The notes under the pieces: generated by a model
The model's database searches: none
What the model saw: only the letters and a program-made list of their open reading frames with translations
What the model was told of the DNA's origin: nothing
In this document: positions 1 through 36,044 of the stretch, in pieces
Numbering within the stretch: position 1 is the stretch's first letter
Layout: every line of letters begins with the position of its first letter
From: a virus
Length of the DNA stretch: 36,044 nt
Reading direction: 5' to 3' (one strand)
IMG/VR virus record: IMGVR_UViG_3300015371_003869
Coordinates: 1 to 36,044 of that record
Translations under genes and position numbers: made by a program

Positions 1-474
1 TCACTCAGAGGGCCATGCTTCAATCAATTTTTCTGCATCAGCTGCGTGTCCATCAGCTTTTTCTGCCACTGTTCGATATTCAGTAATGCAGTTTTCGAGT
101 ATGTCACTGTTGGCAATGGTGTACTCAACGATGGTTTCTTTGGAGGCACTGGACAAGCGACTGCCTGCAATTTTGAGTTGCTTTGACAAGCTGTCAGCGC
201 TGGACTGAGCAATATCAGCATCAGACTCAATTTGTTTAATTTTGGCATTATAGTTTTGCTCCGCTTTTAACTGTTGTTCAGACCATTGTTTCTCTTTAAG
301 TACCGCTGAGGTTTTGGCCTTCGCATTCTCAGCTTGCAGAATAATTTCAGTCTGCTTGAATTTATCGATCTGCCCTGCTTTCAGGTTCAACAAGGCAAGG
401 CAAACAATCAATAAAAAAGCGAGAAGTCCGATTAAGATTTCTCGCCATTTTGAGATGATTAGGAATAATGTCAT
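1..474 (-). CDS. Rz: Rz-like inner-membrane spanin
   Basis: A 157-aa protein with one N-terminal membrane helix (about residues 9-32) followed by a long, charged, coiled-coil-prone periplasmic part rich in Ala, Gln, Lys and Glu. This is the classic i-spanin layout: it spans the periplasm and, with the outer-membrane o-spanin, fuses inner and outer membranes in the last step of lysis. It is the final gene of the lysis cassette; its ATG overlaps the end of the endolysin gene by 4 bases. A second gene with a lipobox (Rz1) is nested inside it in another frame, which is the strongest support for the assignment. The stop codon is bases 1-3, so the gene is complete at the edge of the window. Family membership is inferred from architecture, not sequence identity. 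Confidence 0.9.
   Translation of the reverse strand: MTLFLIISKWREILIGLLAFLLIVCLALLNLKAGQIDKFKQTEIILQAENAKAKTSAVLKEKQWSEQQLKAEQNYNAKIKQIESDADIAQSSADSLSKQLKIAGSRLSSASKETIVEYTIANSDILENCITEYRTVAEKADGHAADAEKLIEAWPSE
24..248 (-). CDS. Rz1: Rz1-like outer-membrane lipoprotein spanin, nested in Rz
   Basis: A 74-aa protein lying wholly inside the Rz gene in a different frame. It has a short signal sequence ending in the lipobox LTAC with Cys21 as the lipidated residue, and a proline-rich mature part (PVPPKKPSLSTPLP at about residues 33-46), both hallmarks of Rz1 o-spanins. A Shine-Dalgarno-like GGAGC lies about 9 bases before the ATG at 246-248. It is expected to sit in the outer membrane facing the periplasm and pair with Rz. 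Full nesting matches lambda Rz/Rz1. Confidence is high because lipobox, proline richness, position and ribosome site all agree. Confidence 0.9.
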   Translation of the reverse strand: MPKLNKLSLMLILLSPALTACQSNSKLQAVACPVPPKKPSLSTPLPTVTYSKTALLNIEQWQKKLMDTQLMQKN

Positions 475-911
475 TTTAAAAATAACTCCATTTCAGCTTT
501 GCGACGTTTTACGAGTCCAGCCAAGACACGACCACCAGCTTTATTCCACTTTGGAAATTCAGCAGCAGCACCTTTATAGTCTTTGGCATTGAGCTTTTTT
601 AGTAACGTTGATTTGCTAAGATTACCTTCACCAAGATTGTAAGTGAATGAAGACAAAGCATCGAATTGGTTTTGATTAAGAGTCGCTTTCACCAAACGAT
701 TGATAGCATTTTCAAATACAACCAAGTCATTGCGAAGATATTCTTCTGCTTGAGATTCAGTGCATGTATCACCTTTTTTTACACGCACACCGTTCGGATA
801 TTTGATTGTGCCAAATCCAATGGTCCACACACCCACACCATCGTCATAGGCTTTCAATCGCAGCCCCTCAAAGCCACAAACCATGTTAATTCCGTTAGCA
901 CTTGTTTTCAT
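471..911 (-). CDS. Endolysin, GH24 (T4-type) lysozyme
   Basis: A 146-aa muramidase that cleaves the N-acetylmuramic acid to N-acetylglucosamine bond of peptidoglycan. From the chosen ATG the catalytic triad is Glu15 (CGFEG), Asp24 (AYDDG) and Thr30 (VWTIGFGT). The E-x8-D-x5-T spacing equals that of T4 lysozyme Glu11/Asp20/Thr26. The C-terminal half carries the usual ALSSFTYNLG and LVKRRKAE segments. There is no signal peptide, so it should depend on the holin for release. The ATG at 909-911 overlaps the holin stop (TAATG) and is preceded by AGTGGGG; a GTG four codons upstream (923) is possible but less well placed. It lies between holin and Rz, as in other tailed-phage lysis cassettes. Confidence 0.95.
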   Translation of the reverse strand: MKTSANGINMVCGFEGLRLKAYDDGVGVWTIGFGTIKYPNGVRVKKGDTCTESQAEEYLRNDLVVFENAINRLVKATLNQNQFDALSSFTYNLGEGNLSKSTLLKKLNAKDYKGAAAEFPKWNKAGGRVLAGLVKRRKAEMELFLK

Positions 912-1189
912 TATGCACCCCACTTTCTTGCGTTTTTCTTGAGATATTCTTCTATGAATGTAGAACCCAGAATACCCAAAGCACTGCCAATTCCAAGAAG
1001 TGCTAAAGGTGATATGGTTGGAATCTGAAGCAAAACCAATCCAGCCACCAAGGAAGATGCAGACCCTAAAATAGTTCGTCCAATGATTACTCGAAATGTT
1101 AGTTTTTCAGGTGAAACTAGAAGCTTACTCATACCGATCAGCCCTCCAATTACGATTAAAGTCAGTAATGTTTTTTCATGCTCTTGCAT
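911..1189 (-). CDS. Holin, P2 gpY-like
   Basis: A 92-aa protein with three hydrophobic stretches (about residues 8-20, 40-58 and 60-78) and a charged C-terminus (EEYLKKNARK). The segment LTFRVIIGRTILGSASSLVAG and the following ISPLALLGIGSALGILG resemble phage P2 gpY holin (from memory of that sequence). Its role is to make the timed membrane lesion that lets the endolysin reach the wall. The start at 1189 was chosen over an upstream start at 1210 because TAGGGGGT stands just before this ATG. It is the first gene of the lysis cassette, directly after a terminator that separates it from the tail genes. Confidence 0.85.
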   Translation of the reverse strand: MQEHEKTLLTLIVIGGLIGMSKLLVSPEKLTFRVIIGRTILGSASSLVAGLVLLQIPTISPLALLGIGSALGILGSTFIEEYLKKNARKWGA

Positions 1190-1210
1190 GTAACCCCCTA
1201 TTTTTGGCAA

Positions 1211-1233
1211 TAAAAAAGCACCCGGTTGGGTGC
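1211..1233 (-). terminator. Intrinsic terminator before the lysis cassette
   Basis: Minus-strand stem GCACCC / GGGTGC with loop AACC, followed by TTTTTTA. It lies between the lectin-like tail gene and the holin, so lysis expression from the late promoter must read through it. Confidence 0.85.
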
Positions 1234-1249
1234 CCTTAAAAATTTTTTA

Positions 1250-1879
1250 TTAAACTGAATAAACAATAAGGTCACTAAAACCAACCGCTGCTTTATCAGT
1301 AGCTCCTGAGAACCCAACATTTCCCGACTGTTCAGTACCCACATGATTTATATCAATTTTTAGCACACTATTTACATAAATCTTATGTGTTGTACCCTTT
1401 GCTACATATAAGATTTCATCGCCAACCTTGGTGGGTGTGGTGATAAGAGTTGTTGATGCTCCATCACGCCAAATTAAATTAATTCCTGCATCATTAAATC
1501 CAAGTCTGTACATTTTTAGGTTCGCATCTATTCTTCGCACATCTATAAATGCTTTAATTGAATCGGTCCCCAAACCACTATCAAGTTTCGCAACTTTAAA
1601 CTGCACAGCAACATCAACAAGGGCTTTATCAAGATAAACTGCACCAATAACCCCCACGACAATACGCGCCATTCCATCTACTTTTTCAAAGACACCAGCT
1701 GGATAAGCAGAGAATTTTTTCCATTCGAGCTTTTCACCACCCAGCAATGCATCACTTTTCTGCCCTACAAGAAGCCCAGATCCTGTGAATTTATCACTTG
1801 TAACAATTGAGCCAACTATCACATTATTCTGATTAGGATTTGAAATTGTGCCGGTGGCTTTAATTACCATTGTTGTCAT
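1250..1879 (-). CDS. Putative lectin-like tail protein (jelly-roll fold)
   Basis: A 209-aa protein with no confident family match by eye. It is rich in Val, Gly, Thr and Asp with short alternating strands. The last 60 residues (LITTPTKVGDEILYVAKG, HKIYVNSVLKIDI, VGFSDLIVYSV) have the look of a concanavalin-A/LamG-type beta sandwich, where a ligand term is followed by a closing strand FSDLxVY. It sits between the tail-fibre esterase and the lysis genes, a usual place for receptor-binding or fibre-tip proteins. My inference is an adhesin that binds surface polysaccharide. It has no signal peptide. GAGGG lies about 9 bases before the ATG at 1877-1879. The fold assignment is tentative; it could also be a neck or fibre accessory protein. 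Confidence 0.5.
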   Translation of the reverse strand: MTTMVIKATGTISNPNQNNVIVGSIVTSDKFTGSGLLVGQKSDALLGGEKLEWKKFSAYPAGVFEKVDGMARIVVGVIGAVYLDKALVDVAVQFKVAKLDSGLGTDSIKAFIDVRRIDANLKMYRLGFNDAGINLIWRDGASTTLITTPTKVGDEILYVAKGTTHKIYVNSVLKIDINHVGTEQSGNVGFSGATDKAAVGFSDLIVYSV

Positions 1880-1889
1880 TTAACTACCC

Positions 1890-3368
1890 TCAAGCATTTG
1901 TGATGATTGCACCTGAAGTGCACTGATTTATAAAAGAAATTAGATTTGAAACGATGAACTCATCAGGATGATTGTGCCAACCTGCTTTTGTATCAATAAC
2001 GCTGATTTTATTGTGGAATTTGAGCTTTTCTGCAAGCTTATCTGTGTGAGCAGACATAGAGACAAGCGTGTCATTTGAAGTAGCTACAATCGAGATTGGT
2101 ACACCTTTAAACTTGGACCAATGTTGCAATATTGGATCAAATCCCGCTGTTTTTGTTGCATACGTTGTAGCGTCACATTCATACGCAGCATTGATTTCAC
2201 TAGCCCGCCCGTTGTCGTAACGTTGTCGCAAATCACAAACAGGATCTGTTAAGTAGACCCCTAAAATATTAGGAATAGCTTCAGTAGTGAGTGCATTGAG
2301 TGCTGCAACGCCACCCATTGAATTACCAACAACTACAACGCCACCAATGGGCGCAATTTCACATGCTTTTTGATATATCTCTACTGCATCTTGCATTGCT
2401 TTTGGTGAACCATAGCTGTTCTCATGAAATTGACACCGCGCCCACAATACACCTTTATCTAGCACCCCAGAGTAAGCTGCTCGAATATCCAGTGCAAAAT
2501 CACCAACACCCTCAAAACAAATAACAAGAATAATTGGTGTAGCATCGCTATAGCTATTCGGAAAAGTTAAGCGTGTATTTTGATTTGTTGAGTTTACAAA
2601 ATTTGTGATTTTTGCAGGCAATGGCTTGTTTGATACATGACGAGCTAACCCTCTAGAAATTGAGGAAAGCACTTGAAAATCAGTAGCTTTTGGCTTGTAT
2701 TGCAGTTCGTTTAAATTAACATCTGGCGGCAGAATGTTTAATCTTGAAGCTATATTATCTATGACAAATTGTGCAAGCATACCGTCGCTTTTACGTATTG
2801 CTAAAGCACTTGGGTTGCCATTTTCATCACAGACAGCGTAAAGAATCGACTCACCCGCCACAATTATCTGCTTAGTTTCTACAATGCTTGCTGAATTACG
2901 AATTGCCATTTTTGCAAAATCAGTTGGCATTCCGTCTTTATTAGATGCTTGAATCCAAGTTTGATTGCCTTGGGCATCGGTAACTTCATACAAAATGTCA
3001 GGTCGGTTTAAAGCTTGATATTTTTGCACTTTCTGTTCATCTGCATATTCAATAGCTTGATCTAGCTCACTTAATCCTGTGTCGATCCAGCCTCCAGCTT
3101 TCCATAACCATACTTTTTTTGTATCAAGCGCTTTTGCAGCAGTTGGGTCCACAATGGGCGTGCTGGCGAGTAATTTAGTTTGAGTTTCAAATGGTTGAAG
3201 TCCGCCATTTTCCATCAGAATTTTTAAAGCTTTTGCATGAGTCGGATAAAGTTTATTTAGATGAGTTTGAACATTTTCATTTTCGTTACCATTCCAATAT
3301 TTTTCCCATGAATCTGCGTTTTTGTTAGCATCAATGAGCTTTTGCTTTGTGATAATCGAATCAGCCAT
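1890..3368 (-). CDS. Tail fibre-type protein with alpha/beta-hydrolase (esterase-like) domain
   Basis: A 492-aa protein. The N-terminal 240 residues are fibre-like, with short repeats such as KVWLWKAGGWIDTGLS and ILYAVCDENGNPSA. The C-terminal half is an alpha/beta hydrolase: strand TPIILVICFEGVGD, nucleophile elbow VVVGNSMGGVAAL with Ser350 (G-x-S-x-G), a probable acid Asp433 (VATSNDTLV) and a probable base His465 or His467 (AGWHNHPDE). Such an enzyme on a tail protein could remove acetyl or other ester groups from capsule or O-antigen during adsorption. The ATG at 3366-3368 has GGAG 8 bases upstream; a TTG four codons earlier is the alternative. It follows the J-like tail tip gene across a terminator. 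The hydrolase call is solid; substrate and placement on the fibre are inferred. Confidence 0.75.
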   Translation of the reverse strand: MADSIITKQKLIDANKNADSWEKYWNGNENENVQTHLNKLYPTHAKALKILMENGGLQPFETQTKLLASTPIVDPTAAKALDTKKVWLWKAGGWIDTGLSELDQAIEYADEQKVQKYQALNRPDILYEVTDAQGNQTWIQASNKDGMPTDFAKMAIRNSASIVETKQIIVAGESILYAVCDENGNPSALAIRKSDGMLAQFVIDNIASRLNILPPDVNLNELQYKPKATDFQVLSSISRGLARHVSNKPLPAKITNFVNSTNQNTRLTFPNSYSDATPIILVICFEGVGDFALDIRAAYSGVLDKGVLWARCQFHENSYGSPKAMQDAVEIYQKACEIAPIGGVVVVGNSMGGVAALNALTTEAIPNILGVYLTDPVCDLRQRYDNGRASEINAAYECDATTYATKTAGFDPILQHWSKFKGVPISIVATSNDTLVSMSAHTDKLAEKLKFHNKISVIDTKAGWHNHPDEFIVSNLISFINQCTSGAIITNA

Positions 3369-3383
3369 GCTTTTCTCCAAGCA

Positions 3384-3407
3384 TAAAAAAACAGCCTATA
3401 AAGGCTG
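3384..3407 (-). terminator. Intrinsic terminator after the tail tip gene
   Basis: Minus-strand stem CAGCCT/AGGCTG with a 4-base loop followed by TTTTTTTAT. It lies between the J-like gene and the hydrolase fibre gene. Confidence 0.85.
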
Positions 3408-3424
3408 CTTTGTAATTTTGAAAT

Positions 3425-6244
3425 CTAAAGGAATGAATGATCTTTTTCATAGTATCGATCATCATAATTTATACAGGTAAGTTTGTTAGTCATTTGGGTA
3501 TTTCGAGACATTTCGCTTAGCATAAATGCTTGGCTAGATGTTTCTTCAACTTTGGTGATTGAATACAGTGTTTTAACATATCTGTCTGTCCCAACCACAA
3601 GCGCCATAGTTGGTGCATGATTAAGAATAATCTGATTGGTGTATTCGCCAGGACTGCACTCAATAATATCTACAGATCCATCGGCAATTTGTAGACAGCA
3701 GTAATATTGCTCACCATCTTCAAAATCAACATCCATAGAGCAAGTTAAAATCAAACCATCAACCGCAACAACTTCACCATCTTGGGTTTCAAGACTGGTA
3801 CTGTCTGCAATTAAGATTCGATCATTTCTGATCAACAATTCAGACTCATCAAGTGCTTCAAACTCACAATCTACATTCTGGTATTGAAGTTTGTTCCATT
3901 CACGCCATGCCCTAGTTTTTGCAACAGCATGGTTTCTGATACCTGATGTTGTGATTTTAAGTGCGTTGGTTAAAGTTATATTTTCTGGAATCGAATAAGT
4001 AATTCGCTTATCATCATCGGGTGATGTATATTCAAGCTCTACCCCATCATAATCCTTATCAATACCAAACTTAAAAGTACGCTTTTCAGAACTAGAAACT
4101 TTGTTCCGATGATTAAACAACAAAACTGAACTTGCTTGAGGTTTTTCAAACTTCAGTCTTAATTTATTACCAAAACGGATTGCTTCACAGAAACATGCGC
4201 TTGCAACCATGCCAGCCTGTTCTTCAAAAGACAGAGAATCATCATCAAAGGTATAGCAAAATTCAGTTGCATCAGTTGAGTTAAAATATGTCTTAACTGC
4301 CTGAATTTCTGACTTGATCTTAGCTATATCAACATCTAATGAAGATCGACGTCCAATGTACTGATCGAGAGCCATGTTAACCAAAGCCTGCCCTGCATCA
4401 TTTGTAGGTTCCAATATACCAGAACCATCAACTGGCAATTTTCGAGTAATCAGTGTATTAAAATTTCGCTCTTTAACCGAAAGTGCGCCATTGGTAGCAG
4501 CTGTCTTGAGTCTAAATACTGTAACTCCGTCATAACTAGTTTTGTCATACTGTGAAGTTAAATATACATCCTTGACTTTACATTCAGTAATTGGATTGGC
4601 TCCTGTGCCAGCCCAAGTCTTTGCTAGTCTAAACCGTTGATTGCCACTAACAGGCAAATCTACTCTCAATGTTCGACCAAATGAATCTCGATTTTTTTCC
4701 TCAATGCGAAAATCCATGTACCGTATTGGGCCTTGAGGATTACCCAAATCATCAATGGATTGGTACTGAATAGAAATCAAAACATCATTAAAAGTGGTTT
4801 TACCGTCTTTGTTGACGTTATACAGCCCTTGTGGAAAGTAGATATTGAATTGCAATTGTGTAGCTGATTCATGGTATAGATCAAACCATCCCACCCATTT
4901 ATTCGCAACAATTTCTAAATAGATTTCGGAGTTGTTTAATCCAGAAGTACTACCATTAAATAATGTAGGTATCTTTGCCCAATCATCATTAATTGTGGTC
5001 GCATTCGCTAAACTAATACTATGCTCATCTACAGCACTGACTGAATAATTAGCATCTAGATCAACACTTTCATCATTATCATTTAAAGTTAATCCAGCCG
5101 AGATATCATAATTTTCAGTAATATAATTCCAATTGTAGTTCACTTGTTTTGCTGAGTGCAAAGATATGGCATAACTAAAATTAGATCCCGAAGGGGTTTT
5201 GACTATTGAATCAACTTGATACTGTCCAGACAAATCATAATATTTGGTTGTGCTTTCCTCTGTAACTTCATCAATTTCAATAATTGCAACATTCGCCCCA
5301 TTTACTAGCAAACCTTTGAACTTCTCGACTGAGTTTACATCTAAGGCAGATTCAACAATAATTTTAAAATCACTGGTGACAGTGCATAAGCCAGATAGCA
5401 CAATATTTTCCACCCCAAATTGTGCCCCTGATATTGCAATACCATCTTCAACTTTAAATTTATCTCTAAAGTCTATAGTGCTGTCAGTAGTTCTAATTAC
5501 CCCACCAGTCGTAAAATAAATACTCTGACTTTCAATAATCACATCGTTTGGCTGTACAAGGCTTTGACCGTTTATTGAGGATGATTTGGCAACATCAAGC
5601 GGAAGTGATGTAAAAGCATTACCAACTTTGTAAATGGTGTTGCTGCCAATGATACTTTCACCAGGATCATATGCACTCACACTAATCCCATCGATACCAT
5701 TCACATCGGTTTCACCGTCACGACAGTCCTTGATTTGATAATAACCACGGCCTAAAACCATCAAACATTCTTCAACTTCAATGTTGTTCTCATAATAGGT
5801 GTAAGTCACTGCAATCAAGTCAGGATAAGCGCGCAAGGTGCCGTAAATATCGGGTACACGCGAATTGATTCGCATCTTGTTTGTGCGATTCGCTAATTCA
5901 TTATTTGAAGATCCAATTTTCTGCTGATCAGGCTTCGGCATCGTGAGAATTGAATAAACACTGTACACAGCCATAATTGCAACAAGTGCATAATAGACAT
6001 ACCAAATCCATGCGGGCTTTATTACGACATAAAAAACACCCTCAAGTGCCTGTAAATGCACAATATCGGCTTTGCTTTTTGGCGTAACATCATTACTTTC
6101 AGCAACATAGTTGTGATAGATAAAAGTGTTTTCAGGAAATACTGTAAATTGCTGAGCCAAATATGCACAGACATCATCTACCTGTTCCGTGGACCAAGTA
6201 TTTTTATCGTATGGATCTGGACAAATGATGACTGTTTTTTTCAT
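3425..6244 (-). CDS. Tail tip / host-specificity protein, J (TipJ) type
   Basis: A 939-aa protein, the largest after the tape measure. Its N-terminus resembles TipJ-family host-specificity proteins of siphophages: a short alpha/beta start, a hydrophobic stretch (about residues 77-105, IKPAWIWYVYYALVAIMAVYS) and then the conserved block NRTNKMRINSRVPDIYGTLRAYPDLIA, followed by GRGYYQIKDCRDG. This is the region that forms the tail hub. The rest is beta-rich and probably builds the tip and receptor contacts. Its ATG overlaps the stop of the NlpC/P60-like gene (ATGA), showing tight coupling of tail-tip genes, as with lambda K-I-J. It is at the expected place at the end of the tail module. The C-terminal part is not recognisable and is likely the host-specific, variable section. 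Confidence 0.85.
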   Translation of the reverse strand: MKKTVIICPDPYDKNTWSTEQVDDVCAYLAQQFTVFPENTFIYHNYVAESNDVTPKSKADIVHLQALEGVFYVVIKPAWIWYVYYALVAIMAVYSVYSILTMPKPDQQKIGSSNNELANRTNKMRINSRVPDIYGTLRAYPDLIAVTYTYYENNIEVEECLMVLGRGYYQIKDCRDGETDVNGIDGISVSAYDPGESIIGSNTIYKVGNAFTSLPLDVAKSSSINGQSLVQPNDVIIESQSIYFTTGGVIRTTDSTIDFRDKFKVEDGIAISGAQFGVENIVLSGLCTVTSDFKIIVESALDVNSVEKFKGLLVNGANVAIIEIDEVTEESTTKYYDLSGQYQVDSIVKTPSGSNFSYAISLHSAKQVNYNWNYITENYDISAGLTLNDNDESVDLDANYSVSAVDEHSISLANATTINDDWAKIPTLFNGSTSGLNNSEIYLEIVANKWVGWFDLYHESATQLQFNIYFPQGLYNVNKDGKTTFNDVLISIQYQSIDDLGNPQGPIRYMDFRIEEKNRDSFGRTLRVDLPVSGNQRFRLAKTWAGTGANPITECKVKDVYLTSQYDKTSYDGVTVFRLKTAATNGALSVKERNFNTLITRKLPVDGSGILEPTNDAGQALVNMALDQYIGRRSSLDVDIAKIKSEIQAVKTYFNSTDATEFCYTFDDDSLSFEEQAGMVASACFCEAIRFGNKLRLKFEKPQASSVLLFNHRNKVSSSEKRTFKFGIDKDYDGVELEYTSPDDDKRITYSIPENITLTNALKITTSGIRNHAVAKTRAWREWNKLQYQNVDCEFEALDESELLIRNDRILIADSTSLETQDGEVVAVDGLILTCSMDVDFEDGEQYYCCLQIADGSVDIIECSPGEYTNQIILNHAPTMALVVGTDRYVKTLYSITKVEETSSQAFMLSEMSRNTQMTNKLTCINYDDRYYEKDHSFL

Positions 6245-6561
6245 GTGTAATATCTCGTCTGTCTAAAACCCATCTTGATTATTTCGAGTGGAACGTATTG
6301 CGCACCACGTCGAGATAGATGTAATAATTTATCTTCAAAAAAAACCCCAACATGTGTTGGGGATTCTTTACCATTTAAGAAAAAGACAATGCAGGGCGAT
6401 ATAGGCTCATCAAGCACATCAAAACCAGCATGACCATTCAGAAAGTCATTTAATCGCTGTGTTAAATCTTCACCTGTGATTTGAAGCCAAGCCTCGCAAG
6501 CAAATTCATTACATGTATATTTAGAGGTCCACACTCGATCTAGTAAATTATCAATAGACAT
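6241..6561 (-). CDS. Tail-tip NlpC/P60-like cysteine peptidase
   Basis: A 106-aa protein in the position of lambda gpK. Visible peptidase residues are Cys17 in YTCNEFACEAW (at the start of the core helix), His70 in SPTHVGVFF and a further His81 in KLLHLS. This is the Cys-His-polar order of NlpC/P60 hydrolases that cut peptidoglycan stem peptides, and is used during DNA entry. The domain is short and lacks the JAB/Mov34 part found in lambda gpK. It overlaps the J-like gene by 4 bases and abuts the upstream minor tail gene at one base (6561), so translation is probably coupled. I am fairly sure of the fold; activity is inferred from the retained residues. Confidence 0.75.
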   Translation of the reverse strand: MSIDNLLDRVWTSKYTCNEFACEAWLQITGEDLTQRLNDFLNGHAGFDVLDEPISPCIVFFLNGKESPTHVGVFFEDKLLHLSRRGAQYVPLEIIKMGFRQTRYYT

Positions 6562-7046
6562 TAGGCTCTCCGAAGCAATGGAAATTCTTCAATGGTATAA
6601 ATTCGACCTGTTCTCACACTGTTAAGTTGGGGTGCTTGAGCATCAAAAGTCGCCAATCCTGAAGTATCTTTAGACACATTAGGAATCTCTAATGCTGGCA
6701 TCGAGATCATCGGTTCAGATAAATCATCATCACGATAAATTTTAAAAGAACACTCTGGTTTAATTTTGCGGAATGCGCTTGAGTGAATCTTTTTAACTTC
6801 ATTCAACAATTCATCATCAACATCTGCAAGCGTAATAGACAGCGTTTGATCTAAATCATTGGTGACATTATTTCGCTTGATCGACATAGGCTTATAATCA
6901 TAATTCTGATTAGCAGCTGTAATTCCCTGAGTATCATTTTTAACGTAACGATAGACTTTTGAAAAACTTGGGTGGCTGATCTCAATACATTCAAGCTGAG
7001 TTACACCACCAGCAGCATTTAGAAAGAAAGAAACATAATCAGACAT
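6561..7046 (-). CDS. Minor tail protein, DUF1833-like
   Basis: A 161-aa beta-rich protein without signal peptide or membrane helix. The order of segments (GGVTQLECIEISHPSF near the N-terminus, a middle block with LSITLADVDDELLNEV, and a C-terminal SGLATFDAQAPQLNSVRTGRIYTIEEFPLL) recalls phage DUF1833 proteins, which occupy the slot of lambda gpL next to the tail-tip peptidase. It probably forms part of the distal tail ring or hub. It overlaps the previous gene by 8 bases and its stop shares a base with the start of the next gene, so it belongs to a coupled tail-tip operon. The family name is from memory; position supports it. Confidence 0.65.
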   Translation of the reverse strand: MSDYVSFFLNAAGGVTQLECIEISHPSFSKVYRYVKNDTQGITAANQNYDYKPMSIKRNNVTNDLDQTLSITLADVDDELLNEVKKIHSSAFRKIKPECSFKIYRDDDLSEPMISMPALEIPNVSKDTSGLATFDAQAPQLNSVRTGRIYTIEEFPLLRRA

Positions 7047-7524
7047 GAATACTCCTTAAAGCATTTGGCATACTCACATTGACGAGCTTTTCAAGTGGAT
7101 CTAGCAATTCAGATAGATCTATGCCCTCATTTCCAACTTCAATCAAAAGCCGATCTTCTTCAATATCTACAATCGGCTTTACTCGAAGTTGAGCTGAACA
7201 TGTAAAAATAAGACCATCCACACTACTTAATTGAAATGAATCTTCAACAAAATACGCTTCATAGTTCTTATATTCAGGTCCATTCACTTTGAGTGGTGCA
7301 TAAAAAAACTCATTTGGATTTTCACACCATACATTGTGTAAAGCATCCAAATAATCAAAGCCAGCTTCTTTTACAACCCATTGAACATTCACATTGTGAT
7401 ACGCATTTTTAATCACTCGACGGTAACGTGGTGCACCACCATCGAGTTCTTGAGAAATAACACCACTTTTAAACCCAACTGAATAACCGCTTTGAGTGAC
7501 ACATCTTAATAAGACATTTGGCAT
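7039..7524 (-). CDS. Minor tail protein (gpM-like position)
   Basis: A 161-aa protein, predicted soluble and beta-rich. Segments such as YRRVIKNAYHNVNVQWVV, FFYAPLKVNG and SFQLSSVDGLIFTCSAQLRVKPI fit a distal-tail adaptor that packs beta sheets around the tail tube. It is the first gene after a terminator that closes the HEPN cassette, and it lies where lambda gpM would be (after the tape measure, before the L-like protein). GGAG lies 5 bases before its ATG. I cannot name the family with certainty, but synteny points to a distal tail protein. Confidence 0.6.
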   Translation of the reverse strand: MPNVLLRCVTQSGYSVGFKSGVISQELDGGAPRYRRVIKNAYHNVNVQWVVKEAGFDYLDALHNVWCENPNEFFYAPLKVNGPEYKNYEAYFVEDSFQLSSVDGLIFTCSAQLRVKPIVDIEEDRLLIEVGNEGIDLSELLDPLEKLVNVSMPNALRSIHV

Positions 7525-7536
7525 GGTTTCTCCAAT

Positions 7537-7558
7537 AAAAAACCACCCGAAGGTGGTT
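7537..7558 (-). terminator. Intrinsic terminator closing the HEPN cassette
   Basis: Minus-strand stem AACCACC/GGTGGTT with tetraloop TTCG followed by TTTTTTATT. It separates the HEPN cassette from the tail-tip genes. Confidence 0.9.
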
Positions 7559-7576
7559 GTTAGTTATTCTTTCTTA

Positions 7577-7960
7577 CTACAATTGGTCAAGTGCCAATCC
7601 AATATCCTCAGCCCTTTTTAGCCAGTATTCAGCTTCTATAAACTTAATAGATTGCTCTAATCGATAGTCAGCTTTGGTTCTCATTTTCTTAAATCGATTA
7701 ATTTCAGTGAAAAGTCTTAATGCTTTAACTTTATCTGATGAAGGAATATTTTTATCTTTAAGGCGACTAATCATTTTCACATGAACACCTCCATTCGATA
7801 TTGTTTCTTGCCAATTTAATCTAGCTTCTACATTTTCAACCAGTGAGTGATATGTGTAGTAATACGATCTTCCAATAATATTTCTCGCATGTGCCTCAAT
7901 ATGTGAATTTTCCGTATTAATTATAGATTTGCAATGATTTAATATTTCGTCTTTAGTCAT
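7577..7960 (-). CDS. HEPN-domain protein (candidate RNase toxin or effector)
   Basis: A 127-aa, all-helical protein. The helix around residues 26-45 reads RNIIGRSYYYTYHSL and contains Arg31-x6-His38, the R-x4-6-H signature of HEPN ribonucleases, in the RSYYxxxH form of HI0074/PF05168-like members. A second family-like block, MRTKADYRLE (about 93-102), matches the R-x-K-A-D-Y element of those proteins. HEPN proteins act as RNA-cutting toxins or defence effectors, often neutralised by a partner gene. The ATG lies inside the stop of the preceding gene (ATGACTAA), with GGAG 9 bases upstream, so the two are translationally coupled. The pair is inserted between the tape measure and minor tail genes and is closed by a terminator. 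The fold call is fairly firm; toxicity is inferred. Confidence 0.7.
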   Translation of the reverse strand: MTKDEILNHCKSIINTENSHIEAHARNIIGRSYYYTYHSLVENVEARLNWQETISNGGVHVKMISRLKDKNIPSSDKVKALRLFTEINRFKKMRTKADYRLEQSIKFIEAEYWLKRAEDIGLALDQL

Positions 7961-8702
7961 TTTCTTGAACTCCATCAAAAGGGTGAAAACCAAATGACAG
8001 AACATTTAATTCATCTATAAGATTGAGCTTATAACACTCATCAAAAATTTGATTATCTAAATACAAAAGTTTCTCATAAGATGCATCTATACTAGCAGAT
8101 ATAAGGAATTCTCCTTCAACAACACTATATTCAAAAGACCAGCATCTTGCATTATTGGATATAACAACACTGTGAATGATATTCATCATCATGCGTAGTT
8201 TTTCAGAGTCTATGTTGTTCCATTTATCTAAATTTTGAAAAGTCTCTATCTTATCCTTGAATTTTTCTATAACACTCTTCCTTTTTAGTAATTCTTCAAG
8301 TCGACCACTTAAATAAAACTCAAGGATGAAATCGCTGGGTAATTGAGATAGGTCAAGATTACTCTTTTCCGTTAAATCAATAATTTTTTCAATAGTTTGG
8401 CTTGCTTTTACATAATCCAAGGTGTGATTAAATACATAATGAGCATTTCTTAAAACCGATAAATTAGTACTTTTATCAGCATTCAGTACTGCTAAAGCAT
8501 GTGCTGTCTTTAAATTATTGAAATTTAACTCGGTTAGACTATCAAGCATTCGCCACAACTCCAAAGGCGTTTGATCTTTGCTCTCAGCCAAAAGCTTCTT
8601 ACAACGAGCATAATTAAACTCGGAAAGAGTTTGTCCGAGACCTAATGATGCTAATGTTGAAATAACATCATCTGTTTTCTTTTTCCTTGCTGGAGTGGCC
8701 AT
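7953..8702 (-). CDS. Unknown 249-aa partner of the HEPN protein
   Basis: A 249-aa predicted cytoplasmic protein that I do not recognise. The N-terminus is basic and disordered (ATPARKKK). The body up to about residue 185 is strongly helical with many Leu, Lys and Glu. The C-terminal 60 residues (WSFEYSVVEGEFLISASIDASYEKLL) look alpha/beta. It has no obvious nucleotidyltransferase GS-x-D-x-D motif, so it is not a standard MNT antitoxin. It overlaps the HEPN gene by 8 bases, which suggests a stoichiometric pair such as antitoxin and toxin or sensor and effector. The start at 8702 (GGAA about 8 bases upstream) was preferred over a TTG at 8714. Both genes look more AT-rich than the neighbouring tail genes, consistent with separate acquisition. 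Confidence 0.6.
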   Translation of the reverse strand: MATPARKKKTDDVISTLASLGLGQTLSEFNYARCKKLLAESKDQTPLELWRMLDSLTELNFNNLKTAHALAVLNADKSTNLSVLRNAHYVFNHTLDYVKASQTIEKIIDLTEKSNLDLSQLPSDFILEFYLSGRLEELLKRKSVIEKFKDKIETFQNLDKWNNIDSEKLRMMMNIIHSVVISNNARCWSFEYSVVEGEFLISASIDASYEKLLYLDNQIFDECYKLNLIDELNVLSFGFHPFDGVQEND

Positions 8703-8758
8703 ATTTTTTTCCAAAAAATAACCACCCCAATTTACATCAATTACAAGAATTTTAAAAT

Positions 8759-11700
8759 CTATCTTCTTCTGGTTGCTGTAGTATTCTGTTGAACAGATTT
8801 AGAAATCTGACTGTTAGGATTTCGAAGTTGACCAGCAACTATTTCTTGCACCTCATCAACAGTGACATAGATTTTCCCATCCGCACCCTGTCTTGCAGTA
8901 ACCTTGGATGAACCATTATTATTGATAACAATGTTTGGACCTTGAGATTTACTATTAGCAAGATAGTTCGTCAAATCCTTATTTTGTTGAGGATTTAACA
9001 CACGTTCACCGCCATCTAAAAGCCAAGTACCTTCACTTGGGATGTTATCAATACCATTGTGGGCCATACCCTTTAAAGATATAGATGAAATAGATGTTAT
9101 TGCTGGCATCAAGGCCGCCATCACAGCTGCGCCACCAGCAAACTTCTGAGTTAAAGTCATTGCACTAGGATCTGCAAAAGCAGTCGAATATGCGGTATAA
9201 GCCGCCACCATTGATGATGCAATAGAAAACGCCTGTTGCATTGCAAACATAGTTCGATAAACAGAAGATTGTTCGCCCGCTCCATCTTTCGCTGACTGAG
9301 CCAATTGTGAAAAAGTATTCTGAGCTGTTGAAAGAATGCCTCCCCACATATTGAGTTGGTCCATTTTCTGAGCTTGGATTAGATCTTTTGATTGTTGCGT
9401 ATATTGCACATCCAAAGCATACATCCCATCTCGATAGTTTTTATGCGCCTCAAGTAAAGCTTCATAACGCTCATCCTCATTTAAAAAACTATCACTGGTA
9501 GCAATGTTTTGCTCTGTTGAAACAAGTTGATTTTTTAAATCCAACTTAGCATTATCACGATTATTCTTTAGTGACCAAGTGGCATAGTCCTTTGGTGACA
9601 TGCTTGCCTTGGCAAATATATCCTCCGCACCTCCTGAAAGCCCTTTAATCTGCGATTGAATAGATTTATATGAGTTGATTTGATCGAACTGTTTTTGAAG
9701 CTGAGTTTTACGATACTGCTGAAGTTCATAAGCCAATTGATCATCAATAGATTCTTTAGCAAGCTGTTTCTGAATATCATTCAATTCATTGCTTAATGCT
9801 ATTTGAGTCTTATTTATTTCCGCTTGGTGTTTTAATTTTTCGTCTTCAGCCCAACTAAAGCCTTTAATCTGCTCTTCGAATTGAAGTTCAGCAAGTCGAG
9901 CTTCATTTGAATAGCGCTCATTAATCTTTGAAACTAATTGAGTTTGTCCAAGTCGCTCTGCTTCAGATATTTCAGTTATTCGCTTTTGATTACGAACTAG
10001 ATCAGCATCACTGTATTGCGCTCGAAGTTGATCAATCTCTTGAATGGTCTTCTGAAGGTATTCTGTTTGGGTTTTAAGGCTATCGGTAAAATCTTTAGAA
10101 GATCCTGTAAAACCACTTTTACCAGCTACAAAACCTTGGAATTTAGCCCAATAATCATTGTTGTATTTTCCAATATTTGTGCCTCTTTGAACGTTCCCCT
10201 CGCCAGCATGATAAGCTCGAACCGCCTTTTCTAAATCACCTTTAAACAGCTTTAAAAGGTAACCCATATATTTACCAGCACCCTCTGCAGATTGCGCAAG
10301 ATCTTTTCTGTCATTCACGCCATACTGCTTAGCTGTGCCTGCTAAAAACTGAAATCCACCTGTAGCACCAGTTTCTTTATTAACTTGGTTGGTTAGACCA
10401 GTATTGCCAGTTTCAATTGCATGAATTGCAGATAAAGTACCAGCTGGTAAACCATTTTTAGTTTCGATTGCTCCAAAGTTATATTTAGAAGCATTAGATA
10501 AAATCTGAGAGCTTAAGCGTAATACATTTTGTTGCTTTTCAAGCTCCTTTGTTCGGTCTTTCTCAGATTTGTTCCGCTCATCTTCAACTTTTTTAATTTC
10601 ATTTGTTGTGATGAGTTCCCTTCCTAACAAAACTAATGCACCCATAGGTAATTGCTGATTTGTACCAGTGATGCCAGCCGCATCCCTCGCATTAAGTAAA
10701 AGATCAGCTGCTTCTTTAGTTAAACCTTTATTGTAAAGCTTAAGCCTCTCTTCGTTTTGCATTGAGCTAGAAAGTGAATTACTAATAAATTTCTGAATCA
10801 CACCATCAAGCGCTTTTACCTTCTCAGAAGTCGTTATAGCTTCTTTAGAAATCTCCTTAACTTTCAATGCTGCATTAGAAGATTTATTGCCCATTAACTC
10901 AACATTAATGCCAAATACTTTTAAGGCACTTGCTGAGTTATGAGCCTCATTACGAGTTTTCTCTAAGGAGTTAATATAGCTATCACCCTGTTTGAATTGC
11001 TCAGGTGTAATAACATTCATTTTGTTAAGTCGGCTTAATGCATCAATTTCACTTATCTTTCCAGCATGAACAAGGTCTGAAATTCTAGCGACTTGAAGAT
11101 TACCCTTATTTGCATCTTCAATCATTCGCATATATGTTTTGAATTGAAATGTTAGGGCATATAAGGATTTGTTTTGTGAATCAAATGCAGCATTTAAATC
11201 AACAATTGCGCCTTTCTTTTGAGCACCTTCAAGTGCTAATAACTCCTCTTTAGTTTTGTTCGCAACATCAGCTTGCTCTGAAAGTTTCTGATTTGCCTTT
11301 GCTGCTTGACTCTCCATGTACATATATCCAGCAGCCAATGCTGTTACACCTAATGTAAGCGCGCCAATTGGTCCCCCAACTAGTGCCAATGCTCTTGTTC
11401 CTAACAATCGGCTAGAATTTAAAGCATTCTGAGCAGCTGTGTTTGCTCCAATTGCAACTGTTGATTGATTTAAAGCAATATTGTGCGCAACTTCAGCTTG
11501 AGTAAGCCTAATTGTAGCCGCTGCTCTTGCTGAACGAGTTGTGGCACTATTAAATTCCTGTCTAGCAAGATTAAGCTCAGTCATAGCTAGAGCTGTAACT
11601 TGACGCATCCTTTGGACTTCTATTGCTGAAAGCCTAACTTGCGACTCCAGTGCAGCCGTGTCAGCCAATCGTCTCTGCATACTCGCAGCTACCGATTCTC

Positions 11701-12595
11701 TCATTGCAATTGTCTGACCAATAACAGCTTTTGTGAGAAAAGCCACTCCGCCCAAAGTAGCTGCATTTGCGATGGTGTCAATATTATCAGCAACTAATTT
11801 AATTGATGATGCGAGTGTTTTTGCTGCACCTGAACCTGAACCAGCCTCACCAACAAATTTAGTGACAGAATCATTTAACTGAGTAAACGATTGAGCAATT
11901 GTAAAATCTGTTTTAGAAAATAAGTCATCTACGGAAGTTTTGGCTTTATTAAGGGCTTTAATTACCACATCCCCAGTTAATTGACCTTCGCCAGCCATTT
12001 TACGCAATTCGCCAATATTCACCCCTAAACCTGTTGCAATTGCTTTTAATAATGCTGGGGCTTGTTCAGCGATACTGTTAAATTCTTCACCACGTAGCAC
12101 ACCTGAAGCTAGAGCTTGCCCGAACTGCATTAATGCAGCTTCTGCACTCGCTGCGCTTGCACCTGAAATAGAAATAGCCTTTGAAACTGTATCAGTCAAT
12201 GAAGCAGTTTGCTGCATGGTGATACCAAGGCGTGAAGAATTTTCAGCAAAACGTTGATAAACCTGTGCAACCGAACCCCATGATTGAGCTGTGGCTTGAG
12301 CAATAGCAAAAGTATCTTTTGTGGCTGTATTCAGTTCTTGCTGAGAATTGGTAACAAGCTTTAATCTGTTTTGTAAGTTTGTATGGCTATCTGTATAAGC
12401 AATAACTTGATGAATCGAAAAAGCCCCAAGTGCTGCAACAGCCATTCCTTTAATTGCATTTGTCGCACCATTTGTGCTTTGTTCAATACGTCCTAACTCA
12501 CGATTAGCCGAATTAGAAGCATCACGCATACCTTGGGTGAAATTGCCTGTACGGCATATCAAATCAAGTGTTAGAGTGCCTAATTTAGACGCCAT
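8759..12595 (-). CDS. Tail tape-measure protein with lytic transglycosylase domain
   Basis: A 1278-aa protein that sets tail length and is threaded through the tail tube. The N-terminus (to about residue 245) has the tape-measure signature region (VIAYTDSHTNLQNRLKLV, LRGEEFNSIAEQAPALLKAIA, GEGQLTGDVVIKAL). It is followed by long coiled-coil, Ala/Gln-rich segments and a hydrophobic stretch near 403-424. Residues about 715-820 form an SLT/GH23 transglycosylase: catalytic Glu728 in SAIHAIETGN, then GATGGFQF and AYHAGEGNV. This would open the peptidoglycan locally during DNA injection. GGAG precedes the ATG by about 8 bases. It is flanked on both sides by non-structural two-gene cassettes, which is unusual because chaperone, tape measure and minor tail genes are normally contiguous. 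Confidence 0.95.
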   Translation of the reverse strand: MASKLGTLTLDLICRTGNFTQGMRDASNSANRELGRIEQSTNGATNAIKGMAVAALGAFSIHQVIAYTDSHTNLQNRLKLVTNSQQELNTATKDTFAIAQATAQSWGSVAQVYQRFAENSSRLGITMQQTASLTDTVSKAISISGASAASAEAALMQFGQALASGVLRGEEFNSIAEQAPALLKAIATGLGVNIGELRKMAGEGQLTGDVVIKALNKAKTSVDDLFSKTDFTIAQSFTQLNDSVTKFVGEAGSGSGAAKTLASSIKLVADNIDTIANAATLGGVAFLTKAVIGQTIAMRESVAASMQRRLADTAALESQVRLSAIEVQRMRQVTALAMTELNLARQEFNSATTRSARAAATIRLTQAEVAHNIALNQSTVAIGANTAAQNALNSSRLLGTRALALVGGPIGALTLGVTALAAGYMYMESQAAKANQKLSEQADVANKTKEELLALEGAQKKGAIVDLNAAFDSQNKSLYALTFQFKTYMRMIEDANKGNLQVARISDLVHAGKISEIDALSRLNKMNVITPEQFKQGDSYINSLEKTRNEAHNSASALKVFGINVELMGNKSSNAALKVKEISKEAITTSEKVKALDGVIQKFISNSLSSSMQNEERLKLYNKGLTKEAADLLLNARDAAGITGTNQQLPMGALVLLGRELITTNEIKKVEDERNKSEKDRTKELEKQQNVLRLSSQILSNASKYNFGAIETKNGLPAGTLSAIHAIETGNTGLTNQVNKETGATGGFQFLAGTAKQYGVNDRKDLAQSAEGAGKYMGYLLKLFKGDLEKAVRAYHAGEGNVQRGTNIGKYNNDYWAKFQGFVAGKSGFTGSSKDFTDSLKTQTEYLQKTIQEIDQLRAQYSDADLVRNQKRITEISEAERLGQTQLVSKINERYSNEARLAELQFEEQIKGFSWAEDEKLKHQAEINKTQIALSNELNDIQKQLAKESIDDQLAYELQQYRKTQLQKQFDQINSYKSIQSQIKGLSGGAEDIFAKASMSPKDYATWSLKNNRDNAKLDLKNQLVSTEQNIATSDSFLNEDERYEALLEAHKNYRDGMYALDVQYTQQSKDLIQAQKMDQLNMWGGILSTAQNTFSQLAQSAKDGAGEQSSVYRTMFAMQQAFSIASSMVAAYTAYSTAFADPSAMTLTQKFAGGAAVMAALMPAITSISSISLKGMAHNGIDNIPSEGTWLLDGGERVLNPQQNKDLTNYLANSKSQGPNIVINNNGSSKVTARQGADGKIYVTVDEVQEIVAGQLRNPNSQISKSVQQNTTATRRR

Positions 12596-12612
12596 ACTTT
12601 TCTCCAGGCAAT

Positions 12613-12633
12613 AAAAAACCGCCTATCGGCGGT
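12613..12633 (-). terminator. Intrinsic terminator before the tape measure
   Basis: Minus-strand stem ACCGCC/GGCGGT with loop GATA followed by TTTTTTAT. It separates the HIRAN/lipoprotein cassette from the tape-measure gene. Confidence 0.9.
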
Positions 12634-12653
12634 CGCTTAAAATTGTATTTAAA

Positions 12654-13256
12654 TTAATTTGCAGTAGCTTTAGAGTCTTGGTAAAAGAATTCAATATTTT
12701 TGAACAACAATTTATCTCTATCAGTTAAGTGTGAAGATATTTCACTGATAGGTTTAACTATCTTATCATTCATTCTAAAACTAGATTCACTACCAACATC
12801 TAAAGGTATAAAAATACTAGTAATCTCATCTTCTGTTTCCCAATTTGTTAAATATATTTCATCAGGTGATTCTTCATCACCTTTTAATTTATATACATAT
12901 GAACAAGAAAACTTATCTCTTAAAGAGGCACCATATGAATTTTGAGCCTCATAATCTAAATTAATACTGATTTGTCTAAATCTAGTTTTTCCATCAATAT
13001 TGCTCTGAGAAATTTTTCCTGTATTTTTATCAATTAAGGACTCGTTGAAATATTTATAAATTATATTGTCTTCAGGAAAGCTAATTTTTGGAGTTGCACT
13101 GGATATTTTTAGACTAGACGGGCTCTTAACGAGATCACCCAAATATTCTGAACATTTTTTATATGCAGTATTGATAACATTCTTCTTTAAACCTGTTGAG
13201 CTTTCATTACACCCACTTAAGCCCACTAATAAACCTAAAATAAGAATCTTTTTCAT
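12654..13256 (-). CDS. Lipoprotein of unknown function (accessory)
   Basis: A 200-aa protein with a clear type II signal peptide: MKKILILGLLVGLSGC, lipobox LSGC, lipidated Cys16. The mature part is hydrophilic. It includes CSEYLGDLVKSPSSLKISS and LDYEAQNSYGASLRDKFSCSY, a pattern I associate with a widespread family of small exported proteins of unknown function (the xAQNSYGxxxR block). Two Cys (about residues 35 and 119) could form a disulphide. The residue after Cys16 is Asn, not Asp, which favours outer-membrane sorting. The ATG overlaps the stop of the HIRAN gene by 4 bases, so the two are coupled. A lipoprotein made from a prophage could block receptors or DNA entry of related phages; this is inference. 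Confidence 0.7.
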   Translation of the reverse strand: MKKILILGLLVGLSGCNESSTGLKKNVINTAYKKCSEYLGDLVKSPSSLKISSATPKISFPEDNIIYKYFNESLIDKNTGKISQSNIDGKTRFRQISINLDYEAQNSYGASLRDKFSCSYVYKLKGDEESPDEIYLTNWETEDEITSIFIPLDVGSESSFRMNDKIVKPISEISSHLTDRDKLLFKNIEFFYQDSKATAN

Positions 13257-13774
13257 ATCAAATCACTCACATTTTTAATAGCCAGTTTAACACCATAATG
13301 ACCTTCATCAATATCATCATCCCAACCACCATCAATGACAGCATCTACAGTTCTATTTATTCTTTTTCCAGCTAGTTTTTGAGCGTGATCACGAGATAAG
13401 TAACCAACCAACAATCCATTGATTTCTACTTTTACAGCATTCTTATCGAATTTATTAGTAGGTTCAGATGTTATTCTTGCGGTGCATTCATGAAATTTTG
13501 ATATTTCTTCTTTTGGTCCAGCAATTTTTTTTAAATTTTGCTGATAAGATCCTTCACCCACAATATTAAATGAATATGCTGCAGGATGATTTGCAGTTTG
13601 AGTCTTAAAAGTATTTTTAACTGGTTTAGTTGAAGATGTATCCTCATGCTTAAAATCAAAGTGATTGTGTGGAAGCCAACCCTCTTCTTGATTTTGAGGT
13701 TTTTGTAATTTCCAAACTACAAAACATATAACCCCAACAGCAAATATGATTGCAATCCAAAATAGAATAACCAT
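13253..13774 (-). CDS. Membrane-anchored HIRAN-domain protein
   Basis: A 173-aa protein. Residues 2-22 form one membrane helix, followed by a polar linker. Residues about 68-170 are a HIRAN-like domain: FNIVGEGSYQQNLKKIAG, EPTNKFDKNAVKVEINGLLVGYLSRDHAQKLA, then a closing beta segment HYGVKLAIKNV. The EPxNxxDxNAVxVxxxGxxVGYLxR run is the hallmark. HIRAN domains occur in DNA-repair helicases and in standalone bacterial proteins and bind DNA ends or single strands. Tethering one to the inner membrane is unusual in a tail operon. GGTGGGG lies just before the ATG. It is the first gene of a two-gene cassette between tail chaperone and tape measure. The domain call is fairly confident; function is unknown. 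Confidence 0.75.
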   Translation of the reverse strand: MVILFWIAIIFAVGVICFVVWKLQKPQNQEEGWLPHNHFDFKHEDTSSTKPVKNTFKTQTANHPAAYSFNIVGEGSYQQNLKKIAGPKEEISKFHECTARITSEPTNKFDKNAVKVEINGLLVGYLSRDHAQKLAGKRINRTVDAVIDGGWDDDIDEGHYGVKLAIKNVSDLI

Positions 13775-13822
13775 ACCCCACCCTAAATTATAAAATTTAA
13801 ACCAAGATACTAATTATTGGGT

Positions 13823-13848
13823 TAAAAAGAAACCTCCCTAAGGAGGTT
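13823..13848 (-). terminator. Intrinsic terminator after the tail chaperone
   Basis: Minus-strand stem AACCTCC/GGAGGTT with loop TTAG followed by TCTTTTTAA. It lies between the tail chaperone T-frame and the HIRAN cassette. Confidence 0.85.
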
Positions 13849-13852
13849 AAAT

Positions 13853-14182
13853 TCAATCTTTACAAAGGCTTTCCATGTAATCCTCAAGCGTGACTTCATC
13901 TTTTTGCATTTTGCTCTCTTCATGAGGCATATAGTTAAACGCATCAATCAAGTGCCTGTACTGCTCTGAAGTATTATTTCTTGCATAAAAAGCCATCATA
14001 TTGCCAGCCGCTTGCTCAATCCGACGACCAAAAAAAAGAGAGCCATATTTTTTACGATAGGATCTCCATAACATCAATTCAGGGTTTGAGATATTGGATT
14101 TGGCTTCAGCTATTGTTCTTCCACCAATTCCGTTGATGACAAGTTCACACCAGAATTCTTCTCCTTGGTTGAGATCCAATTC
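13853..14182 (-). CDS. Tail assembly chaperone, T-type frame (made by -1 frameshift)
   Basis: An open frame that continues the G-like gene in the -1 frame. After slippage at GGGAAAG (14182-14188) the ribosome would read GAA TTG GAT and finish at 13853, adding 109 residues. The joined G-T product would be 224 aa (115 + 109). The frame lacks a good independent start: its first possible initiator is a TTG at 14177-14179 with no convincing ribosome site. The sequence (ELMLWRSYRKKYGSLFFGRRIEQAAGNMMAFYARN) is basic and helical, as in lambda T-type segments that bind the tape measure. It lies directly before the tape measure region, interrupted only by the HIRAN cassette. Confidence 0.85.
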   Translation of the reverse strand, partial: ELDLNQGEEFWCELVINGIGGRTIAEAKSNISNPELMLWRSYRKKYGSLFFGRRIEQAAGNMMAFYARNNTSEQYRHLIDAFNYMPHEESKMQKDEVTLEDYMESLCKD

Positions 14183-14526
14183 TTTCCCGAGAAGTTCACC
14201 ACCGAATCAGCTGCTTCATATAGGGCATCAATCACTTCTGATGAAACTAAACCTGTGTCAGTAATTTTTGGGAAGAATTTAGTTTTTTCATCTTCATAAA
14301 TGATTTGATGAAGTAAAGCTTTACGGTACTGATCAACAGTTAGCCCAGTACTATTTTTCACCTTCCACACATCGGTTGCAGTGGCTACTTCGTCATGGGT
14401 AAGAATCTTGACAAGAACTTCCCCTGTAAATTCTTTGCCCTCTAAGTCAAGAAATTTAATAGTCTTCTCAACAAAAGTACCAATGCCAACAGCCTTTTGA
14501 GTGGCCTGTAATGTCAACTTTGCCAT
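14110..14526 (-). CDS. Tail assembly chaperone, G-like protein
   Basis: A 138-aa protein made when no frameshift occurs. It follows the tail tube gene with a one-base overlap at 14526 and precedes the tape measure, exactly where lambda G lies. N-terminal LTLQATQKAVGIGTFVEKTIKFLDLEGKEFTGEVLVKIL and later DQYRKALLHQIIYEDEKTKFFPKI are typical of lambda-G/phage tail chaperone proteins. It should coat the tape measure together with the rarer G-T fusion. The overlap with the T frame is about 70 bases and contains the slippery heptamer. It was identified from synteny and the frameshift architecture. Confidence 0.85.
   Translation of the reverse strand: MAKLTLQATQKAVGIGTFVEKTIKFLDLEGKEFTGEVLVKILTHDEVATATDVWKVKNSTGLTVDQYRKALLHQIIYEDEKTKFFPKITDTGLVSSEVIDALYEAADSVVNFSGKNWISTKEKNSGVNLSSTELVEEQ
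14182..14188 (-). other. -1 ribosomal frameshift site GGGAAAG
   Basis: On the minus strand the reading is TCG GGA AAG AAT, so the heptamer G-GGA-AAG fits the X-XXY-YYZ rule. It is the same heptamer used in phage lambda G-GT. Re-pairing on GGG AAA moves the ribosome into the T frame, which stays open to 13853. Confidence 0.85.
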
Positions 14527-14999
14527 TATGGTGTCACCTCACGACGAGTCATAGTCACCTTAGAGGTACGAACTATGGTGAAGTCATAGTTAATCACCGC
14601 ATCAACTTCAATGTCATTTGGCGCAGTATCATTCATATAACCTTTAAATGACCACCAGTTACGATCTTCTGGAAGATTAATTCCGCTTCCAGCTGTATAT
14701 GTTGGTGGTGTTTTTGAATGGCTTGAACCCACATACCAGTCTTTAACTTCACCCGATTCCGCAATTTTCAATAATTCGATGTGACTTGCATTTTCATCAT
14801 CTAAATTGATACCAATGCCTGCTTCACCTGGATCACGAATCCCACGGACATATTGCTTACTTTCCGCATCAAGACAAGTAACATCAATCTTCCCAAAGGA
14901 ATCCTGACCAAATTTAAAGTTTTTAGGGCAGACAAAACGAACAATCGCCCCGTTGACTACAGTGAATACTTGCGTACCCTGCGTTTTAGTTTCTGCCAT
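14526..14999 (-). CDS. Major tail tube protein
   Basis: A 157-aa predicted beta-barrel protein. The segments VNGAIVRFVCPKNFKFGQDSFGKIDVTCLDAESKQYVRGIRDPGEAGIGINL and WWSFKGYMNDTAPNDIEVDAVINYDFTIVRTSKVTMT match the layout of lambda-gpV-like and related siphophage tube proteins, with a core sandwich and a loop that stacks onto the next ring. Size and place (after the tail-completion genes and before the chaperones) are as expected. GGAG lies 8 bases before the ATG. It is the first tail gene downstream of the c4/AntA insertion, from which it is separated by a terminator. Confidence 0.8.
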   Translation of the reverse strand: MAETKTQGTQVFTVVNGAIVRFVCPKNFKFGQDSFGKIDVTCLDAESKQYVRGIRDPGEAGIGINLDDENASHIELLKIAESGEVKDWYVGSSHSKTPPTYTAGSGINLPEDRNWWSFKGYMNDTAPNDIEVDAVINYDFTIVRTSKVTMTRREVTP

Positions 15000-15021
15000 G
15001 AGTAGATCTCCTCTTTAGGCA

Positions 15022-15043
15022 TAAAAAAACCACCTTGCGGTGG
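15022..15043 (-). terminator. Intrinsic terminator after antA
   Basis: Minus-strand stem CCACC/GGTGG with loop GCAA followed by TTTTTTTAT. It closes the c4/AntA unit. Confidence 0.85.
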
Positions 15044-15084
15044 CGTTGGTTTTGTTGGGGTGGCATTTGAAATGCTACCCTTTT

Positions 15085-15633
15085 TTAATCATCTTCTTTA
15101 TTCTCTAAATCTAATGATTGCTGTGTTTCGTTTATTAGGTCATCTAGCTCTTTAATCATTGCTGGCTTAGTCTGCTTTCCATGGACAACAAGAAAACAAC
15201 CTGCCTCAGATAGACCTTGTGTAATTAACTCAAGCTGTGCTGAAAGCTTACCGATCCGCACTTGCATTCCATCTTTAAGATTTCGGGCAATATCTTCTTG
15301 TTCGATGTAATACAGGCGAACTTCACGTCCACGATCAGTACACTCGACCATGGATAGCTCTTTGGCCATATCTACTGTCAGCATATACTCTAAAATTGTA
15401 ATAGAGCGCGTACCACCCTGATGAGGGACTTGCTCCACCGCTTGGACGGTCAAGTAATCACGGTTCTCGACAAATCCATACTTAGAAATACGTCGCTTAA
15501 TCCACTTTGAGAAGTCCTGCTTACTTTCAAGCCAGCGGTGCAAGCCACGAGCATTCACGCCGAGCTGAACTTTTCCATTTAATTCCACTTCGATAAATGG
15601 GGTTTGATTTTCAATTTTTACGATTGCATTCAT
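15085..15633 (-). CDS. AntA/AntB-type phage antirepressor
   Basis: A 182-aa protein whose first 75 residues form an AntA-type domain: FIEVELNGKVQLGVNARGLH, LESKQDFSKWIKRRISKYGFVENRDYL, then ITILEYMLTVDMAKELSMVECTDRGREVRLYYIE. The C-terminal 60 residues are helical and may oligomerise. Antirepressors bind and inactivate phage repressors, leading to prophage induction. The ATG at 15631-15633 has CGGAG 8 bases upstream; longer starts (to 15684) would run through the c4-like RNA terminator and are unlikely. The gene stands alone between two terminators within the structural operon, preceded by a structured RNA with complementarity to its leader. The target repressor is unknown: it may be this CI or that of another prophage. 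Confidence 0.85.
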   Translation of the reverse strand: MNAIVKIENQTPFIEVELNGKVQLGVNARGLHRWLESKQDFSKWIKRRISKYGFVENRDYLTVQAVEQVPHQGGTRSITILEYMLTVDMAKELSMVECTDRGREVRLYYIEQEDIARNLKDGMQVRIGKLSAQLELITQGLSEAGCFLVVHGKQTKPAMIKELDDLINETQQSLDLENKEDD

Positions 15634-15655
15634 TGATCTGCTCCGACTACTCATT

Positions 15656-15734
15656 AAAAAAGAAACACTGGCAAGAAGATGCAATGAATAGTCGAAACGA
15701 CCATCTTCTTTTCGAACCGTCGCTCTAGCCAGTG
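15656..15734 (-). ncRNA. Candidate c4-type antisense RNA upstream of antA
   Basis: A 79-nt minus-strand element. Outer stem CACTGGC (plus 15728-15734) pairs with GCCAGTG (15666-15672) and is followed by TTTCTTTTTT, an intrinsic terminator tail. Inside, AAGAAGATG pairs perfectly with CATCTTCTT (15702-15710 with 15673-15681), presenting a 20-nt loop. The loop bases CGACTATTCATT (15683-15694) can pair with AATGAGTAGTCG (15644-15655), which adjoins the antA ribosome site CGGAG; all 12 positions pair with one G-U. Size, position directly upstream of an ant gene on the same strand, terminator and antisense loop all fit c4 RNA of P1/P7, which represses ant. No promoter was identified with confidence. 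Confidence 0.75.
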
Positions 15735-15754
15735 GTTTGCCTGAAAACAGGCAT

Positions 15755-15787
15755 TAAAAAACCCTGATCTAATTAAAGGTCAGGGTT
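15755..15787 (-). terminator. Intrinsic terminator upstream of the c4/antA unit
   Basis: Minus-strand stem AACCCTGA/TCAGGGTT with a 12-base loop followed by TTTTTAATG. It lies after the tail-completion gene; a small hairpin TGCCTG-TTTT-CAGGCA follows immediately (15738-15753). Confidence 0.85.
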
Positions 15788-15808
15788 GGTTAAGCTTTGT
15801 TGTGTGAT

Positions 15809-16171
15809 TTATCGATCAAACCACCAGTTAGCATCAAAGCCACGGCCGAAAATATTGGTATCAGCACAACGCTCAATATGATTCGGATGTAAGTTTGTGA
15901 TGGTGCATAGTGGGTCTAAAACAGCACTGATTTGCTTTCGAATATTTGAGGCTCGTGTTGCCTGTGTGTCATACACAACGACTTGAAAGGTCAAATGATC
16001 AATTTTAGGTGGACAATCCAAATTGTGATTAGGTACACCACCTACCAATGACCACACCACATAAGGAAATTTTGTTCCATTTGGCGCAATATCTTCATAG
16101 ATTCGATTGTTAACTAATGCAACAACATCAGGTGACGCTTGTAGTGTTTTAAAGATTGGTAAAATGTTCAT
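15809..16171 (-). CDS. Tail completion protein, DUF3168-like
   Basis: A 120-aa protein matching the usual form of DUF3168 / gpU-like tail terminators: N-terminal helix ILPIFKTLQASPDVVALVNNRIYEDIAPNG, the typical FPYVVWSLVGG block, then DHLTFQVVVYDTQATRASNIRKQISAVL. Such proteins cap the tail tube and join it to the head. Its ATG overlaps the stop of the HK97 gp10-like gene by 4 bases, so it is translated as part of the head-tail joining group. It is the last structural gene before the c4/AntA insertion, where a terminator follows. Confidence 0.85.
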   Translation of the reverse strand: MNILPIFKTLQASPDVVALVNNRIYEDIAPNGTKFPYVVWSLVGGVPNHNLDCPPKIDHLTFQVVVYDTQATRASNIRKQISAVLDPLCTITNLHPNHIERCADTNIFGRGFDANWWFDR

Positions 16172-16644
16172 GTGGAACTCGCTAAAGCTTTGTCGATTTC
16201 GTCATTCAACATTTGAACAAACTTATCTGTGACTGGTTGGATATTGTTTGCCAGAGCTGGGCGCATGAATGGTACGGCTGGTGTTGTTGCTGCGCCAAAC
16301 TCCAAATAACGCCAGTAAGTTGTATTACCACCTGATAAAGATGATAAAGCAGCTGCATCAGAATGTTGATTCATTGCTGCACCACCTCTCACACCCACTC
16401 TAATTTTAATATCACTGAAATTTCTTGTTTTTCCACCTTGAACCGAAATATTTTTCCAAATCTTCTCACGTGTTTCGGGATCATCAATCAGTTTGGCATT
16501 ATTACGCGCTGCATCTCGAACAATATTCGCGGCTTGTCTTAATGATTTTCGAACCATAGACTTTACTTTGCGCGGATTATTGAGGCGTTCAAGTTTGGAT
16601 TGGAGTTGTTCAAGACCTTGGATATCGAATTGAATATCTGCCAT
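16168..16644 (-). CDS. HK97 gp10-family head-tail joining protein
   Basis: A 158-aa protein with a basic helical N-terminal half (LEQLQSKLERLNNPRKVKSMVRKSLRQAANIVRDAARNNA) followed by beta segments and the family-typical YWRYLEFGAATTPAVPFMRPALANN near the C-terminus. That YxxFG....P.PFxRPA pattern is the best marker of HK97 gp10/gpZ-like minor tail or tail-completion proteins. It is part of the neck at the head-tail interface. GGAG lies 5 bases before the ATG. It sits between the head-closure gene and the DUF3168-like gene. Confidence 0.9.
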   Translation of the reverse strand: MADIQFDIQGLEQLQSKLERLNNPRKVKSMVRKSLRQAANIVRDAARNNAKLIDDPETREKIWKNISVQGGKTRNFSDIKIRVGVRGGAAMNQHSDAAALSSLSGGNTTYWRYLEFGAATTPAVPFMRPALANNIQPVTDKFVQMLNDEIDKALASST

Positions 16645-16646
16645 AT

Positions 16647-16979
16647 CTACTCCAATAATTTCAGCTCAAACGTTACATAGATTTCAGCGTTTTCATTGTC
16701 AGGTTTTGGAGGTGAAACGATCTGAAAAGTTTGATCTTTCCATAACACGCGCATTTCAGTGGTGATATCTGTGCGTTTGCGAATCTTTAAACGCGCATTG
16801 GTTTCTGATCCAACCGCCTTAGCAGTCAAAGTGTCTTTTACAGAAAGGAACTCAACTTTAGACCATAGCTTTTTGTATTCAGACCATACTGGCTCAAGTT
16901 CATTGTTATATTCATCAACTGGCGTGATTTTGTGTTGAATGGTTACTCGGTGGAGTAGTTCGCCTGCAGGAATACCCAT
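16647..16979 (-). CDS. Head closure (head-tail adaptor) protein
   Basis: A 110-aa beta-barrel protein resembling SPP1 gp16 / lambda FII-like head closure proteins: AGELLHRVTIQHKI at the N-terminus, EYKKLWSKVEFLS, ARLKIRKRTDITTEMRVLWKDQTFQIVSPPKPDNENAEIYVTFELK. The xxRxxIRxxxxIxxxxRVxxxxxxFxI pattern is typical. It would close the portal vestibule after packaging and provide the tail docking face. Its start lies just after the stop of the connector gene (16983). Spacing to the next gene is two bases. Confidence 0.85.
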   Translation of the reverse strand: MGIPAGELLHRVTIQHKITPVDEYNNELEPVWSEYKKLWSKVEFLSVKDTLTAKAVGSETNARLKIRKRTDITTEMRVLWKDQTFQIVSPPKPDNENAEIYVTFELKLLE

Positions 16980-16982
16980 AAA

Positions 16983-17303
16983 TCACCCCATATTCACAAA
17001 TCGATGTCTACGCCAAAGCCACTCTGTAGCAAATGGCAAGTTTTGCAAGTTCCCCGTGGTTTCCCTGTTTCGATACCAGTGGCCAATTAATAATTTGGCA
17101 CCTTGAATAATTGCATCACTGATATGAATACCATTTTTAATATCTTCGGGAATTGCTTCATTTTCAGCATAGAGCTTGCGATTGGTTGACTCTTCAAATG
17201 CGATAAATGAGGCATCAATTAGCGCCTCTATATCTGAATCTTCATCATCATGATCAACTTTCAGGTGTAGTTTTACCTGTTCCAGCGTTAGAAACTGATT
17301 CAT
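16983..17303 (-). CDS. Head-tail connector, HK97 gp6-like
   Basis: A 106-aa protein. The N-terminus reads FLTLEQVKLHLKVDHDDEDSDIEALIDASFIAFEESTNRKLY, the standard motif of phage gp6-like connectors (LxExKxxLRVdxddeDxxIxxLIxAA). It forms a ring under the portal. The ATG at 17301-17303 was chosen because AAGGAAA lies 8 bases upstream; a start at 17333 would lie deep inside the preceding gene. It overlaps the upstream 69-aa gene by 50 bases in another frame, a compact arrangement typical of head genes. Confidence 0.9.
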   Translation of the reverse strand: MNQFLTLEQVKLHLKVDHDDEDSDIEALIDASFIAFEESTNRKLYAENEAIPEDIKNGIHISDAIIQGAKLLIGHWYRNRETTGNLQNLPFATEWLWRRHRFVNMG

Positions 17304-17463
17304 TCTGTTTTCCTTTCGCCTTAAATGTTGCAACTTTCAATTGGTTTACAGCGACTTCCGCAATGCGATCTGATACATCTTGATCACCTTTTTCAATTTC
17401 TACGACCTTATTTCCATTTTCAATGGCAATCTTAAAGGCCTGTTTTACAGTGATAATTGGCAT
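17254..17463 (-). CDS. Small protein between capsid and connector
   Basis: A 69-aa protein that I cannot assign. The first 45 residues (ITVKQAFKIAIENGNKVVEIEKGDQDVSDRIAEVAVNQLKV) look folded alpha/beta. The C-terminus is Lys/Ser/Thr-rich and likely disordered. The ATG has an excellent ribosome site (GGAG, 5 bases upstream). Its 3' part overlaps the connector gene by 50 bases. Small genes of this size are common after the capsid gene in HK97-like phages and may encode decoration or head-joining helpers; here this is only positional inference. Confidence 0.65.
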   Translation of the reverse strand: MPIITVKQAFKIAIENGNKVVEIEKGDQDVSDRIAEVAVNQLKVATFKAKGKQNESVSNAGTGKTTPES

Positions 17464-17518
17464 GTTTACTCCAAAAAATATGCCTCACACAAAGTAAGAC
17501 ATATTTTGATAGTCAAAT

Positions 17519-18718
17519 TTAAGCAGATAGCGTTAGTGCTTTGATTGCATTGCTATCTGTAAGCATGCCACCAGTACGTTTTGTGGTATAAAAACCAACG
17601 TAAGGCTTATTGGTGTAAGGGTCACGTAATACACGAGTTCCCATGCGATCGACAATCAAATAACCACGTTTGAAGTTACCAAACAGAATGGAATTGGCAT
17701 CCACTTCAGCTTCTGGCATATCTTCATTTTCTTCAATGCCATAACCAAGCAATGTTGATGGTTGGCCCAACTGCAAGCCCGGTTGCCATAAGTAATTCCC
17801 TTCAGAATCCTTAAACTTACGCACTTTTGCTTGAGTAAGGTTTGTCATCATGAACAAAGCACCATTTCGATAGCCTTTTTTCAATGAGTAGATCAAATCA
17901 ATAAGATTGTCACCATTGAAGTTGCCAGCCTGACCAGAAAGGATTTTCTGAAGCGAACCAAATGCACGGTCCTTATCAGCTTCTGTAGTCAACGTATTGG
18001 CTAAAATACCTTTTGGTTTTTTAGAACCATCACCAAGCAAGAATGCATGACCTTCTTTTTCAGCAAATTCACGTGCAACTTCTGTCGAAATCCAGTTTTC
18101 AACATTAAAGAACACGTCATCTAATGATGTTTGTGTTGCTTGAGGATTGGCATAGATTTCCCCCATTGTTGCTTGAAGTTGTGCCAGTGTCGGAGTTCCT
18201 GTTGTAGGCCGTGGATCTGTTTCACCCACCCAGCCCGAACCAGCACCACCAAGATTGACCAATTTTTTATAATCAGGCGATCCAACAGTGATTTGCGAAC
18301 AAACGTTACGCATTGGGCTTTCATCTTTCAAAAGCTCCAATAATGTACGATCTAGTTCTTCTGGTACCGCAAAGCCACCATCAGGATTAGTTGTGGTTTG
18401 AACAGCTTTGCGCTCTAAATCAGCAAGACCATCATCAACACCTTTACGAAGGAATTGATAAAATGCAGTTTTATGCTCGTCAACACCTTCACCGCCAGTC
18501 ACACCTGGGCGTTTTGCTGCTTTCAGCTCTTTTTCAAGTTCAGTTTTAAGCTTGTCGATATCACCTAATTTTTCATTAAGTTTTTCAACTTGCTCACTTA
18601 ATTTACCTTTTTCCGATTTGATTGCTTCAAGTTCTTTATCATTGGTAGTTTTGAAGTCATCAAACGCACCTTTTAGATCTTTTGCAACTTCTTCAATATC
18701 TTTCTTTTCAATAGCCAT
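17519..18718 (-). CDS. Major capsid protein, HK97 fold, with N-terminal delta domain
   Basis: A 399-aa protein. Residues 1-70 are a charged coiled coil (delta/scaffold domain, about KKDIEEVAKDLKGAFDDF to EKELKAAKRPG). The mature part begins near residue 100 with the characteristic QTTTNPDGGFAVPEELDRTLLELLKDESPMRNVCSQITV. Later segments such as VGETDPRPTT, FAEKEGHAFLLGDGSKKPKGILAN and RGYLIVDRMGTRVLRDPYTNKPYVGFYTTKRTGG are classic for HK97 gp5-like capsids. The upstream protease would remove the delta domain after assembly. It lies after the protease and before the connector, the canonical order. Confidence 0.97.
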   Translation of the reverse strand: MAIEKKDIEEVAKDLKGAFDDFKTTNDKELEAIKSEKGKLSEQVEKLNEKLGDIDKLKTELEKELKAAKRPGVTGGEGVDEHKTAFYQFLRKGVDDGLADLERKAVQTTTNPDGGFAVPEELDRTLLELLKDESPMRNVCSQITVGSPDYKKLVNLGGAGSGWVGETDPRPTTGTPTLAQLQATMGEIYANPQATQTSLDDVFFNVENWISTEVAREFAEKEGHAFLLGDGSKKPKGILANTLTTEADKDRAFGSLQKILSGQAGNFNGDNLIDLIYSLKKGYRNGALFMMTNLTQAKVRKFKDSEGNYLWQPGLQLGQPSTLLGYGIEENEDMPEAEVDANSILFGNFKRGYLIVDRMGTRVLRDPYTNKPYVGFYTTKRTGGMLTDSNAIKALTLSA

Positions 18719-18721
18719 GAT

Positions 18722-19390
18722 TTATTTACCTGCTGTAAAAATGGATTTTAAGTCTTTGAGTGATTGAAGCGCGTCATCAGTTTGCTCAGTATTTCTCTGT
18801 GCACTAATCGCTCCGTAACCTTTAGCCATAAAGGCTTTGGCTTGTTGAAGTGTGAAACCAGCATCTCGCAATGCTCGCTCTACTTCCATTTCAGATGGGG
18901 TTTCCCCTCGATCCAACGCTGATTTCACATCTGAAACTCGCGCTTCATCATTTGCAGGAAAAGTCACAAGTGATACTTCCCACAAATCAATGTCTGTTAG
19001 CTTGTAAACGCCAAGCTGTTTGTCGTATTCGTAATCCCGAAGAATAAAACCAATGGATAAGCCACCTATTGATTTTGCTTTCAAATGACCATGTGCACGT
19101 TTTGCCAGTGGATCATCGTCAATAAGCAAACGGCCTTTTACATAAAGGCCGTTTTCATCTTCTTTCATTTCCAGATATGGTCCCAAGGGCTCATCTGATT
19201 TGTGCTGCCACAACATGGCAGGCAACCGACCCTTTTGTGACCATTCACTTAATGTTCGCTTGAATGCACCCGGCATAACTACATCACCGTAGCTATCCTC
19301 AACACCAAATACCGAACCGTAGCCCTCAAACTCTCCTGTGGCTGATACAGATTTGATTTCAAAAGGCACATTAAGATGCTTTTTTTGCAT
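18722..19390 (-). CDS. Prohead maturation protease, HK97 (U35) family
   Basis: A 222-aa serine protease that trims the capsid protein after prohead assembly. The fold markers are visible: EFEGYGSVFGVEDSYGDVVMPGAF near the N-terminus, catalytic His63 in MLWQHKSDEPLG, and catalytic Ser112 in SIGGLSIGF, followed by LWEVSLVTFPANDEARV. The C-terminal 60 residues are helical and may be removed during self-cleavage. The start at 19388-19390 was chosen since GAGG lies 9 bases upstream; an ATG at 19399 leaves no space for a ribosome site. It overlaps the portal gene by 20 bases. Confidence 0.95.
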   Translation of the reverse strand: MQKKHLNVPFEIKSVSATGEFEGYGSVFGVEDSYGDVVMPGAFKRTLSEWSQKGRLPAMLWQHKSDEPLGPYLEMKEDENGLYVKGRLLIDDDPLAKRAHGHLKAKSIGGLSIGFILRDYEYDKQLGVYKLTDIDLWEVSLVTFPANDEARVSDVKSALDRGETPSEMEVERALRDAGFTLQQAKAFMAKGYGAISAQRNTEQTDDALQSLKDLKSIFTAGK

Positions 19391-20597
19391 CGCTATCATC
19401 CTCAGGTTTAGTTGTCATATTCATCGGGGTTAAGTAAATATCCCCACCTTCACGTGGATTCATATCTTCAAGTTCTCGGCAATCGTTAGGGCTTAACCAC
19501 CCCCACTGAATACCTTTGCCGTAAGATTCATAACGTGTTTTCAAGTCACCACGTAAAAGCGCACCAGCATTGAATTTTGCATAATGATTTTTACGATCTT
19601 TTTCATTGAGCAATCCCACTCTGATTCTTGATTCAATACGGGTCATATAGGGAACCAATGAGTAATTCACAAAGCTCATGCCCATATGCTCAATATTGTT
19701 TAAAGTCATTTTGTCCATTGCAGCCACTAAATGGGGTGGTACCCGGAACAATCCGCAGATTTCACTTTTTTGATATTCACGTGTTTCTAAGAATTGGGAA
19801 TCCTCAAGATTTAAAGCGGTAGGTCTCCAATGCAGACCTTTTTCTAAGATCATTGGCTTATAAACATTTTGCAAACCTGTATGGTTTTCATTAAATTCTG
19901 TCTTGAGTCGCTCAAAAGCTTTATCAGTTAACTCCTCATCTGTTTCGAGAACTCCTGAAGTTACAGCACCATTTTTAAATAGTTTAGAGCCGTGATCTTC
20001 AGTATCTAGTCCAAGTGCAATACATTTACGCGCGTATGCAACAGGATTAAGACCAGTTAAGCCATCTAGTGTGAACAAACGGACATGCCAAATTTCATTT
20101 TGGCTTAATGTTTTGATACCACCATTCTTAAAATTAACCTGGTACTCAACTGTCCAATCATCTTTAAGCTTTGGTGTCACTGAACTAGGATCTAAAGGAA
20201 GTAATTCAACAACCTCACCGAATGCATAAACCTTGTAGGCGTAGAAGTTACCCCTCAAGCACAAGCAAACCATGAGCAACTCCCAAAACTCTTGAGCTGT
20301 CATATAGTCATTAGGTGCGAGGCTTAAAAGATCATAAAGCTTATGATTAATCGCTGGTTGCTTGTACTTACCTTCCTGTTTATACAATCTGCATGGCAAC
20401 ATGCCCATTGATTCTGAAAGCACTCGGACACATGAAAATACAATCGCAAGTTGCATGGCTCTCAATGGCGTAACAGGCTGTCCTGTACCTGTGACAAATT
20501 CAGCACCAAAAATACGTGCCAATTCATCAGGTCCAGAAATAACAAGGGGAGTAGACTTGAATCCAAGCCACTCCCCTATTTTTGATTTTATGCTCAT
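19371..20597 (-). CDS. Portal protein, HK97 family
   Basis: A 408-aa protein with typical portal motifs: VTPLRAMQLAIVFSCVRVLSESMGMLPCRLY, NDYMTAQEFWELLMVCLCLRGNFYAYKV, EIWHVRLFTLDGLTGLNPVAYARKCIALGL, and the clip/wing sequence SEICGLFRVPPHLVAAMDKMTLNNIEHMGMSFVNYSLVPYMTRIESRI. It forms the dodecameric ring through which DNA is packaged. Its ATG overlaps the terminase stop (TAATG). It precedes the protease, giving the HK97 order terminase-portal-protease-capsid. Confidence 0.95.
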   Translation of the reverse strand: MSIKSKIGEWLGFKSTPLVISGPDELARIFGAEFVTGTGQPVTPLRAMQLAIVFSCVRVLSESMGMLPCRLYKQEGKYKQPAINHKLYDLLSLAPNDYMTAQEFWELLMVCLCLRGNFYAYKVYAFGEVVELLPLDPSSVTPKLKDDWTVEYQVNFKNGGIKTLSQNEIWHVRLFTLDGLTGLNPVAYARKCIALGLDTEDHGSKLFKNGAVTSGVLETDEELTDKAFERLKTEFNENHTGLQNVYKPMILEKGLHWRPTALNLEDSQFLETREYQKSEICGLFRVPPHLVAAMDKMTLNNIEHMGMSFVNYSLVPYMTRIESRIRVGLLNEKDRKNHYAKFNAGALLRGDLKTRYESYGKGIQWGWLSPNDCRELEDMNPREGGDIYLTPMNMTTKPEDDSDAKKAS

Positions 20598-22318
20598 TAG
20601 AGTCTTCTAACCCCGTGTTTTTCAATGTGACTCGATAGATCATCCTCTTCAGGATTACTAATTAATGTGAGAATACGACTAATGCCCATCAACCCTGCAA
20701 CCGCACCATCAATCTTTTTAAATCTCTTTTCCTTATCTGGAAATTCCGTATCGTTTTTCCCAGTTTTAGAAATCACATTCCCAACCATCCATGATAATAT
20801 TGGATTGCCATCATGATGGAATCTTCCAGCTGCAATCGCTGCCTCCATTTCCTTCATTGCTGGCGAGAACGTTTTAGTAATTTTAGGAATTTTGATTGAT
20901 GTATAGCCTGCATCATCAATTTGTTTAGATATTTGAAATCCACCCCATTCATCGTATGGGACTTCTTGAATTTTCATTTCAATTGCATCATTTAAAATAT
21001 CTTCAGCAATTTCATTTAAATCATTTTCAAATCCATCACAAACAGTTAATAAGTCTTGATTTAACCACTTCTGATAGCGCTCAATTACTTGTTTTTCTTC
21101 ACCGTTGTAAACAGTGTCATAGGGCAAGTAAAAACGTGGTGCAACACTGTAATAGTGAATCTTTCCTTTAATAACTCTATAGAAAAGGTTAATACGCGCT
21201 GCTATATCAATTTTTGAAGATAAATCCACACAAATCATGCAAGGATCATTTCTAAAATCTTCAATTTTCAGCTTTGTATCTTTACACTTGTTCCACTGCT
21301 CCATATTGAAGAAAGCAGATTTTGCAGAAACCCAAATATTTAAATGTTTTGTCTTGAAAGCATTTTGCTTTGAAGCGCTCTGTATGGCTCGACGTTGCTG
21401 TGACTCTAGGTAATCCCCATAAACGGATACACCGTAATTTGGGTTTGCCTTTCGCAAAACCTTTGGGTCAGTCCAATCATCACCTTCATCAATTGTGAAA
21501 ATGAAGCCAAACAACTCATCATCTGGTACCGTGCCTTCAAGCATTTCTTGAACACGAACCTGTAAATCGTAGCAAGGCCCATCAATATTGAATCCAGAAG
21601 TTGTGATGGTAAATATAAGCGGTTGTCTTCGTGCCCCCATACCAGTCTGCATAGTGTCATACATGGCTGATGTTGGATGCTCATGGAACTCATCGACAAT
21701 CGCGCAATGTGGTGACTGTCCATCAGGTGGATCACCAATAATTGTCTCAAAGATTGATCCATCATCTGGGATTTCCAGACTACCAGCATTAATTTGAATG
21801 CCTGCCGCTTCTACAAAGTCAGGTGAACGTACTGCCATTAAGCGAGCTGGTTTAAACACTTCCCATGCTTGTTTTTCTGTGGTTGCACCTGCATAAACTT
21901 CCGATCCAAATTCACCATCATTGGCAAACATGTTAAGGGCAACACCTGCAGCAATTGCAGACTTGCCATTTTTACGAGGAACATTCCAGTAACTTTCACG
22001 GAAGCGACGGTATCCATCTTTTTTACGCACCCAACCAAAAGTACAAGCGATCCCAAATTTCTGCCAAGGCTCTAACGAAATCAACATTCGTTTCATAGCC
22101 CATTCGCCTTTTGTATGGGGCAGCAATTCAATAAAAGCTATCTTTTTTTCAGCTAATTTAGGGTCAAATTTATATAAAAATTCTTTATTTTTACTGTTTT
22201 TTAAGTCATTTAAGTGGCGTTCACAGGCTAATTTCACCCATTTACATGCAGGAATTTTGTTAGAAACGACTTGCTTAGCCCACTTATTTGCAATGTCAAC
22301 ATTTGGGAAAGCTGTCAT
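20597..22318 (-). CDS. terL: Terminase large subunit
   Basis: A 573-aa packaging motor. ATPase motifs: Walker A-like VPRKNGKS (about 113-120), Walker B CAIVDE (205-210) and coupling motif ITTSG (238-242). The nuclease half begins around DPCMICVDLSSKIDIA, with the first catalytic Asp in VDLS, and continues to the C-terminal KEMEAAIAAGRFHHDGNPILSWMVGNV. The sequence type is the HK97-like/Terminase_1 branch usually found with P27-family small subunits and an HNH endonuclease, which together point to cos packaging. GAGG lies about 8 bases before the ATG. It would translocate DNA into the prohead and cut genome ends. Confidence 0.96.
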   Translation of the reverse strand: MTAFPNVDIANKWAKQVVSNKIPACKWVKLACERHLNDLKNSKNKEFLYKFDPKLAEKKIAFIELLPHTKGEWAMKRMLISLEPWQKFGIACTFGWVRKKDGYRRFRESYWNVPRKNGKSAIAAGVALNMFANDGEFGSEVYAGATTEKQAWEVFKPARLMAVRSPDFVEAAGIQINAGSLEIPDDGSIFETIIGDPPDGQSPHCAIVDEFHEHPTSAMYDTMQTGMGARRQPLIFTITTSGFNIDGPCYDLQVRVQEMLEGTVPDDELFGFIFTIDEGDDWTDPKVLRKANPNYGVSVYGDYLESQQRRAIQSASKQNAFKTKHLNIWVSAKSAFFNMEQWNKCKDTKLKIEDFRNDPCMICVDLSSKIDIAARINLFYRVIKGKIHYYSVAPRFYLPYDTVYNGEEKQVIERYQKWLNQDLLTVCDGFENDLNEIAEDILNDAIEMKIQEVPYDEWGGFQISKQIDDAGYTSIKIPKITKTFSPAMKEMEAAIAAGRFHHDGNPILSWMVGNVISKTGKNDTEFPDKEKRFKKIDGAVAGLMGISRILTLISNPEEDDLSSHIEKHGVRRL

Positions 22319-22330
22319 TTAATGACCTCA

Positions 22331-22777
22331 CTACATATTTAACACCTTTGCAAATTGGTTTTCTTTTTTAGGTTTAACACCACCCATTAACCGGGTGCGA
22401 GATGCTGGATCAAGACCTAACATTGAGCCAAATTGAGCGATTTGTTTTGATGCTTCGTTTAAGACTGTTGCAGCTGGATTTTTAGAAAAACCCATTGCTG
22501 TTGCTACAGTAATTCCATTTAAAACAATATCTTCTTGCGCGGTTCTAAAATTATGATATGCAATACAGAACATCTCAACATTGTGCATATCCGTAATAGT
22601 TATACTTTTTCTTTTTAATAATTCTGGGATAATTGATTCCCAAATGACTGCTGCATAACTCATCTTTACCATGTATGTAGGGACTTCAATATCTATAATT
22701 CCCTCAAAATCACTTGAAGCAACAGGCTTTACTTTTGGTTTTCGTCCTGCTCCTGCTACCGCATTTCGCCCACCCAT
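22331..22777 (-). CDS. terS: Terminase small subunit, P27 family
   Basis: A 148-aa DNA-binding packaging subunit. Markers of the P27 family are the basic N-terminus GRNAVAGAGRKPK, the middle helical segment VIWESIIPELLKRKSITITDMHNVEMFCIAYHNFRTAQEDI, and the end NPAATVLNEASKQIAQFGSMLGLDPASRTRLMGG, which is strongly conserved in the family. It recognises the packaging site and recruits the large subunit. GAGGG lies 7 bases before the ATG. It lies 12 bases upstream of the large subunit gene. The 114-base non-coding stretch before it is the best place for a cos site. Confidence 0.95.
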   Translation of the reverse strand: MGGRNAVAGAGRKPKVKPVASSDFEGIIDIEVPTYMVKMSYAAVIWESIIPELLKRKSITITDMHNVEMFCIAYHNFRTAQEDIVLNGITVATAMGFSKNPAATVLNEASKQIAQFGSMLGLDPASRTRLMGGVKPKKENQFAKVLNM

Positions 22778-22891
22778 GTCAAGACCCTCAATTTTTAATT
22801 TCGCACGCGTAAAAAAATGGTTAAGGGGGCGGTCATTTCGGCAAAAGCTTTGAACTTTTTACCTCCCCCCTCCCTTATTTGAGAATTAATA
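22778..22891 (-). other. Non-coding interval, candidate cos region
   Basis: A 114-base stretch without a gene between the HNH endonuclease and the small terminase. It contains an unusual purine/pyrimidine run (plus strand CCTCCCCCCTCCCTT, about 22862-22876) and a G-run with a GC core (AAGGGGGCGG, 22822-22831). HNH-TerS-TerL phages usually carry cos near here, which is the reason for the suggestion. The exact cut cannot be read from the sequence. Confidence 0.35.
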
Positions 22892-23242
22892 TCATTCATT
22901 TGCAGTTTTGATTTTATGGCATGAATCACACAGCGATTGAAGGTTATCAATTGAATCTGTGCCACCATTAGCCTTATTCAATATGTGATCGACATCTGTA
23001 GCCTCAACCAAACGTCCATCCTTTCCACACTGCACACACAGATAGTTATCACGCTTCAATACAACTTCACGCAGCTTACGCCAAGCATGACCATAGCCGC
23101 GTTCTGTGGTTGATCCCATTCGCTCTGGTCGTTTGTTCCAATTGCTACGCTTATCTGCATGATCATCGCAATAACCTTTCTGACTGCGTGACTTAACAAG
23201 GTTTGGACAACCCCATTCACGGCATGGACGGGACATCATCAT
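22892..23242 (-). CDS. HNH endonuclease (packaging associated)
   Basis: A 116-aa nuclease. The N-terminus has a putative zinc site (CREWGC and YCDDH). The core is RDNYLCVQCGKDG followed by ATDVDHILNKANGGTDSIDNLQSLCDSCHKIKT, giving the HNH residues Asp-His, Asn and the C-x2-C-H zinc knuckle. Phage HNH proteins next to terminase stimulate cos cleavage by TerL, which is the likely role. The start is ambiguous because codons TTG GTG ATG ATG ATG follow each other at 23234-23248; I give the first ATG. It overlaps the upstream 68-aa gene by 26 bases. Confidence 0.9.
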   Translation of the reverse strand: MMMSRPCREWGCPNLVKSRSQKGYCDDHADKRSNWNKRPERMGSTTERGYGHAWRKLREVVLKRDNYLCVQCGKDGRLVEATDVDHILNKANGGTDSIDNLQSLCDSCHKIKTANE

Positions 23243-23423
23243 CACCAACTATCTTATTGATTCCACACAATCCAATCTTGACGATTGCGTGTAGTGGTTC
23301 ATCTGGTTTATTCACAATCTCACAAGACAATTGATCAGCTAGAATCTCACCAGTTTCAGCATCATGAAGGGCAACGCACTTCTTATTGTTAGCTACCCGT
23401 TTTAGTATTAAGGCTCTAGGCAT
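23217..23423 (-). CDS. Small conserved-looking phage protein
   Basis: A 68-aa protein. The sequence PRALILKRVANNKKCVALHDAETGEILADQLSCEIVNKPDEPLHAIVKIGL looks like a compact beta domain with short strands and a hairpin DAETGEIL. I cannot name a family. GGAGG lies 6 bases before the ATG, which sits inside the stop of the preceding gene (ATGCCTAG). It ends inside the HNH gene. Tight overlaps on both sides show it is a real member of this operon of small genes. Confidence 0.7.
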   Translation of the reverse strand: MPRALILKRVANNKKCVALHDAETGEILADQLSCEIVNKPDEPLHAIVKIGLCGINKIVGDDDVPSMP

Positions 23424-23667
23424 TGTCAACCTCCTTATTCAACTCAACACTTTCATCCAATTCAATTGTGATTTCACAGCGACCTTCATAACTATTACCT
23501 GCTGAATGAAGATTACTGGTTATAAAAGTTCTATGTTTATATTCAGCATCACCAATATCGTGCTGCCTTAACACATACTCTAAGATTGCCTGCTTTGTTT
23601 CAGCATCACTTAGATGTGCAATGATTTGCTTTTGATGTATCTCTTTAACATGAATAGCTATAATCAC
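23416..23667 (-). CDS. Small protein of unknown function
   Basis: An 83-aa protein with a helical middle (HQKQIIAHLSDAETKQAILEYVLRQHDIGD) and a beta C-terminal half ending in acidic ITIELDESVELNKEVDNA. I do not recognise a family. The start overlaps the stop of the coiled-coil gene by 4 bases. The stop lies inside the next gene's start. Codon use resembles its neighbours. Its place among small late-leader genes downstream of the Q-like gene suggests a host-takeover or accessory role, but nothing in the sequence specifies it. Confidence 0.65.
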   Translation of the reverse strand: MIIAIHVKEIHQKQIIAHLSDAETKQAILEYVLRQHDIGDAEYKHRTFITSNLHSAGNSYEGRCEITIELDESVELNKEVDNA

Positions 23668-23882
23668 CCATCCAAATACCCAGAACTCTCACTCTCACCT
23701 TCCAAATCCAAATGCTCCAGCAAGTGATTAATCTGTGCTGCCTGTTCGTTGTTGATCTGAATGAGTAGATTGTTCTGTTCGATTAGTTTGTTGTTCTGCT
23801 GCATCACTTGATTGTTCATCTCTATCAGCTTGACCAGTAAGGCGCTGCAAGCACAACCGCATTCGTTCTTTTGCTCGTTCAC
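23664..23882 (-). CDS. Small coiled-coil protein overlapping its neighbour
   Basis: A 72-aa protein. The N-terminus is Cys-rich (NECGCACSALLVKLI). It is followed by a long Asn/Gln-rich coiled coil with heptad-like Leu/Ile (MNNQVMQQNNKLIEQNNLL to INHLLEHLDLEG) and an acidic end. It starts with GTG (23880-23882), preceded by AAGGA about 6 bases upstream. It overlaps the 67-aa Cys/Arg gene by 155 bases in a different frame, so most of the DNA codes twice. Both frames have their own ribosome site, which favours both being real. Function unknown. Confidence 0.6.
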   Translation of the reverse strand: MNEQKNECGCACSALLVKLIEMNNQVMQQNNKLIEQNNLLIQINNEQAAQINHLLEHLDLEGESESSGYLDG

Positions 23883-23931
23883 TTTGCTTCCTTATCCATT
23901 CTCGACGTTGTTCACAGCCTTGGCATGTCAT
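23728..23931 (-). CDS. Small Cys/Arg-rich protein overlapping its neighbour
   Basis: A 67-aa protein. It begins MTCQGCEQRREWIRKQSERAKERM with a C-x2-C pair that may bind zinc, and continues with a basic helix. The second half is Gln/Asp/Thr-rich and probably disordered; that half is also coded in another frame as the coiled coil of the overlapping 72-aa gene. A GTG three codons upstream (23940) is an alternative start. I have an impression of similar small CxxC phage proteins in Acinetobacter prophages but cannot verify it. It lies after a terminator at 23945-23967. Confidence 0.6.
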   Translation of the reverse strand: MTCQGCEQRREWIRKQSERAKERMRLCLQRLTGQADRDEQSSDAAEQQTNRTEQSTHSDQQRTGSTD

Positions 23932-23944
23932 AATCTTCACCCAA

Positions 23945-23967
23945 TAAAAAACCTCCCGAAGGAGGTT
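23945..23967 (-). terminator. Intrinsic terminator in the small-gene region
   Basis: Minus-strand stem AACCTCC/GGAGGTT with tetraloop TTCG, followed by TTTTATTGG. It lies between the 74-aa and 67-aa genes. Confidence 0.9.
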
Positions 23968-23973
23968 TAGTTA

Positions 23974-24198
23974 TTAACCAACTAACTGCTTACGAAAGGA
24001 TTTATGGATCATCTCTTTTATGTCATCTTCTAAGTTGGCTTCAAATATAAGAATAATACTTGCAGATTCAAATTCATAAGACGACTTATCATATTCTTGA
24101 CCAGATAGATAAAGTTCTAGATTCCCGCTATTACTTATATCTGAGAATCCAAATTTATCTCCACAAATATTTACTAAGATATATTGTTTTGATTTCAT
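23974..24198 (-). CDS. Small acidic protein of unknown function
   Basis: A 74-aa protein, predicted soluble. It has a beta start (KQYILVNICGDKFGFSD), a Ser/Tyr-rich middle and a helical end (LEDDIKEMIHKSFRKQLVG). I do not recognise it. GAGATAATA precedes the ATG. It is noticeably AT-rich. A terminator follows directly. It could be an anti-defence or host-takeover protein, judged only by size and place. Confidence 0.6.
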   Translation of the reverse strand: MKSKQYILVNICGDKFGFSDISNSGNLELYLSGQEYDKSSYEFESASIILIFEANLEDDIKEMIHKSFRKQLVG

Positions 24199-24253
24199 TA
24201 TTATCTCTATAATTAATTTAGAAACAATAAATTATCAAATTATCCAAGTAAGA

Positions 24254-24427
24254 TCAATCACCCAACACAACTCTTAAATTCTTAATCTGTTCTTTTAATC
24301 GAATCATCACATTGTCTATTGCGATTAATTCACTATGTCTTAATCCTGAACGGCTAAGGTTCTGATACTTAGACAGCTCAGCACTGCAAAGCTCTAAGTC
24401 TTTTCTAGCCTGTACAGTGTCTGTCAT
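24254..24427 (-). CDS. Small helical protein (57 aa)
   Basis: A 57-aa protein starting with ATG at 24425-24427, with AGAGG 5 bases upstream. It is nearly all helical and charged: VQARKDLELCSAELSKYQNL, then LRHSELIAIDNVMIRLKEQIKNLRVVLGD. The heptad pattern suggests a coiled-coil dimer. The unit is framed by a terminator before it (24444-24468). No family is recognised. Ribosome site, codon use and terminator-bounded position support a real gene despite its length. Confidence 0.65.
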   Translation of the reverse strand: MTDTVQARKDLELCSAELSKYQNLSRSGLRHSELIAIDNVMIRLKEQIKNLRVVLGD

Positions 24428-24443
24428 AGTTTCCTCTAGGCAT

Positions 24444-24468
24444 TAAAAAACCCCAACTGAGTGGGGTT
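24444..24468 (-). terminator. Intrinsic terminator in the small-gene region
   Basis: Minus-strand stem AACCCCA/TGGGGTT followed by TTTTTAATG. It lies between the 134-aa gene and the 57-aa gene. Confidence 0.9.
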
Positions 24469-24484
24469 ATATATAAATTATGAT

Positions 24485-24889
24485 TTAAGAATCATTAGTC
24501 CAAACTTTATCTTCTATATCTTGATAAATAGATTTAGGAGATGTGCCTACACCTGAAGAGTCACAGTTACTGCATTCACAGTAAAATGAGTTTTCAGATA
24601 CCATAAAAACATTCATAGTATTCCCATAACAGATTGGACAATCATCTACAGCAGCTACTGGGGTTCTTTTCGCCAGCACAATTGTATTTTCAATTTCAAG
24701 AGCCTTACGGTCAATCTCGGCATTTATTTCAGAAATTTTGGAATTCTCTTTTGCTAACTCTTCTTTAGTTAGTTGAGAAAGATGTAGATGTGGAAATACA
24801 ATCGACATTGGTCCTAAGTCTGGTTCTTGCTTGTGATTTGCCGGATTTTCTTCAGGGAAATCTTCAAAGTATTCTGACCACTCACCCAT
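24485..24889 (-). CDS. Protein with coiled coil and zinc-ribbon end
   Basis: A 134-aa protein. The N-terminus is acidic (EWSEYFEDFPEENPA), followed by a charged coiled coil (LTKEELAKENSKISEINAEIDRKALEIE, about 40-68). It ends with a zinc-ribbon-like module with Cys84-x2-Cys87 (CPICYG) and Cys104-x-Cys106-x2-Cys109 (YCECSNCDSSG). The layout resembles Lar/restriction-alleviation-like or other small phage zinc proteins that adapt host enzymes. I cannot assign a family. AGGGG lies about 6 bases before the ATG. Confidence 0.65.
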   Translation of the reverse strand: MGEWSEYFEDFPEENPANHKQEPDLGPMSIVFPHLHLSQLTKEELAKENSKISEINAEIDRKALEIENTIVLAKRTPVAAVDDCPICYGNTMNVFMVSENSFYCECSNCDSSGVGTSPKSIYQDIEDKVWTNDS

Positions 24890-24944
24890 AATTATCCCCT
24901 TAATATTTTTGAATAATATATCAGGAAATATTTCTTATTGAAAT

Positions 24945-25049
24945 CTATACCACATCAACCACCTTCCCACACTTCCGACATTCTCTCACCGTGAAGAAAT
25001 CTGAATATTCCCAAACGTGACGACAGAAGATTTGTTTGATTCGGAGCAT
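24945..25049 (-). CDS. Mini zinc-finger protein (34 aa)
   Basis: A 34-aa protein starting with ATG at 25047-25049 after an excellent ribosome site (AAGGAG, 4 bases away). It contains FCRHVW and ECRKCGKVV, giving a C-x2-H / C-x2-C arrangement that could bind one zinc ion. Such mini proteins are common in phages and often overlooked. It lies just after a strong terminator. Function is unknown; DNA or protein binding is a guess. Confidence 0.65.
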   Translation of the reverse strand: MLRIKQIFCRHVWEYSDFFTVRECRKCGKVVDVV

Positions 25050-25065
25050 GTTGTTCTCCTTGGAA

Positions 25066-25097
25066 TTAAAAAGGACGTGGTGATCTGCCACATCCTT
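25066..25097 (-). terminator. Intrinsic terminator in the small-gene region
   Basis: Minus-strand stem AAGGATGTGG/CCACGTCCTT (10 bp, one G-U) with loop CAGATCA, followed by TTTAATT. Confidence 0.8.
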
Positions 25098-25100
25098 GCC

Positions 25101-25345
25101 TTAGTTTACGATACTGATCAGCTCGGCAACTGATCTACCGCTACTCAACACAACAAACATCTCAAAGTTAGCTATTGATCCGCTCTGTGTCTTTCAATTC
25201 CATTGGTCGGGGAGTCACCGACGCTTTAAGGCTCTGAGGCTAACTCAATGTGTGACGAAATCACATTGGATTCAAACCGATTTATACGGCTGGTTTCTGC
25301 ATCCCACCGTTTGCGCTTATAGCTGAACAAATTGTACAGCGTCAC
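25101..25345 (-). pseudogene. Split small gene: three short frames in series
   Basis: Between two terminators this stretch holds no single long frame. Three short frames follow one another, each shifted by +1: 25226-25345 (GTG start, 39 aa, begins MTLYNLFSYKRKRWDAE), 25168-25218 (16 aa, ends LKDTERINS) and 25101-25160 (19 aa, MFVVLSSGRSVAELISIVN), which can be extended upstream in frame. Read end to end they give a protein-like sequence of about 80 residues. It may be a frameshifted remnant, recoded, or three true mini genes. Several hairpins lie here too (CAATGTG/CACATTG, GATCAG/CTGATC). The rest of 25050-25480 shows nothing else. Confidence 0.35.
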
Positions 25346-25441
25346 AAATCCAAGTTGCTTCTAAAGCTAACGATCTTTCATGAGCAGACCCTCAATAGAT
25401 TACTTGTGCATGTCACAAGCACCTTTATAAAATTTAGACGT

Positions 25442-25463
25442 AAAAAAAGACGCCTAAGCGCCT
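25442..25463 (-). terminator. Intrinsic terminator in the small-gene region
   Basis: Minus-strand stem AGGCGC/GCGTCT (one G-U) with loop TTAG, followed by TTTTTTA. It lies after the 77-aa gene. Confidence 0.8.
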
Positions 25464-25481
25464 TTATAAAAAATATTAAGA

Positions 25482-25715
25482 TTAGATTTCTTGTTGATTA
25501 TTTAAAGCATGCAACAAAGCTACTTCACGTCTATGCTCAAATAAGCCTTTGTATACATAAAATACTTCTACCTTATTTGATTTAGGGTTCATAAGTTCCA
25601 TCAATTCATAAACTTCAGATCTTAATGGATTATCATGTGGGTCTACTTCAAATTTTCCAATATTCTCAACCCACTTACCCATCTCACTACCGCCAACACA
25701 CAATATTTTTTTCAA
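25482..25715 (-). CDS. Small protein of unknown function
   Basis: A 77-aa protein. It appears to start with TTG (25713-25715), which has GGAG 6 bases upstream; an internal ATG at codon 12 is the alternative. The sequence KKILCVGGSEMGKWVENIGKFEVDPHDNP, then VEVFYVYKGLFEHRREVALLHALN, suggests a small alpha/beta protein. I do not recognise a family. The unit is bounded by terminators on both sides like its neighbours. Confidence 0.6.
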   Translation of the reverse strand: MKKILCVGGSEMGKWVENIGKFEVDPHDNPLRSEVYELMELMNPKSNKVEVFYVYKGLFEHRREVALLHALNNQQEI

Positions 25716-25762
25716 AGCTATTCTCCAATTTTTTTCATCTGGAGATTTTTATCACATAGAGA

Positions 25763-25789
25763 CAAAAAAGCCCACCTTTCGATGAGCCT
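25763..25789 (-). terminator. Intrinsic terminator with GAAA tetraloop
   Basis: Minus-strand arms AGGCTCATC and GGTGGGCTT form 9 pairs (three G-U) around a GAAA loop, followed by TTTTTGTC. It lies between the 58-aa and 77-aa genes. Confidence 0.8.
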
Positions 25790-25802
25790 ATTCAATCTTT
25801 CC

Positions 25803-25825
25803 AAATAAGGGATAATCCCTTATTT
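25803..25825. repeat. Perfect inverted repeat at a gene end
   Basis: AAATAAGGGA and its exact reverse complement TCCCTTATTT are separated by 3 bases. It overlaps the stop of the 58-aa gene and lies just before a terminator in transcription order. It may act as a pause or mRNA-stabilising hairpin. It lacks a T-run. Confidence 0.6.
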
Positions 25826-25996
25826 GATCTGCCTTGCCAGCTTTTCAGCCTCGACAAACGCATCATGAAAACTTAATTTATCTGAAAACCAAAACTTATA
25901 TGTCTTTTCACCAATTACGATTGACTGCTGAAAGTAATCATTCGGGCTTTTCTCTACAACCTGACCGTTCTGTTCGCCACCGATGCAAATATTCAT
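25820..25996 (-). CDS. Small protein (58 aa)
   Basis: A 58-aa protein with ATG at 25994-25996 and AGGAAA upstream. The sequence NICIGGEQNGQVVEKSPNDYFQQ, then IVIGEKTYKFWFSDKLSFHDAFVEAEKLARQIK, has the look of a compact beta-beta-alpha protein. No family is recognised. Its last codons lie in a perfect inverted repeat. Ribosome site and clean terminator on the 3' side support it. Confidence 0.65.
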   Translation of the reverse strand: MNICIGGEQNGQVVEKSPNDYFQQSIVIGEKTYKFWFSDKLSFHDAFVEAEKLARQIK

Positions 25997-26055
25997 GTGT
26001 TTTCCTATTTATCGGTGGGAGTGTAGCACTAAACGGTTTCTAAAAATGTCCAGAC

Positions 26056-26089
26056 AAAAAAATACCCACGTATTGGAATAGATGGGTAT
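26056..26089 (-). terminator. Intrinsic terminator after the 26-aa membrane gene
   Basis: Minus-strand stem ATACCCA/TGGGTAT with a 14-base loop, followed by TTTTTTG. Confidence 0.85.
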
Positions 26090-26094
26090 GGAAA

Positions 26095-26175
26095 TCAATT
26101 ATTACGCGTAAAAAATAATACAATAATGATCAACAGAAGGACAAAAGCAATCATGAAAAACCAATTGATGCTCAT
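26095..26175 (-). CDS. 26-aa single-span membrane peptide
   Basis: A 26-aa peptide beginning MSINWF; residues about 5-22 form one membrane span of Phe, Ile, Leu and Val, and it ends in polar TRNN. The ATG (26173-26175) has an ideal ribosome site, GGAGGG, 6 bases upstream. It stands alone between two terminators, directly downstream of the Q-like gene. Small membrane peptides at such places can tune lysis, exclude other phages or act on host membrane proteins; none of this can be read from the sequence. I am fairly sure it is translated. Confidence 0.65.
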   Translation of the reverse strand: MSINWFFMIAFVLLLIIIVLFFTRNN

Positions 26176-26233
26176 TCAAATCCCTCCAAGAATAAGTTAT
26201 TAGTACTATGAGTTACTAGAAAATAAGCTTAGT

Positions 26234-26269
26234 AAAAAAATACCCACTTAAGAGGTGGTCTAAGTGGGT
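26234..26269 (-). terminator. Intrinsic terminator downstream of the Q-like gene
   Basis: Minus-strand stem ACCCACTTA/TAAGTGGGT (9 bp, perfect) with a 10-base loop, followed by ATTTTTTTAC. It is the first terminator after the Q-like gene, a typical place for a late-promoter leader terminator. Just upstream lies a small perfect dyad ATAGTT-GAA-AACTAT (about 26297-26311). Confidence 0.9.
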
Positions 26270-26328
26270 TTAGAATCCAACTAGCTATTTACGCATAGTT
26301 TTCAACTATAACCAATATTTCATACTTT

Positions 26329-26781
26329 TCATTTAAACGCAAACTTTTTATTTAATTTAAGTCTCTTGTCATGCCCTGCCAAATAAAATTCACCTGCATA
26401 AAGCATGCTGTTGATTGAACTGCGACTCAATTTAAATCTTTCTGCCATCTGATCAAGGCTTAAACCACATACCCATTTTTCAATGAACAAGTTAATTGCT
26501 GGCCTTGCAAACTTGCATATTGTCTTTGAGTGCTTTAACTCATAGATCATTTTCTCAACCTGCAGCGCTTCAAAATCACTGATCTCAATAATTACCTGTT
26601 TTGAGTTAGGTCTTATTTTTGCTTCTTTTTCACGTGCTAACCAGTATATTTGATTGATTTCTAATTGATCAGGTTCATGCCCTCCACGCATACGGTTAAT
26701 CGAGATCCATGCGCCATACTGCTTAAACCAATCTTCAAGGGTAAGCTTAGGCCAGTCCATAATTTCAATCTTAGAATTCAT
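26329..26781 (-). CDS. Q-like late antitermination protein
   Basis: A 150-aa protein. The first half (LEDWFKQYGAWISINRMRGGHEPDQLEINQIYW) resembles phage antitermination protein Q (the xWGxWxxxxRxGG form). The C-terminal half, LFIEKWVCGLSLDQMAERFKLSRSSINSMLYAGEFYLAG, is a sigma-region-4-like helix-turn-helix, also typical of Q. Q proteins load onto RNA polymerase paused at the late promoter and allow it to read through terminators. The many terminators in the downstream late operon make such a factor expected. The ATG overlaps the stop of a 34-aa gene. The exact Q subfamily is not clear. Confidence 0.75.
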   Translation of the reverse strand: MNSKIEIMDWPKLTLEDWFKQYGAWISINRMRGGHEPDQLEINQIYWLAREKEAKIRPNSKQVIIEISDFEALQVEKMIYELKHSKTICKFARPAINLFIEKWVCGLSLDQMAERFKLSRSSINSMLYAGEFYLAGHDKRLKLNKKFAFK

Positions 26782-26882
26782 TTACTCACCACTGGAATTT
26801 GTTGGAAATCGCAACGAGCTGTACTTACACCACGTTTTAAATGTTCAGCTTCAGCATTTAAATTTTGGTCATTATTTGTCAT
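26778..26882 (-). CDS. Short gene between helicase and Q-like gene
   Basis: A 34-aa frame beginning MTNNDQNLNAEAEHLKRG. The stop overlaps the start codon of the Q-like gene (ATGA), which supports coupled translation. It has no strong ribosome site of its own and begins 9 bases after the helicase stop, so it may be read by re-initiation. No family is recognised. Confidence 0.5.
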   Translation of the reverse strand: MTNNDQNLNAEAEHLKRGVSTARCDFQQIPVVSK

Positions 26883-26890
26883 GTTAATTT

Positions 26891-28267
26891 TCAAAACGGC
26901 AACCTCTCCTCATCTTCAGCTTTCAATAAGTGGTGATTTATATCGAGTGTGACAAATCGACAATGAGCTAAATCCGTTGCCAACCTGACTGTTCCAACTT
27001 CACCATTACGACATTTTGTAATAATGATTTCTGCAATCCCTTTCTCTTTACTATCCTTGTTGTAGTAATCATCTCGATAAATCATCATGATTACATCCGC
27101 ATCTTGCTCGATTGCACCTGAATCACGTATATCAGAGTTTTTAGGGCGTTTATCTCCATTCTTTTCGACACCACGGCCGATCTGCACGAGTGAAATCACA
27201 GGGCAATTAAACTCAATGGCGATTTTTTTTAATCCATCAGAAATTGCAGCTATTTCTAAATCTTTACGGTTGGGCGCTTTAATCGGTGACTCGAGTTTTT
27301 GAAGGTAATCAACCAAGATAGCTCCAACTTCACCATATTGCGCTTTTACACGTCTTGCAGATCTTCGAATATCAGAAAGTGATGCACCTGGTTTCTCATC
27401 GATTTTAAGTGAAATGCTATCAATAATTACTTGAGCATTAGCCATTCGACTAAAAACTTCACCATCGGTCGTAACACCAGTTTTAACTACCTTGAAATTT
27501 ACTTTTGCAATTGAACTAATCAACCGTTGAGAAATTGGTGCGCCTTTCATTTCCGCTGAAATAAACAAAGCAGGCTTCTTCTGACGTAATGCAATGTCTT
27601 GGGCAATGTTTTGAAGAAGTGTTGTTTTACCCATTGATGCACGAGCACCAATACAAATCAGATCACCGTTTTCAAGCTCCCCCAACATGTCATCCAAATC
27701 ACGAAAACCTGTAGTGACACCCTTAACAATCGGCTTATTGTTATGCCAAGCTTCATGGCGAGCTACACACTCTTGCAATGCAATTTTTGAAAAGTATGAA
27801 GCATCCTGCAAGGTATCACCCTCATCATCCGAATCAATCTCATTGAGGATATTTTGAGCTAATGAAAGCGCTTGATCTGGACTTTGCTCAATATTGCGAG
27901 TTACTAGCTGAATTCTTTCACCAGCTTCATGAATTTTACGCCATACAGTTAATTCTCTTAACCTAACAATGTGCCCTTCAAGTTGTGATGGTAAGCAAAC
28001 AATTGCTATAACTTCTTGAATATATTGCTCAGTGACCATCTTTGATTTTTGAAGGTCTAACCTAATTTGGTCCCACACCATAATCACATCAAACTGTTTC
28101 CCTTGAGCGTGTAATGCTTTGATTTCAGAAAATATGATTTTATGTTTTGGCGCATAAAAATTGTTTTCAGAGAGATCATCAACAAACTCGTCAACATTCC
28201 CATGTGAACCCATGAGAGACGACAAAACGGCTTGTTCGATTTGCAATGAGTAAAGATTATTTTCCAT
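26891..28267 (-). CDS. Replicative DNA helicase, DnaB type
   Basis: A 458-aa hexameric helicase. The N-terminal primase-interacting domain begins LQIEQAVLSSLMG and includes FYAPKHKIIFSEIKALHAQGKQFD. The RecA-like motor has GFRDLDDMLGELENGDLICIGARASMGKTTLLQN (Walker A about 207-215), ALFISAEM, Walker B AILVDYLQ (316-322), RDSGAIEQDADVIMMIYRD and the terminal KCRNGEVGTV with the arginine finger. The length is typical. It lies after the replication protein gene with an 11-base overlap, so the phage brings its own helicase rather than recruiting the host's. Confidence 0.95.
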   Translation of the reverse strand: MENNLYSLQIEQAVLSSLMGSHGNVDEFVDDLSENNFYAPKHKIIFSEIKALHAQGKQFDVIMVWDQIRLDLQKSKMVTEQYIQEVIAIVCLPSQLEGHIVRLRELTVWRKIHEAGERIQLVTRNIEQSPDQALSLAQNILNEIDSDDEGDTLQDASYFSKIALQECVARHEAWHNNKPIVKGVTTGFRDLDDMLGELENGDLICIGARASMGKTTLLQNIAQDIALRQKKPALFISAEMKGAPISQRLISSIAKVNFKVVKTGVTTDGEVFSRMANAQVIIDSISLKIDEKPGASLSDIRRSARRVKAQYGEVGAILVDYLQKLESPIKAPNRKDLEIAAISDGLKKIAIEFNCPVISLVQIGRGVEKNGDKRPKNSDIRDSGAIEQDADVIMMIYRDDYYNKDSKEKGIAEIIITKCRNGEVGTVRLATDLAHCRFVTLDINHHLLKAEDEERLPF

Positions 28268-29366
28268 TAAGCATCTCCATTCCCATCGCTAAGTAATCTG
28301 TCTCAACCATCGTGAATTGAACTTGTTGTTCAGGTGGTTTGTTTTGGAGGTCATCATAATGAGGCTGTTGGGTTTGCTGCTCCACAGGGGGTACCATTTC
28401 AATGAACCGATCTAACTTACTTGCTTCACGGCAAATTAATTCAATATCTGTGTGTTTACGTTCAACGTGATAATCGGATTTAGAACACCCAATAATCCCT
28501 TGCTTGATTTGCTCAACTGAATAACCCTGCTTCAGCCTTGAGAGAATCTTGCTTTTGCGTTTGTCATCCAACACGGTTTGATTGGATTTACCAAATGTCG
28601 CTTTCCAAAACTCAAAAATTTCTTGAATCTCGTTTTTAAAGTTTTGATTTTTGGCTGGCTCAGGTTCACCGCTAGGTGGACATATGTTTTTATTATTTAT
28701 ATTATGTTCCCTTATATTATGTTCTGTTCCCTTAAGAGCATTTTCCAACGGAATTCCAGCGGAATCATTCTGTGATTCTTTTGGAATGATTTCGGAATCG
28801 CTAACCTGTTCTTTTGGAAAGTTATTGGAAGCAACTTGGTTTTCCGATATTTTTCGTGTGGAATCATTACTCCAATCACTAGGCATTCCAGCAAATATCC
28901 AAACATCAAGTGATGGAATGATGATTTGTTCATGCTCAGGAATTTGTTTATTTGCCTTGCGAATACGATCAGCAAACTTTTTATAACTGTACTCTCGTTT
29001 TGATTTCCAGCTCTCTAAAGCCTTTTCAGAAACCACAGGATGGTAATAGCGATTATCGTCACACAGTATCCAGCCATGCAAAGCCTCTTCCTTGAATTTT
29101 TCCCATTCCTTAACTACACGGCCAAATCCAGCTAGGTTAGATAACACTCGATCATCGTTAGGGATACTTCCAGCTGGCAATTGATGCCATGAAGCACACA
29201 TCAACAAAAATCCTGCGCGAAATGCTTCAGCTTCAACGAGTGCTGTAAAATCACTATCTCGAAAGCGAACCACATCTAATGGCATATACTCAAAATCTCT
29301 AAGGTCTACATTTTCAAGAACTAGAGGTTTTGGAAGTTGTGAGTTATTTTCAGTTTCACTCATCAT
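28257..29366 (-). CDS. Replication protein with DUF1376-like N-terminus (initiator/loader)
   Basis: A 369-aa protein. The N-terminal 120 residues match the DUF1376 pattern: FEYMPLDVVRFRDSDFTALVEAEAFRAGFLLMCASWHQLPAGSIPNDDRVLSNLAGF, HGWILCDDNRYYHPVVSEKALESWKSK. The middle (about 170-240) is low complexity and Ser/Asn/Glu-rich. The C-terminal part (FEFWKATFGKSNQTVLDDKRKSKILSRLKQGYSVEQIKQGIIGC) is a conserved replication-protein module that likely contacts the helicase. It plays the role of lambda O/P. Repeats in the middle of the gene may be the replication origin. The ATG overlaps the previous stop. Confidence 0.85.
   Translation of the reverse strand: MMSETENNSQLPKPLVLENVDLRDFEYMPLDVVRFRDSDFTALVEAEAFRAGFLLMCASWHQLPAGSIPNDDRVLSNLAGFGRVVKEWEKFKEEALHGWILCDDNRYYHPVVSEKALESWKSKREYSYKKFADRIRKANKQIPEHEQIIIPSLDVWIFAGMPSDWSNDSTRKISENQVASNNFPKEQVSDSEIIPKESQNDSAGIPLENALKGTEHNIREHNINNKNICPPSGEPEPAKNQNFKNEIQEIFEFWKATFGKSNQTVLDDKRKSKILSRLKQGYSVEQIKQGIIGCSKSDYHVERKHTDIELICREASKLDRFIEMVPPVEQQTQQPHYDDLQNKPPEQQVQFTMVETDYLAMGMEMLNGK
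28697..28870. other. Candidate replication origin inside the initiator gene
   Basis: Within the low-complexity part of the gene lie two 13-bp direct repeats (minus GAACATAATATAA, 28697-28709 and 28712-28724) in a very AT-rich tract, then repeats of TTCTTTTGGAA at 28776-28786 and 28809-28819 (33 bp apart) with several GGAAT(C/G)ATT copies up to about 28870. This is the iteron plus unwinding-tract layout of lambdoid origins inside gene O. Confidence 0.5.
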
Positions 29367-29638
29367 AATTTACCTTTAGCCTCGAACATTTTTCTATAAG
29401 CCGACTCAAAGCGATGGATTAATCCAAATTTGTACATGTTGATACGCAACTCTTCGCAAGTATCTGCAATTGATTTTGATTCTTCAGGCTTACAGATTCG
29501 AATAACGCCTAATGCATCCTCTAATTCAGTCTCAACCTTTTTGTATTCCTCAAGTGCATCTGAATAAGCCTCATGATCAATCCACCATTGGTCATCATTT
29601 GAACTTTCTAAATCTTGTGCTAATATCGATCTATTCAT
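29363..29638 (-). CDS. Small acidic protein downstream of cro
   Basis: A 91-aa helical, acidic protein: SNDDQWWIDHEAYSDALEEYKKVETELEDALGVIRIC, CEELRINMYKFGLIHRFESAYRKMFEAKGKL. I do not recognise a family. The position of lambda cII is suggestive, but no DNA-binding helix is visible. The start at 29636-29638 has AGGA 8 bases upstream; a TTG at 29659 is the alternative. It overlaps the replication gene start by 4 bases, so it is part of the early leftward operon. Confidence 0.65.
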   Translation of the reverse strand: MNRSILAQDLESSNDDQWWIDHEAYSDALEEYKKVETELEDALGVIRICKPEESKSIADTCEELRINMYKFGLIHRFESAYRKMFEAKGKL

Positions 29639-29661
29639 AGAGTCGTTCCTGTGATACAAAC

Positions 29662-29700
29662 AACCTCCTTCTTTTCGAGCCGAAGGAGGTTTTTAATTTT
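29662..29700 (+). terminator. Hairpin with T-run facing the immunity region
   Basis: AACCTCCTTC and GAAGGAGGTT form a 10-bp perfect stem; on the plus strand TTTTTAATTTTT follows, so it should stop transcripts entering cI from the left. On the minus strand only GTTTGT follows, so it would at most attenuate the cro transcript. It overlaps the cro stop codon. Confidence 0.7.
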
Positions 29701-29875
29701 TGGATTTTCTCTTAATTGGTTCGTTTCCCTTTGCTAAATCAAGAATTTGATATTCTCGAGCCAAAGGAATTCTTTCTTCATCCCATCCGCTAATAGCATT
29801 GTGTGTAATCCCTAATTTATCTGCTAATTCAGTCACAGACATTTTCACAAGAGACAGCGCTTCTGTTTTGGTCAC
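29693..29875 (-). CDS. cro: Cro-like repressor
   Basis: A 60-aa helix-turn-helix protein: ELADKLGITHNAISGWDEERIPLAREYQILDLA shows the HTH with recognition helix around THNAISGW and the short Cro-type tail with basic KRKSKN. It would bind the same operators as CI and shut off cI transcription after induction. It starts with GTG (29873-29875), with AAGGG 8 bases upstream. It is transcribed leftward from a strong promoter divergent from cI. Length, place and divergence make the call firm. Confidence 0.9.
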   Translation of the reverse strand: MTKTEALSLVKMSVTELADKLGITHNAISGWDEERIPLAREYQILDLAKGNEPIKRKSKN

Positions 29876-29890
29876 TTATATTACCCTTGA

Positions 29891-29904
29891 GTAACTTTAC
29901 TTAC
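29891..29904. promoter_or_regulatory. Operator dyad (right set, near the cro transcription start)
   Basis: GTAA-CTTTAC-TTAC. It lies just downstream of the -10 of the cro promoter, about where transcription would start. Confidence 0.7.
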
Positions 29905-29907
29905 CAT

Positions 29908-29936
29908 ATTAAACTACATAAAACTTACCTCGTCAA
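29908..29936 (-). promoter_or_regulatory. Leftward early promoter (PR-like)
   Basis: On the minus strand, -35 TTGACG (29931-29936), a 17-base spacer and -10 TTTAAT (29908-29913). It is flanked by the two operator dyads and drives cro and the replication genes. Confidence 0.8.
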
Positions 29937-29939
29937 TTG

Positions 29940-29953
29940 GTAAGATAACTTAC
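29940..29953. promoter_or_regulatory. Operator dyad (right set, near cI)
   Basis: GTAA-GATAAC-TTAC. It lies 4 bases upstream of the -35 of the cro promoter and 20 bases before the cI start, so it can act on both directions. Confidence 0.7.
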
Positions 29954-29973
29954 AAACTAATGGTTGAATCGAT

Positions 29974-30756
29974 ATGGAAACGCTTGGAACTCGTCTCAAA
30001 GAACTAAGAAAGAATAAAAAACTTACTCAACTGAATATCGCTGATGCATTAGGTGTATCTAAGACATCTGTGATTTACTGGGAAAAGGACGAAAACATAC
30101 CTAAACATGAGAGTTTGACTGCTTTAGCAAAACTTTTAGATACTAGTACTGACTGGTTACTAACAGGTAAAGAATCGAATTCTTTCAAGCCATTAAGCTT
30201 TGATGAAATTAAAAAGAAATTTGGTGAGCCTAAAGCTGTAGTTGAAGATATTGAAAATGACAATGGTATTAGGTTTTACAACTATGGAGATCCAGTTCCT
30301 GAAGGGTACACTGCAATAGACTACTTTCCTGAGGTCAAAGCTAGTGCCGGGAATGGCTACATAAACCTTGAAGAAAGCAGCCCATATAAACTATTCATTG
30401 GTGATGCTGAACTCTTACATGCTGGCGCTAATGCACCACACTGCAAGATCATCAACGTAGACGGTGAAAGCATGATGCCTGATCTCTATCCAGATCAAAA
30501 AGTATCAATTGATATGTCAGCTACAAAAATTTATGACGGTGAAATTTACGCTTTTACTAGAGGAAGCGAACTCAAAATTAAGATTCTTTTTAATTGGGGT
30601 GAAGAGGGTCAAGGTGGTTTTAGGGCTGTTTCTAGAAACTTTGACAAAGTTCGCTTTCCTGATGAGTATTACTCACCTGCCCTAATAGAATCAGAGAATG
30701 TTCGTATTGTGGGTCAATTATGGTGGAAGCAAGAAGTTCGAAAAATTAGACGATAA
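29974..30756 (+). CDS. cI: CI-type repressor with S24 autocleavage domain
   Basis: A 260-aa protein. The N-terminal HTH (LGTRLKELRKNKKLTQLNIADALGVSKTSVIYWEKDENIPKHESLTALAKLL) binds the operators. The C-terminal peptidase S24/LexA-like domain has the cleavage site Ala125-Gly126 (VKASAGNGY), Ser166 (VDGESMMPD) and a Lys at about 203 (SELKIKIL) with spacing to Ser like LexA. RecA-stimulated self-cleavage after DNA damage would induce the prophage. There is no clear ribosome site before the ATG, and the operator sits only 20 bases upstream, so the mRNA may be nearly leaderless as in lambda. A plus-strand terminator follows. Confidence 0.95.
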   Translation: METLGTRLKELRKNKKLTQLNIADALGVSKTSVIYWEKDENIPKHESLTALAKLLDTSTDWLLTGKESNSFKPLSFDEIKKKFGEPKAVVEDIENDNGIRFYNYGDPVPEGYTAIDYFPEVKASAGNGYINLEESSPYKLFIGDAELLHAGANAPHCKIINVDGESMMPDLYPDQKVSIDMSATKIYDGEIYAFTRGSELKIKILFNWGEEGQGGFRAVSRNFDKVRFPDEYYSPALIESENVRIVGQLWWKQEVRKIRR

Positions 30757-30792
30757 TATAATGAAAACCTTTTAACTAAGTTGAATCTATTT

Positions 30793-30820
30793 AACCCTGC
30801 TATATGCAGGGTTTTCTTTT
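30793..30820 (+). terminator. Terminator of cI
   Basis: Plus-strand stem AACCCTGC/GCAGGGTT with loop TATAT, followed by TTCTTTTG. It ends the cI transcript before the second early promoter. Confidence 0.9.
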
Positions 30821-30859
30821 GTTTGTTTAATCACATCAAGTAAGCTTTAAACTAAAAAA

Positions 30860-30873
30860 GTAATTTTAATTAC
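30860..30873. promoter_or_regulatory. Operator dyad (left set, upstream)
   Basis: GTAA-TTTTAA-TTAC, extending to a perfect palindrome of AAAGTAATT and AATTACTTT. It lies just upstream of the -35 of the rightward early promoter. Confidence 0.7.
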
Positions 30874-30881
30874 TTTTATTA

Positions 30882-30910
30882 TTGACAAGAAAAGTAAGTT
30901 AGATTACCTT
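30882..30910 (+). promoter_or_regulatory. Rightward early promoter (PL-like)
   Basis: -35 TTGACA (30882-30887), a 17-base spacer, and a weak -10 TACCTT (30905-30910). An operator dyad lies in the spacer and overlaps the -10, as expected for a repressed early promoter. It drives the plus-strand operon from 31025. Confidence 0.6.
30894..30907. promoter_or_regulatory. Operator dyad (left set, within promoter)
   Basis: GTAA-GTTAGA-TTAC. It overlaps the spacer and the -10 of the rightward promoter. Confidence 0.7.
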
Positions 30911-30925
30911 TATTTCACAGAAACA

Positions 30926-30949
30926 CAAAAAGCCCCACACTGTGGAGCT
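30926..30949 (-). terminator. Minus-strand terminator guarding the immunity region
   Basis: Minus-strand hairpin AGCTCCAC / GTGGGGCT (one U-G) followed by TTTTTGTG. It would stop leftward transcripts, for example from the integrase, before they enter cI. Read on the plus strand it has a mismatch and no T-run. Confidence 0.65.
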
Positions 30950-31024
30950 AATTTTAAAACTTAATGCTTTTCTCTGTTACCTACCAAAATTCCAGAGATG
31001 CATTGTTATAACTGGTGATTTATT

Positions 31025-31504
31025 ATGAACCAAAAAACCAATATTAGTCAAGTTCGTGATTCAAACTCACTTGCTTTACTCGCAAAGAAATTTGATGAAA
31101 CTTACGATGAGCAAGAGATTCCTTTAAAAGCTCTTTCGTTTTCAGCAACACTTAAAGAAATTGAAAGCCTATTTGATCCTGATTGCACTCATCTTCCTGA
31201 TGGTGTACGCAAACCAACCCGATTAAGCCTTATTAATATTGCGTCCTTGCTACTTTTCAAAGTTGATCTGTTTGTTGCTGAGTTGAGTGAATCTGAGCTT
31301 AATAATGAAGATATTGAGTCGATAATGACCATTGTCCATGATCTATCTTTTGCTTTGAATGCTCTGGAAGCAACAACAATGGTGGACAGATTTGCAGCTG
31401 CTTTCGCACGTGGAATTTATCTTATTAGTGAAGATCTTATTAAGCTTGTAGAAAGTATTCCAGACCTCCTTAAAGCAAATGTAGAGGGGAATGCAAATGT
31501 CTAA
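31025..31504 (+). CDS. First gene of the plus-strand early operon, unknown
   Basis: A 159-aa mainly helical protein. Segments NSLALLAKKFDETYDEQEIPLKALSFSATLKEIESLFD and DIESIMTIVHDLSFALNALEATTMVDRFAAAFARGIYLISEDLIKLVES suggest a helical bundle. It has no signal peptide and no HTH that I can see. GGTGA precedes the ATG. It is the first gene after the repressible promoter, where lambda carries genes for host takeover or recombination. I do not recognise a family. Confidence 0.65.
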   Translation: MNQKTNISQVRDSNSLALLAKKFDETYDEQEIPLKALSFSATLKEIESLFDPDCTHLPDGVRKPTRLSLINIASLLLFKVDLFVAELSESELNNEDIESIMTIVHDLSFALNALEATTMVDRFAAAFARGIYLISEDLIKLVESIPDLLKANVEGNANV

Positions 31505-31790
31505 GTCTCCTTTAAAAACCGTCACAATTGACGATTTGCAATTTGCAAATGTTGTTGCTCATAAAGACTTACAGTGGGTTGTTAATATCCTTGAGGATAT
31601 TAAGCACAAAATCAAAGTAATTAAAGCTGATTGTGTGGAAAAAGGTGTACATCCTTACACGTTCAATAACCTTGAAACTTTCCTTGATATTAATGAATTC
31701 ACAATGAAAAACCGTTGTGATTACTACGATCAGGAAGTGGAAGAAATTGGAATAGAGATTGATGCTTTGAACAAAGGAGCATCGGAATGA
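31497..31790 (+). CDS. Small early protein, unknown
   Basis: A 97-aa protein. The sequence is helical and charged: HKDLQWVVNILEDIKHKIKVIKADCVEKGVHPYTFNNLETFLDINEFTMKNRCDYYDQEVEEIGIEIDALNK. It may be a coiled-coil dimer. The ATG at 31497-31499 has AGGGG 7 bases upstream and overlaps the end of the first gene by 8 bases. It overlaps the following gene by 4 bases. Function unknown. Confidence 0.65.
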   Translation: MSKSPLKTVTIDDLQFANVVAHKDLQWVVNILEDIKHKIKVIKADCVEKGVHPYTFNNLETFLDINEFTMKNRCDYYDQEVEEIGIEIDALNKGASE

Positions 31791-32128
31791 GTAAGACAAC
31801 CTACAACCTGCCTAAACACTCACAAGATTGGCTTGCAAGTGTTCTAAAAAGTAAGCAGTACTTTCATTATTTTGCTGTTGCCTTTGAGGGTGACTTGTAT
31901 CCAATGGGTAAATGGAATGCTCCTTTTTACACCGCAGAAGAAGCATTTCTATTCAAAGAGGAATTGCAAAAACAATTTCCAGATAAAACTTTTATGCGAG
32001 TTGAAGGTGGAATATATGCAAGCATAGCAGTAGAAGCAAAAAATGAAAATAAATACTGGAATGCTTGGATTAAAAAGCATTTAGAGCGTGTTGCTACACT
32101 TGAAAAGAATGGTGATTCCAATGACTGA
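31787..32128 (+). CDS. Small early protein, unknown
   Basis: A 113-aa alpha/beta protein. It contains many aromatic residues: KQYFHYFAVAFEGDLYPMGKWNAPFYTAEEAFLFKEELQKQFP, then a helical end KYWNAWIKKHLERVATLEKNG. The pattern of a strand pair followed by a helix with YTAEEAFLFKEELQK suggests a small adaptor-like fold. I do not recognise a family. It is coupled to both neighbours (4-base overlap upstream, 8-base overlap downstream). Confidence 0.65.
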   Translation: MSKTTYNLPKHSQDWLASVLKSKQYFHYFAVAFEGDLYPMGKWNAPFYTAEEAFLFKEELQKQFPDKTFMRVEGGIYASIAVEAKNENKYWNAWIKKHLERVATLEKNGDSND

Positions 32129-32354
32129 CCTTTCTAACCTACCAATCAAAACTAAACAACTGGCTTTTGTTTTGTGGCTACACAAGATTGGCTATAAAGG
32201 CGTTATTCGCCCATGTGGAACTTTCGAGTTTCAATGCCACGTTATAAATAAAAGATTCCCTAGGAACGTGAAAATCGCTCCTAACTGGAAATTCAATAAA
32301 CCAGCACAACAACTTTACGCAGAATTTTTAGAACATCTAGGAGCACCAGAATGA
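32121..32354 (+). CDS. Small early protein, unknown
   Basis: A 77-aa protein. Sequence: LPIKTKQLAFVLWLHKIGYKGVIRPCGTFEFQCHVINKRFPRNVKIAPNWKFNKPAQQLYAEFLEHLGAP. It is basic and could bind nucleic acid, but no known motif is visible. The ATG at 32121-32123 lies within the last codons of the previous gene. The next gene begins at its stop codon (ATGA overlap). Confidence 0.65.
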   Translation: MTDLSNLPIKTKQLAFVLWLHKIGYKGVIRPCGTFEFQCHVINKRFPRNVKIAPNWKFNKPAQQLYAEFLEHLGAPE

Positions 32355-32932
32355 AAAGATTAATTTTGCCATGGATCTTATTGCAATCAGCTTCAATTTG
32401 TTCAGCTAAAAATGATCATCGTAAATACTTAAATGGTGTCACTTTAATTGATGGCCATGTTGTGGCTACAGATGCAGAACGTGTTTTTTACTGCAAATAT
32501 GATGAATTACCAAAACTTAAAAAGCCTTTAACTATTCCACTCAAGGCAATTAAAAACCTTGAGAAAAAACTAGATAAAACACACTCAAATTGTTTTGTTG
32601 AAGTTGTGCATCATACCGATGGTTTGGCTTTGAATGTAAATGATATTGATCCAGAGATATTTCCCCCTGTTGAATCGATATTCCCTGCTGAATGGCAAGC
32701 AATGATTCCTCAAGATGATGGAATGCAATACAAGGGCGCATCACCTCATTTTCAATGGCGCCATATGGTTGATTTTCAGAAGATCAACAAGCTATTGGGT
32801 GCAACCAATCCAGATGACACATATCTAAAACCAACAGGTATAGACACCCCTGCCCATGTTTATTTTTATGGCAATGATTATTCAGGTGCCAAGGGTTTGA
32901 TCATGCCGATTAATGGACGGGGTGAAGCGTAA
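32351..32932 (+). CDS. Beta sliding-clamp-like protein A
   Basis: A 193-aa protein that carries signs of the DnaN fold: HRKYLNGV (23-30) and VVATDAERVF (37-46), equal to RYYLNG...VATDGHR of DnaN domain II, then LTIPLKAIKNLEKKL (60-74), and near the C-terminus KGLIMPI (181-187) like the terminal VMPMRL. It is about half the length of a bacterial clamp (366 aa) and would give two domains. A second clamp-like gene follows with a one-base overlap. The GKFPDYRR segment of true clamps is not seen here (EIFPPVESIFP instead), so this copy is more diverged. It may form a phage clamp or a decoy for clamp-binding proteins. Confidence 0.65.
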   Translation: MKRLILPWILLQSASICSAKNDHRKYLNGVTLIDGHVVATDAERVFYCKYDELPKLKKPLTIPLKAIKNLEKKLDKTHSNCFVEVVHHTDGLALNVNDIDPEIFPPVESIFPAEWQAMIPQDDGMQYKGASPHFQWRHMVDFQKINKLLGATNPDDTYLKPTGIDTPAHVYFYGNDYSGAKGLIMPINGRGEA

Positions 32933-33480
32933 TGAAATTTAAGAAAACAATTGAGCTTCAGTACGACAATCTTAAAGCTACTGTACTGTGCAAGTCTAAA
33001 CATGATGTGCGTTTTTATCTTACTGGTGTTTATGTGGGTGATGGTTTTGTGGCTGCTACTAATGGGCACATGGCTTTGATCTGTATTGAACCCGATACAG
33101 TTGGTATGGACGTAATCATACCAGGTGATGCAATTGATTCGTTAATTCGTAAAGTTGGCAATAAAAGCAAAATCAAAACCACTCTTTTGCATCAGATTGA
33201 TGATGAATTTTGGTGCTTAAACCACGGCGGAAATTTTGAAATGTTTAGGCTTATTGAGGGTAAATATCCAGATATTAAGCGTGTTGATATTCCTAAACCT
33301 ACAGAGATCCAATTTAAGTTTTACCCTAAGTTCAATCTTGAATATTTGAGTATTTTTCAGAAAGTAGCGAAAGTTTATAAACAGGCTTTCCCATCTTTCT
33401 ACCCAACAACTGAAAACCATAGCGCATATGTAGAAATCACAAATGATGTGCACGGCATTTTAATACCTCTCAGGGTTTAA
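32932..33480 (+). CDS. Beta sliding-clamp-like protein B
   Basis: A 182-aa protein with clear DnaN-like segments in order: KHDVRFYLTGV (23-33, compare QDVRYYLNGM), FVAATNGHMALICIE (39-53, compare VATDGHRLAVC), VIIPGDAIDSLIRKV (61-75), EMFRLIEGKYPDIKRVDIP (103-121, compare KLVDGRFPDYRRVLP), and a C-terminus GILIPLRV (175-182, compare VVMPMRL). It therefore corresponds to DnaN domain II plus a shortened domain III, lacking domain I. If it forms a ring it would need three two-domain subunits (like PCNA or T4 gp45) or pairing with protein A. It is immediately downstream of A. Confidence 0.75.
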   Translation: MKFKKTIELQYDNLKATVLCKSKHDVRFYLTGVYVGDGFVAATNGHMALICIEPDTVGMDVIIPGDAIDSLIRKVGNKSKIKTTLLHQIDDEFWCLNHGGNFEMFRLIEGKYPDIKRVDIPKPTEIQFKFYPKFNLEYLSIFQKVAKVYKQAFPSFYPTTENHSAYVEITNDVHGILIPLRV

Positions 33481-33490
33481 GGGTGAATCT

Positions 33491-33919
33491 ATGTCTAAAT
33501 TCAAAATCGGTGACATTATCCGAGCTAAGAAAGGAGTTATTCAACTCCCCCCAATGGTGAAAGTTAAAAATAAACAATCACTTAGCTCAAATAAACTTAC
33601 AAATGTATTTGAGTTCACAGGTGAGCAAGGTAAACGTGATTGCGAAGTGATGTTTGCTGAGCTGAATTTAGATATGAGCAAATTTGCTCATATCTACACC
33701 GATAATATCGGTTCAGTTCAAATTGGTAAAAATACTCTATCATTAATTTTCTGGACTGAAAAAGGTGTAAGTATCCAACCTCAAATTGAGGATGGGATTA
33801 AATCGGCAAATGAAATTGTATTTGCCGAGTTTGAAATAGATGCGCTCAGTTTTGAGCACATCTATTTAGACACCACAAAGCAAAGCAACCTTGGAAGTAA
33901 CAAGGAGATCAAAGCATGA
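33491..33919 (+). CDS. Early protein with an internal duplication
   Basis: A 142-aa protein. Residues about 52-71 (CEVMFAELNLDMSKFAHIYTD) and 107-127 (NEIVFAEFEIDALSFEHIYLD) are repeats of one another, so the gene holds two similar modules. The DNA under each repeat is a strong inverted repeat (listed separately). A beta-barrel-like N-terminus (FKIGDIIRAKKGVI) precedes. No family is recognised. The ATG lies 10 bases after the clamp-like gene, and the gene overlaps the antirepressor start by 4 bases. Confidence 0.6.
   Translation: MSKFKIGDIIRAKKGVIQLPPMVKVKNKQSLSSNKLTNVFEFTGEQGKRDCEVMFAELNLDMSKFAHIYTDNIGSVQIGKNTLSLIFWTEKGVSIQPQIEDGIKSANEIVFAEFEIDALSFEHIYLDTTKQSNLGSNKEIKA
33669..33696. repeat. 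28-bp perfect palindrome
   Basis: The left arm TAGATATGAGCAAA is followed directly by its exact reverse complement TTTGCTCATATCTA. It lies inside the coding region for the first internal repeat of the 142-aa protein. A two-fold symmetric protein site or a cruciform/mRNA hairpin are both possible. Confidence 0.9.
33834..33867. repeat. Inverted repeat with 15-bp arms
   Basis: AAATAGATGCGCTCA and TGAGCACATCTATTT are complementary at 14 of 15 positions (the remaining one can pair as G-U in RNA) around GTTT. It lies under the second internal repeat of the same gene, 165 bases after the palindrome. Confidence 0.85.
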
Positions 33920-34638
33920 ACGCATTAGTGAATTTAAATACTGTTTCAGTCTCAAGTTTAGATATTGCAGAATTGGTTAAAACTGAGCACCGCAATGTAA
34001 AAATATCAATTGAAAGATTGATGGAAAAAGGCGTAATCCGACATACGCCAATGACGAATGTCGAAAAAATCAATAACTTAGGATTTTCAATTCAAGTCGG
34101 TGTTTATATTTTTGAGGGAGAACAAGGCAAGCTAGACTCAATCACTGTAGTCGCTCAACTCTGTCCTGAGTTTACTGCAGCTTTAGTCAAACGCTGGTAT
34201 GAATTGGAAAACCAAAAACCAAGAGAATTAACTCGATTAGAAATATTGCAGATTGCTTTGCATGCCGAGCAAGAGAACCAAGTTCTACACGAAAAAGTTG
34301 AAATTCTTGAACCTAAGGCAAAAGCGCTCGATACCATCGCTAATACCGAGGGTACATACAACATTCGTGAATGTGCCAAAACAATTGGTATAGGTGAACG
34401 CAAGTTAGTCGATTTACTACTTAAAAAGAAATGGATCTATCGCGAGGAAAGTGGTCGTTTACAGCCATATGCCACCAAACGTGCTGAAGGTATTTTTATA
34501 AATCGACCTTCACCCGTTGTTACTAACAAGTATACAGGTGAAGAACAAGTTCATTTACATATGCGCATAACTGCTTATGGATTAACAAAAATCGCTGAAT
34601 TGGTAAATAATTTTTTTAGTGAGGATGGTGTGGAATGA
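33916..34638 (+). CDS. Phage antirepressor, Rha-type N-terminus with KilAC domain
   Basis: A 240-aa protein. The N-terminal about 90 residues match the Rha regulator (VSSLDIAELVKTEHRNVKISIERLMEKGVI, YIFEGEQGKLDSITVVAQLCPEFTAALVKRWYELE). A short coiled coil follows (LHAEQENQVLHEKVEILEPKAKALDTIA). The C-terminal 105 residues form a KilAC DNA-binding domain: NIRECAKTIGIGERKLVDLLLKKKWIYREESGRLQPYATKRAEGIFINRPS. Such proteins act on phage repressors or host regulation. It is the second antirepressor-type gene of this prophage, here under the early promoter. It is coupled to both neighbours by 4-base overlaps. Confidence 0.9.
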   Translation: MNALVNLNTVSVSSLDIAELVKTEHRNVKISIERLMEKGVIRHTPMTNVEKINNLGFSIQVGVYIFEGEQGKLDSITVVAQLCPEFTAALVKRWYELENQKPRELTRLEILQIALHAEQENQVLHEKVEILEPKAKALDTIANTEGTYNIRECAKTIGIGERKLVDLLLKKKWIYREESGRLQPYATKRAEGIFINRPSPVVTNKYTGEEQVHLHMRITAYGLTKIAELVNNFFSEDGVE

Positions 34639-34871
34639 ATACATTAAAGGAACAATTGGACCATGCTCAAGGCGTAGCTGAATTGGCGACTAGTGTAATT
34701 TGTAGCCTTATTGCATTAATTGAGTCTCAAGACATAGATATTTCAGATGTTGAATGCTCTGTCTGCACTGAGGGTGATCAGCAGATAGGCAACAAAATTA
34801 CATTGCGGCAATTAACAAATGTAGTGCTGGATGAACTGAATACGGTTAAAGTGTTGGAAGGTGTGGAATGA
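34635..34871 (+). CDS. Small acidic early protein, unknown
   Basis: A 78-aa protein, helical and acidic: LKEQLDHAQGVAELATSVICSLIALIESQDIDISDVECSVCTEGDQQIGNKITLRQLTNVVLDELNTVKVLEGVE. I do not recognise a family; the Cys pair (CSVC) may be coincidental. It overlaps its neighbours by 4 bases on each side, so it is translated with the antirepressor and the HTH gene. Confidence 0.65.
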   Translation: MNTLKEQLDHAQGVAELATSVICSLIALIESQDIDISDVECSVCTEGDQQIGNKITLRQLTNVVLDELNTVKVLEGVE

Positions 34872-35119
34872 GTGAAACTAAAATGATCAGTATCCCTGAA
34901 AACGAACTTGAATCATTACTTGATCGTGTTTGTCGAAAAGCAATCCGAGAGGCATTTGCAGAACAGGAAGATGAGTTTTTAAATATTAAACAAATTTGCG
35001 ATCGTATTTCTGGTTTGTCTTGGTACACGTTTAAGAACTTGGCCAAAGAAAAAAATCTAGTGAGTATTAATGGTAAATACTCACTAAAAGCAGTTAAAGA
35101 CGCGATGCGATCTGAGTAG
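34868..35119 (+). CDS. Small HTH protein, excisionase candidate
   Basis: An 83-aa protein. After a helical N-terminus (ENELESLLDRVCRKAIREAFAEQED) comes a winged-helix-like module, FLNIKQICDRISGLSWYTFKNLAKEKNLVSINGKYSLKAVKDAM, like MerR/Xis-type small DNA-binding proteins. It is the last gene of the early operon and is convergent with the integrase, whose 3' end it overlaps by 26 bases. Size, domain and place next to int fit an excisionase, though other small HTH regulators would look the same. Confidence 0.6.
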   Translation: MSETKMISIPENELESLLDRVCRKAIREAFAEQEDEFLNIKQICDRISGLSWYTFKNLAKEKNLVSINGKYSLKAVKDAMRSE

Positions 35120-36044
35120 CTGTTGGGTTGTAATAGATCATTGCCCTTTTAGGGTCTACCCATCCAAACATCTTACATAAATCAAGCAGTGGCAACTTTA
35201 GAGCAATTCGGGTTGCTGCTGTATGTCTGGTGTCATGAAAAACGATATCAAGCAAGTTTGCTTTAATCCTTGCACACATAAAATTGTAGCTCGCCATCCC
35301 AGGGGAATAATTAAACACCTTCCCGGACTTCTTTACGCCAATACCAGTAATCAACTCAATCGCAGTATTGCTTAATGGGACCTCTCGTGGGCGCCCGTTC
35401 TTAGTGGTTTTTAAATACAAGTATTGTTTATCAATAAATATGCGTTCCCATTCAAGCCCACATATCTCCGCTTGTCGCATGCCTGTTTCAAGTGCAATCA
35501 GAAAGATTGTTCGTAACTCGTCATCTAGGTATGGGAGTAATGTTTCTACTTCATATTCTGAGATTACTTTTTCACGATGTGCTGAAGCTGCAGGTAATTT
35601 AACCTCAAACATAGGGGATTTTTTTAGCCACAATTTTGTATCGATACACCACGTAAACATTGCTGATAATATCTGCATTTCGCGGCGTACTGTTGCAGAA
35701 GCAACCTCTTCAAGTCTGGATTCCCGATATAAAACTAAATACTCCTTATCCACACTATCAATAGGGATATCTACCTTCATGATTCTAAGAAATTGATTTA
35801 TTCGGTTTCGCTCTCGATCAGCACCTTTTTTATTAATAGAAACATTATCTCTATATTGCTCAAGCGCATCTCTTAAGGTTATGTGGCAGTAATCATTTTT
35901 TCTTTCATTGCGTAACTGGATCTCTAATGCTTGGGCCCATGCTTTAGCATCACGCATAGTGGTAAACGTTTGGGATTGTGACGGATGAGGTTTGATTCTT
36001 ACGGTAGCCGTAACCCCTTTCTTCCTTTTTTGATATGTTGCCAT
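35094..36044 (-). CDS. int: Tyrosine integrase
   Basis: A 316-aa phage-type site-specific recombinase. The N-terminal arm-binding part begins MATYQKRKKGVTATVRIKPHP. The core-binding domain (about 55-150) precedes the catalytic domain with Arg190 (ALETGMRQAEICGLEW), Lys215 (TTKNGRPREVPL), His270-x2-Arg273 (FHDTRHTAATR), Trp295 (FGWVDP) and the nucleophile Tyr304 or Tyr305 (AMIYYNPT). All key residues are present, so it should be active. The ATG is the last triplet of the window; promoter and attachment site lie outside. It is convergent with the early operon. Confidence 0.96.
   Translation of the reverse strand: MATYQKRKKGVTATVRIKPHPSQSQTFTTMRDAKAWAQALEIQLRNERKNDYCHITLRDALEQYRDNVSINKKGADRERNRINQFLRIMKVDIPIDSVDKEYLVLYRESRLEEVASATVRREMQILSAMFTWCIDTKLWLKKSPMFEVKLPAASAHREKVISEYEVETLLPYLDDELRTIFLIALETGMRQAEICGLEWERIFIDKQYLYLKTTKNGRPREVPLSNTAIELITGIGVKKSGKVFNYSPGMASYNFMCARIKANLLDIVFHDTRHTAATRIALKLPLLDLCKMFGWVDPKRAMIYYNPTATQIASRL

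Follow-up and report, generated by a model that had tools for sequence, protein, structure and literature searches.

A temperate phage of the Acinetobacter type carries, among its tail genes, a moron-like module that probably consists of an AntA antirepressor gene and of a cis-encoded antisense RNA that holds antA silent. The loop of this small RNA is complementary to the leader of antA, and in relatives of the module loop and leader change together. The control logic is already known from P1 c4 and has been reported for the antA of N15. What appears to be new is the RNA family of Acinetobacter, the swappable recognition code carried by its members, and the evidence that canonical int-alpA RNAs, too, are directed against the leader of the gene that follows them.

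Organization of the module

The window, that is, the whole stretch of 36,044 nucleotides that was analysed, an IMG/VR virus record, has the gene content of a temperate phage, with an integrase, a CI-like repressor (positions 29974-30756, plus strand) and the late genes on the minus strand. Along the minus strand, the tail terminator gene (15809-16171) is followed by a terminator-like hairpin, an inverted repeat, the RNA (15656-15734), antA (15085-15633), a terminator and the tail tube gene (14526-14999). The hairpin (15787-15760), which by its sequence resembles an intrinsic terminator and is completed by a T-run (15759-15754), ends the tail terminator gene on the 5' side of the RNA, and relatives carry different terminators at this position. 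The inverted repeat (GCCTG-TTTT-CAGGC, 15739-15752) lies directly 5' of the RNA and is kept in most relatives. The terminator predicted after antA (15029-15044) closes the module before the tail tube gene.

The antA product has 182 amino acids and is of the AntA/AntB type, a putative antirepressor by homology. In a profile search it matches PF08346 with an E value of 2e-24 (86.4 bits, against a gathering score of 27), and it matches the anti-repressor Ant family phrog_5817 with an E value of 3e-56. Its start is the ATG at 15633, preceded by the Shine-Dalgarno (SD) sequence GGAG at 15644-15641, and not the TTG of the mechanically derived open reading frame. The window has a second gene of antirepressor type at 33916-34638 (plus strand), with a Phage_pRha-like N-terminus and an ANT/KilAC domain. 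A Pseudomonadales-1 RNA (RF03046, 116.7 bits) is found at 25116-25269 on the minus strand; the region around it, some 1.4 kb upstream of the late genes, holds few genes.

A consensus scan of the minus strand, including the interval that separates the RNA from the terminator before it, identified no promoter belonging to the module itself. Upstream of the terminator ahead of the RNA, some relatives (L055, L072, L101, L150, L088 and L110) have in common a TTGACA...TATATT or similar stretch, followed by AGCGAAGCCG. As a promoter this candidate was rejected, the spacing being a misfit for sigma-70, and nothing is drawn from it.

An earlier note on this DNA had treated the site inside the late operon as out of place. 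However, comparisons by tblastn and with PHROGs revealed that in many loci the module stands behind the tail terminator gene, that in other loci it stands ahead of the tape measure gene, and that both slots hold the RNA with varying effectors, the pattern of a P22-type moron. Because the late operon of P22-like phages harbours 'ant morons' that combine an antirepressor with an antisense RNA (PMC2629481, PMC8022706), and because the position behind the tail terminator gene is used repeatedly, the location is no puzzle in itself.

Structure and family of the RNA

Direct reading confirmed, coordinates included, the 79-nt minus-strand RNA that had been proposed ahead of antA, with its outer stem, inner stem, loop and terminator tail. 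The outer stem has 7 bp (15734-15728 with 15672-15666), the inner stem (stem 2) has 9 bp (15710-15702 with 15681-15673) and closes the 20-nt target-recognition loop GUCGUUUCGACUAUUCAUUG (15701-15682), and the molecule ends in a U-tract (15665-15656). Two elements absent from the earlier description are a short hairpin ahead of stem 2 (hairpin 1, 15725-15722 with 15717-15714) and another, of 4 bp, within the loop, which occupies part of the anti-leader sequence. The z value of the fold is -2.3.

Relatives were gathered blind to the leader, by a DNA pattern that described only the RNA (58 viral loci) and by R1, a covariance model made from 23 RNAs; a third set was reached through the AntA protein. 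The stems covary: RNAalifold gives 14 consensus pairs, 10 of which have changes on both sides, and one branch has swapped the entire outer stem (CACUGGC/GCCAGUG to AGCCAAC/GUUGGCU) with the pairing kept. The window RNA, itself one of the 23 model sequences, scores 101 bits with R1. Matches to R1 (E<=0.01) occur in 33 of 176 Acinetobacter genomes, whereas 293 genomes from the rest of the order, searched under strict filters, gave no match.

Regarding family, a cmscan of the whole window assigned the RNA to RF02996 (int-alpA) with 38.3 bits and an E value of 1.4e-4, over the curated cut-off of 35.8. The RNA had earlier been described as c4-like, but an Infernal search with the C4 model of Rfam (RF01695, curated cut-off of 45 bits) gave no match at E<=10 in 301 bases around it, and none at E<=0.05 in the 20 relatives scanned. 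Nine of these 20 reach E<=0.05 in the Rfam scan, all of them as int-alpA at 30-43 bits and several just under the cut-off, and membership in the C4 family was not borne out. As the relatives reach these scores with int-alpA and none with C4, we place the window RNA, by sequence comparison, as a distinct and outlying Acinetobacter branch at the edge of int-alpA. The int-alpA RNAs are located, as the family name says, between integrase and alpA genes; the window RNA lies between the tail terminator and tail tube genes.

The general anatomy and logic are alike enough to consider that the RNA is genuinely of the P1 C4 family and was relocated to the late operon. We find this hardly credible, as RF01695 fails to match here although 127 of 149 Acinetobacter genomes have C4 RNAs that exceed the cut-off, with as many as 26 in one genome. 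Besides, C4 has two separate contacts, a' and b', and the window RNA has one contiguous contact (15655-15640), which adjoins and covers the SD.

Pairing of the loop with the antA leader

The loop of the int-alpA-like RNA fits the antA leader at AAUGAGUAGUCGGAGC (15640-15655), which contains the SD. The 12-base pairing near the ribosome site that was noticed earlier is real and stronger than described, its 12 bases being the core of 17 contiguous pairs, 13 of them Watson-Crick, that cover the whole GGAG with a duplex energy of -23.4 kcal/mol. Among 5000 shuffled loops none is as strong, and the best target of the loop on either strand of the phage is the antA leader, excepting the RNA's own complement.

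The covariation of loop and leader was examined in 44 unique pairs, a set that left out beforehand the loci with a class B hairpin (described below) between RNA and leader. The mean energy is -18.9 kcal/mol, compared with -15.5 (sd 0.45) when loops and leaders are re-paired, and re-pairings as low number 0 in 10,000, a count that, like our other permutation counts, is not a strict probability because related sequences are not independent. Shuffled loops over the same pairs have a mean of -8.1 kcal/mol. The c4/ant logic of the earlier note, in so far as it means an RNA loop that is aimed at an antirepressor gene's leader and SD and that covaries with the leader in relatives, thus stands; its assignment to the C4 family does not.

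The loops fall into three types, I (GACUA), II (GACUG) and III (CAURUUC). Cognate classes of loop and leader pair best, with the type III loops CAUGUUC/CAUAUUC fitting the leaders GAACAUG/GAAUAUG, and types I and II pair poorly with type III. Taken together, types I and II have 97.6% of cells paired over 14 positions in 15 distinct combinations, against 32-55% when the register is slid by up to three positions. Both-side changes are found at two of these positions, and the remaining variation is carried by G-U pairs. Re-pairing inside types I and II still leaves 96% paired, with 9 of 2000 shuffles reaching the observed value, a modest result that is due to much of the signal being conservation; the strong contrast is between types, and not within I and II. 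In one relative (L018) a base is missing from the loop and from the leader alike, and three RNA matches (L144, L145 and L154) are found without a fitting leader. Chance complementarity of loop and leader is ruled out by the shuffles, the re-pairing and the register tests.

Genes behind the RNA and exchange of modules

The genes behind the RNA and leader encode AntA, Rha, KilA-N with P63C, P22_AR_N and T5orf172/MUG113 proteins. Types I and II are each found with several of these effector families, and type III with Rha, P22_AR_N and AntA. One genome (G091) has two type I loci, with P22_AR_N and AntA as effectors, and another (G115) has two type III loci, with AntA and Rha.

An identical AntA protein of 180 amino acids follows a type I RNA in 15 loci, whereas in 14 loci it follows another module, made of a single hairpin. 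These do not add up to 29 phages, because some contigs are represented by more than one overlapping piece. The second module, class B, is a terminator hairpin whose loop CUCGUUACC is perfectly complementary to GGUAACGAG at the SD of antA. The hairpin lies about 60 bases upstream of antA in L025, L036, L006 and L009, and likewise in L002. Class B loci keep an int-alpA-like RNA upstream that has no target in cis and whose loop fits the type III leaders of other loci. The type I and class B antisense modules, which stand before the same AntA, are unrelated to each other. With one RNA lock on at least five antirepressor-type gene families, and one AntA under two unrelated modules, specificity is exchanged at the RNA level.

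These data also bear on a simpler role, in which the hairpins only end the upstream transcript and shield the late operon, and the match of loop and leader is the relic of an old inverted duplication. Terminators do bound the module, as is usual for morons, but we consider a role of this kind very improbable, given that loop and leader covary, co-deletion included, and that the pairing recurs with a sequence of its own in each of types I, II and III and with another hairpin in class B.

Antisense RNAs in other bacteria and phages

Canonical int-alpA RNAs from other Pseudomonadota have a hairpin-2 loop that fits the leader at two sites, one immediately behind the U-tract and the other at the SD. 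Over the first 20 bases, one of two measures tried on the first set, 29 loci (L186-L215) gave -8.2 kcal/mol against -6.4 re-paired (sd 0.32; 0 of 10,000), for int-alpA sequences that are similar to one another and so not independent. A second set of 19 loci from another genome draw (L226-L253) gave -7.3 against -5.1 kcal/mol (sd 0.33; 0 of 10,000). The alternative measure, over the first 40 bases, gave 38 of 10,000 in the first set and 0 in the second. In both sets the loops were set by a simple hairpin finder, which failed on 1 of 30 and 8 of 27 loci and mis-set a few. An antisense match to the leader of the next gene is thus a candidate function for int-alpA. When ten int-alpA neighbour genes were tested for family, hardly any gave a match. 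Among the publications searched, to which the paper reportedly defining int-alpA (Weinberg et al. 2017) did not belong, none assigns int-alpA loops to the next gene's leader.

Taken as a set, the C4 RNAs of Acinetobacter (L156-L185) likewise fit the leaders next to them, at -25.2 against -19.4 re-paired (0 of 5000), and loci with two contacts occur among them. The next long ORF after them often appears, as read from sequence, to encode a TetR-like regulator or a lipoprotein-like product. The Group 1 sRNAs of A. baumannii are phage RNAs of C4 type, present in many copies per Acinetobacter genome and with a target unknown to the authors who described them (Weiss 2016, PMC5320573); the adjacent C4 leaders would give them adjacent targets.

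Two sRNA-Xcc1 RNAs (RF02221; L257:1357-1442 and L260:122-211) immediately precede AntA/AntB-type antirepressors in phages of E. coli, and in L260 the loop CUUUGAAG fits CUUCAAAG at the SD. C4 RNAs with a strong leader match are found before an Ant gene in a Mannheimia phage (L259:1323-1406) and before a Rha gene in a Bordetella phage (L258:520-607).

Proposed mode of action and implications

Transcription ending at the RNA's own terminator would release an RNA of about 79 nt, and read-through past it would yield the antA mRNA, with a leader that is the complement of the RNA loop. The resulting duplex, of up to 17 bp over the SD, most likely shuts the ribosome off the antA leader, and translation of antA would be blocked. 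The block would operate in cis within the read-through transcript. The analogy of P1 c4, which acts in trans (PMC8546580), suggests that it would also operate in trans. AntA would be made once its mRNA outruns the RNA, as might happen on entry of a phage into a cell that lacks a matching RNA or during a surge of transcription. The module might, for example, be expressed by late read-through. The protein would then inactivate a putative repressor; in phage P840, antA prevents lysogenization (PMC10612081). Under such a mechanism the loop type, and not the effector type, would set who silences whom. The hairpin within the loop, which engages part of the anti-leader bases, and the absence of an evident promoter just ahead of the RNA weigh against this mechanism.

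The predicted fold of the read-through RNA seats the loop on the leader in cis, and a purely cis element could do the same, as an attenuator combined with an SD-sequestering leader of the antA message and with no free RNA acting on other transcripts. The outer stem and U-tract do resemble a terminator, and the target is always within about 50 nt of the RNA throughout types I to III. We nevertheless consider a cis element of this sort unlikely. The elaborate fold that has been kept, with hairpin 1 and the outer stem, would be superfluous for plain masking of the SD, and some A. baumannii-type contigs retain the RNA with no cis target, their antA being served by another hairpin. The trans action of P1 c4 argues in the same direction.

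A wider proposal can be made, which we offer tentatively and at somewhat less than even odds: that the loops and leaders serve Acinetobacter prophages as an immunity code at the RNA level, with escape by swapping of the RNA module, and that int-alpA RNAs in Pseudomonadota are antisense controllers of the adjacent gene. The loop-leader type would then work independently of repressor and effector type, and the RNA of a resident prophage would silence the antirepressor of any phage, co-resident or incoming, whose leader matches. A phage would escape by changing its module, and the same AntA protein is indeed found behind two modules. Loop against leader would be a concrete rule for which prophage can silence which antirepressor in Acinetobacter. 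Cross-talk between prophages through common loop and leader types is plausible from the sequences, which include two same-type loci with different antirepressors in one genome.

Comparison with known systems

The module resembles the c4 system of P1 and P7 (the immI operon, c4-icd-ant) in that a small folded RNA lies just 5' of an antirepressor gene, with a loop that fits the leader near the SD, and in that the antirepressor locus is apart from the main repressor gene. In contrast to c4, the RNA is not of family RF01695, no icd ORF separates it from the antirepressor gene, a single contact of at most 17 bp is made, and the module sits among tail genes. C4 itself is an RNA of about 77 nt that is processed by RNase P. 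The Group 1 sRNAs of A. baumannii are C4 relatives by Rfam, whereas the window RNA is of another family.

In N15, immA contains antA (PMC10612081), and the antirepressor is reported to be controlled by a processed RNA of small size (Ravin et al. 1999, as cited in PMC10432266). As far as that citation goes, immA is the nearest experimental precedent for an antA-type antirepressor paired with a small RNA, with the difference that immA is an icd-antA-antB operon and the module of the window a tail-gene moron. The DNA of N15 gave no match by Rfam (one stretch) or by R1 (two stretches), and annotation located neither immA nor its RNA there, so that the comparison rests on citations.

The immI ant moron of P22, with its sar RNA, is alike in joining an antirepressor and an antisense RNA inside the late structural operon and in being highly variable among relatives. 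P22 also uses the Arc and Mnt proteins, neither of which is seen in the module of the window, and we know of no sequence relation between sar and the window RNA.

With int-alpA (RF02996) the window RNA shares the order of the fold and the consensus motifs CUAG and CGAAA, and it passes the cut-off; canonical members likewise carry loop-leader complementarity to the next gene. It differs in its borderline score (30-43 bits in relatives), in a loop of 20 nt against about 9, and in one long contact in place of two short ones, and the genes that it would target are those of antirepressors.
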